From the NCBI GenBank assembly GCA_024998685.1, contig JACOEH010000048.1, forward strand, positions 1 through 36,087: 36,087 nucleotides of DNA, read 5' to 3'. Within the stretch, counting starts at the first letter, position 1. Every line of letters starts with the position of its first letter. This DNA is from Nitrospira sp. (lineage in GTDB: Bacteria > Nitrospirota > Nitrospiria > Nitrospirales > Nitrospiraceae). The notes under the pieces are model-generated. The model saw nothing but the letters and a program-made list of their open reading frames with translations, had not been told where the DNA came from and made no database searches. Position numbers and translations under genes: made by a program. Below are positions 1-36,087 of the stretch, in pieces.

Positions 1-1997
1 GAGCATGCCAGCAGAATAGCACACCACGCACTATTTAGTGAACCAATCAGTAAGAGGATCGTCAGGTCGCAATCCTGAGGGCCGATCGTCGGCGTCGGAA
101 TGAAGGCGAGGTTATGCGCTCCGACCGGCAGGCCGCAATTACTGACGATGTTTTCGACTTGATCGGGCAGTAACTCCTCGATGCTGTTGGAGACCAGCGT
201 GGCGATACGTGCGGACATCTCGATGCGCGTGCCGAGCGGCGCTCGCATATGCATTTGAATGACGCCAGACCGGATCTCGGGGAAATAATCGCGCCCGAGG
301 AAAACATAGAGGCCCATCGAACACAGCGCGACCACCAGAGAAAGAGTGATCACGGCGCGACGATGGGCAATCGACTGTTCTAGAAGCGCACCGTATCGGT
401 CGAGAAGCTGATCGAAGCGTTGCTGGAATCCCTGTTGAAAGCGAACGAAGAAGTTTCCCAATCGTTCAGGCCGAGCCTGCCTAGGATGCTGAGGCCTCCG
501 CGGCGTTTGGTGATCATGCTCATGATGATTTTTCATTATATATTTCGCCATGGTCGGCACCAGGGTGCGCGACAGGATGAAGGAGGCGAGCATCGCGATG
601 ATGACCGCTTCCGCCATAGGCCTGAACAGATAACCCGACACGCCGCTGAGCACGAAGAGCGGGAACCAGACAATCGCGATGCACAGCGTGGCGACGAGCG
701 TCGGCACGACGATTTGATTGGCGGCGTCGATGATGGCCTGCTCCAGTTCTTTGCCCATTTCGAGATGGCGGTCGATATTCTCGATCATCACGGTCGCGTC
801 ATCGACCAGAATGCCGACGGCCAGCGCCAACCCGCCCAGGGTCATGACGTTGATCGTCTCTCCGAGCCAATGGAGGCCGATGATGGCGGTCAGGATGGAC
901 AGCGGGATCGAGACCCAGACGATGACGGTGGCCCGCCAAGAGCCGAGCAACAACAGGACGATGAGGCCGACCAGCACGCCGGCGACCGCCATTTCATGGA
1001 CGACATCGGAGATCGAATCTTTCACGAAGGTCGAGGCGTCGTCGAGAAGCCGGATCTTCACGCCTTTCGGGGAGACTTGTTCGGCGAGCGGGATCATGTT
1101 CTTGATCCCATCGACCACGTCGAGGGTCGAGGCCTCCGTGCTCTTCATTGCGACGAGGATGACGATCTGTTTGCCCCCCTTCAGCACGATGTTCTGTTGG
1201 ACCCGGCCCATGAGCTGCACCGTAGCGACATCGCGCAAGTAGACGAACGCATTGCCTTCCCGCTTGATCGGCATATCGGTGAAATCTTCAATTTTCAACG
1301 GGGATGCGTTTGTCATGACGATCCAGTCGGTCGGCCCGATTTTGATGTCGCCGGACGGCCGTACGAGATATTGCTTCATGAGGACATCGTGAATGTCCAC
1401 CGGCGTGAGATGGCGAGCGAGCAATTTCTGCTGATCGAGGTTGACCATGACCTGCCCCCCGTATGGATGTGGGAGGACGATCCCCGGTACCGTGACCATC
1501 AGGGGGCGGATTCGTCTGTAGGTGAGATTATAGAGCTCCGCTGGTGTCATCTCGTCGGAGCTGATTTCGAGCATGGCTACGGGGATTGAGGATGGCGACA
1601 GGCGCATGATCTTGGGCGGAGAAATATCGGGCGGCAGAGCCTTGACGACGGTCTGTGCAATGGCCACGATATCCGCTTCGGCCCGGCCTACGTCGACTCC
1701 ATCTTGGAGAGAAATGTTAATGATGCTGCTGCCGAAGTATGAATGGCTATGGATGTATTTGATGCCCTCGACCGTCGAGGTCAAAGAACGCTCGAACATA
1801 TACGTGATGCGCCCTTCCACCTGCTGCGGCAGCAACCCGGCGTAGGTCCAGACAACGGAGGTGACGGGAATGGTGATATTCGGGAAGACATCGGTCGGCA
1901 TGTGCTGGATCGTCAGCCCTCCGAAGAGCACGATGAGGATCGACATCACTACGAAGGTGTATGGCCTGCGCAGAGCAATGAGGACAAGCTGGTTCAC
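1..1997 (-). CDS. RND family efflux permease, partial (N-terminal ~665 residues)
   Basis: Inner-membrane proton-driven RND pump subunit of the AcrB/CusA superfamily. The frame starts with GTG at 1995-1997, preceded by AGGAG (about 2007-2011) and an in-frame TAG just upstream, so the start is well fixed. Visible hallmarks: TM1 directly after the start (VNQLVLIALRRPYTF), PTDVFPNI, the porter region, and the TM4 motif GILVDDATVMIEN with its paired aspartates. A long hydrophilic loop rich in H, Q and R follows TM6 (HHEHDHQTPRRPQ). No periplasmic adaptor or TolC gene lies upstream where it would normally be. The frame stays open to the window edge, but its last ~18 residues (from about position 57 leftwards) stop resembling RND sequence after QDCDLTI, so the gene may be interrupted there. 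Substrate cannot be read from the sequence. Confidence 0.9.
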   Translation of the reverse strand, partial: MNQLVLIALRRPYTFVVMSILIVLFGGLTIQHMPTDVFPNITIPVTSVVWTYAGLLPQQVEGRITYMFERSLTSTVEGIKYIHSHSYFGSSIINISLQDGVDVGRAEADIVAIAQTVVKALPPDISPPKIMRLSPSSIPVAMLEISSDEMTPAELYNLTYRRIRPLMVTVPGIVLPHPYGGQVMVNLDQQKLLARHLTPVDIHDVLMKQYLVRPSGDIKIGPTDWIVMTNASPLKIEDFTDMPIKREGNAFVYLRDVATVQLMGRVQQNIVLKGGKQIVILVAMKSTEASTLDVVDGIKNMIPLAEQVSPKGVKIRLLDDASTFVKDSISDVVHEMAVAGVLVGLIVLLLLGSWRATVIVWVSIPLSILTAIIGLHWLGETINVMTLGGLALAVGILVDDATVMIENIDRHLEMGKELEQAIIDAANQIVVPTLVATLCIAIVWFPLFVLSGVSGYLFRPMAEAVIIAMLASFILSRTLVPTMAKYIMKNHHEHDHQTPRRPQHPRQARPERLGNFFVRFQQGFQQRFDQLLDRYGALLEQSIAHRRAVITLSLVVALCSMGLYVFLGRDYFPEIRSGVIQMHMRAPLGTRIEMSARIATLVSNSIEELLPDQVENIVSNCGLPVGAHNLAFIPTPTIGPQDCDLTILLLIGSLNSAWCAILLAC

Positions 1998-2240
1998 GTA
2001 TTCTGACTCCTATGCTCGGCCTCCTCACCTCAGAGAATCCTTGACGAGACCGCTGCTCCGAACTAATTCAACGGCCGCTAAAGTTCTCCTTCTTGAGCAT
2101 ACAGTCGCTTTGAGGTGGGATATCTTCGCTTTTATCATCTCGCAAAGAAGATCGATAACTGCTGGGTGATTGTTAGCTCGACGTTTTCCCCCTTGGGACC
2201 AACAATCCTTTGATTCGAGGTCCTGAGTAAGCCTTTTACT

Positions 2241-2439
2241 CTTAACTCGCATTATTCATGACGGTTCGTGGCGAAATCGCGCAGTCGCGTAGCGAGACGG
2301 GCACGCGGAGCCCCTAGGAACCGAGGCATACTTGAAACAGTATGTCGAGGTTGCGAGGGGCGAGCCTGCCCGCCGAAGGCTCGTCGCAGCAGCGAATCCG
2401 CGATTGCAGCAGAAGCGTTCATGAATAATGCGGGTTAAG
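2241..2439. repeat. 199-bp palindromic MITE-like/REP-like element
   Basis: The two ends are near-perfect inverted copies: CTTAACTCGCATTATTCATG at 2241-2260 and the reverse complement of CTTAACCCGCATTATTCATG at 2420-2439, one mismatch in 20. Complementarity continues inward imperfectly (CGGTTCGTGGCGAAATCGCG against the arm around 2395-2418), and a second nested hairpin sits in the middle (AACC...CATAC near 2319-2331, GTATG...GGTT near 2340-2352). It has no coding capacity. Size, terminal repeats and intergenic location fit a miniature inverted-repeat element or a large REP-type palindrome. Its mobility and source transposase are not shown here. Confidence 0.7.
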
Positions 2440-2564
2440 TACCTCTCTCATGGTAACACAGGGAAACGTTATCTATATTATGAGGGAAATCACTCGGGTG
2501 GAAAGCTGTACGGAGACGATTGCATCATTGACGGCTCTCTGTCAGACGGCCCGTAGTGAAATCT

Positions 2565-2787
2565 AAGGGGATTGTCTATCTCGAAGGCTCCGGTCAAGAA
2601 GATACAGCACGTCCCTGTTTTCCGGTTAAGCACGAGACCGGAATACGCTCAAGTGGGCTCAGACTGCGTGAGGAGCAGGAACCCGTATGGCAGCATTGGC
2701 ATAGTGGGCCCCGTCAGATGGCGTGTGACTCGAGTCTGTTCGGGGGCAATTCTCAACAAGAGATTTCAACTCGGTCAAAAGGCATAA
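2565..2787 (+). pseudogene. Possible remnant of heat-shock repressor HrcA C-terminus
   Basis: No intact gene lies in 2440-2774. One frame reads RPEYAQVGSDC followed by NPYGSIGIVGPVR, which resembles the end of HrcA, where an IGxEN...DCS stretch precedes GtiGViGPtRM. A nearby frame reads GIVYLEG, resembling the IYxxG segment that lies earlier in HrcA. The two pieces are in different frames and too close together, and no start or DNA-binding domain is present. If the match is real, this is a frameshifted, internally deleted fragment without function. It is a by-eye resemblance only; it could be chance. Confidence 0.3.
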
Positions 2788-3947
2788 AGTGGGCCCGTTC
2801 CGAGGGTTGAGAGCTGTCCTTCGATCCCGACAACAACGACACGCCCAAGAAAGAAAGGCAATCCCCAGTCGAAGGTAGAAGACGGTCCGCCTAAATTATT
2901 GAAGACAGCGTTGCCCGTGTGTATGAGGGTAGCCGTATTCGCAACCTGAAATGAGACGGCCGCTTGACGACCATTAACACCAAGAAGCGTGGCCGACAAG
3001 TTGGCTGCCGCAGGGGGACAGAAAAAATCTTGTAACGGCATGGGGCAAACCGGAAGGGTCGAATCAGGGAAAAAATAGCCATTAGACCCGGTGTCAATAA
3101 AGCTCTGCGCGAAGGTTGTGCCGTTGTAGATCATAGTGAGAAATCCGTTTTGATCAGTTGAAAAGGTCGAGATGCCGGGCGGCGGGGAATTATTCGGTGC
3201 TGTGCCGATCCCGAAAGTGACGGAACCGGAGAGTGCCGGAGCGCCCATCGCGGGCACATTCGGCAGAGTCAGGACTATGCCATTCTTATCGGATGGAAGC
3301 AGCCACACCGGGTTCTGTACTTGAGTGGACAGAGGTGCCACGATACTTCCGCATGTAGAAGCGACACAGGAAAAATACAGGTTATTGTTGTCGTTGATTT
3401 CACAGATAGTGCCGCAATCGTGCGTGAACAGCCCGATACCGAGAATGCCGTTGAAACCTGCCATGAGCGGATCGGAGTCGACCACACTGTTACACGGATT
3501 TTGGGAGGAGGACTGCCCGGCAAAGGTGGGAGCAATAACATGAATGGGGACGGTTACGGCAGGCTCGCCGGCCAGCACCACATCCGCAAGTTGAACTGCG
3601 CCCCAAAGAGCGCTGCCATCGACAAACGACACGCACTCGCCGACGAGGTGTCCCGGCGATTCGATTTCTTGTTGTAGCGGGATTGAGAGTACCGAGCCGA
3701 AGATACGAACGCCGATGGAACCTGTATCAACCAAGATGTCGGAGATCGTTTGACAAACGGAGGTGCCTGGGCGACAGATGGTTACTTGAGTGCATACTTC
3801 ATCGACATTCGTACAGACGCTCGAGCCCCCAACCGTCACCGTCAGAACATTGGGCGGCGGCGGACCGACGACTCCGTTTCCGCTGCCACCGGAGCCACAT
3901 GCGCTCACAAACCATAGACCGACGATAAGGAACGCGCGATACGGCAT
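2775..3947 (-). CDS. DUF3443 family lipoprotein with pepsin-like double DTGS motif
   Basis: 390-residue exported protein. The start at 3947 is chosen because it gives a lipoprotein signal (MPYRAFLIVGLWFVSAC, lipobox VSAC, Cys17) and overlaps the stop of the upstream gene in a TAATG junction. A GSG- and P-rich linker follows the lipid anchor. The body matches the DUF3443 family (VDTGSIGVRIF ... ECVSFVDGS.LWG). Two copies of a DTGS motif are visible, at about residues 74-77 and 285-288, plus FNGILGIG near 165-172 and a hydrophobic-hydrophobic-Gly run (VVVVGIEG) near the end. This is the arrangement of bilobal aspartic peptidases, so a periplasmic or surface protease role is plausible but inferred. 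Many Cys residues suggest disulfides. It is paired with the DUF2844 gene. Confidence 0.85.
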   Translation of the reverse strand: MPYRAFLIVGLWFVSACGSGGSGNGVVGPPPPNVLTVTVGGSSVCTNVDEVCTQVTICRPGTSVCQTISDILVDTGSIGVRIFGSVLSIPLQQEIESPGHLVGECVSFVDGSALWGAVQLADVVLAGEPAVTVPIHVIAPTFAGQSSSQNPCNSVVDSDPLMAGFNGILGIGLFTHDCGTICEINDNNNLYFSCVASTCGSIVAPLSTQVQNPVWLLPSDKNGIVLTLPNVPAMGAPALSGSVTFGIGTAPNNSPPPGISTFSTDQNGFLTMIYNGTTFAQSFIDTGSNGYFFPDSTLPVCPMPLQDFFCPPAAANLSATLLGVNGRQAAVSFQVANTATLIHTGNAVFNNLGGPSSTFDWGLPFFLGRVVVVGIEGQLSTLGTGPLYAF

Positions 3948-4411
3948 TATTGAATGTCCTTCGGCGACACCATAGCCGGTAAACGAGATGGGATAAAGGC
4001 CCGCCCCCACATATTTCTTGCGTGTCCGCTTCGCTCAACGACCAAATCGGCGGTTTTCAACATCAGAGGTCTTCGAATTCGAGGTTTCTTATTCTGCAGC
4101 TCCGTGAGTGCGTCCAAATACTCATCAAAATATGCGCCGAGGAGGAGGCGGAGATTCGGAGCCCCGGTCCCTCTCCAGGCGACCGCGAAGACGGTACCGT
4201 CCGATGAGACATATTCCTTGATACTCATCCCGGCAACCGTGATGGTTTCAACCGAATATCCCTGAGCAAGTTTGCTTTGCACCTGTCCGCCTATGGCGGC
4301 GCGGTCCTTTTCAATGGATGCCTTTGCCTGACCTAGGACCGCCCAGACCGGTGCAATAGCAGTCAGATGAATTAGACTCGTCATGAGTATGGTATAAACC
4401 CACGTTCCCAT
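3947..4411 (-). CDS. DUF2844 domain exported protein
   Basis: About 154 residues from ATG at 4411; a longer TTG start at 4438 is possible and has GGAGGG close by. The N-terminus is a signal peptide (MGTWVYTILMTSLIHLTAIAPVWA). The mature part has the family pattern: AIGGQVQSKLAQGYSVETITVAG, then EYVSSDGTVFAVAWRG and LLLGAYFDEYLDAL. DUF2844 proteins are small exported proteins of unknown function that often sit next to DUF3443 genes. Here the two genes overlap by one base (TAATG), pointing to translational coupling and a joint role. The last ~55 residues are basic and extend past the core domain. Confidence 0.85.
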   Translation of the reverse strand: MGTWVYTILMTSLIHLTAIAPVWAVLGQAKASIEKDRAAIGGQVQSKLAQGYSVETITVAGMSIKEYVSSDGTVFAVAWRGTGAPNLRLLLGAYFDEYLDALTELQNKKPRIRRPLMLKTADLVVERSGHARNMWGRAFIPSRLPAMVSPKDIQ

Positions 4412-4792
4412 CGTCTCGTTACGATCTTCGCCCTCCAATCCCTTCGTTCACCAGCGATAAATCAGCGTCGCTCCTGATGGTTCTGCCGACCAGGGTAATT
4501 CGACTAGCTGACCATTATACTGAAAGTCTCTCCCGCTATGCTGCGTGCGCATGGCGCGCCATCCGCGGCTGTTGGCCCCCCATGGTCCCATGCCATTGTC
4601 CAGCGGAACCGCTGGAGACTCGCGAATAGCTCGCCGTCAGTGTGACAGGTGACTTTTGATAAATGGGCCGTGTATGGTTGGCTCTTGAGCTTTAATCGAT
4701 CCACGACTTCTGCGCATGACTTCAGATTTGCCACTAGCCTTGATTGTCTCATCCCAGGTATGCTCTACGAGTCCATGGTGGGAGATTACGTA
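4412..4792. other. Intergenic region between divergent genes, no gene seen
   Basis: 381 bp between the leftward DUF2844 gene and the rightward exported-protein gene. Open frames in it (for example 4504-4752 minus, and the in-frame extension of the downstream gene back to 4649) lack recognisable domains and ribosome binding sites. It presumably holds both promoters; I could not assign convincing -35/-10 pairs. Confidence 0.5.
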
Positions 4793-5203
4793 ATGCGTCC
4801 CTTGCTTCACCGCATGCTGTATTTATGTCTTGGGCTCGGACTGGTGTCGGTAGCATCAGCCGACGATGGCCTGCCCATCAGCAAGATTTTAAAGCATCCC
4901 GCCGACTATCAGGCCAAGGTCGTGACGGTCGAAGGACATGCAAGGGCCGTGAGCACCTTACCGGTTCATCGTGGTACGCGAAGCTGTGGAGGCGCCAACG
5001 TCTACGACAGCCAAATATTTGCGCTTCAGGATAAATCGGGCGCTATCGGAATCAGCACGACCGGGGCATGTCTGCCGAACAGAACGAAGCCGGTTGTGCA
5101 GAACGAACATCTCCGCATCCGTGGAGTGGTGATGGCCGACCAGAGCAATCCGGAGGGAAAACCTTTGATCCACGCCCATTCGATCGACCGTGTGTCGCCG
5201 TAG
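4793..5203 (+). CDS. Small exported protein, probable OB-fold-like domain
   Basis: 136 residues from ATG at 4793, chosen because GGGAG lies about 9 bases upstream and a signal peptide begins exactly there (MRPLLHRMLYLCLGLGLVSVASA, cleavage before DDG). The mature protein reads ISKILKHPADYQAKVVTVEGHA, then SQIFALQDKSGAIGI and LRIRGVV, a beta-rich pattern like periplasmic OB-fold proteins (tRNA_anti/BOF-like). It has Cys residues that could form a disulfide (SCGGANVYD, TGACLPN). Function unknown. It stands alone on the plus strand, facing the convergent helix-hairpin-helix gene. Confidence 0.7.
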   Translation: MRPLLHRMLYLCLGLGLVSVASADDGLPISKILKHPADYQAKVVTVEGHARAVSTLPVHRGTRSCGGANVYDSQIFALQDKSGAIGISTTGACLPNRTKPVVQNEHLRIRGVVMADQSNPEGKPLIHAHSIDRVSP

Positions 5204-5403
5204 CATTCCTTTTTCTCTTTCACTTGTCTATGTTCAAGAAGAGACGGTCAGGCTTTGATGTCCGGACTCTGACCCGTTATTATTCCGCCCATGATGTAAA
5301 CTCTGATCAACCTTGCGTGCACATTTGGTGAGCGCAAGAGGCTGTCTGGCTGCCTCTCCTATCTTTTCGCGGCGCGCAGTGGGCTGCCGATGAGTTCTTC
5401 GGG

Positions 5404-5715
5404 CTACTTCTGTTTCGCGATGATCTTGTATTTGATCTGCTCGTAGGTCGCGCGGGGCATGATCTTCTTCTGGACCAACTCGTCCTTCTTCGCGTACGGA
5501 CGCCCCGTGATGATTTTTCCCGCGGTGACGTCACCGACACCTTTTAACGTCTTGAGTTGATCGGCTGTGGCGCTGTTAAGGTCGATCAGCTCCTCTTTCT
5601 CGGCTGCATAAGCGACCGAGGCTTGCGGCAGTATCGAGAACAAGGGGGTCATCACAATCGATAGCAGGAAGGCGAGTCCGAGAGCCCCTGCCAGTTGTTC
5701 TCTTTGCGTTCGCAT
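5404..5715 (-). CDS. ComEA-like helix-hairpin-helix protein
   Basis: 103 residues with a textbook ribosome binding site (GGAGG 6 bases before the ATG). The N-terminus is a signal peptide or anchor (GALGLAFLLSIVMTPLF) ending near AYAAEKEE. The rest is a single ComEA-type HhH module: LIDLNSATADQLKTLKGVGD, then AGKIITGRPYAKKDELVQKKI and YEQIKYKI. Such proteins bind DNA non-specifically through the GVGDVTAGKI hairpin; in competent bacteria ComEA takes up incoming DNA in the periplasm. No other competence genes are nearby, so an uptake role is not proven. It lacks the extra N-terminal domain of larger ComEA proteins. Confidence 0.85.
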   Translation of the reverse strand: MRTQREQLAGALGLAFLLSIVMTPLFSILPQASVAYAAEKEELIDLNSATADQLKTLKGVGDVTAGKIITGRPYAKKDELVQKKIMPRATYEQIKYKIIAKQK

Positions 5716-6107
5716 GGCAACCTCCTTCGTGGATTCGACGGCTATCTAAGCCTGCAATGAGACATCTTGCTCCTTCCCAGAGTAAAACATCGCAGCAAGG
5801 GTGAGAGCAAGCGGTAGCGTGACCAATTTCGCCGCGCGCGGCTTTCCGCTTTCATGGTGCAAACAACGCCCAAGTGTAAGATTTGGGGCGGTGTTTGGCT
5901 GTGTCCTTATCGAACGAGGGTTGCTGCGAGGCCGACGCGATTTGCCGAATGTTTGCGCAAGGAGCCTGTGACGCAACGGCGCCTGGATCGGTTTGGCAAG
6001 CGCCCTAGTTTTTGACGTCCACGTTGACAACCTTGAAGGCGGCGACATTGAGTCACTAAATGCACGTGTAAGTTGACCTCAAGATGACGTGGTGTTAAAA
6101 CGCACGC
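5716..6107. other. Intergenic region upstream of the restriction gene
   Basis: 392 bp between the HhH gene and the GIY-YIG nuclease. A 100-codon minus frame (5746-6048) lacks a recognisable domain and ribosome site and is not called. The only supported element is the promoter at 6073-6101. Near 6023-6090 related GTTGAC...TTGAAG/CTCAAG sequences recur and could be regulator sites. Confidence 0.45.
6073..6101 (+). promoter_or_regulatory. Probable sigma70 promoter of the restriction nuclease gene
   Basis: TTGACC (6073-6078), a 17-base spacer, and TAAAAC (6096-6101). Transcription starting 7 bases past the -10 would begin at about 6108, exactly the GTG start codon, implying a leaderless mRNA. 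No Shine-Dalgarno sequence precedes the GTG, in keeping with this. Confidence 0.45.
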
Positions 6108-6551
6108 GTGCCACACGACTCCCACCACTTCGTTTTTGAGATTGATCGTGCCATACGTATGCAGGTTGTTGAAAAGCTGGAGGCATCACCGGAGCTGAAG
6201 CTGAGTGAAAGCGTAGCTCCGCAGCTCAAAGGAGTGTATGTTCTTTACTGGAAAGGGAAACTTATCTATGCCGGAAAAGCTTTGCATACTACTCTCAGGA
6301 GGCGTCTGGCGGAACATGCAAAAAAAATAGCCGGCAGGAGCAACGTATCGCTAGAAGAGATTACGTGTCGATTTTTGACGATAGAAAGTGATTGGTTTGT
6401 GAGAGCTGCCGAGGATGCCTTGATAACCAACTATAAGCCGTTATGGAACTTAAGCGGTTTCGGTAGTCACGTACCCGGGAAAGGGCGCCCGGGTATTCGA
6501 GTGAGCAAATGGGATAAGGACTTTCCGTTGCGGAATCCTAACGCTTCCTGA
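6108..6551 (+). CDS. GIY-YIG restriction endonuclease, Eco29kI-like
   Basis: 147-residue GIY-YIG nuclease. The catalytic pattern is GVYVLY (42-47, for GIY), IYAGKA (53-58, for YIG), Arg in LRRRLAEHAK (63-72), Glu102 (AAEDALI) and Asn114 (PLWN), followed by a GFGSHVPGKGRPG tail (117-129). That tail, and the conserved CRF segment before it, are typical of the Eco29kI family of type II restriction enzymes. It is shorter than Eco29kI (about 210 residues), lacking insertions rather than catalytic parts. The GTG start at 6108 is the first possible one after an in-frame TAA and retains the FVFEIDRAI helix. It runs tail-to-tail into the methyltransferase with a 14-base overlap, as expected of a restriction-modification pair. 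Cut site unknown. Confidence 0.85.
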   Translation: MPHDSHHFVFEIDRAIRMQVVEKLEASPELKLSESVAPQLKGVYVLYWKGKLIYAGKALHTTLRRRLAEHAKKIAGRSNVSLEEITCRFLTIESDWFVRAAEDALITNYKPLWNLSGFGSHVPGKGRPGIRVSKWDKDFPLRNPNAS

Positions 6552-7962
6552 GGATGACCGCACTTTCATAGAGTGATCCCAAGCTTTGCAGGCCGCGTCT
6601 CACCGACGATTTCGTAATGCTTGCTCCTACGCGCTTTTTTCGGAGAGGGACAATACGTTCAAGACGTAACCCATTTGTCTCTGCAATATCCGCAAGAATC
6701 CGATCCGTGGCGATGTTGAGCCCCTGGATAATAGAATTGCCGATCACGACGACTCCCGCGCCGCCTCTTCTCAGTACTCTTCGAAGGATCTGCGCGAACC
6801 GATTGCAGTCGTTAAAATATGTGGTGACGTAGTTAGCCCATCCCTCTCCACCATAGGCTCCGGCATCGGTTCGTATCTCGCGAAGTTCTGCGATGAGAGT
6901 TTTCAGACCATGGTGCTCACAAGCGAGTGAAATAGGATCGGCGTTGCGCACTGTTTGCCAGAACTTGCCGAAATTATCTTCTTCAAGACGATGCAGCTCT
7001 CTGGGTGATGTTACGAAAGAGAGCCAAAACAAATGAGGCCTCGTGTTGCGAATATAGTGGTAATTATTCATGTACGGCGGAGAGGTGATCATTAAATCCA
7101 CCGATCCACTGGGCAGTTCGCCATTGACTGCGAGAAAGTTCTTTGTGTAAATCTCCCGTCTCTCGTTGCCGATGTCCCTTTGATGGACATGTAACCACCG
7201 CACATCAGCGAGGATCTCTTCCAGTTTTTCGTTCACTATGGATGCAACATCAGCGTCCTCTAATAGAGGCTTGCCTGCTCCCGGCCGTGAGGATAGGCTT
7301 GGTTCATAACTATAGTTGGAAACTCCAACCAGCACGGCACCAAGCGCAATTCTGCCAAGGTCGGCTACCTCTCTGTGAGGGTACGTATCGAGAAGCCGAA
7401 GGATATTCAGAATTTGCGGCTCTATTCGTTCAGAAAAGAAAGGGATTCGTGAAACGAATTCGGTCGGTCGATAGCGCGTAAGGTTCGGGTGATGATCCTT
7501 CCATAGCTGAGATTCTTGGCGAATGGCCTGTATCAGCTCGGCTATTTTAGCGGGAGCAAGTTCAGTAGCAGAGAGTTTGACACGCGCTGCAAGTGATGCA
7601 TAGGGATTGATCTCGAAGCCGACGGTGTCATACCCGTGAAGAAGTGCTTCGACAAGAGTTGTGCCTACACCGGCAAACGGATCTAGGACTAGAGGGCGGC
7701 GTAGTTTGCTTTGCTTCGGGAGGAACTCTCGGAAAGCATCTTGAATGAATTGTCCACTAAACCCAGCTATCCATGGCACCCATCGATGGATCGGCACCCT
7801 ACGGTTTCCCATGAACGCCGGGTCTCGAAACATGGCTTTGGGTTTGGTTGATCGGGAAACGGTCGGCATTGCGGGCGGGAGTCTAACGCAACATTTGGTA
7901 GTCGTCAAGGAACTAATATCCAATATGTCGTTGTGCAAAACGAACTGAGCGATCAATTTCAT
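6538..7962 (-). CDS. DNA methyltransferase (N4-cytosine/N6-adenine type) of the R-M pair
   Basis: Up to 474 residues; the true start could also be an internal ATG at 7869 (MPTVSRS). SAM-binding motif I is DPFAGVGTT (94-102) with the following acidic FEINPYAS, and catalytic motif IV is TSPPY (293-297), giving the I-before-IV order. TSPPY is used by amino-methyltransferases that modify exocyclic N4-C or N6-A, not C5 of cytosine. Eco29kI itself pairs with a C5 enzyme, so this nuclease/methylase combination differs from the prototype. The region between the motifs (about 130-285) may be the target-recognition part. Its 3' end overlaps the nuclease gene by 14 bases. Role: protects host DNA from the adjacent nuclease. 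Confidence 0.9.
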   Translation of the reverse strand: MKLIAQFVLHNDILDISSLTTTKCCVRLPPAMPTVSRSTKPKAMFRDPAFMGNRRVPIHRWVPWIAGFSGQFIQDAFREFLPKQSKLRRPLVLDPFAGVGTTLVEALLHGYDTVGFEINPYASLAARVKLSATELAPAKIAELIQAIRQESQLWKDHHPNLTRYRPTEFVSRIPFFSERIEPQILNILRLLDTYPHREVADLGRIALGAVLVGVSNYSYEPSLSSRPGAGKPLLEDADVASIVNEKLEEILADVRWLHVHQRDIGNERREIYTKNFLAVNGELPSGSVDLMITSPPYMNNYHYIRNTRPHLFWLSFVTSPRELHRLEEDNFGKFWQTVRNADPISLACEHHGLKTLIAELREIRTDAGAYGGEGWANYVTTYFNDCNRFAQILRRVLRRGGAGVVVIGNSIIQGLNIATDRILADIAETNGLRLERIVPLRKKRVGASITKSSVRRGLQSLGSLYESAVILRKR

Positions 7963-7974
7963 CGGTAGCCGATG

Positions 7975-8016
7975 GTTACAACTGGTTATAACATGAAACC
8001 GCGCGCTCTACGTCAA
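7975..8016 (-). promoter_or_regulatory. Methyltransferase promoter with overlapping repeated octamer
   Basis: On the minus strand: TTGACG (8016-8011), 17-base spacer, TGTTAT (7993-7988). Two copies of a near-palindromic octamer, GTTATAAC (7985-7992) and GTTACAAC (7975-7982), overlap the -10 and start point, spaced one helical turn apart. This is where a repressor of the R-M system, possibly the methyltransferase itself, would bind. A second small palindrome (CATCGGTAGCCGATG, 7960-7974) abuts the start codon. Confidence 0.45.
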
Positions 8017-8109
8017 GATTTAATTTTTTGGCGTGTAGATAGCCGCTTATCAGGTTAGGTCGGGTATGGGCCAGGCTTTGATATCTTGACCATCATAGTC
8101 TCTATCCTC

Positions 8110-8460
8110 TCACTCTCTGACACTTTCGCCGTCGTTCGTCGAACGACGGATCTCGGTACCGTGCTGTAGCGCCCATTCGTGCATCGCCGCCAGCACCGGC
8201 TCCAGCGATCGCCCGAGCGCGGTCAGCCGATACTCCACGCGGGGCGGGATCTCGCCGAAGTCTTCTCGCTCCACCAAGCCGTCGGCCTCCATCTCCTTGA
8301 GTTGCTTGGCCAGCGTCCGATGTGTGATGCCGGACAGGTCACGTTGGAGCTGATTGAACCGTCGCTTTTCTTGAAGCAGCCAAAAAATGACCATTACCTT
8401 CCAACGGCCCGAGATCACGTCGAGCGTGATCTCAGTCGGACAACCGACTTGTTTGGTCAT
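8110..8460 (-). CDS. HxlR family transcriptional regulator
   Basis: 116-residue winged-helix regulator. Conserved HxlR features in order: Cys7 (VGCPTEITL), then GRWKVMVIFWLL, RRFNQLQRDLSGITHRTLAKQL (recognition helix), LVEREDFGEIPPRVEYRLT (wing) and a C-terminal dimer helix. HxlR proteins typically sense reactive electrophiles or aldehydes, often through a conserved N-terminal Cys, and repress a divergent gene. Here the divergent neighbour is the pirin gene 124 bp away, which makes it the likely target. Confidence 0.92.
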   Translation of the reverse strand: MTKQVGCPTEITLDVISGRWKVMVIFWLLQEKRRFNQLQRDLSGITHRTLAKQLKEMEADGLVEREDFGEIPPRVEYRLTALGRSLEPVLAAMHEWALQHGTEIRRSTNDGESVRE

Positions 8461-8483
8461 GGCAGTATCCTCGGAGACCGTAC

Positions 8484-8570
8484 TTGAGAAGTGTGTGTAC
8501 CGTGCTTAGTATTTTACACAGGCGCGTCGGAGAATTCTCTTATGGCGCGCTTTCATTCAGGTGTGTAAAA
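8484..8570 (+). promoter_or_regulatory. Pirin promoter and candidate HxlR operator
   Basis: TTGAGA (8484-8489), 17-base spacer, TAGTAT (8507-8512) gives a good plus-strand promoter. A 9-base inverted pair, TTTTACACA (8512-8520) and TGTGTAAAA (8562-8570), begins at the -10 and ends just before the pirin ribosome site, 50 bp centre to centre. A further ACTTGAGAAGT dyad lies at 8482-8492, over the -35. The arrangement suits repression by the divergent HxlR protein. Confidence 0.45.
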
Positions 8571-8584
8571 CTGGAGGTATGAAC

Positions 8585-9451
8585 ATGAAGAAAATCGCAC
8601 AGGTCATGCGTGCCGATGGCGGCCACTGGGTCGGTGACGGCTTTCCCGTCCGCTCACTCTTCTTCTATGGCGGTGATGCACAGGCTATCAGCCCGTTCTT
8701 GCTTTTTGACTATGCCGGGCCTCACGTTTTTGAACCGGCGGACAGACCGCGCGGTGTCGGGCAGCATCCCCATCGCGGTTTTGAAACCGTCACCATCGTG
8801 TATGACGGTGAGGTCTCACATCGTGACTCGACTGGTGCAGGCGGCACGATCGGCCCCGGCGATGTGCAGTGGATGACGGCCGCAGGCGGCATTATTCACG
8901 AGGAGTTTCATTCCCAGGCCTTCACCAAGACCGGTGGTCCATTCCGGATGGTCCAGTTGTGGGTGAACTTGCCGGCAAGGGATAAAATGACGCCTCCGGG
9001 CTACCAGTCGATTACCAAGGCTGACATTCCGGTTGTCGATCTCGGCCAGAACTATGGTCGCGTGCGCGTCATCGCAGGTAATTTCGCAGGCACGAGCGGC
9101 CCGGCGCGCACATTCAGCCCGGTGAATGTCTGGGATGTGCGGCTCCACCGTGACGCCGACGTCACCTTTGACCTGCCTGAAGGCCATACCGCGATGCTTG
9201 CGGCGCTGTCCGGCAAAGTGACGGTCAATGGCAGCGAACAGGCAGAGGAGGCGGAGGTCATCCGCTTCGAGCGCGCCGGCTCGCAGGTCAAAATTCATGC
9301 TGATCGCGACAGTATATTCCTGGTCCTGACGGGTGAACCGATCAAAGAGCCGGTTGTCGGCCAAGGTCCCTTCGTCATGAACAGCGAGTCGGAAATCCGC
9401 CAGGCCATCGACGATTTTAATCGCGGCCGTTTTGGACAGGTCGCCCATTGA
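8585..9451 (+). CDS. Pirin family protein (YhhW-like)
   Basis: 288-residue bicupin of the pirin family. The start is the ATG at 8585, 7 bases after GGAGG; an ATG at 8579 is too close to that site. Metal-binding cupin motif in the N-terminal half: GQHPHRGFETVTIVYDGEVSHRD, then MTAAGGIIHEEFHS, supplying the usual His, His, His, Glu ligands. The C-terminal cupin includes VNVWDVRLHRDADVTFDLPEGHTA. E. coli YhhW has quercetin 2,3-dioxygenase activity; the natural substrate is generally unknown. Divergent from an HxlR regulator, so probably induced by an electrophile or redox signal. Confidence 0.93.
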   Translation: MKKIAQVMRADGGHWVGDGFPVRSLFFYGGDAQAISPFLLFDYAGPHVFEPADRPRGVGQHPHRGFETVTIVYDGEVSHRDSTGAGGTIGPGDVQWMTAAGGIIHEEFHSQAFTKTGGPFRMVQLWVNLPARDKMTPPGYQSITKADIPVVDLGQNYGRVRVIAGNFAGTSGPARTFSPVNVWDVRLHRDADVTFDLPEGHTAMLAALSGKVTVNGSEQAEEAEVIRFERAGSQVKIHADRDSIFLVLTGEPIKEPVVGQGPFVMNSESEIRQAIDDFNRGRFGQVAH

Positions 9452-9520
9452 GTGGTGCCGCGTCGCCGAAGACGGCGGCGCGGCGGTTCGGTCAAGTCAT
9501 CCACTGATAAGACATCTTCT

Positions 9521-10084
9521 ATGGCCGCTCAGAGCGAAAAAGACAAAATGCTGGCAGGGGAACTTTACCGGTCGGCGGATAAGGAGCTGGTGGCGGACCG
9601 CCGCCACGTGCAAACAAGACTAGCCCGATACAATGCACTCTCAGACGGCGATCCAAATCTCCTCATTTCTCTATTGCGCGAGTTCATGGGGGCGGTCGGC
9701 GACGGAACGACCATCATGCCGCGCTTCACATGTGATTACGGCTACAATATTCGTCTCGGGCGCAATGTCTTCATCAATTATCACTGCGTCTTTCTCGATT
9801 GCGCGTCGATCGAGATCGGACAGGACGTGCAGATCGGTCCCGCGGTCCAGCTTTATACAGCGCAACATCCGCTCGATCCAGTTGTTCGTCGATCCGGCCT
9901 GGAGTCTGCGAAGCCGATTCGGATCGGCAACGACGTTTGGATCGGCGGGGGAGCCGTGGTGCTGCCCGGGGTCACTATTGGGGCTCGTAGCGTGGTGGGA
10001 GCGGGAGCGGTGGTTGTGCGTGACGTGCCGCCGGACACCGTCGTGGTCGGCAATCCGGCTCGTGTGGTGCGAACGCTGCCCTAA
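9521..10084 (+). CDS. Maltose/galactoside O-acetyltransferase family protein
   Basis: 187 residues from ATG at 9521; the frame extends back to 9452 but that stretch is arginine-rich low-complexity sequence without a ribosome site. Family features: the Maa N-terminal helix (DKMLAGELYRSADKEL) and a left-handed beta-helix of hexapeptide repeats (NIRLGRNVFIN, IEIGQDVQIGP, IRIGNDVWIGGGAVVLPGVTIG, VVGAGAVV). The catalytic His is visible in YTAQHPLD. It transfers acetyl from acetyl-CoA to a sugar hydroxyl; the acceptor is unknown. It lies 69 bases after pirin on the same strand and may be co-transcribed. Confidence 0.9.
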   Translation: MAAQSEKDKMLAGELYRSADKELVADRRHVQTRLARYNALSDGDPNLLISLLREFMGAVGDGTTIMPRFTCDYGYNIRLGRNVFINYHCVFLDCASIEIGQDVQIGPAVQLYTAQHPLDPVVRRSGLESAKPIRIGNDVWIGGGAVVLPGVTIGARSVVGAGAVVVRDVPPDTVVVGNPARVVRTLP

Positions 10085-10293
10085 ATATCCGGGTCAGTAC
10101 GGGAAAACGCCGCCCCGGCTGTCAACGATAATACCCCATTCCGTCCCGCTGTGACGACGACTCTGCGTCGTGCCTGAGGAAGGCAGGGTACAGTCTCAGT
10201 AAGGTCCAGAGGGGGCGGATCGAGAGGAGGAGGCGCGATCGCCTGAACCATAAAACCAGGTGCACACAGGCGTGTGCAATGGAAGGGTGATCC

Positions 10294-11214
10294 ATGGGAG
10301 ATGAACAGTCCTTGATCCAGCGAATCCTCTTCGCGACCGACTTTTCCTCGTGCGCACATCATGCCGAAGAATATGTGGCGTTTCTCGCCAAGGCCTATGA
10401 GGCCGGAGTGACGATCCTGCACGTGCCGGAAATCTACGAGGGCGCATATGTCACAACCGTCCAGGATCCGAGCGAGACACACGAGCGATTGGATGATGTC
10501 GTTCGACGGTTGGGGCAACCGGCGGGTCGCGTGAAGTATCAGCAGCGGACCGGTATTCCGGATACAATCATTTGCGAAACGGCCGAGGAGGCCCGTGCAG
10601 ATCTGATTGTGCTGGGCACTCATGGAAGAACCGGACTTCAACATGTTCTTCTGGGCAGTACGACGGAACGAGTCCTGACCATGGCTCCCTGTCCCGTGTT
10701 GGCGATCAGAAAACTTGGGGAGGTGGAGGGGCACGGTGCACCGAAACCGATTCATTTCAAGCAGATCGCCGTCCCGATTGATTTCTCCGACTGTTCGCTG
10801 GATGCCTTGAAATATGGCGTTCAGATTGCCAAGGACTTTGGCGCGTTCCTGACGCTCCTGCATAGCTTGGAGCCGCTCTCCTACGGAAGCGATTTGACGT
10901 TCGGACACACAGCGGAACAGAACCGGCAACAGAGTGCCACCCGGCTCAAGCTCGTGGCGGACGAGGTGCAGTCGCAGGGGGTCTCGGTGCGTGCGATGAT
11001 TCGTGGCGGCCTGCCGGCCGATTCCATTCTTGACTTTATTGACGACTCCGACTGCGACCTCGTCGTCATGGGAACACACGGCCGCCGCGGGCTCTCCCAT
11101 CTCGTGAAGGGCAGCGTGGCTGAAGCCGTGTTGCGCCGGGCGTCCTGTCCAGTCCTTGCCGCAAAGCATTTCACGCTGTCTCGGAGCGGCAGGCTTTCGG
11201 TTGCGGCGTCGTAG
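10294..11214 (+). CDS. Tandem-domain universal stress protein
   Basis: 306 residues with two UspA domains, about 8-140 and 153-290. Each carries the ATP-binding signature GxxGxxG(9)G(S/T): GTHGRTGLQHVLLGST and GTHGRRGLSHLVKGSV, after ILFATDFS and IAVPIDFS strands. Both domains therefore look able to bind ATP. A GGAAGGG site lies 7 bases before the ATG. UspE-type tandem proteins are cytoplasmic and act in stress survival. The 209 bp upstream of it contains no gene; a long antisense frame opposite it is a shadow. Confidence 0.93.
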   Translation: MGDEQSLIQRILFATDFSSCAHHAEEYVAFLAKAYEAGVTILHVPEIYEGAYVTTVQDPSETHERLDDVVRRLGQPAGRVKYQQRTGIPDTIICETAEEARADLIVLGTHGRTGLQHVLLGSTTERVLTMAPCPVLAIRKLGEVEGHGAPKPIHFKQIAVPIDFSDCSLDALKYGVQIAKDFGAFLTLLHSLEPLSYGSDLTFGHTAEQNRQQSATRLKLVADEVQSQGVSVRAMIRGGLPADSILDFIDDSDCDLVVMGTHGRRGLSHLVKGSVAEAVLRRASCPVLAAKHFTLSRSGRLSVAAS

Positions 11215-11335
11215 AGCGTGAGGTGTTTGGTATTAGAAGAGCCACGCCACTACGAAGGGGCTTTCCTGTGTCATCGGTTACGATAAGGCGAGGAAGAACC
11301 ACCGGCTCAAGCGAAGCTCGGTATGGAGGAAGATG

Positions 11336-12343
11336 CTAGTCGGGTCGCTGGCTCATCCGTGGCCCCTCGACAGGTGTCAACTCAATATCTGCAATCACGC
11401 CGCGATGGTCGGACGGCCACAACGCGGCGCCGCTCGGAAGACGACCGGGGCGGTCAAATGCCAGGCGGCTTGAACGCACGATCGGACGCCTCTTGTTCCT
11501 TCCATCCAACAAGAAAATAAAATCAACCCGTCGATCGGCAGTGGACCGTTCGACATGGATGTCCTGCCAAACAGTTCCTCCGGATACTCCTGGATTGGCG
11601 ACCCGGAAGACATCGGTGAATCCAGGTTCCTTCTGCCACCCGGTGAGGACCGAAGATTGCTCACCGGTATTCAAGTCGCCCATCAAAAAGGCTTGTCCTG
11701 TTCCTCGATGAGCTTGGAACACTTCCCCGACTCGCTGGAGTTGGCATTCGTCGCCTTTCGAGGTATGGGCGGAAAAGACCTGGACCGGCCCGTCGGGTAT
11801 GTCGATCTCGACACGAAGCAGAATGCGAGGATCGAGCCGATATCGGCAGCGAGGCAGGTCGTAGACTTCCGAGGCGATGATCGGGTACCGGCTTAAGATG
11901 GCCGGCCCCTCTTTGAACCCCAAGACCCAGATGATCAGCCGATCCAAGAGGTCGATGCCGAAGATACGCTCGGTCGCGGAGGTGAACACCATATGATAGC
12001 CGAGCGCATCGGCAATCCGCTGGGGCACGTTGCCGTGTGTCCGACTGACGGAAGCTTCTTGAAGGGCTATGACATCAGGCTGTAAACGCCGTAATTCTTG
12101 AATGGTCATGTCGAGCCGTTCTTCAAGATGGGTGCCGTTCTCGAAGACCCCCGACCATGGGCCATCGTGCAGCAGGTTGTAGGTCAGAATACGGAGTTGG
12201 GATGGCCGGTTTTGAGCTGCGGTTGCGGCCGGCTCATTCGTCAGGCTGGTCAGCAGAAAACAAACAAGCGACAAGGGCATGAGAATCCATCGGATTGTGG
12301 GTAAGGCGGAACGCGTATAGCTGCTGACGGGTGCGTGTTTCAT
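11336..12343 (-). CDS. Exported endonuclease/exonuclease/phosphatase (EEP) family protein
   Basis: 335 residues from ATG at 12343, with GAGG 7 bases upstream. The N-terminal hydrophobic segment (WILMPLSLVCFLLTSLT) is a signal peptide or anchor. EEP-fold catalytic landmarks in order: LTYNLLHDG (Asn), VIALQEAS (metal-binding Glu), VFSAHTSKG (His), FLMGDLNTG (Asp/Asn) and the final SDHRGVIADI (Asp-His). All catalytic residues are present, so an Mg-dependent phosphodiesterase or phosphomonoesterase acting outside the cytoplasm is likely. Substrate (nucleic acid, lipid or inositol phosphate) cannot be told. Convergent with the stress-protein gene. Confidence 0.88.
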   Translation of the reverse strand: MKHAPVSSYTRSALPTIRWILMPLSLVCFLLTSLTNEPAATAAQNRPSQLRILTYNLLHDGPWSGVFENGTHLEERLDMTIQELRRLQPDVIALQEASVSRTHGNVPQRIADALGYHMVFTSATERIFGIDLLDRLIIWVLGFKEGPAILSRYPIIASEVYDLPRCRYRLDPRILLRVEIDIPDGPVQVFSAHTSKGDECQLQRVGEVFQAHRGTGQAFLMGDLNTGEQSSVLTGWQKEPGFTDVFRVANPGVSGGTVWQDIHVERSTADRRVDFIFLLDGRNKRRPIVRSSRLAFDRPGRLPSGAALWPSDHRGVIADIELTPVEGPRMSQRPD

Positions 12344-12391
12344 GGAGAACCTCAAATCCATTCAACCAGGGGGATCTCCGAGTAGGCAGAG

Positions 12392-12733
12392 ATGCGTGCC
12401 GTCCGATATCGTGAAGTCATGAGCCGATGGCTTTTCATTGTACTCCTAACCGCATGTGTGTCGCCTGTGCTGGCGGCGGATATTACTCCTGCGCCCGGAT
12501 CACCTCCGTCGACCATGCCACAAGATCCGTCCACCGAGAAATCAGTTCCTGATAATCCTCCAAGCACGCGAGATCCGGGAATGGTGAAACAGCCCGAGAC
12601 GGTTCCTCACCCGGATTCTGTTGTCACGCCGCCTGTTATTGATCCCAAGATGGCCATTGATCCGGAGGCAAAGACCGAAGAGGAGCGGCATCCGACGCGT
12701 CCATCTGAAGAGATGTCACCACCTCAAGAATAA
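12392..12733 (+). CDS. Small proline-rich exported protein
   Basis: 113 residues from ATG at 12392, or 104 from ATG at 12419; neither has a strong ribosome site. A signal peptide (WLFIVLLTACVSPVLAA) is followed by an unstructured, Pro/Ser/Glu-rich mature chain with scattered VxPP, DPxxx and PEE motifs and no recognisable fold. Divergent from the EEP gene. No function can be assigned; an intrinsically disordered periplasmic protein is the most that can be said. Confidence 0.6.
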   Translation: MRAVRYREVMSRWLFIVLLTACVSPVLAADITPAPGSPPSTMPQDPSTEKSVPDNPPSTRDPGMVKQPETVPHPDSVVTPPVIDPKMAIDPEAKTEEERHPTRPSEEMSPPQE

Positions 12734-12893
12734 CGGCCGACGTGGCTATGTGTGAGGCATTCCTGATGCCAAGAAAGATATCGGGGAATCGAAGTCGGTC
12801 TCTCTGGATGGAAGCCTGGTGAAAGGACGCTGAAACCAGGGCTCGACCCGGTTGGGAAGATTTAATCGTGATGAAGCAGTTGGAGGTGATCTT

Positions 12894-13178
12894 ATGGACT
12901 CCTTGTCAACGTGCAGCTGCGGACGATTATACGGCTTCCTCTGTTGTGTAATGCTGATGGGATGTATGGGTTGCGTACCGAAGGAAACTCTCAACGCTCT
13001 GGCTCAGAATACGAGGGAGTCAGGAAGTACCATCCCGCGATCGCACCCTCCCTATTATGCTAATAGTGCCGGGAACATCGTCGCCCCGCCGGGAAACCCA
13101 GCTGGAAATCCAGCCGGCTCTCCTCCCATCATCAATGGCACGGAAAATTCGTCCAACGGATGGCCGGCAGGGAGATAA
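12894..13178 (+). CDS. Small putative lipoprotein with NPAG repeats
   Basis: 94 residues starting at ATG 12894, chosen for the strong GGAGGTGAT site 3-4 bases upstream; an upstream in-frame ATG lacks one. The N-terminus (GRLYGFLCCVMLMGC) is hydrophobic and Cys-rich with candidate lipobox LMGC or CMGC. The rest is disordered and has short tandem repeats (GNPAGNPAGSPP). No known domain. It follows the proline-rich gene on the same strand and resembles it in composition. Confidence 0.6.
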   Translation: MDSLSTCSCGRLYGFLCCVMLMGCMGCVPKETLNALAQNTRESGSTIPRSHPPYYANSAGNIVAPPGNPAGNPAGSPPIINGTENSSNGWPAGR

Positions 13179-13273
13179 CATTCTCTCTCGATCCAATCCA
13201 TCGGCGTGTCGCTAGGGGAGACGCTTCTTGCACGGACTTTTCACCGGGTGCTAAGATCCGACTAAGAAGGCTG

Positions 13274-13347
13274 AGGTTCAGGGTTTAAGCTGAGTTTTGG
13301 AAACAGACGGCAAAGCCGGAATGAGCGTTTATCCTTCTCCTGAACCT
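13274..13347. repeat. Inverted repeat upstream of the thioredoxin-like gene
   Basis: A perfect 9-base inverted pair, AGGTTCAGG (13274-13282) and CCTGAACCT (13339-13347), 56 bases apart, lies in the 195-bp gap before the thioredoxin-like gene. It could form a leader hairpin or be a pair of regulator sites. No T-tract follows, so it does not look like an intrinsic terminator. Confidence 0.4.
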
Positions 13348-13373
13348 TAACTTATTATTCTTGTAGTCCGACG

Positions 13374-13640
13374 ATGCCGAACATCACCTTGCTTGTGTCG
13401 CCCAGTTGTGGAGCCTGTCCGTCGGCTAAGAGCCTGTGGAAGCAGCTGAGGGTTAAATACAGCTTCTCCTATCGGGAAGTTGATATTACGACGAAAGACG
13501 GCCAGGAACTGGCCGATCGACATTCTGTCCGTGCCGTGCCTGCAACCATCATCGACGGGCGGTTGACGTTTGTCGGAGTGCCGAGTCGAGAGAGCGCGGA
13601 AAAAGCCATTCAATTGAAGATCAAACAACGAGAAGGATAG
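13374..13640 (+). CDS. Thioredoxin/glutaredoxin-like small redox protein
   Basis: 88 residues with the compact glutaredoxin-type fold: TLLVSPSCGACPSAKSLW carries the CxxC active site (Cys-Gly-Ala-Cys), followed by YREVDITTKDG, then VRAVPATIIDG with the cis-Pro, and TFVGVPS. Cytoplasmic, no signal peptide. Only 7 bases separate it from the zinc-ribbon gene, which in turn lies 15 bases before addB, so it probably heads the addBA operon. A redox role linked to the AddB iron-sulfur cluster is a guess from context only. Confidence 0.85.
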   Translation: MPNITLLVSPSCGACPSAKSLWKQLRVKYSFSYREVDITTKDGQELADRHSVRAVPATIIDGRLTFVGVPSRESAEKAIQLKIKQREG

Positions 13641-13647
13641 GAAGACC

Positions 13648-13803
13648 ATGGAAGAAGACGATATCGAGCTCCCGGATCTTCCACTTCTTGACAAGGGGCC
13701 TGCACCCGATTGCCCGATCTGCGGAGACCCCATGTCCTTCATCGACGGGGATTGGGCCTGTGTCGACTGCAATGGAGAGCTCTTGGGCCCCGAGACCGGG
13801 TAG
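13648..13803 (+). CDS. 51-residue zinc-ribbon protein
   Basis: A short gene starting ATG 13648 with GGATAGGAAG 4 bases upstream, ending TAG 13803. The sequence begins MEEDDIELPDLPLLDKG and contains two CxxC knuckles, CPIC and CVDC, 14 residues apart around DPMSFIDGDWA, then ends NGELLGPETG. The pattern is a rubredoxin- or zinc-ribbon-like knuckle pair with a very acidic N-terminal tail. It sits 7 bases after the thioredoxin-like gene and 15 bases before addB, which supports its being a real gene. No function is known to me. Confidence 0.75.
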   Translation: MEEDDIELPDLPLLDKGPAPDCPICGDPMSFIDGDWACVDCNGELLGPETG

Positions 13804-13818
13804 AGTAGAATACCCGCC

Positions 13819-16800
13819 ATGTTGCGGGTCGTCACCGGCCGGTTTCATCCTGATCTGGAATCTGCTCTGGTTGAGCACATCACGTGTGTCAAGGCAACTG
13901 ATCCGCTTGCGCCTATTGCGATCTTCGTTCCCTCCAAGCTGTTAGCCGATCGCCTTCGCGTCTTGTTCGCCGTTGAACACCGGCTGTCGCTCCTGAACCT
14001 CCACGTATTGACCTTTCATCAATTGGCCCTGCGGCTGGCTGGAGAGGTCACCGCTGTTCATCCGTTGCCGCGGATCGTTGACGAGCTGTTTTTTGAACAA
14101 TTGGTTCGTCATATTGTCCGCAACAAACTCACCAATCAGGCTCCCTTACAACGAATCGGGCACTCCTCCGGGACATGGGGCGCACTCTGGGCGACCATTC
14201 ACGACTTGAAGGATGCCGATGTCGATCCAGCGCGAGCACTGCAAGGACTCCGTGAAGGTTATTTCGAGGAAGACGATAAGGAGTGGCTCGGTGCGCTCAT
14301 TTCACTCTATGCGGCAGTCAAGGAAGCGGGCAAGGCGCTCCGGGTCGGGACGTCGGACGATCTGGCTGAGGCGCTCATCCCGTTCGCCCAGACGGCCTCG
14401 TTTCTCCAGCCGTTGAGCGAAGTATTGTATTACGGGTTCTATGACCTGACGCAGGTGCAGCTGTCTCTCTTTGAAACCGTCAGCCGAGTGAAGGAGACGA
14501 CGCTCTTTTTCCCGCTTGAGGATGATCCGGCCTGTGGATTCGCGAGGCGCTTTTTCGATCGATATATCCGGCCTCTGGTGAAGTCGGACGGGGCGATGAT
14601 CCGATTGAAACAGGAATCATCCGGTGCGGCCTCACCTTCGGTCCAACTCTCCATACGGAGTGTGATCGGGGCGGAAGAAGACTTGGCGACAACTTGCCGC
14701 ACGATTCTCGATCTGGTCGAAACACACGGCTATCGATTCGGCGAGATCGGCGTCATCGCCCGCACGCTCGATCCCTATGGCTTGTATCTTCAGTCGATCT
14801 TCGATCGCCATCGCATTCCCTTTTGTACGACCGCGTCACGGCCGTTGATCCAAGAACCGATCTGTAAACTCGTCCTGCAGCTGGCGTCCTTGCCGTTGAA
14901 CGATTTGTATCGCGCGTCGGTTCTCGATGTGGTGACGTCTCCGCTCTACGTCACCGATTTGTATGACGAGCGGTCGGAGTCATACCGACCTGAACAGTGG
15001 AGGGTACTTGCCCAAACCTTGCACATCATGCATGGAGCCGAGGAGTGGAAACGATTGGAGCAGGCGAGCCAAGCTGCAGTGATTCTCAATGGCGATGAGG
15101 GTCTCATCGGCTCCTCGGTCATTGCGCCGGAGGTCGTCAATTTACTGTGGCAGGTGGTTTCACAACTTATGCAAGACTGTTCGGCCCTTCCCTCGCGAGG
15201 CATGATCGGCCGGATGGCCGCAGCTTGTCGAGCACTCATTGATCGGCGTCTGCGCCGGCCCAATGCGGCGACATCGATTGCCGAGGAAGTTCAGCTCGCC
15301 CCCCAAGCGGCGACATGGGACGCCATCGACCGAATTTGGATGACCCTCTCGGAATTGGAGCCGCTCAATGAGGAGATGACGTGGGCTGAATTCGTCGAAT
15401 TACTGACGCATGCCTTCGAACGGACGACGAAGCCTTTCCACAATGGCTCATCTCAAGGAGTCATGGTGTGCGACGTCATGGCGGCTCGCGGGGTACCGTT
15501 CAGAGCTCTGTTCGTCCTCGGTCTGAACGAGAAAGTATTTCCGCGTTATATCAGAGAGGACGCGTTTCTGCGGGATTGCCATCGGCTGGTGCTCGACGCC
15601 ACGCTCGGATTTAAAATCGACGAGAAGTTGATTGCCTATGAAGAAGAGACGTTGCTCTTTCACCTGTGCTGTCAGGCTGCCTCTCAGCGCTTGTATCTGT
15701 TCTATCAACGGGCCGATGAATCGGGGCGCATGCTGGCCGTCTCTCCTTATCTTGGAGAAGCCTGTCGTCGGTTCAGCCATGACGAACAGTCGATAGATGT
15801 GGTGCCTCGTCGCTTGACGGATCGGACCTTGCATCGGCCGACGATCAAACTGTTCCTATCGCCGACTGAACTGACTCAGTGGTTGGCGATCAATGGACAA
15901 GACCCGACAGATCTCATGCTGGCACTCGGGCGTGATGCGGATACGTTCCGCCATGCGGCATCGGCGCTCGGTCGAATTGAAGAGGACGGCTCAATGCTGA
16001 CGCTCTTCGATGGAATAACAGGGGCGGTCGAGTCTCATTGGGCGAGGGTCATCGAACGGGGTCTCGCCCCTACACCGCTTGAACGGTATGCCCATTGTCC
16101 TTTTCAATATTTTGCCGCTGATGTGCTGCGCCTCGAACCGAGCCGTGTTCCAATGGGGCAGGAAACGGACGCCGCATTGGTCGGTACGCTCTGCCACGCG
16201 GCGTTACGTCGTTGCTATGAACGGCTCGTGCAGGCCGGATGGCCGACCGTACCAGCGGCGGACAACGTCAATCAGACGATCCGCGCGTCGGTGGAACAGG
16301 CGGCGGCGGACTTGGAGTCACAGCATCAGACAGGCCACTATCTCTTATGGGAATTGGCGAAAGAACTGATCGTGACGTTGGTGACTGCGGCGGTGAAGGC
16401 GGATGAAATAGAACAGGCCGAGCATCCGTACCAGCCTATTGCCTTTGAAGTGGATGGAGAAGGAATGGTTCCCGGCATCCTCGACGAAGGATCGTTGAAG
16501 ATCCGTGGTCGCATCGATCGGCTCGATCGGAACCGGATCTCCGGCGCCCTCCGCGTAATAGACTACAAGTTCAAAGCGGGTTCCGCCATGAAACCGGAAG
16601 ACCGCCATTTGGCTCAGTCGGCGGTGCGTGGATATCGGCTGCAACCCCCGCTCTACGGTTGCCTCACCGTTTCCGGACAATCCACACCGAGGCAGGTGCA
16701 GTTCCTGTTTCTCGCTCCCCAGTGGTCAACGGCAATCAGTCGCTCGACGTTTGAGGTCACGTCATGGTCATCCGATACCGGCACACTCATTCAGAGCACG

Positions 16801-16986
16801 ATCAGAACGTTGGTGGACGGCATCCGTGCCGGACGATTTTTTATTCTTCCGGACGGCTCTTGCGACGGATGTGACTTTCGTGTGGTCTGTCGGCGAGAAC
16901 ATGCGCCGACTTGGTGGAGAACTCATCGTGCGGCCGAACCCAAAACGCTGAAAATGCTGCGCCTGCAGAAGAATGCCGACGAATAA
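13819..16986 (+). CDS. addB: AddB-type exonuclease subunit (PD-(D/E)XK nuclease with Fe-S cluster)
   Basis: 1055 residues. AddB works with AddA in an ATP-dependent helicase-nuclease that resects double-strand breaks for RecA. The N-terminal part has the inactivated helicase fold (IFVPSKLLADRL, LHVLTFHQLALRL, VMAARGVPFRALFVLGLNEKVFP) without a Walker A lysine. The C-terminal nuclease has RIDRLD and VIDYKFKAG (Asp915, Lys917) followed by GYRLQPPLY. Four cysteines frame it as in Fe-S AddB proteins: Cys760 (AHCPFQYF) and Cys1015-x2-Cys1018-x5-Cys1024. The ribosome site is weak, suggesting coupling to the short gene just upstream. The 3' end overlaps addA by 14 bases. Confidence 0.88.
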   Translation: MLRVVTGRFHPDLESALVEHITCVKATDPLAPIAIFVPSKLLADRLRVLFAVEHRLSLLNLHVLTFHQLALRLAGEVTAVHPLPRIVDELFFEQLVRHIVRNKLTNQAPLQRIGHSSGTWGALWATIHDLKDADVDPARALQGLREGYFEEDDKEWLGALISLYAAVKEAGKALRVGTSDDLAEALIPFAQTASFLQPLSEVLYYGFYDLTQVQLSLFETVSRVKETTLFFPLEDDPACGFARRFFDRYIRPLVKSDGAMIRLKQESSGAASPSVQLSIRSVIGAEEDLATTCRTILDLVETHGYRFGEIGVIARTLDPYGLYLQSIFDRHRIPFCTTASRPLIQEPICKLVLQLASLPLNDLYRASVLDVVTSPLYVTDLYDERSESYRPEQWRVLAQTLHIMHGAEEWKRLEQASQAAVILNGDEGLIGSSVIAPEVVNLLWQVVSQLMQDCSALPSRGMIGRMAAACRALIDRRLRRPNAATSIAEEVQLAPQAATWDAIDRIWMTLSELEPLNEEMTWAEFVELLTHAFERTTKPFHNGSSQGVMVCDVMAARGVPFRALFVLGLNEKVFPRYIREDAFLRDCHRLVLDATLGFKIDEKLIAYEEETLLFHLCCQAASQRLYLFYQRADESGRMLAVSPYLGEACRRFSHDEQSIDVVPRRLTDRTLHRPTIKLFLSPTELTQWLAINGQDPTDLMLALGRDADTFRHAASALGRIEEDGSMLTLFDGITGAVESHWARVIERGLAPTPLERYAHCPFQYFAADVLRLEPSRVPMGQETDAALVGTLCHAALRRCYERLVQAGWPTVPAADNVNQTIRASVEQAAADLESQHQTGHYLLWELAKELIVTLVTAAVKADEIEQAEHPYQPIAFEVDGEGMVPGILDEGSLKIRGRIDRLDRNRISGALRVIDYKFKAGSAMKPEDRHLAQSAVRGYRLQPPLYGCLTVSGQSTPRQVQFLFLAPQWSTAISRSTFEVTSWSSDTGTLIQSTIRTLVDGIRAGRFFILPDGSCDGCDFRVVCRREHAPTWWRTHRAAEPKTLKMLRLQKNADE

Positions 16987-19900
16987 CGGTCTATCGATAG
17001 CGGATCGCACGGCTCGAGAATCGGCGGAGACGACATTCGATCGCAACGTCGTCGTTGTGGCCGGGGCGGGGACCGGTAAGACGACCTTGCTCGTGAATCG
17101 TCTCGTGTATCTCATTATGAAGGAGCCGGCTCCGGCGCCCATCACGCAGGTCGTGGCGTTGACATTCACCAACAAGGCGGCGACCGAAATGAAAGTGCGG
17201 TTGCGCGAACGACTTGCCGTACTCGCACGTCCGGAGGCCGATTCGATACGGTCGAGCGATGGGGGGGGCGTCTCATACGGCGATCTTCAAGCACGGTACA
17301 GGCTGAGTGTCGACGAGATCGCCGCGCGTGCGCAGGCGGCGCTCAACGACATTGAAAAGGCGCAGATCGGCACCCTCCACAGTTTCGCCGCGCACTTGCT
17401 ACGACTCCATCCGCTGGAAAGCGGAGTCGATCCTGATTTCAAAGAAGACGACGGCTTGCGGTTCGAAGAGCAGTTCACCGCCGCGTGGGATTGCTGGCTC
17501 GATCAGGAATTGAGCCGAGCCGGACAACACCATCATCTGTGGCGATCGGTGTTGTCGACGACTCCTCTCGAGGCGGTCAGAGCATTGTGCCGATCTTTGT
17601 GCAGCGAATTGGTCGATCTCGGCACTCTGCACCGACAACTCACCTCGACGGCGATGACCGCGGCCGTCGCGCGGTGGATTCAGCACATGGAAGACCGGGC
17701 GAATCAACTCATGAAAGCGTATGACCGGCCGAAGCGCCGTAAGGTCGAGCGCATGCTCGCTGCGGCGGCGTCTGTGATGCGGCTCGTGGCGGAAAAGGGG
17801 CTGGCGGGTCGGCAAGGCTTGACGGCGGTAGAACGAGGATGGCTCGACAAGGATCTCGGTAACGTTGTGGGTGAATGGGAGAAGGGCGATTTCAAAGAGG
17901 CTGCCGCGCTTATCCGGGCGGCGAAACAGCTTCTGTCGGTCGATCATGCATTCTTGAACGATCTCTTGACCCTGCTCCTTCCGCCGGCGCGGAACATTCG
18001 CGAAACCTTTTCTCGCCAGGGCTGGCTTTCGTTTGATGGGTTGCTGGCACGTGCACGAACGCTCCTCTTCGAACATCCGGCCGTCCGTGAACGGATTAAA
18101 AGGGATTATCGGGCCGTGTTGGTCGATGAATTTCAGGACACGGACCCGGTGCAGTATGAAATCATCCTTGCGGTCTCGGAGCGACAGGGCAGTCATGCGG
18201 CCGACTGGCACGAGATGCCGCTCGAACCAGGGAAGCTATTCATTGTAGGAGACCCCAAACAATCGATCTATGCCTTTCGGCGTGCCGACATCGAAGCCTT
18301 TGATCGGGTTATGGAGAAAATCATAGCTGACGGTGGAATCGCTTGCACGTTGACGACGAACTTTCGAAGCGACGCGGCCGTCTTGGAGCCGGTGAATGAG
18401 GTCTTCGATCGGCTGTTCGAGCGGAAGCCGCTGATCCAGCCGGCGAATGTCCGCCTGGAGGTGCGTCCTCAGCGACGCCCGGCGTCGATCGAGCCGGGCG
18501 TTCGACTCAGCGTGACGGCGCCGGATGGTGAAGAAGAGGCATTCGATGCGGCAGGGGCGACGAGAGCCGAGAGCGAAGTATTGGCTCGCTGGTTGACCGA
18601 CGAGGTCCTGAATCGTCCTTCAGTGAAACCGGGCCATGTGGCGCTGCTGTTTAGAAAGCTCACGCAAGCCGATGCCTATCTCGATGCCTTGCGCCGGTAT
18701 GACATTCCCTACGTCATCGAGGGGGAAAAGCATTTCTATCGCCGCCAAGAGGTGATCGATCTGGTCAATCTGCTGCGGGTCCTGGACCATCCTCATGACG
18801 AGATCGCGTTGACCGGTCTCCTTCGTTCACCGCTGGGCGGTCTGACAGATCGGGAACTCTATGAGCTCAAACAAGCGGGGCATTTCAATTATCTTCGCGC
18901 GGCGCGGCTGGAGGGATGGCCCCAAGCTTGTGCCGTTGCTGTTCGGCGACTGTACGAACACCTGGCTTGGCTGCATCGGGCCGTTCCTGTGCTGCCGTTG
19001 GTCGAGGCCATCGAGCTGATGTTTGATCGATTGCCGATCCTGGACTTGGCTGCCGCATCGCTCCATGGCGAACAAGCCGTGGCGAATCTCATGAAGGTGA
19101 AACAGACGGCTGCGTCCTTGGCCGATCGACCCCACATGACCCTGAGTGGATTTGTGGACCTCATGATCGCCCGGCTGGAAGAACAACCGGACGAATCGGA
19201 GAGCCCTCTCGCCGAGGAGTCGCTCGAAGCCGTGCATGTCTTGACGATTCATAAGGCCAAAGGATTGGAATTTCCCATTGTTGTGCTGCCGGGACTCCAT
19301 CAGGGGAGCGGACGAGAACGCGATGTGCCGCAGATCTCTTACGATTGGTCGAGCGAAACCTATGGACTTTCCCTGGACCATCATTGGTCGCTCGGCGCGC
19401 TGCTGGTTCAACACAAGCTGCGGCTGCGAGAAGAGGCGGAACGGCGGCGTGTGCTCTATGTGGGAATGACCAGGGCCAAAGAATTGTTGCTGTTGTCGGG
19501 AGGGATCACGACCCGCTCGGTCGGTGAAACGGTTTTCGACCTGCTGCAGAACATCGGTACAGGGGAAATCGGGACCGCTTCAACCGAGGCCTTGAAGGTC
19601 GGCGGATGTACGATTCCACATCGAGTTATCAAAGCACCGGAACGGAAGCGGCCCCGACGACGTGTGGAGAGAGCGTCCGGTGCGGCATTGATTGATTCGA
19701 AGGAGATTGCCGAGCGGTGGAAAATAAGAACGGCTCGATGGACCGAGATTCGTGAGACCCCGCGTCATCTGACGCCCACGGCGCTGGGCAAGCGAGCGGC
19801 GTCGGTCATACGTAAGACGACTCCGGTTCGACAGGATGCGGAGATCGGTCGGTTGGCCGGTGTTGCGGCCCACCGTCTGCTCGAGCGATGGGATTTTTCA

Positions 19901-20326
19901 CAAGACCCTTCCGGATTATTTGCTCAGGTTGCCGTAGCCGTTCAGGCAACTCTTGAGTCGGACGACCAGTTCCATGCTGGAGCGGTCGCTGAATCCGTGA
20001 ACGATCTCCTTGCGACGTTCAGCCGATCGGAAGCCTATGCTCGTCTCCGTGCATCTCAGATCCTTGGCCGAGAGGTTCCGTTCATCATGCCGTGGGGGAG
20101 CAGGCAGATGATAGAAGGGATCATCGACCTCATTTACCGGATGCAGGGAGAGCTCTGGATAGCCGACTATAAGACGGACGCGATATCGGCTGATCAGGCA
20201 GCGGCACGGGCTGAGCAGTACCGCATACAGAGTGAAGTCTATAAGGCTGCCGTCAAACAGAGCCTCGGAACTGAACCACGGTTTCACTGTCTATTCCTTC
20301 GTTGTGCGACGGCGGTAGAATTATGA
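16973..20326 (+). CDS. addA: AddA-type helicase-nuclease subunit (UvrD/RecB family)
   Basis: 1117 residues; its ATG lies inside the last codons of addB (14-base overlap). SF1A helicase motifs in order: I, VVVAGAGTGKTTLL (28-41); Ia, ALTFTNKAATEM; II, LVDEFQDTDPVQ (about 384); III, GDPKQSIYAFRRAD (about 424); IV, TTNFRS; V, VHVLTIHKAKGLEFP (about 755); VI, RRVLYVGMTRAKELL. The C-terminal RecB-like nuclease is intact: His in AAHRLLERW, EGIIDLIY and WIADYKTD (Asp1065, Lys1067), then QYRIQSEVYKAA. So both AddA and AddB keep active nuclease sites, giving a two-nuclease AddAB enzyme. Acts in the cytoplasm on DNA ends. Confidence 0.92.
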   Translation: MPTNNGLSIADRTARESAETTFDRNVVVVAGAGTGKTTLLVNRLVYLIMKEPAPAPITQVVALTFTNKAATEMKVRLRERLAVLARPEADSIRSSDGGGVSYGDLQARYRLSVDEIAARAQAALNDIEKAQIGTLHSFAAHLLRLHPLESGVDPDFKEDDGLRFEEQFTAAWDCWLDQELSRAGQHHHLWRSVLSTTPLEAVRALCRSLCSELVDLGTLHRQLTSTAMTAAVARWIQHMEDRANQLMKAYDRPKRRKVERMLAAAASVMRLVAEKGLAGRQGLTAVERGWLDKDLGNVVGEWEKGDFKEAAALIRAAKQLLSVDHAFLNDLLTLLLPPARNIRETFSRQGWLSFDGLLARARTLLFEHPAVRERIKRDYRAVLVDEFQDTDPVQYEIILAVSERQGSHAADWHEMPLEPGKLFIVGDPKQSIYAFRRADIEAFDRVMEKIIADGGIACTLTTNFRSDAAVLEPVNEVFDRLFERKPLIQPANVRLEVRPQRRPASIEPGVRLSVTAPDGEEEAFDAAGATRAESEVLARWLTDEVLNRPSVKPGHVALLFRKLTQADAYLDALRRYDIPYVIEGEKHFYRRQEVIDLVNLLRVLDHPHDEIALTGLLRSPLGGLTDRELYELKQAGHFNYLRAARLEGWPQACAVAVRRLYEHLAWLHRAVPVLPLVEAIELMFDRLPILDLAAASLHGEQAVANLMKVKQTAASLADRPHMTLSGFVDLMIARLEEQPDESESPLAEESLEAVHVLTIHKAKGLEFPIVVLPGLHQGSGRERDVPQISYDWSSETYGLSLDHHWSLGALLVQHKLRLREEAERRRVLYVGMTRAKELLLLSGGITTRSVGETVFDLLQNIGTGEIGTASTEALKVGGCTIPHRVIKAPERKRPRRRVERASGAALIDSKEIAERWKIRTARWTEIRETPRHLTPTALGKRAASVIRKTTPVRQDAEIGRLAGVAAHRLLERWDFSQDPSGLFAQVAVAVQATLESDDQFHAGAVAESVNDLLATFSRSEAYARLRASQILGREVPFIMPWGSRQMIEGIIDLIYRMQGELWIADYKTDAISADQAAARAEQYRIQSEVYKAAVKQSLGTEPRFHCLFLRCATAVEL

Positions 20327-20338
20327 GGGTAGGAGCCG

Positions 20339-20722
20339 ATGGAAATGGCCAGGCGAGACCCTATCTCATCTGAAGCCTTTGCGCAGCTGGTTCAACAGGC
20401 GATTGCTGATCTGCCTGCCCCTTACGCCAAACTGATGGAATCGATCGCCGTCGTGGTAGAGGAAGAACCGCCGGAAGAGGTGTTGCAGGATCTGGATCTA
20501 GACAGCGAGAACGACTTGCTTGGCTTGTATCAAGGTCAGTCGCTGGCGGCTGATTCATTCTTTAGATCGGGAGGGGAATGCCCGCCACGGATTTCCATCT
20601 ATCGCGGCCCCATCCTCCGACTGTGTGAGAGTCCGGAAGAAGTGGTACAGGAAGTGTACGATACGGTCGTTCACGAACTGGGTCACCATGTGGGCTTGGA
20701 CGATGACGAGATGCCGTACTGA
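20339..20722 (+). CDS. Zincin-like metallopeptidase family protein
   Basis: 127 residues with AGGAG before the ATG. The family (formerly DUF1025) has a compact metzincin-like fold; the zinc motif is VVHELGHHVGLDD near the C-terminus, with HExxH and the third ligand site Asp/His region intact. The N-terminal half (FAQLVQQAIADLPAPYAKLMESIAVVVEEEP) matches the family. Substrate unknown. It begins 12 bases after addA and its stop overlaps the ATG of a following damaged ORF (TGATG), so it belongs to the addBA transcript. Confidence 0.88.
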   Translation: MEMARRDPISSEAFAQLVQQAIADLPAPYAKLMESIAVVVEEEPPEEVLQDLDLDSENDLLGLYQGQSLAADSFFRSGGECPPRISIYRGPILRLCESPEEVVQEVYDTVVHELGHHVGLDDDEMPY

Positions 20723-20996
20723 TGCCTCACGAGACACGACGGGGGAATGAAATATTGAAAAATGCTCCTGCTGCGATTGAGAAGGTCTTCAGGAATATCG
20801 TCGGATTCCGAAAACTGAGGCCGGTAGGCCGGTCAAATTGGCTGCCTTCTTAGATCGTGTCAAGCTAACTCAGGACCGATACTTGTCGGCCGGGCTTCAG
20901 GCGCTGGAGCGTATACGCGCATCTGATGATCGCAGTACCTTGTCGATGCTTGCCGCTTATGCGGTCGATCATCCTCATAACCGTATGGCCTATTGA
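20722..20996 (+). pseudogene. Frameshifted small ORF coupled to the metallopeptidase
   Basis: An ATG at 20722 overlaps the metallopeptidase stop in a TGATG junction and reads MPHETRRGNEILKN... for 43 codons to a TAG. From about 20785 the frame shifted by one base reads helix-rich, coding-like sequence (VKLAAFLDRVKLTQDRYL ... LSMLAAYAVDHPHNRMAY) to TGA at 20994-20996, and has no start of its own. The simplest reading is one gene of about 90 codons broken by a single-base indel. I do not recognise the product. Alternatives: a sequencing error or programmed frameshifting. Confidence 0.45.
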
Positions 20997-21125
20997 GATT
21001 CCAAACAATTATGTGCAAACCACAAGCGGTTCCTTCTGATCCACTGTTCCATGGGATGGTTTGCTGAGTGGGGTACTGAATAGACGTTTAGGAGAACGAC
21101 CATCCAGGCCAACGGCTGAGGACTT

Positions 21126-21938
21126 TCAAGAGTGTGCCGCTTTCTGGCCGGCTCCGGCATAGCCTCGGATAAGCATGACGGCTCCAAGCAAGACCATGGG
21201 CACGGACAAAATTTGGCCCATGGTGATCGGGCCCAAGATAAATCCCAAGTGCTGATCCGGTTCACGGAAGAGTTCAGCGATCAGTCGGCTGATGCCGTAA
21301 CCGGTGATGAAACTCCAAAAGATCGTGCCGGGCGGGGTCGGACGTCGATCGATCCACCATAATGCCGTGAACAAGACAAGGCCTTCCAGCGTGGCCTCAT
21401 ACAATTGCGAGGGATGGCGGCACGCAGGGCCTCCCGCTGGAAAGACCATGCACCAGGCCACGTCGGTTGACCGACCGAAGAGTTCGCCGTTGATGAAGTT
21501 TCCGATCCGACCGAACCCTAAGCCGATCGGTGTGACACAGGCTGCCAAATCGGCGATGGCATAGGCGGGAATCCCTTGCCTCCGGCTGAACCACATCAAC
21601 GCAATGATGGTTCCAAGAAGCCCCCCATGGAAAGACATGCCTCCTTCCCAGACCGCAAGGAGTTTCAAGGGGTTTTGACTGTAGTAGGAAAAATTGTAAA
21701 AGAGCGTGTAGCCGATACGCCCGCCGAGGAACACGCCGAAAGCGGCATAGACGACCATGTCATAGATTTGGTCTTTTCTGATCGGCAGCGCTTTACGGGC
21801 AACTTTGTGTTGAATAAGGAAGTAAGCCGCGGTCAGGCCGATCAGGTACATCAGCCCATACCAGCGGAGCTGAATGGGACCCAGCGCCACAAGGACAGGG
21901 TCGATGTTTGGGTAGGGAATGGCGGCTGGAGGACCCAT
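21126..21938 (-). CDS. lgt: Prolipoprotein diacylglyceryl transferase
   Basis: 270 residues from ATG at 21938 (a longer start at 21995 adds an unrelated stretch); this length is normal for the family. Lgt transfers a diacylglyceryl group from phosphatidylglycerol to the lipobox Cys of prolipoproteins in the inner membrane. Visible: IQLRWYGLMYLIGL, then GGRIGYTLFYN, GGMSFHGGLLG with the essential His, and the Lgt signature GLGFGRIGNFINGELFGR, followed by HPSQLYEA. Seven hydrophobic segments are spread through it. It would act on the lipoproteins encoded nearby (DUF3443 protein, 94-residue lipoprotein). Confidence 0.96.
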   Translation of the reverse strand: MGPPAAIPYPNIDPVLVALGPIQLRWYGLMYLIGLTAAYFLIQHKVARKALPIRKDQIYDMVVYAAFGVFLGGRIGYTLFYNFSYYSQNPLKLLAVWEGGMSFHGGLLGTIIALMWFSRRQGIPAYAIADLAACVTPIGLGFGRIGNFINGELFGRSTDVAWCMVFPAGGPACRHPSQLYEATLEGLVLFTALWWIDRRPTPPGTIFWSFITGYGISRLIAELFREPDQHLGFILGPITMGQILSVPMVLLGAVMLIRGYAGAGQKAAHS

Positions 21939-22383
21939 TACTGTGCTTTCAGTATAGTCCTTTGTGAGCTGAAGCGCACGGCTTGCAGGGAGCACACATC
22001 GTGAATCATACGCAGTCCCCTTTGCGACCTACGGCAAAACGTGCCGATGGATCATACGGGGGCTCCTGTGTCAATGCAAGCGTGTCAAAGGTTAGAAACG
22101 GATAAGGTTTGCCCCCAGCAAATCGGCTTCCATGGCTGATTCACCAGTATGGATAAATCGAAAGTGTTGGCTTTCTGAAACGGCTGTGTCTCGGTCTGTT
22201 GAGAAAAGGAGACCAAAAATTAGTCACTCCTAATTGCCAAAAAATGTCTCCCTATGGTTTTTCACGGGAATCGCCTCTCCTACGAACAGGCTTATCTTGG
22301 CACAGAGCATGCTCAAAGACTCCGGCATAGGAAGAGTTCTTAAACGGTTTTCCGGTTCATTCACCATCATGAGGAGGTTCACC
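21939..22383. other. Intergenic region with a nested inverted repeat
   Basis: 445 bp without a credible gene between divergent lgt and ytxH. The in-frame extension of ytxH back to 22234 lacks a ribosome site. The notable element is a nested dyad at 22208-22251: GGAGAC (22208-22213) with GTCTCC (22246-22251), enclosing AATTAG (22218-22223) and CTAATT (22230-22235). It may be an operator or leader hairpin for ytxH. Confidence 0.4.
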
Positions 22384-22653
22384 ATGTCGGAGCAGGGGAA
22401 TCAGGTCGCCAAGGCAGCAGCATTCATCGCCGGTGGGGCGGTCATCGGAGCGGGACTCGGGCTCCTCTTCGCTCCACAGACCGGTGTGGAAACGCGTCGA
22501 AGCATCGGCCGCTATGCCCGCAAGGCGCAGGTGCAGACCAGTCGATGGGGCAAGGCCATCAAGTCGGGGGTGGAGGAAGCGCTGGACCGCAAACCCGGAA
22601 AAGAGAAGAGTGGTGAGAAAGAGCGGCCGCAACTGACCGCGGTGTTGAACTAA
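22384..22653 (+). CDS. YtxH domain-containing protein
   Basis: 89 residues from ATG at 22384, with GAGGAGG 6 bases before it. The YtxH pattern is clear: one N-terminal glycine-rich membrane segment (AAAFIAGGAVIGAGLGLLFAP) followed by QTGVETRRSIGRYARKAQ and a basic, Lys/Arg/Glu-rich helical tail. Such small proteins are often general-stress proteins of unknown biochemical role. No partner gene is adjacent. Confidence 0.85.
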   Translation: MSEQGNQVAKAAAFIAGGAVIGAGLGLLFAPQTGVETRRSIGRYARKAQVQTSRWGKAIKSGVEEALDRKPGKEKSGEKERPQLTAVLN

Positions 22654-22666
22654 GCTTCTCGAAGAT

Positions 22667-22727
22667 CATCGGTAGCAGATCACCCCGTTGCTTTCCTCCG
22701 TCAAGTACGGGCTGTCTGCTACCGATG
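22667..22727. repeat. Strong hairpin: 13-bp perfect inverted repeat after ytxH
   Basis: CATCGGTAGCAGA (22667-22679) pairs perfectly with TCTGCTACCGATG (22715-22727), and the arms extend three more bases with one G-U. Inside, CCCGT and ACGGG can pair again. It begins 14 bases past the ytxH stop. No T-run follows, so it is more likely an mRNA-stabilising or REP-like palindrome, or a weak terminator for genes on either strand. Confidence 0.5.
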
Positions 22728-22734
22728 GTCCGAG

Positions 22735-22986
22735 GGATCTGCATACTGATGGTCCCGGCCAGTTTTCCTACTCGATCACTCTCTCTCTCGGATAGCCGGA
22801 AATGTCCAGGATCCCTTTGGGATTCACATGGCAGGCGAGGCAATCCTACGAATAGTAAGTCGGCAGCATGGTTCTGAGCAGCCTCCCATTGTCGATCCAT
22901 TCGACAATCGGCGTTGTCAAGGCCGGTTGGTTCGCAAGCCCATTCAATACCATTTCTTCTATGAATCGGTGATACGGGTAGACCGA
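22735..22986 (-). pseudogene. Decayed Tll0287/DUF3365-like c-type heme protein
   Basis: On the minus strand one frame reads RFIEEMVLNGLANQPALTT, then LLRTMLPTYYS, a TAG stop (22846-22848), and DCLACHVNPKGILDISGYPRE, containing a CxxCH heme motif at 22828-22842. The frame then fails, and the neighbouring frame continues with DRVGKLAGTISMQIPR. In Tll0287-like heme proteins the order is xxCLxCHxxPKGxLDITGYPKEG...GDLxGAISV, so the match spans the nonsense codon and the frameshift. The N-terminal half is missing (stops upstream of 22987). Clearly non-functional if the sequence is correct. Confidence 0.6.
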
Positions 22987-23190
22987 CTACCAATATCAAT
23001 CGGGCCCTTGTGTCCTCAGCAGCCTGTCTCCTCAAATGATCGTTGAATGTACCGCGTCTCATCCCCTCGTGCCGATTGCTTAACCCGGTCCCCTCATCTT
23101 TTTAGAAAAACTGGCGAGTCGGCCGCAGCGAATGGCCGAGATAAAAGTGGCTGTGTGCCATTGGGTGCTATGTTAAAATCCGCCACTCTT

Positions 23191-23280
23191 GCCGGAGTGG
23201 CGGAATAGGCAGACGCAAGGGACTTAAAATCCCTCGGGCTCTAAAGGCCCGTACCGGTTCGATCCCGGTCTCCGGCACCA
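23191..23280 (+). tRNA. tRNA-Leu (anticodon UAA)
   Basis: A 90-nt class II tRNA with encoded CCA. Acceptor GCCGGAG pairs with CTCCGGC; the anticodon stem AGGGA/TCCCT (23218-23222, 23230-23234) encloses CTTAAAA, giving anticodon TAA at 23225-23227. A long variable arm follows (CGGGCTCTAAAGGCCCG), then the T-arm ACCGGTTCGATCCCGGT. All features are those of a bacterial leucine tRNA reading UUA/UUG. The small membrane-protein gene starts 50 bp downstream. Confidence 0.97.
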
Positions 23281-23329
23281 GTCACAGGAGAGTCAGGTAT
23301 TTGTCGTAGACGAACCTATAGAGGGATGC

Positions 23330-23575
23330 ATGAATACAAAAGGAATCGTGATGCTCGTCGCCGGTGTCATTCTCTTTCTTAGTGTCATCGGGATTGGGGC
23401 CTGGGTGATGACTGCCCCATTGGAAGCCGGAGAGGTCGAAACGAAGCGTTGTCATGAATATGTGGATGAGTTGGATATGTTGAAGAAGTACAATTGGTTT
23501 TGGACTCCTTATCACCGGCGCATGGCGTTCAACGACTGCTTGACCAGGAAGTTGAGCGATCCGAAACAGCCATAA
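23330..23575 (+). CDS. Small single-pass membrane protein
   Basis: 81 residues, AGGGA a few bases before the ATG. One N-terminal transmembrane segment (GIVMLVAGVILFLSVIGIGAWVM) precedes a soluble part with two cysteines (KRCHEYVDEL ... FNDCLTRKL) and an aromatic patch (YNWFWTPYHRR). No known domain. It directly precedes, and abuts, the exported adhesin-E-like gene, so the two probably form one transcript. Confidence 0.7.
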   Translation: MNTKGIVMLVAGVILFLSVIGIGAWVMTAPLEAGEVETKRCHEYVDELDMLKKYNWFWTPYHRRMAFNDCLTRKLSDPKQP

Positions 23576-23994
23576 GAGGTTTTCCCGTCAAAACGCTCTT
23601 TCCCAGGATTCTCCTCGCATTGGCCATTCTTCAGTGTTGGAGCGCAACACCCGTCTTTGCAGAGTGGCTGTTGGTGGACGGCAACGAACAGGCGAAGGTC
23701 TATGTCGATCCCGAGACGGTCACCCGAAACGGTGAGTGGGTAAGCGTGTGGGTCATGGATGATCTGAGGACTGTTCAAATCCGAGGATTCAGAAAATATT
23801 TGTCCTCACGCGCCCACGAAGAGCACGATTGTCTTAAAGAACGCTTTCGGCTGCTGGCATTGGAATACTTTTCCGGAAATATGGGATCCGGAGACGCACT
23901 CTATAAAACATCAGGCGAATCGGATTGGACGCCTATTCCGCGAGGAACTTTAGCCCAATCTGTCTGGAAGTTTGTGTGCAGGAAGGGGTTGTAG
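23494..23994 (+). CDS. Surface-adhesin E-like exported protein, start uncertain
   Basis: The open frame begins at TTG 23494 inside the previous gene, but its first ~26 codons are only the other frame of that gene. Real protein features start with a signal peptide around KTLFPRILLALAILQCWSATPVFA, then EWLLVDGNEQAKVYVDPETVTRNGEWVSVWVMDDL and a C-terminal CLKERFRLLALEYFSG ... VWKFVCRKGL with paired cysteines, as in small surface-adhesin-E/CNP1-like periplasmic proteins. No ATG, GTG or TTG lies between 23503 and the signal peptide. The natural start would be ATA at 23572 within an ATAA junction, or the GTC at 23587 after AGAGG. Confidence 0.7.
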   Translation: MVLDSLSPAHGVQRLLDQEVERSETAIRGFPVKTLFPRILLALAILQCWSATPVFAEWLLVDGNEQAKVYVDPETVTRNGEWVSVWVMDDLRTVQIRGFRKYLSSRAHEEHDCLKERFRLLALEYFSGNMGSGDALYKTSGESDWTPIPRGTLAQSVWKFVCRKGL

Positions 23995-24080
23995 CGAACT
24001 CACGCCGGCAGTCTTTCCTGCCCACACTTCCAACATGTGCCAAATTGACTCTCGTGGCGTTCACCGCATCCGGAGCAGGT

Positions 24081-24314
24081 CTACGTATCTTGGTTCGGCG
24101 GGAGCAGCACTAAGCCTTCTTCAAGCAATCGCCTCGCCCTATCATAATCTTCGTCTTGAACCCACAGTTCCGGGAACACTTCAGTGAAGGGAATCTCTCC
24201 CGCAAGGCTGGATGAACGCTGATTCTTGACCATGCAGCGGATGCCGGCCTGGTCCAGACGCTCCTTGCGCATTTCAACTTCGATCAAGTTCTGAGAGACG
24301 AAGACCTTTTTCAT
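24081..24314 (-). CDS. DUF2007 family protein
   Basis: 77 residues with the DUF2007 (putative signal-transducing, PII-like ferredoxin-fold) pattern: MKKVFVSQNLIEVEMRKERLDQAGI, then the interdomain strand CMVKNQ, a gap with SSSLAGEIPF, and PELWVQDEDYDRARRLLEE. Cytoplasmic. The fold is known to bind small ligands in some relatives, but no partner is established. It stands alone, convergent with the adhesin-E-like gene. Confidence 0.85.
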   Translation of the reverse strand: MKKVFVSQNLIEVEMRKERLDQAGIRCMVKNQRSSSLAGEIPFTEVFPELWVQDEDYDRARRLLEEGLVLLPPNQDT

Positions 24315-24399
24315 TGAGCAAATTCTCTCAAGGGTTTCCTGCCTCGTGCAACCGATGCGAGCTCGTTCCAGCTATTCAGGGTTACCATTTGCGAGTCTC

Positions 24400-24428
24400 T
24401 TGCGGATATGCCAGTTATGGCATATCAT
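24400..24428 (+). promoter_or_regulatory. higBA promoter with palindromic operator
   Basis: TTGCGG (24400-24405), 17-base spacer, TATCAT (24423-24428). A perfect 9-base dyad, GATATGCCA (24405-24413) and TGGCATATC (24418-24426) with a 4-base centre, lies between and over the two boxes. This is the expected position of an antitoxin-bound operator for autorepression. Confidence 0.65.
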
Positions 24429-24448
24429 TTACCTATGAGAGAGTCTGA

Positions 24449-24760
24449 ATGAAGCCGGTGCATTTTGTCGGCTCATCTCGAGAGGATCTTCGAGAATTTC
24501 CTGAGGATGCAGGGAGACAGCAGGGCAAGGAGCCTGACGATTGGAAGCCAATGCCTATGGTTGGGGCCGGCGTCAATGAAATCCGCGTGTGGGAGGAAAG
24601 TGGAACGTACAGGGTGCTCTATTTGGCCAAGTTTGCGGAGGCAATCTATGTGCTGCATGTCTTTGAGAAGCGGTCGCAGAAGACTCAGAAAGACGATATT
24701 CAGTTAGCGAAGGGACGATACGCTGACTTGTTGAGGTGGAGGAAGGAGCTGCGATTATGA
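24449..24760 (+). CDS. HigB-like (RelE/ParE superfamily, phage Gp49-type) toxin
   Basis: 103 residues, first gene of a toxin-antitoxin pair; GAGAGAG precedes the ATG. Family features: VHFVGSSREDLREFPEDAGRQ, then DDWKPMPMVGAGVNEIRVW, YRVLYLAKFAEAIYVLHVFEKRSQKT and a C-terminal helix. Such toxins are mRNA interferases acting at the ribosome. Compared with relatives as I recall them, about nine residues are missing between the DAxR helix and EPxDWKPM, where a GYQLxxVQ helix segment normally sits; the deletion is in frame. Activity is therefore uncertain. The stop overlaps the antitoxin ATG (ATGA). Confidence 0.85.
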   Translation: MKPVHFVGSSREDLREFPEDAGRQQGKEPDDWKPMPMVGAGVNEIRVWEESGTYRVLYLAKFAEAIYVLHVFEKRSQKTQKDDIQLAKGRYADLLRWRKELRL

Positions 24761-25113
24761 CACGTGTAACGGTGACCAAAGGAAGCGGGAACATATTTCG
24801 AGATTTGGGGTTCTCCGAAGCGAAGTCGGCGGAATTGATTTTGAAAAGCAACCTGCTTCAAGTACTCCAAGGGACGATCAGGGGACGTGGTTGGAAGCAG
24901 ATCGAAACTGCAGCTCGACTAGGAATTGACCAAGCCAAGGTATCAAAACTTCTGGCTGGTCAGATGGCTGGATTCTCCATCGAACGTCTCGTCCACTTTC
25001 TTTCGCTGCTCGGCCAAGATGTCGAGATTACAGTTCGAAAGGCTCCGGGTGGAAGACGGCGTGGAACTGTCCGGACGAAGGTGGGCAAGAAGTTGGAAAA
25101 GGCCGCTGGCTAG
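24757..25113 (+). CDS. HigA-like XRE family antitoxin
   Basis: 118 residues from ATG at 24757, which overlaps the toxin stop by four bases (ATGA), so translation is coupled. The helix-turn-helix is WKQIETAARLGIDQAKVSKLLAGQMAGFSIERLVHFLSLLGQDVEI, typical of the XRE antitoxins paired with Gp49-type toxins; the SxNIFxDLGFxEA start is also characteristic (GNIFRDLGFSEAKSAELILK). The tail is very basic (GGRRRGTVRTKVGKKLEK). It neutralises the toxin and presumably represses the operon through the dyad at 24405-24426. Confidence 0.92.
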   Translation: MTRVTVTKGSGNIFRDLGFSEAKSAELILKSNLLQVLQGTIRGRGWKQIETAARLGIDQAKVSKLLAGQMAGFSIERLVHFLSLLGQDVEITVRKAPGGRRRGTVRTKVGKKLEKAAG

Positions 25114-25132
25114 CCTGCTGAAATTTCCTAGC

Positions 25133-25309
25133 TACACAGAGGCCAACCCGGGACGAGCACATTGGGAAGAAGCGAGTCAGGAGATCTTTGCGTTCATTGA
25201 AGGCTTCTACAATCGTCAGTGGTTACATCAGGCACTCGGCTATCGGAGTCCGGAAGAGTTTGAACGGCAGGAGGCTGGTGCTTAAATCTCGTGTCTGTTT
25301 TTTCCATGC
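25133..25309 (+). mobile_element. IS3-family transposase remnant (OrfB C-terminus)
   Basis: Only the last ~50 codons of an IS3 OrfB integrase survive: EIFAFIEGFYNRQWLHQALGYRSPEEFE, ending TAA at 25283-25285. The motif YNRxRLHxxLGYxSPxxFE is the hallmark end of IS3 OrfB. The following CTGTTTTTTCCATGCCACCTCA resembles an IS3-type terminal inverted repeat, so the right end is probably near 25309. The catalytic DDE core is gone. It begins about 20 bases after the higA-like gene. Confidence 0.7.
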
Positions 25310-25381
25310 CACCTCAGACTGACCCAGGTTTTTCTCTCTCAGTTCGTAGCCGCTTGACTATAGCTAAGCCCACAGTTACTG

Positions 25382-26246
25382 ATGGCCATGGGGATGGATT
25401 TAGGCAATCATGGGGACATGAGATGCTCATCAGATTTGCGTCAACGGGTGGTGGATTTTGTGCGCAATGGTGGAAGCAAAGCCGAGGCGGCTCGGCGGTT
25501 CATGGTGGGCGAGGCCAGCGTGTATCGCTGGCTCAAGTCTGGCGGCGTGGCCTACAAACGCCCCGGCCCGCGCCGTTCTCGCAAGCTGGATTGGGAACAC
25601 GTGCGCCGTCATGTGGAAGCCCATCCCGATTGGACCCAAGCGGAGCGGGCATGACATTTTCAGGTCTCGCGACATTGTATCTGGTACGCGCTGCACCGCC
25701 TGCAGGTGACCCATAAAAAAAAGGATCGGGTACAAAGAGCGTGATCCTCGCCAACGCCGACAGTTCTTACGCCGACGCGAGCGGTTCCTTCGCCGGAGCA
25801 AACAGCCCGTCCATATCGATGAATGTGGCGTTGAGTCTTCGACGGCGCGGCGCTACGGGTACGCCCCGAAGGGCCACCGCGTGGACGGCCTGGTCTCCGG
25901 GCATCGACGGCCACGCACCTCGCTGATTGCGGCCCGTCTGGACGGGCGACTCGAAGAACCGCTTCTGTTCGAGGGCACATGCGATACGGTGGTCTTCAAC
26001 ACCTGGCTGAAGACAAGGCTGTGCTCCCGCCTGACGGCCCAGCATCTCGTGATCATGGACAACGCGGCGTTTCATACATCGCTGGAAACGGCACAGCTCA
26101 TCAAGGCCACCGGCGCCACGTTGCTGTTCCTGCCGCCGTACTCTCCCGACTTCAATCCGATCGAACAGGATTTCGCCACGATCAAGAAAAACAGAGAATA
26201 CCATGAAACCGCTTCTCTCGATGAAATCGTCAGAGCCTATCAATAA
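25382..26246 (+). pseudogene. IS630-family transposase, inactivated by stop and frameshift
   Basis: The N-terminal helix-turn-helix is clear: DLRQRVVDFVRNGGSKAEAARRF, then VYRWLKSGG. The frame stops at TGA (25652-25654) where relatives continue, and the same frame then reads HFQVSRHCIWYALHRLQVTHKK. At a run of eight A residues (25715-25722) the coding frame changes by one base and continues KRIGYKERDPRQRRQFLRR, VHIDECG (first catalytic Asp-Glu), YGYAPKGHRV, LVIMDNAAFHT (second Asp) and PPYSPDFNPIEQ (Glu) to TAA at 26244-26246. Thus a nonsense codon plus an A-tract indel kill an otherwise near full-length DDE transposase. Confidence 0.8.
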
Positions 26247-26258
26247 CTATGGACTTAT

Positions 26259-27430
26259 GGAAGGTCTGATTTATTCTCCTTACGCACTGTGCTAAGGGTA
26301 GTGCAGCACTGAACGGGAGGCGCACCCATGGAGCAACACACATTTGCCGAGGTCACGTTTGAACGGTATCGCAAGCCCACTCGCGGGGAACGATTTCTCG
26401 ACGAAATGACCCGCGTCGTGCCGTGGGCGGACCTGGCCGCCGTGATTGAGCCGTTTTATCCCAAGCCAGAGGGCGCGGGACGGCCGCCGGTGGGCGTCGA
26501 CCGCATGCTGCGCCTGCATTGTCTGCAACCGTGGTTCAACCTGTCGGACCCGGCGGTGGAGGAGGCGCTGTACGACTCACGTGCCATGCGGCAATTCGTC
26601 GGCATTGATCTGGGCCGCGAGCCTGTGCCGGATGAGACGACGATCTGCAAGTTTCGCCACCTGCTGGAAACCCACCAGGTGGGCAAAGAGCTCTTTGCGC
26701 GGATCGGCGCGTATCTGGCCGCTCAGGGTCTGAAAGTGAGCCGGGGGACCATCGTGGATGCCACCATGATTGCGGCCCCCAGTTCGACGAAGAATCGCCG
26801 GAAGGAGCGGGATCCGGAGATGCATCAGACGAAGAAGAGCAACCAGTGGTATTTTGGCATGAAAGCTCATATTGGGGTGGATAGTCGAACCAAGCTGATC
26901 CACTCCGTGGCCGCCACTGCAGCGAATGTGCATGACAGCCAGGTGTTGCCGGATCTGCTGCATGGACAGGAGACGCGGGTGTGGGGGGACTCCGCCTATA
27001 GCGGGCAACGCGACGTCATCCGGCACCACGCTCCCGATGCCAAGAGCTTTATCCAGACCAAAGCCCATCGCCATCGCCCTCTGAGTGAGGTGGAGCGGGC
27101 CCGCAATCGCACGAAGTCGAAGGTCCGTGCGAAAGTCGAACATGCGTTCTTGGTGATCAAGCGGCTCTTTGGATGGGCCAAAGTCCGGTACCGTGGGTTG
27201 GTGAAGAATACCCACTGGCTGTTCATCAGCTGCGGCCTGGCGAATCTGTACGTGGTGCGCCGGCGCTTGTTGGCAGGGGGCTAGCGAGCATGGGTGTGAC
27301 GGGGGGCAGTCCGATGGCAGACGAACCCCGATCAAGAGACTCTCGGACCGGCGACTTTCCGGCTGATTGCCCGTGCTGATCCATCCAGAAACAGACTTCT
27401 TCGTGCAAAGGTGAATTAATCAGACGTTCC
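26259..27430 (+). mobile_element. IS5-family insertion sequence, apparently intact
   Basis: About 1172 bp. Terminal inverted repeats: GGAAGGTCTGATTTATTC at the left (26259-26276) against GGAACGTCTGATTAATTC read inward from the right end (27430-27413), two mismatches in 18. CTTA occurs at 26254-26257 on the left (one extra T before the repeat) and at 27431-27434 directly after the right end, a likely target duplication of the IS5 type. It carries one full transposase gene. It inserted between the IS630 relic and a regulator gene, truncating the latter. Confidence 0.85.
26328..27284 (+). CDS. IS5-family transposase
   Basis: 318 residues, GGGAGG 8 bases before the ATG. N-terminal DUF772-type domain (RYRKPTRGERFLDEMTRVVPWADL ... 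GRPPVGVDRMLRLHCLQPWFNLSDPAVEEALYDS), then the DDE core: GTIVDATMIAAPSS (first Asp), WGDSAYSG (second Asp) and the C1 region YxxRxxxxKxE seen as RNRTKSKVRAKVEHAFLVIKRLFG (Glu). Every catalytic residue is present and the frame is unbroken, so the element may still move. Confidence 0.95.
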   Translation: MEQHTFAEVTFERYRKPTRGERFLDEMTRVVPWADLAAVIEPFYPKPEGAGRPPVGVDRMLRLHCLQPWFNLSDPAVEEALYDSRAMRQFVGIDLGREPVPDETTICKFRHLLETHQVGKELFARIGAYLAAQGLKVSRGTIVDATMIAAPSSTKNRRKERDPEMHQTKKSNQWYFGMKAHIGVDSRTKLIHSVAATAANVHDSQVLPDLLHGQETRVWGDSAYSGQRDVIRHHAPDAKSFIQTKAHRHRPLSEVERARNRTKSKVRAKVEHAFLVIKRLFGWAKVRYRGLVKNTHWLFISCGLANLYVVRRRLLAGG

Positions 27431-27895
27431 CTTAGCTATACTCCCTCCTGGGAAGGCCTTTTGCGCAAATATGGACTGGCAATCCGCCAATCCTCGTTAC
27501 CTTCGGATCTCCTGCAATGGATTCAATCGCGGACTGCTCCGCTAAATAAATCCGGCGAAGTCAGGCAGCCTTTGGAGCCGCTCGCCATCCCAGGTCCTTC
27601 CGGGACACTCTTTATTCGCTATTGCGAATGTTCTTCGGTCTTCATCTTAATGTTCGAGGAAAGGGCAGCTTCCTTCTCTCCGAGCACGCTGATTGACCTT
27701 GGGCTCACCCGACGCGAATCAGAGATCTTGTGCTGGGTGGCACAGGGTAAAACCAACCCGGAGATCGGCACAATCCTCGGCATCAGCCCGCGCACAGTGC
27801 AAAAGCATCTGGAACGGATTTACGCAAGACTGGGAGTCGAGAATCGCACTGCGGCGGCAGGACGACTTTGGGAATTGACGGCCTCAGAACCTTGA
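27431..27895 (+). pseudogene. LuxR-type regulator, N-terminus removed by IS5
   Basis: The frame runs out of the IS5 right end without a start codon (LSYTPSWEGLLRKYGLAIRQS); the first candidate start is TTG 27461. What remains is a linker/ligand-binding part (PSDLLQWIQSR ... LEPLAIPGPSGTLFIRY) and a complete LuxR helix-turn-helix: LGLTRRESEILCWVAQGKTNPEIGTILGISPRTVQKHLERIYARLGVENRTAA. Relatives have about 150-200 more residues at the N-terminus. The DNA-binding domain might still be made from the TTG, but the sensor part is lost. Confidence 0.75.
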
Positions 27896-28031
27896 AAGCC
27901 TGCACCGAATAACCCTGTATCAGCGACGAAGTGTGACGACACGACCTCGCGCAACACTGCATACGTCCGAATGCTTGCTGGGCCAACTCTTCTTACCACC
28001 GCTTCTATTTGTGCCTCACAGCCGCTGGGCG

Positions 28032-28289
28032 TCACTTCTTAAAGATCATCCTCGGATTCGTCATGTTTCCCATCGCGAACCCTACAAGCTCCCACCCATT
28101 GAAGCCGAACTCGTTCAGCTTGGTCTGCATAGACTCAGTATCGGGAATCACCTCGATGATTTGGTACTGATAGCGTTTCGGCTCCTGAGCCTTGAGCGTG
28201 AATGGTTGAACAAGGAGCAGCAAAAGGCCAAGGGTTCCAAGGCAGATGACTGCGATCAGCCACGCGACTGAAATGCGTATGGTCAACAT
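28032..28289 (-). CDS. Small membrane-anchored DUF4177-like protein
   Basis: 85 residues, GAGGTGATAC before the ATG. N-terminal transmembrane segment (WLIAVICLGTLGLLLLLV), then a short soluble domain: YQYQIIEVIPDTESMQTKLNEFGFNGWELVGFAMGN, the pattern of DUF4177 (xYxxxxI...LNxxGxxGWELVxxx). Function unknown. It lies between the truncated regulator and the hicAB module, convergent with the former. Confidence 0.75.
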   Translation of the reverse strand: MLTIRISVAWLIAVICLGTLGLLLLLVQPFTLKAQEPKRYQYQIIEVIPDTESMQTKLNEFGFNGWELVGFAMGNMTNPRMIFKK

Positions 28290-28409
28290 GTATCACCTCG
28301 CATTGGTTGTGAGTGTGCCCACGCGCCAGTTTTACCGACGCACGGAACAGCTTATGTGGGAAGAGAATGCCACACGAAGAACAAATCGGCGTCTGGAATT
28401 TGTCCTTCA

Positions 28410-28625
28410 CTATGAGGCGTGGGCTTTAACAAGGGCCGGCGAGTGCGTTTCTATTTTTCGCATGGCCTCACGATCATAAACTTTTTCGCCACAAACTGGA
28501 CACTCGTGAAACTCCAGTCTTGGCACCGAGTAGGTCTGTCCATGAAACTTGCCGGTCCATTTCCGACGGACCTTCTTAATCTTGTTGCTTCCACAACTGG
28601 GGCACTTGCTGAAGGCGACGACCAC
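28410..28625 (-). CDS. YgiT-type zinc-finger protein (MqsA N-domain-like)
   Basis: 71 residues from GTG at 28625, which has GAAAGG 6 bases upstream; a TTG at 28652 would overlap hicB by 8 bases. Two CxxC zinc knuckles, KCPSCGSNKI and ECPVCGEKVYD, flank VRRKWTGKFHGQTYSVPRLEFH, the pattern of YgiT-type fingers found at the N-terminus of MqsA antitoxins. The MqsA DNA-binding HTH half is absent. It follows hicB closely on the same strand, so the module has three genes. Usually such free-standing fingers pair with a DUF4258 toxin, which is not seen here. Confidence 0.75.
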   Translation of the reverse strand: MVVAFSKCPSCGSNKIKKVRRKWTGKFHGQTYSVPRLEFHECPVCGEKVYDREAMRKIETHSPALVKAHAS

Positions 28626-28644
28626 GGGAGCCCTTTCTCCTTTG

Positions 28645-28854
28645 TCAGGCAAAGGCCAATCGCCCTTTCGGTTCTGGGATTGGCCGCCTCAATTCCTTTG
28701 CCGTTTCGATCCACTCCCGGATGACGGTTTCAACATTTGCCAACGCTTCTTGGTACGTAGTGCCGTCTGCAGCACAGCCCGCCAACTCCGGCACTTCGGC
28801 AATGAAGGCTTGATCGTCCTTGCTCCAGTAGATGATGACCTCGTACTTACTCAT
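28645..28854 (-). CDS. hicB: HicB family antitoxin
   Basis: 69 residues: KYEVIIYWSKDDQAFIAEVPELAGCAADGTTYQEALANVETVIREWIETAKELRRPIPEP is the HicB partial RNase-H-like fold, with the xxAxVPELxGCxxxGxTxxEAL signature. This short form lacks a DNA-binding tail. Its ATG overlaps the last 8 bases of hicA (AATGAGTAA), so translation is coupled. It binds and neutralises HicA. Confidence 0.93.
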   Translation of the reverse strand: MSKYEVIIYWSKDDQAFIAEVPELAGCAADGTTYQEALANVETVIREWIETAKELRRPIPEPKGRLAFA

Positions 28855-29107
28855 TGATGTCGCCTCCCAACTTGTACCGCAGGATCACCTGACGTATCTG
28901 TTTCACCTGATACGGTTTGGCATGGGAGCCTCTTGGCTGTAGATTCAAAATCTCTTCGACTCCCGTTCTTATAAAAATATGGTGGCTTCCTCGTATTCTC
29001 TCTTCAAAGCCCAACTCGCCTAGCAAATGCAGCAGTCCGTCGAACGGAATGTTCGCATCCGATGTTCCCCGAAGCACACGTTCAAGCAGCTTATCAGATC
29101 GTGTCAC
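28847..29107 (-). CDS. hicA: HicA-like mRNA interferase toxin
   Basis: 86 residues from GTG at 29107; the frame continues upstream to 29149, but that part is unlike the family. Core: NIPFDGLLHLLGELGFEERIRGSHHIFIRTGVEEILNLQPRGSHAKPYQVKQIRQVIL, a dsRNA-binding-like HicA/YcfA fold with the catalytic His in GSHHIF. It belongs to the longer HicA subtype whose members start with an extra helix (DKLLERVLRGTSD). A near-consensus promoter lies 43-71 bases upstream. HicA cleaves mRNA when not bound by HicB. Confidence 0.88.
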   Translation of the reverse strand: MTRSDKLLERVLRGTSDANIPFDGLLHLLGELGFEERIRGSHHIFIRTGVEEILNLQPRGSHAKPYQVKQIRQVILRYKLGGDINE

Positions 29108-29149
29108 TGATTTTCTATTTAGGTGAAGAGGGGCGGCCAACTGGAGCAA

Positions 29150-29178
29150 ATTCTATAGTGGTCACGGTATCCTGTCAA
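29150..29178 (-). promoter_or_regulatory. hicAB promoter
   Basis: On the minus strand TTGACA (29178-29173, perfect consensus), a 17-base spacer and TAGAAT (29155-29150). The predicted start is near 29143, leaving a leader of about 36 bases to the hicA GTG. It sits between the polA stop and hicA, so hicAB has its own promoter. Confidence 0.65.
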
Positions 29179-29196
29179 AACATCCTCCCGCCCATG

Positions 29197-31854
29197 CTAG
29201 GGATGCGCAACCCGCCAGTTCTTGCCGACGCCGAGATCCACTTTGAGCGGCACCGATAAGCCCAACTGTGTCCCGACGCCTTCCATCTCTTGCTTCACCA
29301 ACCGCTTCGCTTCCTCCAGATCATGGTCCGGCACTTCGAAGATGAGTTCGTCGTGGACTTGGAGAATCATCTTCACGTGCGGCAGCTCATCATGGAGTGT
29401 TTTGTGTACATTGATCATGGCGACTTTGATCAAGTCCGCCGCTGTACCCTGGATTGGACTGTTCACCGCCATGCGTTCACCGACGCCGCGTTGTACTGGA
29501 TCGCTGCTTTGGAGCTCAGGGATCGGGCGTCGGCGGCCAAGGATCGTGGTGGTGTAACCTTTCTCCCGTCCTTCGGCGATGTTCCGATCCATCAGGGCAC
29601 GGACGGCTGGAAATCGTTCAAAGAAGGTCTCGATGTATTTCTTTGCCTCGGCCTGGGACACACCGAGATTCTGAGACAGGCCGAACGGACTGATTCCATA
29701 GACGATGCCGAAGACGACGGTTTTGGCGGCCCGGCGCATGTCTCTTGTAATCTGGCTCGACGGCAGGCCGAAGATTTCCATGGCTGTCGCCATGTGGATG
29801 TCTTCTGCCTTGGCAAAGACGGACAGCAAGCGGGGATCTTGCGAAAGATGGGCGAGGATACGCGGTTCGATCTGACTATAATCGGCACAGAGCAATTCAT
29901 GGCCTTTGGGAACGATAAATGCTTCCCGGATGCGGAGGCCGTAATCGCCTTTTACGGGGATGTTTTGGAGATTGGGATCGGTGGACGAGAGTCGTCCTGT
30001 CGCCGCAACGGTCTGGTTCAGCGAGGTGTGGAGTCGTTTTGTCTCAGGATGTACCAGTTCCGGCAACGCATCTACGTATGTCGACTTGAGCTTGCTGAGA
30101 CTCCGGTAGTTGAGGATTTGTGCGGGTAATTCATGTTGCGCCGCAAGTTGGGTAAGCGTATCTTCATCGGTGGAGTAACCGGTCTTGGTTTTGCGGATCG
30201 GTTTCAAACCGAGTTTTTCGAAGAGCACGGTCGCCAACTGTTTCGGTGAATTGATATTGAACTCGCCGCCGGCCAACCGGGCGATAGTTTCCATCATGCG
30301 GTCGAGCTCCTGTTCGAGTTCCTTGCTCAGTCCATTCAGGCCTTCGACATCGAGTAAGAATCCATTCCGCTCGATGTCGGCCAGGACCGGTACGAGCGGC
30401 ATCTCGACTTCCTCAAATAGTTTCAGGCTTCCCTGATCGCGCAGGCGCTCGAGCATTAAGGGCGCGAGCTTTGCGACCACCGCAGCCCGTTCCGCGGTTT
30501 GCTCCTGCGAAACGGTTTCCACCCGGAACAACGATGCCGGAGGAGATGGTGCTTTCGCCTGAGCACCGAGCCGATGGTCGAGGAGTTCAAGAGCCAGAGT
30601 GTCGAGTTGATGGTCCCGGCGATTGGGATTCAGGAGGTAGTCCGCAATCATCGTGTCAAAATACGGGCCAGCAAGTGTGACACCGATTCCGTGGAACGCT
30701 AAGAGCGTCAGCTTCAGATCATGGACGGCCTTCACACGAGTGGTCTCGTGAAAGAGGGTGATGATCGGCCGCATGTAGGCATGAACATCGAGCGGGACAA
30801 ACGCAGTCTTGTCATCAGACGACAGCGCGATACCCTGCACGTCGGCTCGTATGCCGGAAGGGCTTGAGAGGAGACATTGCACTGCGATGATCTCGTTCTT
30901 CCTCAATCCTTCGACAAAGGCCTCGGCCGCCGACTCACTCTCAATTGTTTCAATACAAGCTGGATGAATAGGTGTCTGCGGCGACGTCGGTTGGACGGAC
31001 TTCAACAATGACGTGAATTCCAGCTCTCGGAGCAACTCCGCGAGCTGATCGCCGTGCGGCGGCGTAGCCTGTAGAGCCTCTATATCGGATTCGACGGGGC
31101 AATCAGTTTTGATCATGGCCAGGCGGCGGCTCAGTCTGGCGTTGTCGGCCTGCTCGATCAACATGGTTTTGGTCCGGGCCGGCGTCACTTCCTCCACGCG
31201 TCGGAGCAGTTCCTCGATCGTCCTAAACTGACTGATCAGCTTCGTCGCCGTTTTTTCCCCAATCCCCTTCACGCCGGGAATGTTGTCGATGGTATCACCC
31301 ATGAGACCCATGATCTCGGGAACCAGGGCCGGTTCGACTCCGAACCGTTCTCGACATTCCTGCTCACCGATCCATTTCTCCTTGACCGGATCATAAATCC
31401 TCACGTGAGGTGTGAGGAGCTGGAACATATCCTTGTCGCTTGTCACGATAACGACATCACGATCCGACCGTTCCGCCTTCCACGCCAGCGTGCCGATAAT
31501 ATCGTCTGCCTCGTATCCGGCCAGCCGAATGGCAGGGATCGCCAGCGCTTCCACAATACGGTGAATATAAGGCACTTGCGCGCTCATGGCGTCCGGCATG
31601 GCGGGACGCTGGGCTTTGTACGCCTGATATTCTTCATGCCGTTGTGTAGGACCTTTTTCATCGAAGACGACGGCGAGCGCATCGGGCCGGTGCTCCCGCA
31701 TGATCTTGAGGAGCATGTTGGTAAACCCGTAGACGGCGTTGGTCTGAAAACCTTTCGAGTTCGTCAGCGGCGGTAAGGCAAAGAAGGCTCGATAGATATA
31801 TGCGCTGCCGTCGATTAGGTAGAGCCTCTTCCGAGGAACTTTGGAATCAGACAT
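29197..31854 (-). CDS. polA: DNA polymerase I
   Basis: 885 residues, three domains. 5'-3' exonuclease (1-~295): LIDGSAYIYRAFFALP, VVFDEKGPTQRHEEYQAYKAQR, GYEADDIIGTLA, TSDKDMFQLL and the HhH GVKGIGEKTA. Middle domain (~310-500): keeps the fold (AVHDLKLTLLAFHG, FDTMIADYLLNP) but its exo I segment is IIAVQCLLSS instead of FDxET, and exo II has KLT instead of KYD, so 3'-5' proofreading is probably inactive. Polymerase (~500-885): DYSQIEPRILAHLS (motif A), RRAAKTVVFGIVYGIS (motif B, with the Phe that selects against nothing but sugar type) and LQVHDELIFEV (motif C). Functions in Okazaki-fragment maturation and repair. Confidence 0.97.
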   Translation of the reverse strand: MSDSKVPRKRLYLIDGSAYIYRAFFALPPLTNSKGFQTNAVYGFTNMLLKIMREHRPDALAVVFDEKGPTQRHEEYQAYKAQRPAMPDAMSAQVPYIHRIVEALAIPAIRLAGYEADDIIGTLAWKAERSDRDVVIVTSDKDMFQLLTPHVRIYDPVKEKWIGEQECRERFGVEPALVPEIMGLMGDTIDNIPGVKGIGEKTATKLISQFRTIEELLRRVEEVTPARTKTMLIEQADNARLSRRLAMIKTDCPVESDIEALQATPPHGDQLAELLRELEFTSLLKSVQPTSPQTPIHPACIETIESESAAEAFVEGLRKNEIIAVQCLLSSPSGIRADVQGIALSSDDKTAFVPLDVHAYMRPIITLFHETTRVKAVHDLKLTLLAFHGIGVTLAGPYFDTMIADYLLNPNRRDHQLDTLALELLDHRLGAQAKAPSPPASLFRVETVSQEQTAERAAVVAKLAPLMLERLRDQGSLKLFEEVEMPLVPVLADIERNGFLLDVEGLNGLSKELEQELDRMMETIARLAGGEFNINSPKQLATVLFEKLGLKPIRKTKTGYSTDEDTLTQLAAQHELPAQILNYRSLSKLKSTYVDALPELVHPETKRLHTSLNQTVAATGRLSSTDPNLQNIPVKGDYGLRIREAFIVPKGHELLCADYSQIEPRILAHLSQDPRLLSVFAKAEDIHMATAMEIFGLPSSQITRDMRRAAKTVVFGIVYGISPFGLSQNLGVSQAEAKKYIETFFERFPAVRALMDRNIAEGREKGYTTTILGRRRPIPELQSSDPVQRGVGERMAVNSPIQGTAADLIKVAMINVHKTLHDELPHVKMILQVHDELIFEVPDHDLEEAKRLVKQEMEGVGTQLGLSVPLKVDLGVGKNWRVAHP

Positions 31855-31946
31855 GCCTGCAACCTATCACTATCGATTCCCGATGGTCAGCCTTCAATTG
31901 CTTGTCGCCCTGGTACCCGAAACGTGACGAGGTGACGAATTGAGCA

Positions 31947-32378
31947 TCACGAATTCGGCGCGATTGTGAGCGGCGGTTTTCCAAACTTTTGGCGCATGTT
32001 ATTGATGGTGCTCAGGACAGCGGGCTGTCCAATCATCTTAGCTTCCATCTTGCGCTTGCCGGGAAAGTCCAGCATCGTCACCCCGATCAACATCGTGAGA
32101 ATGCCCTGGCCCGGCAAGAACAACATTAAAAACCCTGCGAACAGGAAGATGGCTCCGACGACGTTCTTTACGAGATGGCCGAGCAACCGAAGCACGGGGT
32201 GATGATCTTCCATCCAACGGCGCGGCACACGGGTGTCGAAGAAATCCGTCGGAAGCCGGACGAGGATGAACGGGATCGCGATCAATGATCCGACAAAGAA
32301 GACAACCGAGAGAGCCGTCAGGGTCACGAGAGTTTCAGTCGAGATATACTGCTGAACCGCCGAAAGAAGCCAATCCAT
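31947..32378 (-). CDS. PGPGW-type small membrane protein
   Basis: 143 residues from ATG at 32378, with AGGA about 9 bases upstream; ATG 32396 lacks one. Two or three transmembrane segments: ETLVTLTALSVVFFVGSLIAIPFILV, then VVGAIFLFAGFLMLFLPGQGILTMLIGVTML, the latter holding the family's FLPGQGxLTxLIGxxxLDFPGK signature (PGPGW-like). A basic cytoplasmic tail (KRKMEAKMI ... MRQKFGKPPL) follows. Function unknown. Between polA and nth on the same strand. Confidence 0.8.
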   Translation of the reverse strand: MDWLLSAVQQYISTETLVTLTALSVVFFVGSLIAIPFILVRLPTDFFDTRVPRRWMEDHHPVLRLLGHLVKNVVGAIFLFAGFLMLFLPGQGILTMLIGVTMLDFPGKRKMEAKMIGQPAVLSTINNMRQKFGKPPLTIAPNS

Positions 32379-32544
32379 CGGTCGGCATCCTAGCATGGGC
32401 CTCTACGACCCTCAAGGCAAAGGAGGCCTTCGTCCGATGTTTGCGGAAACGAAGCTATTCATCTAAAGGCATTCAACGTTGTTTGTGAATCGCTGAAAAG
32501 ATCTTTGCGAAAACGATTAACGTTTTAACGTCCGTTCCTAGTTC

Positions 32545-33204
32545 TTAGCGCGACCTCGTCACTCCCACTCGATCACACAATTCGGTCAATTTGCATGTAC
32601 TGCACAGCGGCGACACCGGAAGGCACAGGTTCTGCCCATACGGGACGAGGAGATCGTTGTAGATGATCCAGTATTGCTTGGGTAGCACGTCACGAAGGAC
32701 TTGTTCAGATTCTTCCGGGGTCTTCGTTTTGATATAGCCCCATCGATTGCTGATCCGGTGGACATGAATATCGACACAGATCCCAGGTTTGCCGTAACCG
32801 ATCGTCACAACCAGGTTCGCAGTTTTTCGCCCGACCCCAGGTAAAGTGACCAGCTCATCGATGGAGTCCGGAACGACCCCGCCATACTCGTCGATCAGCC
32901 GACGGCAGATTTGGTGAATGGCTTTGGCCTTCGTCCGATAAAAGCCGACCGGATAAATCACCCGTTCGAGCTTCTTCAGCGGCAGTTTCACCATCGCCGC
33001 CGGCGTGCGGGCCATAGCGAAGAGCCGATCGCCTGCTTCCCTTGTTGTCCTATCTTTGGTTCTCAAACTGAGAAGCGTGGAAATGAGGATGAGAAAGGGA
33101 TCGCGATCCGACTCCTTGGCTACGACCCCAACGACCGGCTCTTGCCAACGTCGAACCTCCCGTTTGAGGATGCGGACGGCGGCATGGATCTGCTCCTGAC
33201 GCAT
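32545..33204 (-). CDS. nth: Endonuclease III-family DNA glycosylase
   Basis: 219 residues, normal length. DNA glycosylase/AP lyase for oxidised pyrimidines. The helix-hairpin-helix LPGVGRKTANLVV carries the catalytic Lys, and VDIHVHRISNRWGY the catalytic Asp. The Fe-S loop is complete: C-x6-C-x2-C-x5-C (CLPVSPLCSTCKLTELC). The N-terminus has DPFLILISTLLSLRTKDRTT, where classical Nth has LLSAQATD; this is the subfamily with S-L-R-T in place of SAQ. Downstream of rpsU by 64 bases. Confidence 0.95.
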   Translation of the reverse strand: MRQEQIHAAVRILKREVRRWQEPVVGVVAKESDRDPFLILISTLLSLRTKDRTTREAGDRLFAMARTPAAMVKLPLKKLERVIYPVGFYRTKAKAIHQICRRLIDEYGGVVPDSIDELVTLPGVGRKTANLVVTIGYGKPGICVDIHVHRISNRWGYIKTKTPEESEQVLRDVLPKQYWIIYNDLLVPYGQNLCLPVSPLCSTCKLTELCDRVGVTRSR

Positions 33205-33268
33205 CGGATTATGGTCACGAACGGGGAGAAGGCTGGTGAGACGAGCGGAAGAGAACTCGACGGTGTGT

Positions 33269-33463
33269 CTAGTCAGGTCTTCGTTTTGACAACCACTTCT
33301 GTCGGCGCCGTTGAGCTTCGCGTTGCTTCGCCTTCTTTCTCACGCTGGGCTTCTCGTAAAAACGGCGGCGCTTCAGCTCACGGAACAGCCCTTCTCCCGC
33401 AAGCTTTTTCTTGGCAACCTTCAGAGCTTTTTCAACGTTATTGTTGAAGACCTTGATTTCCAT
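33269..33463 (-). CDS. rpsU: 30S ribosomal protein bS21
   Basis: 64 residues from ATG at 33463; upstream in-frame sequence to 33583 is not bS21-like. Typical features: MEIKVFNNNVEKALKVAKKKL, then EGLFRELKRRRFYEKPSVRKKAKQREAQRR and a basic end. The ribosome site is weak (AACGGG directly before the ATG). bS21 binds the 3' end region of 16S rRNA in the small subunit. Confidence 0.96.
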   Translation of the reverse strand: MEIKVFNNNVEKALKVAKKKLAGEGLFRELKRRRFYEKPSVRKKAKQREAQRRRQKWLSKRRPD

Positions 33464-33536
33464 CCCGTTGATTTTCGACTTTCTCAGGCCAAGTGAGACC
33501 TGCTGCTTATGGGTTCCAATAATCCGGCGCCGGAGT

Positions 33537-35000
33537 CTAGCACAACGATTTGAGTTCCTCAAGGCTTTCTGTGGCCTTCGCAATTCTGACTCGAATGTTC
33601 TCTATAAACTGCTGATTCCGTTGTGCATTTATATTTGTACGCACTGTAACAAGACCTGCTTGAGCCGCTGCAATAGCCACGGTCAGACCCACTGTGAGGT
33701 CAGATTGGATGGTCGGCTTACCTCTCTCGCGCAACGTATGGAGAAATCGCGCAACCTCGCAGGACAGCTCCGCGATTTCTAGCGGCACTTCCGTAGCATG
33801 TTGAAGCGCGATCGAAATCGCATGAAGACGATCAGGATGTTGTTTGGGTATCTTGTAGGCGTCCGTCAGCTCGGTGTAGACGTCCGTATCCGCTTGAACA
33901 AGCCGATGAAGCTGCCGGCTCAACTCAAGTAGACGCTGTTCTCTGTTCGGTTGTTCACCGAGACGTGCCCCCATGACCCCCAAGGAAGCCGCCAAGGCAC
34001 CCACCAATGCCGCCACGCTGCCGCCGGCCGGTGTCGGTTTGGCATCAGCCACCATGGCCAGGAAATCTGAGAGGGTGTGCGCCGGTTCCTTCTTGAGCAT
34101 CACCTCGGCGATTCTTGTTTCGAGGACCTGGCTTGAATCGAATCGATCGAGCTGCAGCGAAGCAGCTGCAGCGTGACCCAATGCCGCTTGTGGGACTAAT
34201 CCGACCAGTTCGCTCCCAGCCACCTCTATTCCGCGCTTTGCGGCTTCAGCCTTTACAATCTGAAACGCGGTCAGAATGGGCGTCACGAGGTAGTCGGTCA
34301 AATTCATTGCGACCTGCACCATGCCACGGCTGGATAGCGCTACCCCGATCGCTTTCACGGAGGGCAACCCGCCGCTTGAATAACGGACGGCCCGAGCGAT
34401 GGATCGGGCTTGGCCGACTTCTGTCGAGCGGAGGTTCACATTAAAAGCGATCAGCGGAGGCCTGGCGCCGATTGCGATCGCTCCTGCGCTTTGATGCAGC
34501 CGAGGGGGACCGAAGTCAGGAATCCAACCAGGGTCTGACTCCATTCGGAAAGCCAGACCGTCGAGCCCGCCTCGTCTGACCGCCTCTAACGGAACATGGT
34601 CGGCACGACCTGCAGCACGCTCATATAAGAAAACGGGGATCCCCAGTTCACGTCCGACTCGTTCTCCTAGTCGCTTGGCGAGCTGAATACAGTCGTGCAT
34701 TGTCGTACCCCTGATCGGGATAAACGGCACAATATCCGTCGCTCCTATGCGTGGATGCACTCCAACATGTGTGCGCAGATCGATCAGTTCAGTTGCGATC
34801 CGAACCGCACGAAAAGCCGCTTCAATGATCCCGTCCGGGCCTCCACAGAACGTCAGCACCGACCGGTGGTGGTCCGCATCCATCGAGTGGTCGAGGAGTG
34901 CTACGCCGGCTGTCGAAGTCACGCCGTCGATCAGGGCGTGAAGAATTCCTTGGTCCCGACCTTCACTGAAATTGGGAACACACTCGACGAGTTGATCCAT
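33537..35000 (-). CDS. ftcD: Glutamate formimidoyltransferase / formimidoyl-THF cyclodeaminase
   Basis: 487-residue fusion of two enzymes of histidine catabolism and one-carbon metabolism. Formiminotransferase domain (1-~300): VECVPNFSEGRD, DADHHRSVLTFCG, HVGVHPRIGATDIVPFIP with the catalytic His, AIGARPPLIAFNVNL. Cyclodeaminase domain (~310-487): SDFLAMVADAKPTPAGGSVAALVGALAASLG and a helical bundle. AGGAACCT precedes the ATG. No hut genes are nearby; in organisms without histidine degradation the enzyme may serve folate one-carbon recycling. The last codons end about 73 bases before rpsU. Confidence 0.95.
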   Translation of the reverse strand: MDQLVECVPNFSEGRDQGILHALIDGVTSTAGVALLDHSMDADHHRSVLTFCGGPDGIIEAAFRAVRIATELIDLRTHVGVHPRIGATDIVPFIPIRGTTMHDCIQLAKRLGERVGRELGIPVFLYERAAGRADHVPLEAVRRGGLDGLAFRMESDPGWIPDFGPPRLHQSAGAIAIGARPPLIAFNVNLRSTEVGQARSIARAVRYSSGGLPSVKAIGVALSSRGMVQVAMNLTDYLVTPILTAFQIVKAEAAKRGIEVAGSELVGLVPQAALGHAAAASLQLDRFDSSQVLETRIAEVMLKKEPAHTLSDFLAMVADAKPTPAGGSVAALVGALAASLGVMGARLGEQPNREQRLLELSRQLHRLVQADTDVYTELTDAYKIPKQHPDRLHAISIALQHATEVPLEIAELSCEVARFLHTLRERGKPTIQSDLTVGLTVAIAAAQAGLVTVRTNINAQRNQQFIENIRVRIAKATESLEELKSLC

Positions 35001-35025
35001 AGGTTCCTATAGTCTCAACGAAAAA

Positions 35026-35054
35026 GCCGGAGGACCGATGACCGTTCCTCCGGC
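35026..35054 (-). terminator. Rho-independent terminator after tusA
   Basis: GCCGGAGGA (35026-35034) pairs with TCCTCCGGC (35046-35054), an 11-base loop. On the minus strand the stem is followed by TTTTTCGTT. It lies 35 bases past the tusA stop and 26 bases before ftcD, so it ends the dsrE-tusA transcript. Confidence 0.85.
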
Positions 35055-35088
35055 TTCTGGCTTAACCGCCTCTCTTACAGGAGTCTGG

Positions 35089-35334
35089 TTATTTCGCCTT
35101 CTTAACGAACGCCTTATAGATGCGGCCCGACTTTACTTGTTCCTCTTCCAAGCCCACCATTTGATGGCCTGTGGTCTCACACCACGCCGGCATGTCTTTT
35201 TTGATGCCCTCATCATCGGAGACGACTTCCAGGACCTGTCCCAGCGCCAATTCCTTGATTTTCTTGGACGTCAGAATAATCGGCATGGGACAAAAGTATC
35301 CTAAGGTGTCGAGTTTGACATCGGCCTGCATCAT
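35089..35334 (-). CDS. TusA/SirA family sulfur-carrier protein
   Basis: 81 residues, GGAG 5 bases before the ATG. TusA fold with the active-site motif GYFCPMPIILTSKKI (Cys near residue 15, CPxP), then LALGQVLEVVSDDEGIKKDMPAWCETTGHQMV with a second Cys, and IYKAFVKK. TusA-like proteins carry persulfide sulfur to acceptors in tRNA thiolation, cofactor synthesis or sulfur oxidation. It follows the DsrE-family gene by 78 bases, shares its promoter and ends at a terminator. Confidence 0.9.
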   Translation of the reverse strand: MMQADVKLDTLGYFCPMPIILTSKKIKELALGQVLEVVSDDEGIKKDMPAWCETTGHQMVGLEEEQVKSGRIYKAFVKKAK

Positions 35335-35412
35335 AGTGCTCCGCGTCTGTTTGGGTTGTTTCGTTTATCTGGTTTTTCTGGTTCTCAACCATTCACCAAT
35401 AAACCAGACGAA

Positions 35413-35943
35413 CTAAATGAACAAGTTTACACTGCCATGTTTGGCTTCCGCCAGATAGGTGGTCACGCCGGCGAACTGATCGATGCCGTCGATCAACGTA
35501 TCCTTGGTAATACCCATGAGACCCATCGTCGTCGTGCAGGCGATGAACCGCACGCCCAGATCGAGGGCGGTTTGCATCAACTCAGGCACACCGGGCATCC
35601 GGTTTTGCTTCATCACCGTCTGCATCATCTTCGTCCCCAACCCACCGAAATGGAATCGAGACAAAGGAAGCGCATCGGCGCCGCCTTTATTGAGCAGCCC
35701 AAAGATCCGGCGAAGCCAATCTTTGGCGGAACTTGTCGCCCCCCGTCTCCGTATAGTATTCAATCCCCAAAACGTAAAAAACATGGTCACACGCATACCC
35801 ATCGCAGCGGCGCCCGTAGCGATAATAAAGGCCGCCATCGCCCGATCGAGGTCACCGCTCAGCAACACGATCGTGACTCTCTCGGGTTTGGTTTCTTGCA
35901 GTTGTGCCAACGTCGTCGTCGGTTCTATGTGTGCGGCAATCAT
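35413..35943 (-). CDS. DsrE/DsrF/DrsH-like family protein (DsrE2-like)
   Basis: 176 residues, GAGG about 9 bases before the ATG. Pattern of the DsrE2 group: VTIVLLSGDLDRAMAAFIIATGAAAMGMRVTMFFTFWGL, a basic middle, then FHFGGLGTKMMQTVMKQNRMPGVPELMQTALDLGVRFIACTTTMGLMGI with the conserved Cys, and GVTTYLAEA. It probably passes persulfide sulfur to or from the TusA-like protein downstream. The hydrophobic GAAAMGMRVTMFFTF stretch suggests membrane contact, as in other DsrE2 proteins. Confidence 0.9.
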   Translation of the reverse strand: MIAAHIEPTTTLAQLQETKPERVTIVLLSGDLDRAMAAFIIATGAAAMGMRVTMFFTFWGLNTIRRRGATSSAKDWLRRIFGLLNKGGADALPLSRFHFGGLGTKMMQTVMKQNRMPGVPELMQTALDLGVRFIACTTTMGLMGITKDTLIDGIDQFAGVTTYLAEAKHGSVNLFI

Positions 35944-35987
35944 GATTTTACCTCAAGCACTTTAAATTCTACGCATAAACGGAACAG

Positions 35988-36017
35988 AGGATAGTATGTG
36001 GTCCTTCGGGGTGTCAA
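35988..36017 (-). promoter_or_regulatory. Promoter of the dsrE2-tusA operon
   Basis: On the minus strand TTGACA (36017-36012, perfect), 18-base spacer, TATCCT (35993-35988); TACTAT three bases earlier is an alternative -10. The leader would be about 40 bases. It abuts the putative IS end at 36034. Confidence 0.5.
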
Positions 36018-36033
36018 GGAACCGGATAACCAC

Positions 36034-36087
36034 TGTCAACCCAATTTAGAAATGTCCTGTTTCTCCCAAAGTAGAAATGTCCGGGTT
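36034..36087. mobile_element. Probable IS21-type terminus with direct repeats
   Basis: TAGAAATGTCC occurs twice, at 36047-36057 and 36072-36082, 25 bases apart, after a TGTCAACCC sequence starting at 36034. Multiple short direct repeats just inside a TG-starting end are typical of IS21-family elements, and repeated GAAATGTCC is common there. Only the terminus is in the window; no transposase can be seen. Confidence 0.45.

What the first reader, a model, noticed from the sequence alone, without database searches (positions are those of the whole stretch)
2775..3947. DUF3443 lipoprotein looks like a bacterial bilobal pepsin-type aspartic protease
Seen: two DTGS motifs about 211 residues apart (VDTGSIG near 74, IDTGSNG near 285), FNGILGIG after the first, and a hydrophobic-hydrophobic-Gly run near the end. 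Known: pepsin-family (A1) enzymes have one D(T/S)G per lobe, a DGILGLG-like segment and an hhG motif in each lobe. Inference: this outer-membrane lipoprotein may be an active surface or periplasmic aspartic protease, with DUF2844 as helper or inhibitor. Bacterial pepsin homologues are rare.
Basis: partly seen in the sequence, partly recalled or inferred. Interest (0 to 1): 0.62.

Follow-up and report, generated by a model that had tools for sequence, protein, structure and literature searches.

The report
Bacterial lipoprotein with pepsin fold
A bacterial protein family of unknown function is predicted to fold like the stomach enzyme pepsin, keeps both catalytic residues in every full-length copy examined, and nearly always travels with the same small partner gene, so it is probably an unrecognised cell-envelope protease.

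Summary
Window 2775-3947 (minus strand) encodes a 390-aa lipoprotein of Pfam DUF3443 with DTGS at residues 74-77 and 285-288. An AlphaFold2 model on 81 sequences (pLDDT 91.5, pTM 0.90) matches aspartic proteases of family A1 in all 50 rows shown (best Z 23.3, 276 residues, 3.0 A, both lobes). In 123 full-length homologues, 42 of them found by profile search, both Asp and both psi-loop glycines are among only 13 invariant columns. The flap position is Phe (108) or Tyr (15). None of 81 members matches the Pfam A1 profile, so it joins the pepsin clan by predicted fold, not family A1 by sequence. Activity is untested; 14 of 123 have a changed DTG, always with Asp kept. DUF2844 is a dedicated partner: in 299 Pseudomonadota genomes the two families, over cut-off, mark the same 7 genomes with equal copy numbers. 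Its model has no clear fold match and its role is unknown. No held paper names DUF3443, DUF2844 or PF11925. Verdict: probably a new exported, cysteine-rich bacterial family of the pepsin clan.

The parts
2775..3947 (-). DUF3443 gene, 390 aa; predicted pepsin-fold lipoprotein (mature domain about residues 31-390)
   Evidence: Translation, Pfam DUF3443 E 2.9e-117, AF2 model, fold comparison
3897..3947 (-). Lipoprotein signal peptide, M1 to lipobox VSA|C17
   Evidence: Read from the translation; a crude lipobox pattern matched 73 of 81 members of A1, at least two of these matches (L010, L022) looking false
3717..3728 (-). N-lobe catalytic motif D74-T-G-S77
   Evidence: Asp in 123 of 123 full-length homologues; DTG in 110 of 123
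3594..3635 (-). Flap hairpin, residues 105-118, with aromatic F108 (inferred position of pepsin Tyr75)
   Evidence: Model strands 100-107 and 112-124; position 108 Phe 108, Tyr 15 of 123; a profile alignment pairs F108 with a Tyr of the bacterial A1 homologue L141
3438..3449 (-). N-lobe psi-loop motif G167-I-L-G170
   Evidence: G170 in 123 of 123
3084..3095 (-). C-lobe catalytic motif D285-T-G-S288
   Evidence: Asp in 123 of 123; D(T/S)G in 122 of 123
2850..2870 (-). Likely C-lobe psi-loop motif D360-W-G362-L-P-F-F
   Evidence: G362 in 123 of 123; FILGMPFF in L098 and L107; assigned by eye
3947..4411 (-). DUF2844 gene, secreted partner (likely ATG start at 4411; frame open to TTG 4438)
   Evidence: Pfam DUF2844 E 6e-34; paired with DUF3443 in relatives
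3945..3949 (-). TAATG overlap of the DUF2844 stop and the DUF3443 start (translational coupling inferred)
   Evidence: Sequence

Best explanation
The gene encodes a lipid-anchored cell-envelope aspartic endopeptidase of the pepsin clan (clan AA), a family separate from A1 at the sequence level. Export and lipidation at C17 (inferred) place a two-lobed domain outside the inner membrane, most likely on the outer membrane. Each lobe gives one Asp (D74, D285) to a dyad in the cleft, held by two psi-loops and covered by a flap with F108; a water activated by the dyad cuts peptide bonds (inferred from predicted fold and conservation). The residue after the C-lobe motif Gly, Asp303 in pepsin, is here Leu363, which suggests a pH optimum nearer neutral than pepsin's (inferred). 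The mature domain starts soon after the anchor, with no room for a pepsinogen-like N-terminal prosegment. The probably co-translated secreted DUF2844 protein is its dedicated partner, most likely for folding or for holding it inactive (inferred, the weakest step).
For: Pfam DUF3443. AF2 model pLDDT 91.5, pTM 0.90 on 81 natural sequences, no templates. Foldseek best E 5.1e-11, 305 matches at E<=0.001, the 50 listed all A1 enzymes. VIA Z 23.3 to 1wkr (276 of 340, 3.0 A) and 21.8 to human pepsin 1pso (264, 2.8 A), all 50 listed rows A1, range 31-390. 123 of 123 keep D74, D285, G170 and G362; they form 97 clusters at 80% identity. Sequence bridges: 14 of 81 members match Asp_protease_2 (best E 6.6e-5, L050, N-lobe, 24.0 bits) and 3 of 81 match PE-PGRS_C (best E 1.5e-6), of which L016 and L038 were seen singly, matching in the N-lobe. 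Profile comparison with three bacterial A1 homologues scores 34.6, against 20.7 for the reversed profile and a maximum of 21.8 in 100 column shuffles.
Against: No activity data. Foldseek TM-scores are moderate (query-normalised 0.43-0.52, target-normalised 0.46-0.60, rmsd 5.8-8.7 A in the 50 rows), so lobe orientation or inserts differ from pepsin. No PF00026 match in 81 of 81 members and no relevant PDB sequence hit. hhalign's own probabilities are low: 20.9% against the bacterial A1 set, 15.0% lobe against lobe, 0.2% against a second A1-like set. 14 of 123 have an altered D(T/S)G (N-lobe: DTM 5, DTA 4, DVG, DIG, DYG, DFG one each; C-lobe: DSA 1), Asp kept. The flap residue is Phe, not Tyr, in 108 of 123. 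The likely C-lobe motif has Asp, not a hydrophobic residue, at its first position in 115 of 123. Four of 80 loci have no DUF2844.
Confidence: 0.75

Rival explanations
1. A pepsin-fold protein that no longer cuts peptides (as plant TAXI inhibitors or pregnancy-associated glycoproteins, recalled) and instead binds a ligand or envelope component together with DUF2844.
For: 14 of 123 have a changed DTG motif and the flap residue is mostly Phe; invariant Cys and Gly could be kept for the fold alone; no activity is known.
Against: Both Asp are kept in 123 of 123 at median pairwise identity 44%, whereas loss of one Asp is usual in non-catalytic relatives (recalled). The flap position is aromatic in 123 of 123.
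Confidence: 0.17
2. DUF3443 is an enzyme and DUF2844 is its substrate, not its helper: the pair is a processing system in which the lipoprotein matures DUF2844.
For: Near one-to-one pairing in genomes, overlapping genes, DUF2844 apparently secreted (N-terminal hydrophobic stretch).
Against: No cleavage site was sought or shown; conserved DUF2844 columns are spread over its whole length, not gathered at one site.
Confidence: 0.12
3. A retropepsin-like (A2) enzyme, single-lobed and dimeric.
For: Weak Asp_protease_2 matches in 14 of 81 members.
Against: Two Asp-bearing lobes in one chain, full-length alignment to bilobal A1 structures; the residue after the N-lobe DTG is Ala, as in retropepsins, in only 4 of 123.
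Confidence: 0.02

Closest known systems
Peptidase family A1 (pepsin, rhizopuspepsin, endothiapepsin, BACE1), Pfam PF00026
   Same: Predicted two-lobed fold over the whole mature chain, one D(T/S)G per lobe, GILG in the N-lobe, aromatic flap residue, exported
   Different: No PF00026 match in 81 members; Phe instead of Tyr on the flap in most; Arg81 where pepsin has Trp39 (by eye; pepsin numbering recalled); no room for an N-terminal prosegment; lipid anchor; DUF2844 partner
Bacterial A1 homologues, shewasins among them (Rawlings and Bateman 2009, PMC2761423: passages and section 4 part 1; Leal 2016, PMC4814920: passages)
   Same: Bacterial, bilobal, both Asp; Leu at the Asp303 position, as the paper states for the Shewanella and Colwellia sequences; Leu-Pro after the C-lobe motif Gly, as in L141, L145 and L146
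   Different: Those are described as having no signal peptide, a cytoplasmic location and no disulfide bridges; DUF3443 carries a lipoprotein signal and, in the window copy, 12 cysteines besides the anchor, three of them invariant in 123
PecA / PE_PGRS16 C-terminal domain, Pfam PF20729 (PMC6819658: passages)
   Same: Bacterial surface aspartic protease with DTG and DSG motifs; weak sequence matches in 3 of 81 DUF3443 members
   Different: The two matches seen singly are below the curated cut-off (25.2 and 22.6 against 33 bits); PecA is a PE-domain protein of mycobacteria, not a lipoprotein
Secreted bacterial retropepsin-like enzymes RloA (PMC12239564: passages)
   Same: Exported bacterial aspartic proteases
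   Different: Retropepsin-like dimers with Ala after DTG

Membership tests
Clan AA (pepsin-fold aspartic peptidases) | Pepsin-like fold | tested here: met
   AF2 model pLDDT 91.5; Z 21.2-23.3 to the 50 listed A1 chains. Predicted, not solved
Clan AA (pepsin-fold aspartic peptidases) | Catalytic Asp in D(T/S)G in each lobe | tested here: met
   Met in the window protein; Asp in 123 of 123 at both sites; full D(T/S)G in both lobes in 109 of 123
Clan AA (pepsin-fold aspartic peptidases) | Two facing psi-loops | tested here: inconclusive
   The expected motif Gly, G170 and G362, are in 123 of 123, but the geometry was not measured: no coordinates available
Peptidase family A1 (PF00026) | Significant sequence match to the A1 profile | tested here: not met
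   PF00026 is not among the 18 families matched by the 81 members at E<=10 (HMMER filters drop most weak matches)
Peptidase family A1 (PF00026) | Tyr75 on the flap | tested here: inconclusive
   Phe 108, Tyr 15 of 123 at the aligned position; PMC2761423 reports Phe there for some bacterial homologues
Peptidase family A1 (PF00026) | Hydrophobic-hydrophobic-Gly in the C-lobe | tested here: inconclusive
   DWG in the window; first residue Asp in 115 of 123; FILG in divergent L098 and L107; Gly invariant
Peptidase family A1 (PF00026) | Pepstatin-sensitive endopeptidase activity | not testable with these tools
   Needs purified protein
PE-PGRS_C (PF20729) | Score over the curated cut-off | tested here: not met
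   The window protein does not match at E<=10; 3 of 81 members match, L016 and L038 at 25.2 and 22.6 against 33 bits; the third was not seen singly
Asp_protease_2 (PF13650) | Score over the curated cut-off | tested here: not met
   The window protein does not match; best member L050 24.0 against 24.3 bits
DUF3443 (PF11925) | Score over the curated cut-off | tested here: met
   392.1 bits against 25
Bacterial lipoprotein | Signal peptide with lipobox | tested here: met
   MPYRAFLIVGLWFVSAC read in the translation; no signal predictor was run and lipidation is not testable here

The most novel reading that the evidence does not exclude
DUF2844-DUF3443 is a two-gene zymogen: a lipid-anchored bacterial pepsin whose folding and inhibition prosegment has been moved into a separate, co-translated secreted protein (DUF2844), so that activity at the cell surface is switched by removing or cutting the partner.
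Probability: 0.22. Interest if true: 0.78.

Novelty: new variant of a known kind. Interest (0 to 1): 0.62.

Why it matters
The bacterial pepsin homologues reported in 2009 were few and predicted to be cytoplasmic (PMC2761423), and the surface case that I found in print is mycobacterial PecA (PMC6819658). A scattered but widespread, exported, cysteine-rich family with the pepsin dyad would add a diverse bacterial branch to the question whether bilobal pepsins arose before or after eukaryotes, suggest a function for two DUF families at once, and offer envelope proteases of environmental bacteria such as Nitrospira and Geobacter relatives that can be assayed directly with pepstatin and Asp mutants.

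Tried and rejected
A conserved neighbourhood beyond DUF2844: clustering 2222 neighbouring open frames of the 80 loci gave one cluster in 25 loci at scattered distances and the rest in 9 loci or fewer. Stop-to-stop frames on both strands were clustered, antisense ones included, so this is unreliable; dropped.

A fold for DUF2844: model pLDDT 84.5; best Foldseek E 0.025 and best Z 6.9 at 5.2 A, no better than the background that the tool states. The rows include a BLIP-like protein and DUF2874 proteins (PepSY-like, recalled), but this is no evidence for an inhibitor.

PDB sequence hits: none for the window protein; the profile's two hits (nexin, isocitrate lyase) look like chance; the divergent member L098 hit nothing relevant.

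A second bacterial A1-like set (A4: L142-L144) did not align meaningfully with DUF3443; the L141/L145/L146 set did in the N-lobe. Alignment A2, which mixed both sets, was put aside.

A retropepsin reading was rejected because both motifs lie in one chain; chance motif matches were rejected by conservation. No tree was built, so gain, loss and transfer of the family are open. The promoter and terminator scan of 2450-4700 gave nothing clear.

Full report
OBSERVATION. The minus-strand frame 2775-3947 encodes 390 residues and is a full-length Pfam DUF3443 (E 2.9e-117, residues 32-390). D74-T-G-S77 and D285-T-G-S288 are 211 residues apart, with FNGILGIG at 165-172. The chain begins MPYRAFLIVGLWFVSAC17GSGGSGNG: a lipoprotein signal with lipobox VSAC, then a Gly/Ser-rich stretch (read). 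A crude lipobox pattern matched 73 of 81 members of A1; the matches in L010 and L022 look false, and some of the eight misses (L008, L038, L042) look real. The DUF3443 gene is the only one found in the assembly. The closest relatives are five Nitrospira MAGs at 78-85% identity, so the window is probably from a Nitrospira (inference).

FOLD. AlphaFold2 on the 81-row alignment A1 gave pLDDT 91.5 and pTM 0.90. Foldseek against the PDB: best E 5.1e-11, 305 matches at E<=0.001, and the 50 listed rows are all A1 enzymes (BACE1, rhizopuspepsin, endothiapepsin). TM-scores are moderate: 0.43-0.52 by query length, 0.46-0.60 by target length. VIA-align over Foldseek's candidates: Z 23.3, 276 aligned of 340, 3.0 A to the Irpex lacteus aspartic proteinase; Z 21.8, 264 aligned, 2.8 A to human pepsin; 566 of 998 chains at Z 8 or more; the listed matches span 31-390, that is both lobes. 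That the listed enzymes belong to family A1 is recalled. No coordinates were available, so the Asp-Asp distance and the psi-loops were not measured.

CONSERVATION. One search found 531 relatives with peptide patterns of the window protein and kept the best 80. Neither DTG segment is in those patterns, but FDWGLPFF is, so its invariance within A1 is biased. A second, less biased set came from searches with the Pfam profile: 42 full-length members not already in A1. Together these are 123 sequences, 97 clusters at 80% identity, median pairwise identity 44%. Thirteen columns are invariant: C58, C65, D74, G79, C105, G116, G170, P213, G223, G241, G246, D285 and G362. Both Asp and both psi-loop Gly are among them. 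Position 108 on the flap is Phe in 108 and Tyr in 15. Against: 14 of 123 have a changed D(T/S)G in one lobe, always with Asp kept. The divergent members L098 and L107 read DGILG in the N-lobe and FILG in the C-lobe, closer to pepsin's motifs than the window protein is.

SEQUENCE LINKS. No member of A1 matches PF00026, but 14 of 81 match Asp_protease_2 and 3 of 81 match PE-PGRS_C, the aspartyl peptidase-like domain of mycobacterial PE_PGRS proteins (best E 6.6e-5 and 1.5e-6). L050 is the best Asp_protease_2 match (24.0 bits, cut-off 24.3, across its N-lobe); L016 and L038 match PE-PGRS_C across DTGS and flap at 25.2 and 22.6 bits (cut-off 33). Of the 81 members, 59 were scanned singly; the PE-PGRS_C match at 1.5e-6 was not among them. 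A profile comparison with three bacterial A1 homologues (L141, L145, L146) aligned the DTGS and flap region and paired F108 with a Tyr of L141. The score of 34.6 stands against 20.7 for the reversed profile and at most 21.8 in 100 column shuffles, though hhalign's own probability is only 20.9%. That this Tyr is pepsin's Tyr75 is my reading. Comparing the two lobes with each other pairs DTGSxGL with DSGSNGL (P 0.0018, probability 15.0%), as expected of a duplicated lobe.

PARTNER. DUF2844 (PF11005, E 6e-34) overlaps the start of DUF3443 (TAATG). A DUF2844 match lies in 76 of 80 loci: next to DUF3443 on the upstream side in 73, downstream in L022 and L024, and over two frames in L057; L030, L044, L052 and L077 have none. 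Among 73 later loci, which overlap with the first set and include partial copies, 62 have it; in L084, L090 and L091 it is also downstream. In 24 genomes chosen for holding DUF3443, copy numbers agree in 20; the exceptions are G211 (1 DUF3443, 0 DUF2844), G213 (3, 2), G056 (3, 1) and G120 (2, one of them weak, and 1). G204 has 7 and 7. In 299 Pseudomonadota genomes DUF3443 is over its cut-off in 7 and DUF2844 in the same 7, with equal copy numbers; one of them, G198, was the centre of the search and known to have it, and an eighth genome, G352, has only a sub-threshold DUF3443 match. In 198 Nitrospirota genomes 26 have DUF3443, 24 have DUF2844 and 23 have both; of the exceptions, G073 and G106 are matches at a contig's start, G093 and G100 weak matches. 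DUF2844 is thus a dedicated partner, though not quite without exception. Its model has no clear structural match.

DISTRIBUTION. DUF3443 is patchy: 26 of 198 Nitrospirota, 8 of 299 Pseudomonadota, 3 of 149 Acidobacteriota and 3 of 198 Desulfobacterota genomes. Each group includes a genome known beforehand to have it, and the phylum names are inferred from record titles of the loci. One search lists 18 other genomes of the window's genus without a match. PF00026 itself was found in 7 of 398 Pseudomonadota genomes, 6 over its cut-off. In 5 of 7 longer members scanned, one to four Big_2 Ig-like domains lie between the anchor and DUF3443 (L007, L011, L017, L025, L028), which would suit display away from the membrane (inference).

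MECHANISM. Shown computationally: predicted fold, conservation, signal sequence, pairing. Inferred: lipidation, envelope location, dyad chemistry, near-neutral pH optimum (Leu at the Asp303 position; PMC2761423 discusses this residue and pH), disulfides, and the role of DUF2844. Pepsins usually need an N-terminal prosegment (recalled); the window protein has no room for one, and the partner could supply that function in trans. This is the boldest reading and is untested.

LITERATURE. Searches for DUF3443, DUF2844 and PF11925 each returned no paper, and a wider search for bacterial pepsin-like lipoproteins listed two papers with no sign of this family (listing only). The library lacks most subscription papers, and supplements were not searched. 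Bacterial A1 homologues were described as lacking signal peptides and disulfides (PMC2761423, passages and section 4 part 1); shewasin D is mainly cytoplasmic (PMC4814920, passages). PecA is a surface-associated aspartic protease (PMC6819658, passages). RloA proteins are secreted retropepsin-like enzymes (PMC12239564, passages). PMC11313796 (passages) describes the psi-loop.

VERDICT. The protein is best called a probable new family of the pepsin clan: exported, lipid-anchored and paired with DUF2844. It is new as a variant, not as a kind.

Noticed in passing
window 2241-2439: About 200-bp imperfect palindrome (48-nt arms, 77% complementary) with relatives elsewhere in the same assembly (97% at C13, 85% at C10); it looks like a miniature inverted-repeat element.
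   Followed up: partly
window 6108-7962: Eco29kI-type restriction endonuclease (PF09517, + strand) next to a DNA methylase (PF01555, - strand), a likely restriction-modification pair.
   Followed up: no
window 13819-20326: Two overlapping genes for a PD-(D/E)XK nuclease with a weak AddB N-terminal match and for a UvrD-type helicase-nuclease, probably an AddAB-like pair.
   Followed up: no
window 26328-27284: DDE transposase gene (PF01609).
   Followed up: no
L098 and L107 (genome G056): Divergent full-length DUF3443 copies (L098 is the least like the window protein, 30% identity) with ILG motifs in both lobes and no DUF2844 in the fetched stretch; possible intermediates to other pepsin-fold families.
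   Followed up: partly
L156: Sub-threshold DUF3443 match (19.9 bits) in an open frame of 4118 aa, not confirmed by a profile of A1.
   Followed up: no
L022, L024 and L084: Gene order is reversed, DUF2844 downstream of DUF3443, and the N-lobe motif reads DTM; the two changes may go together.
   Followed up: partly
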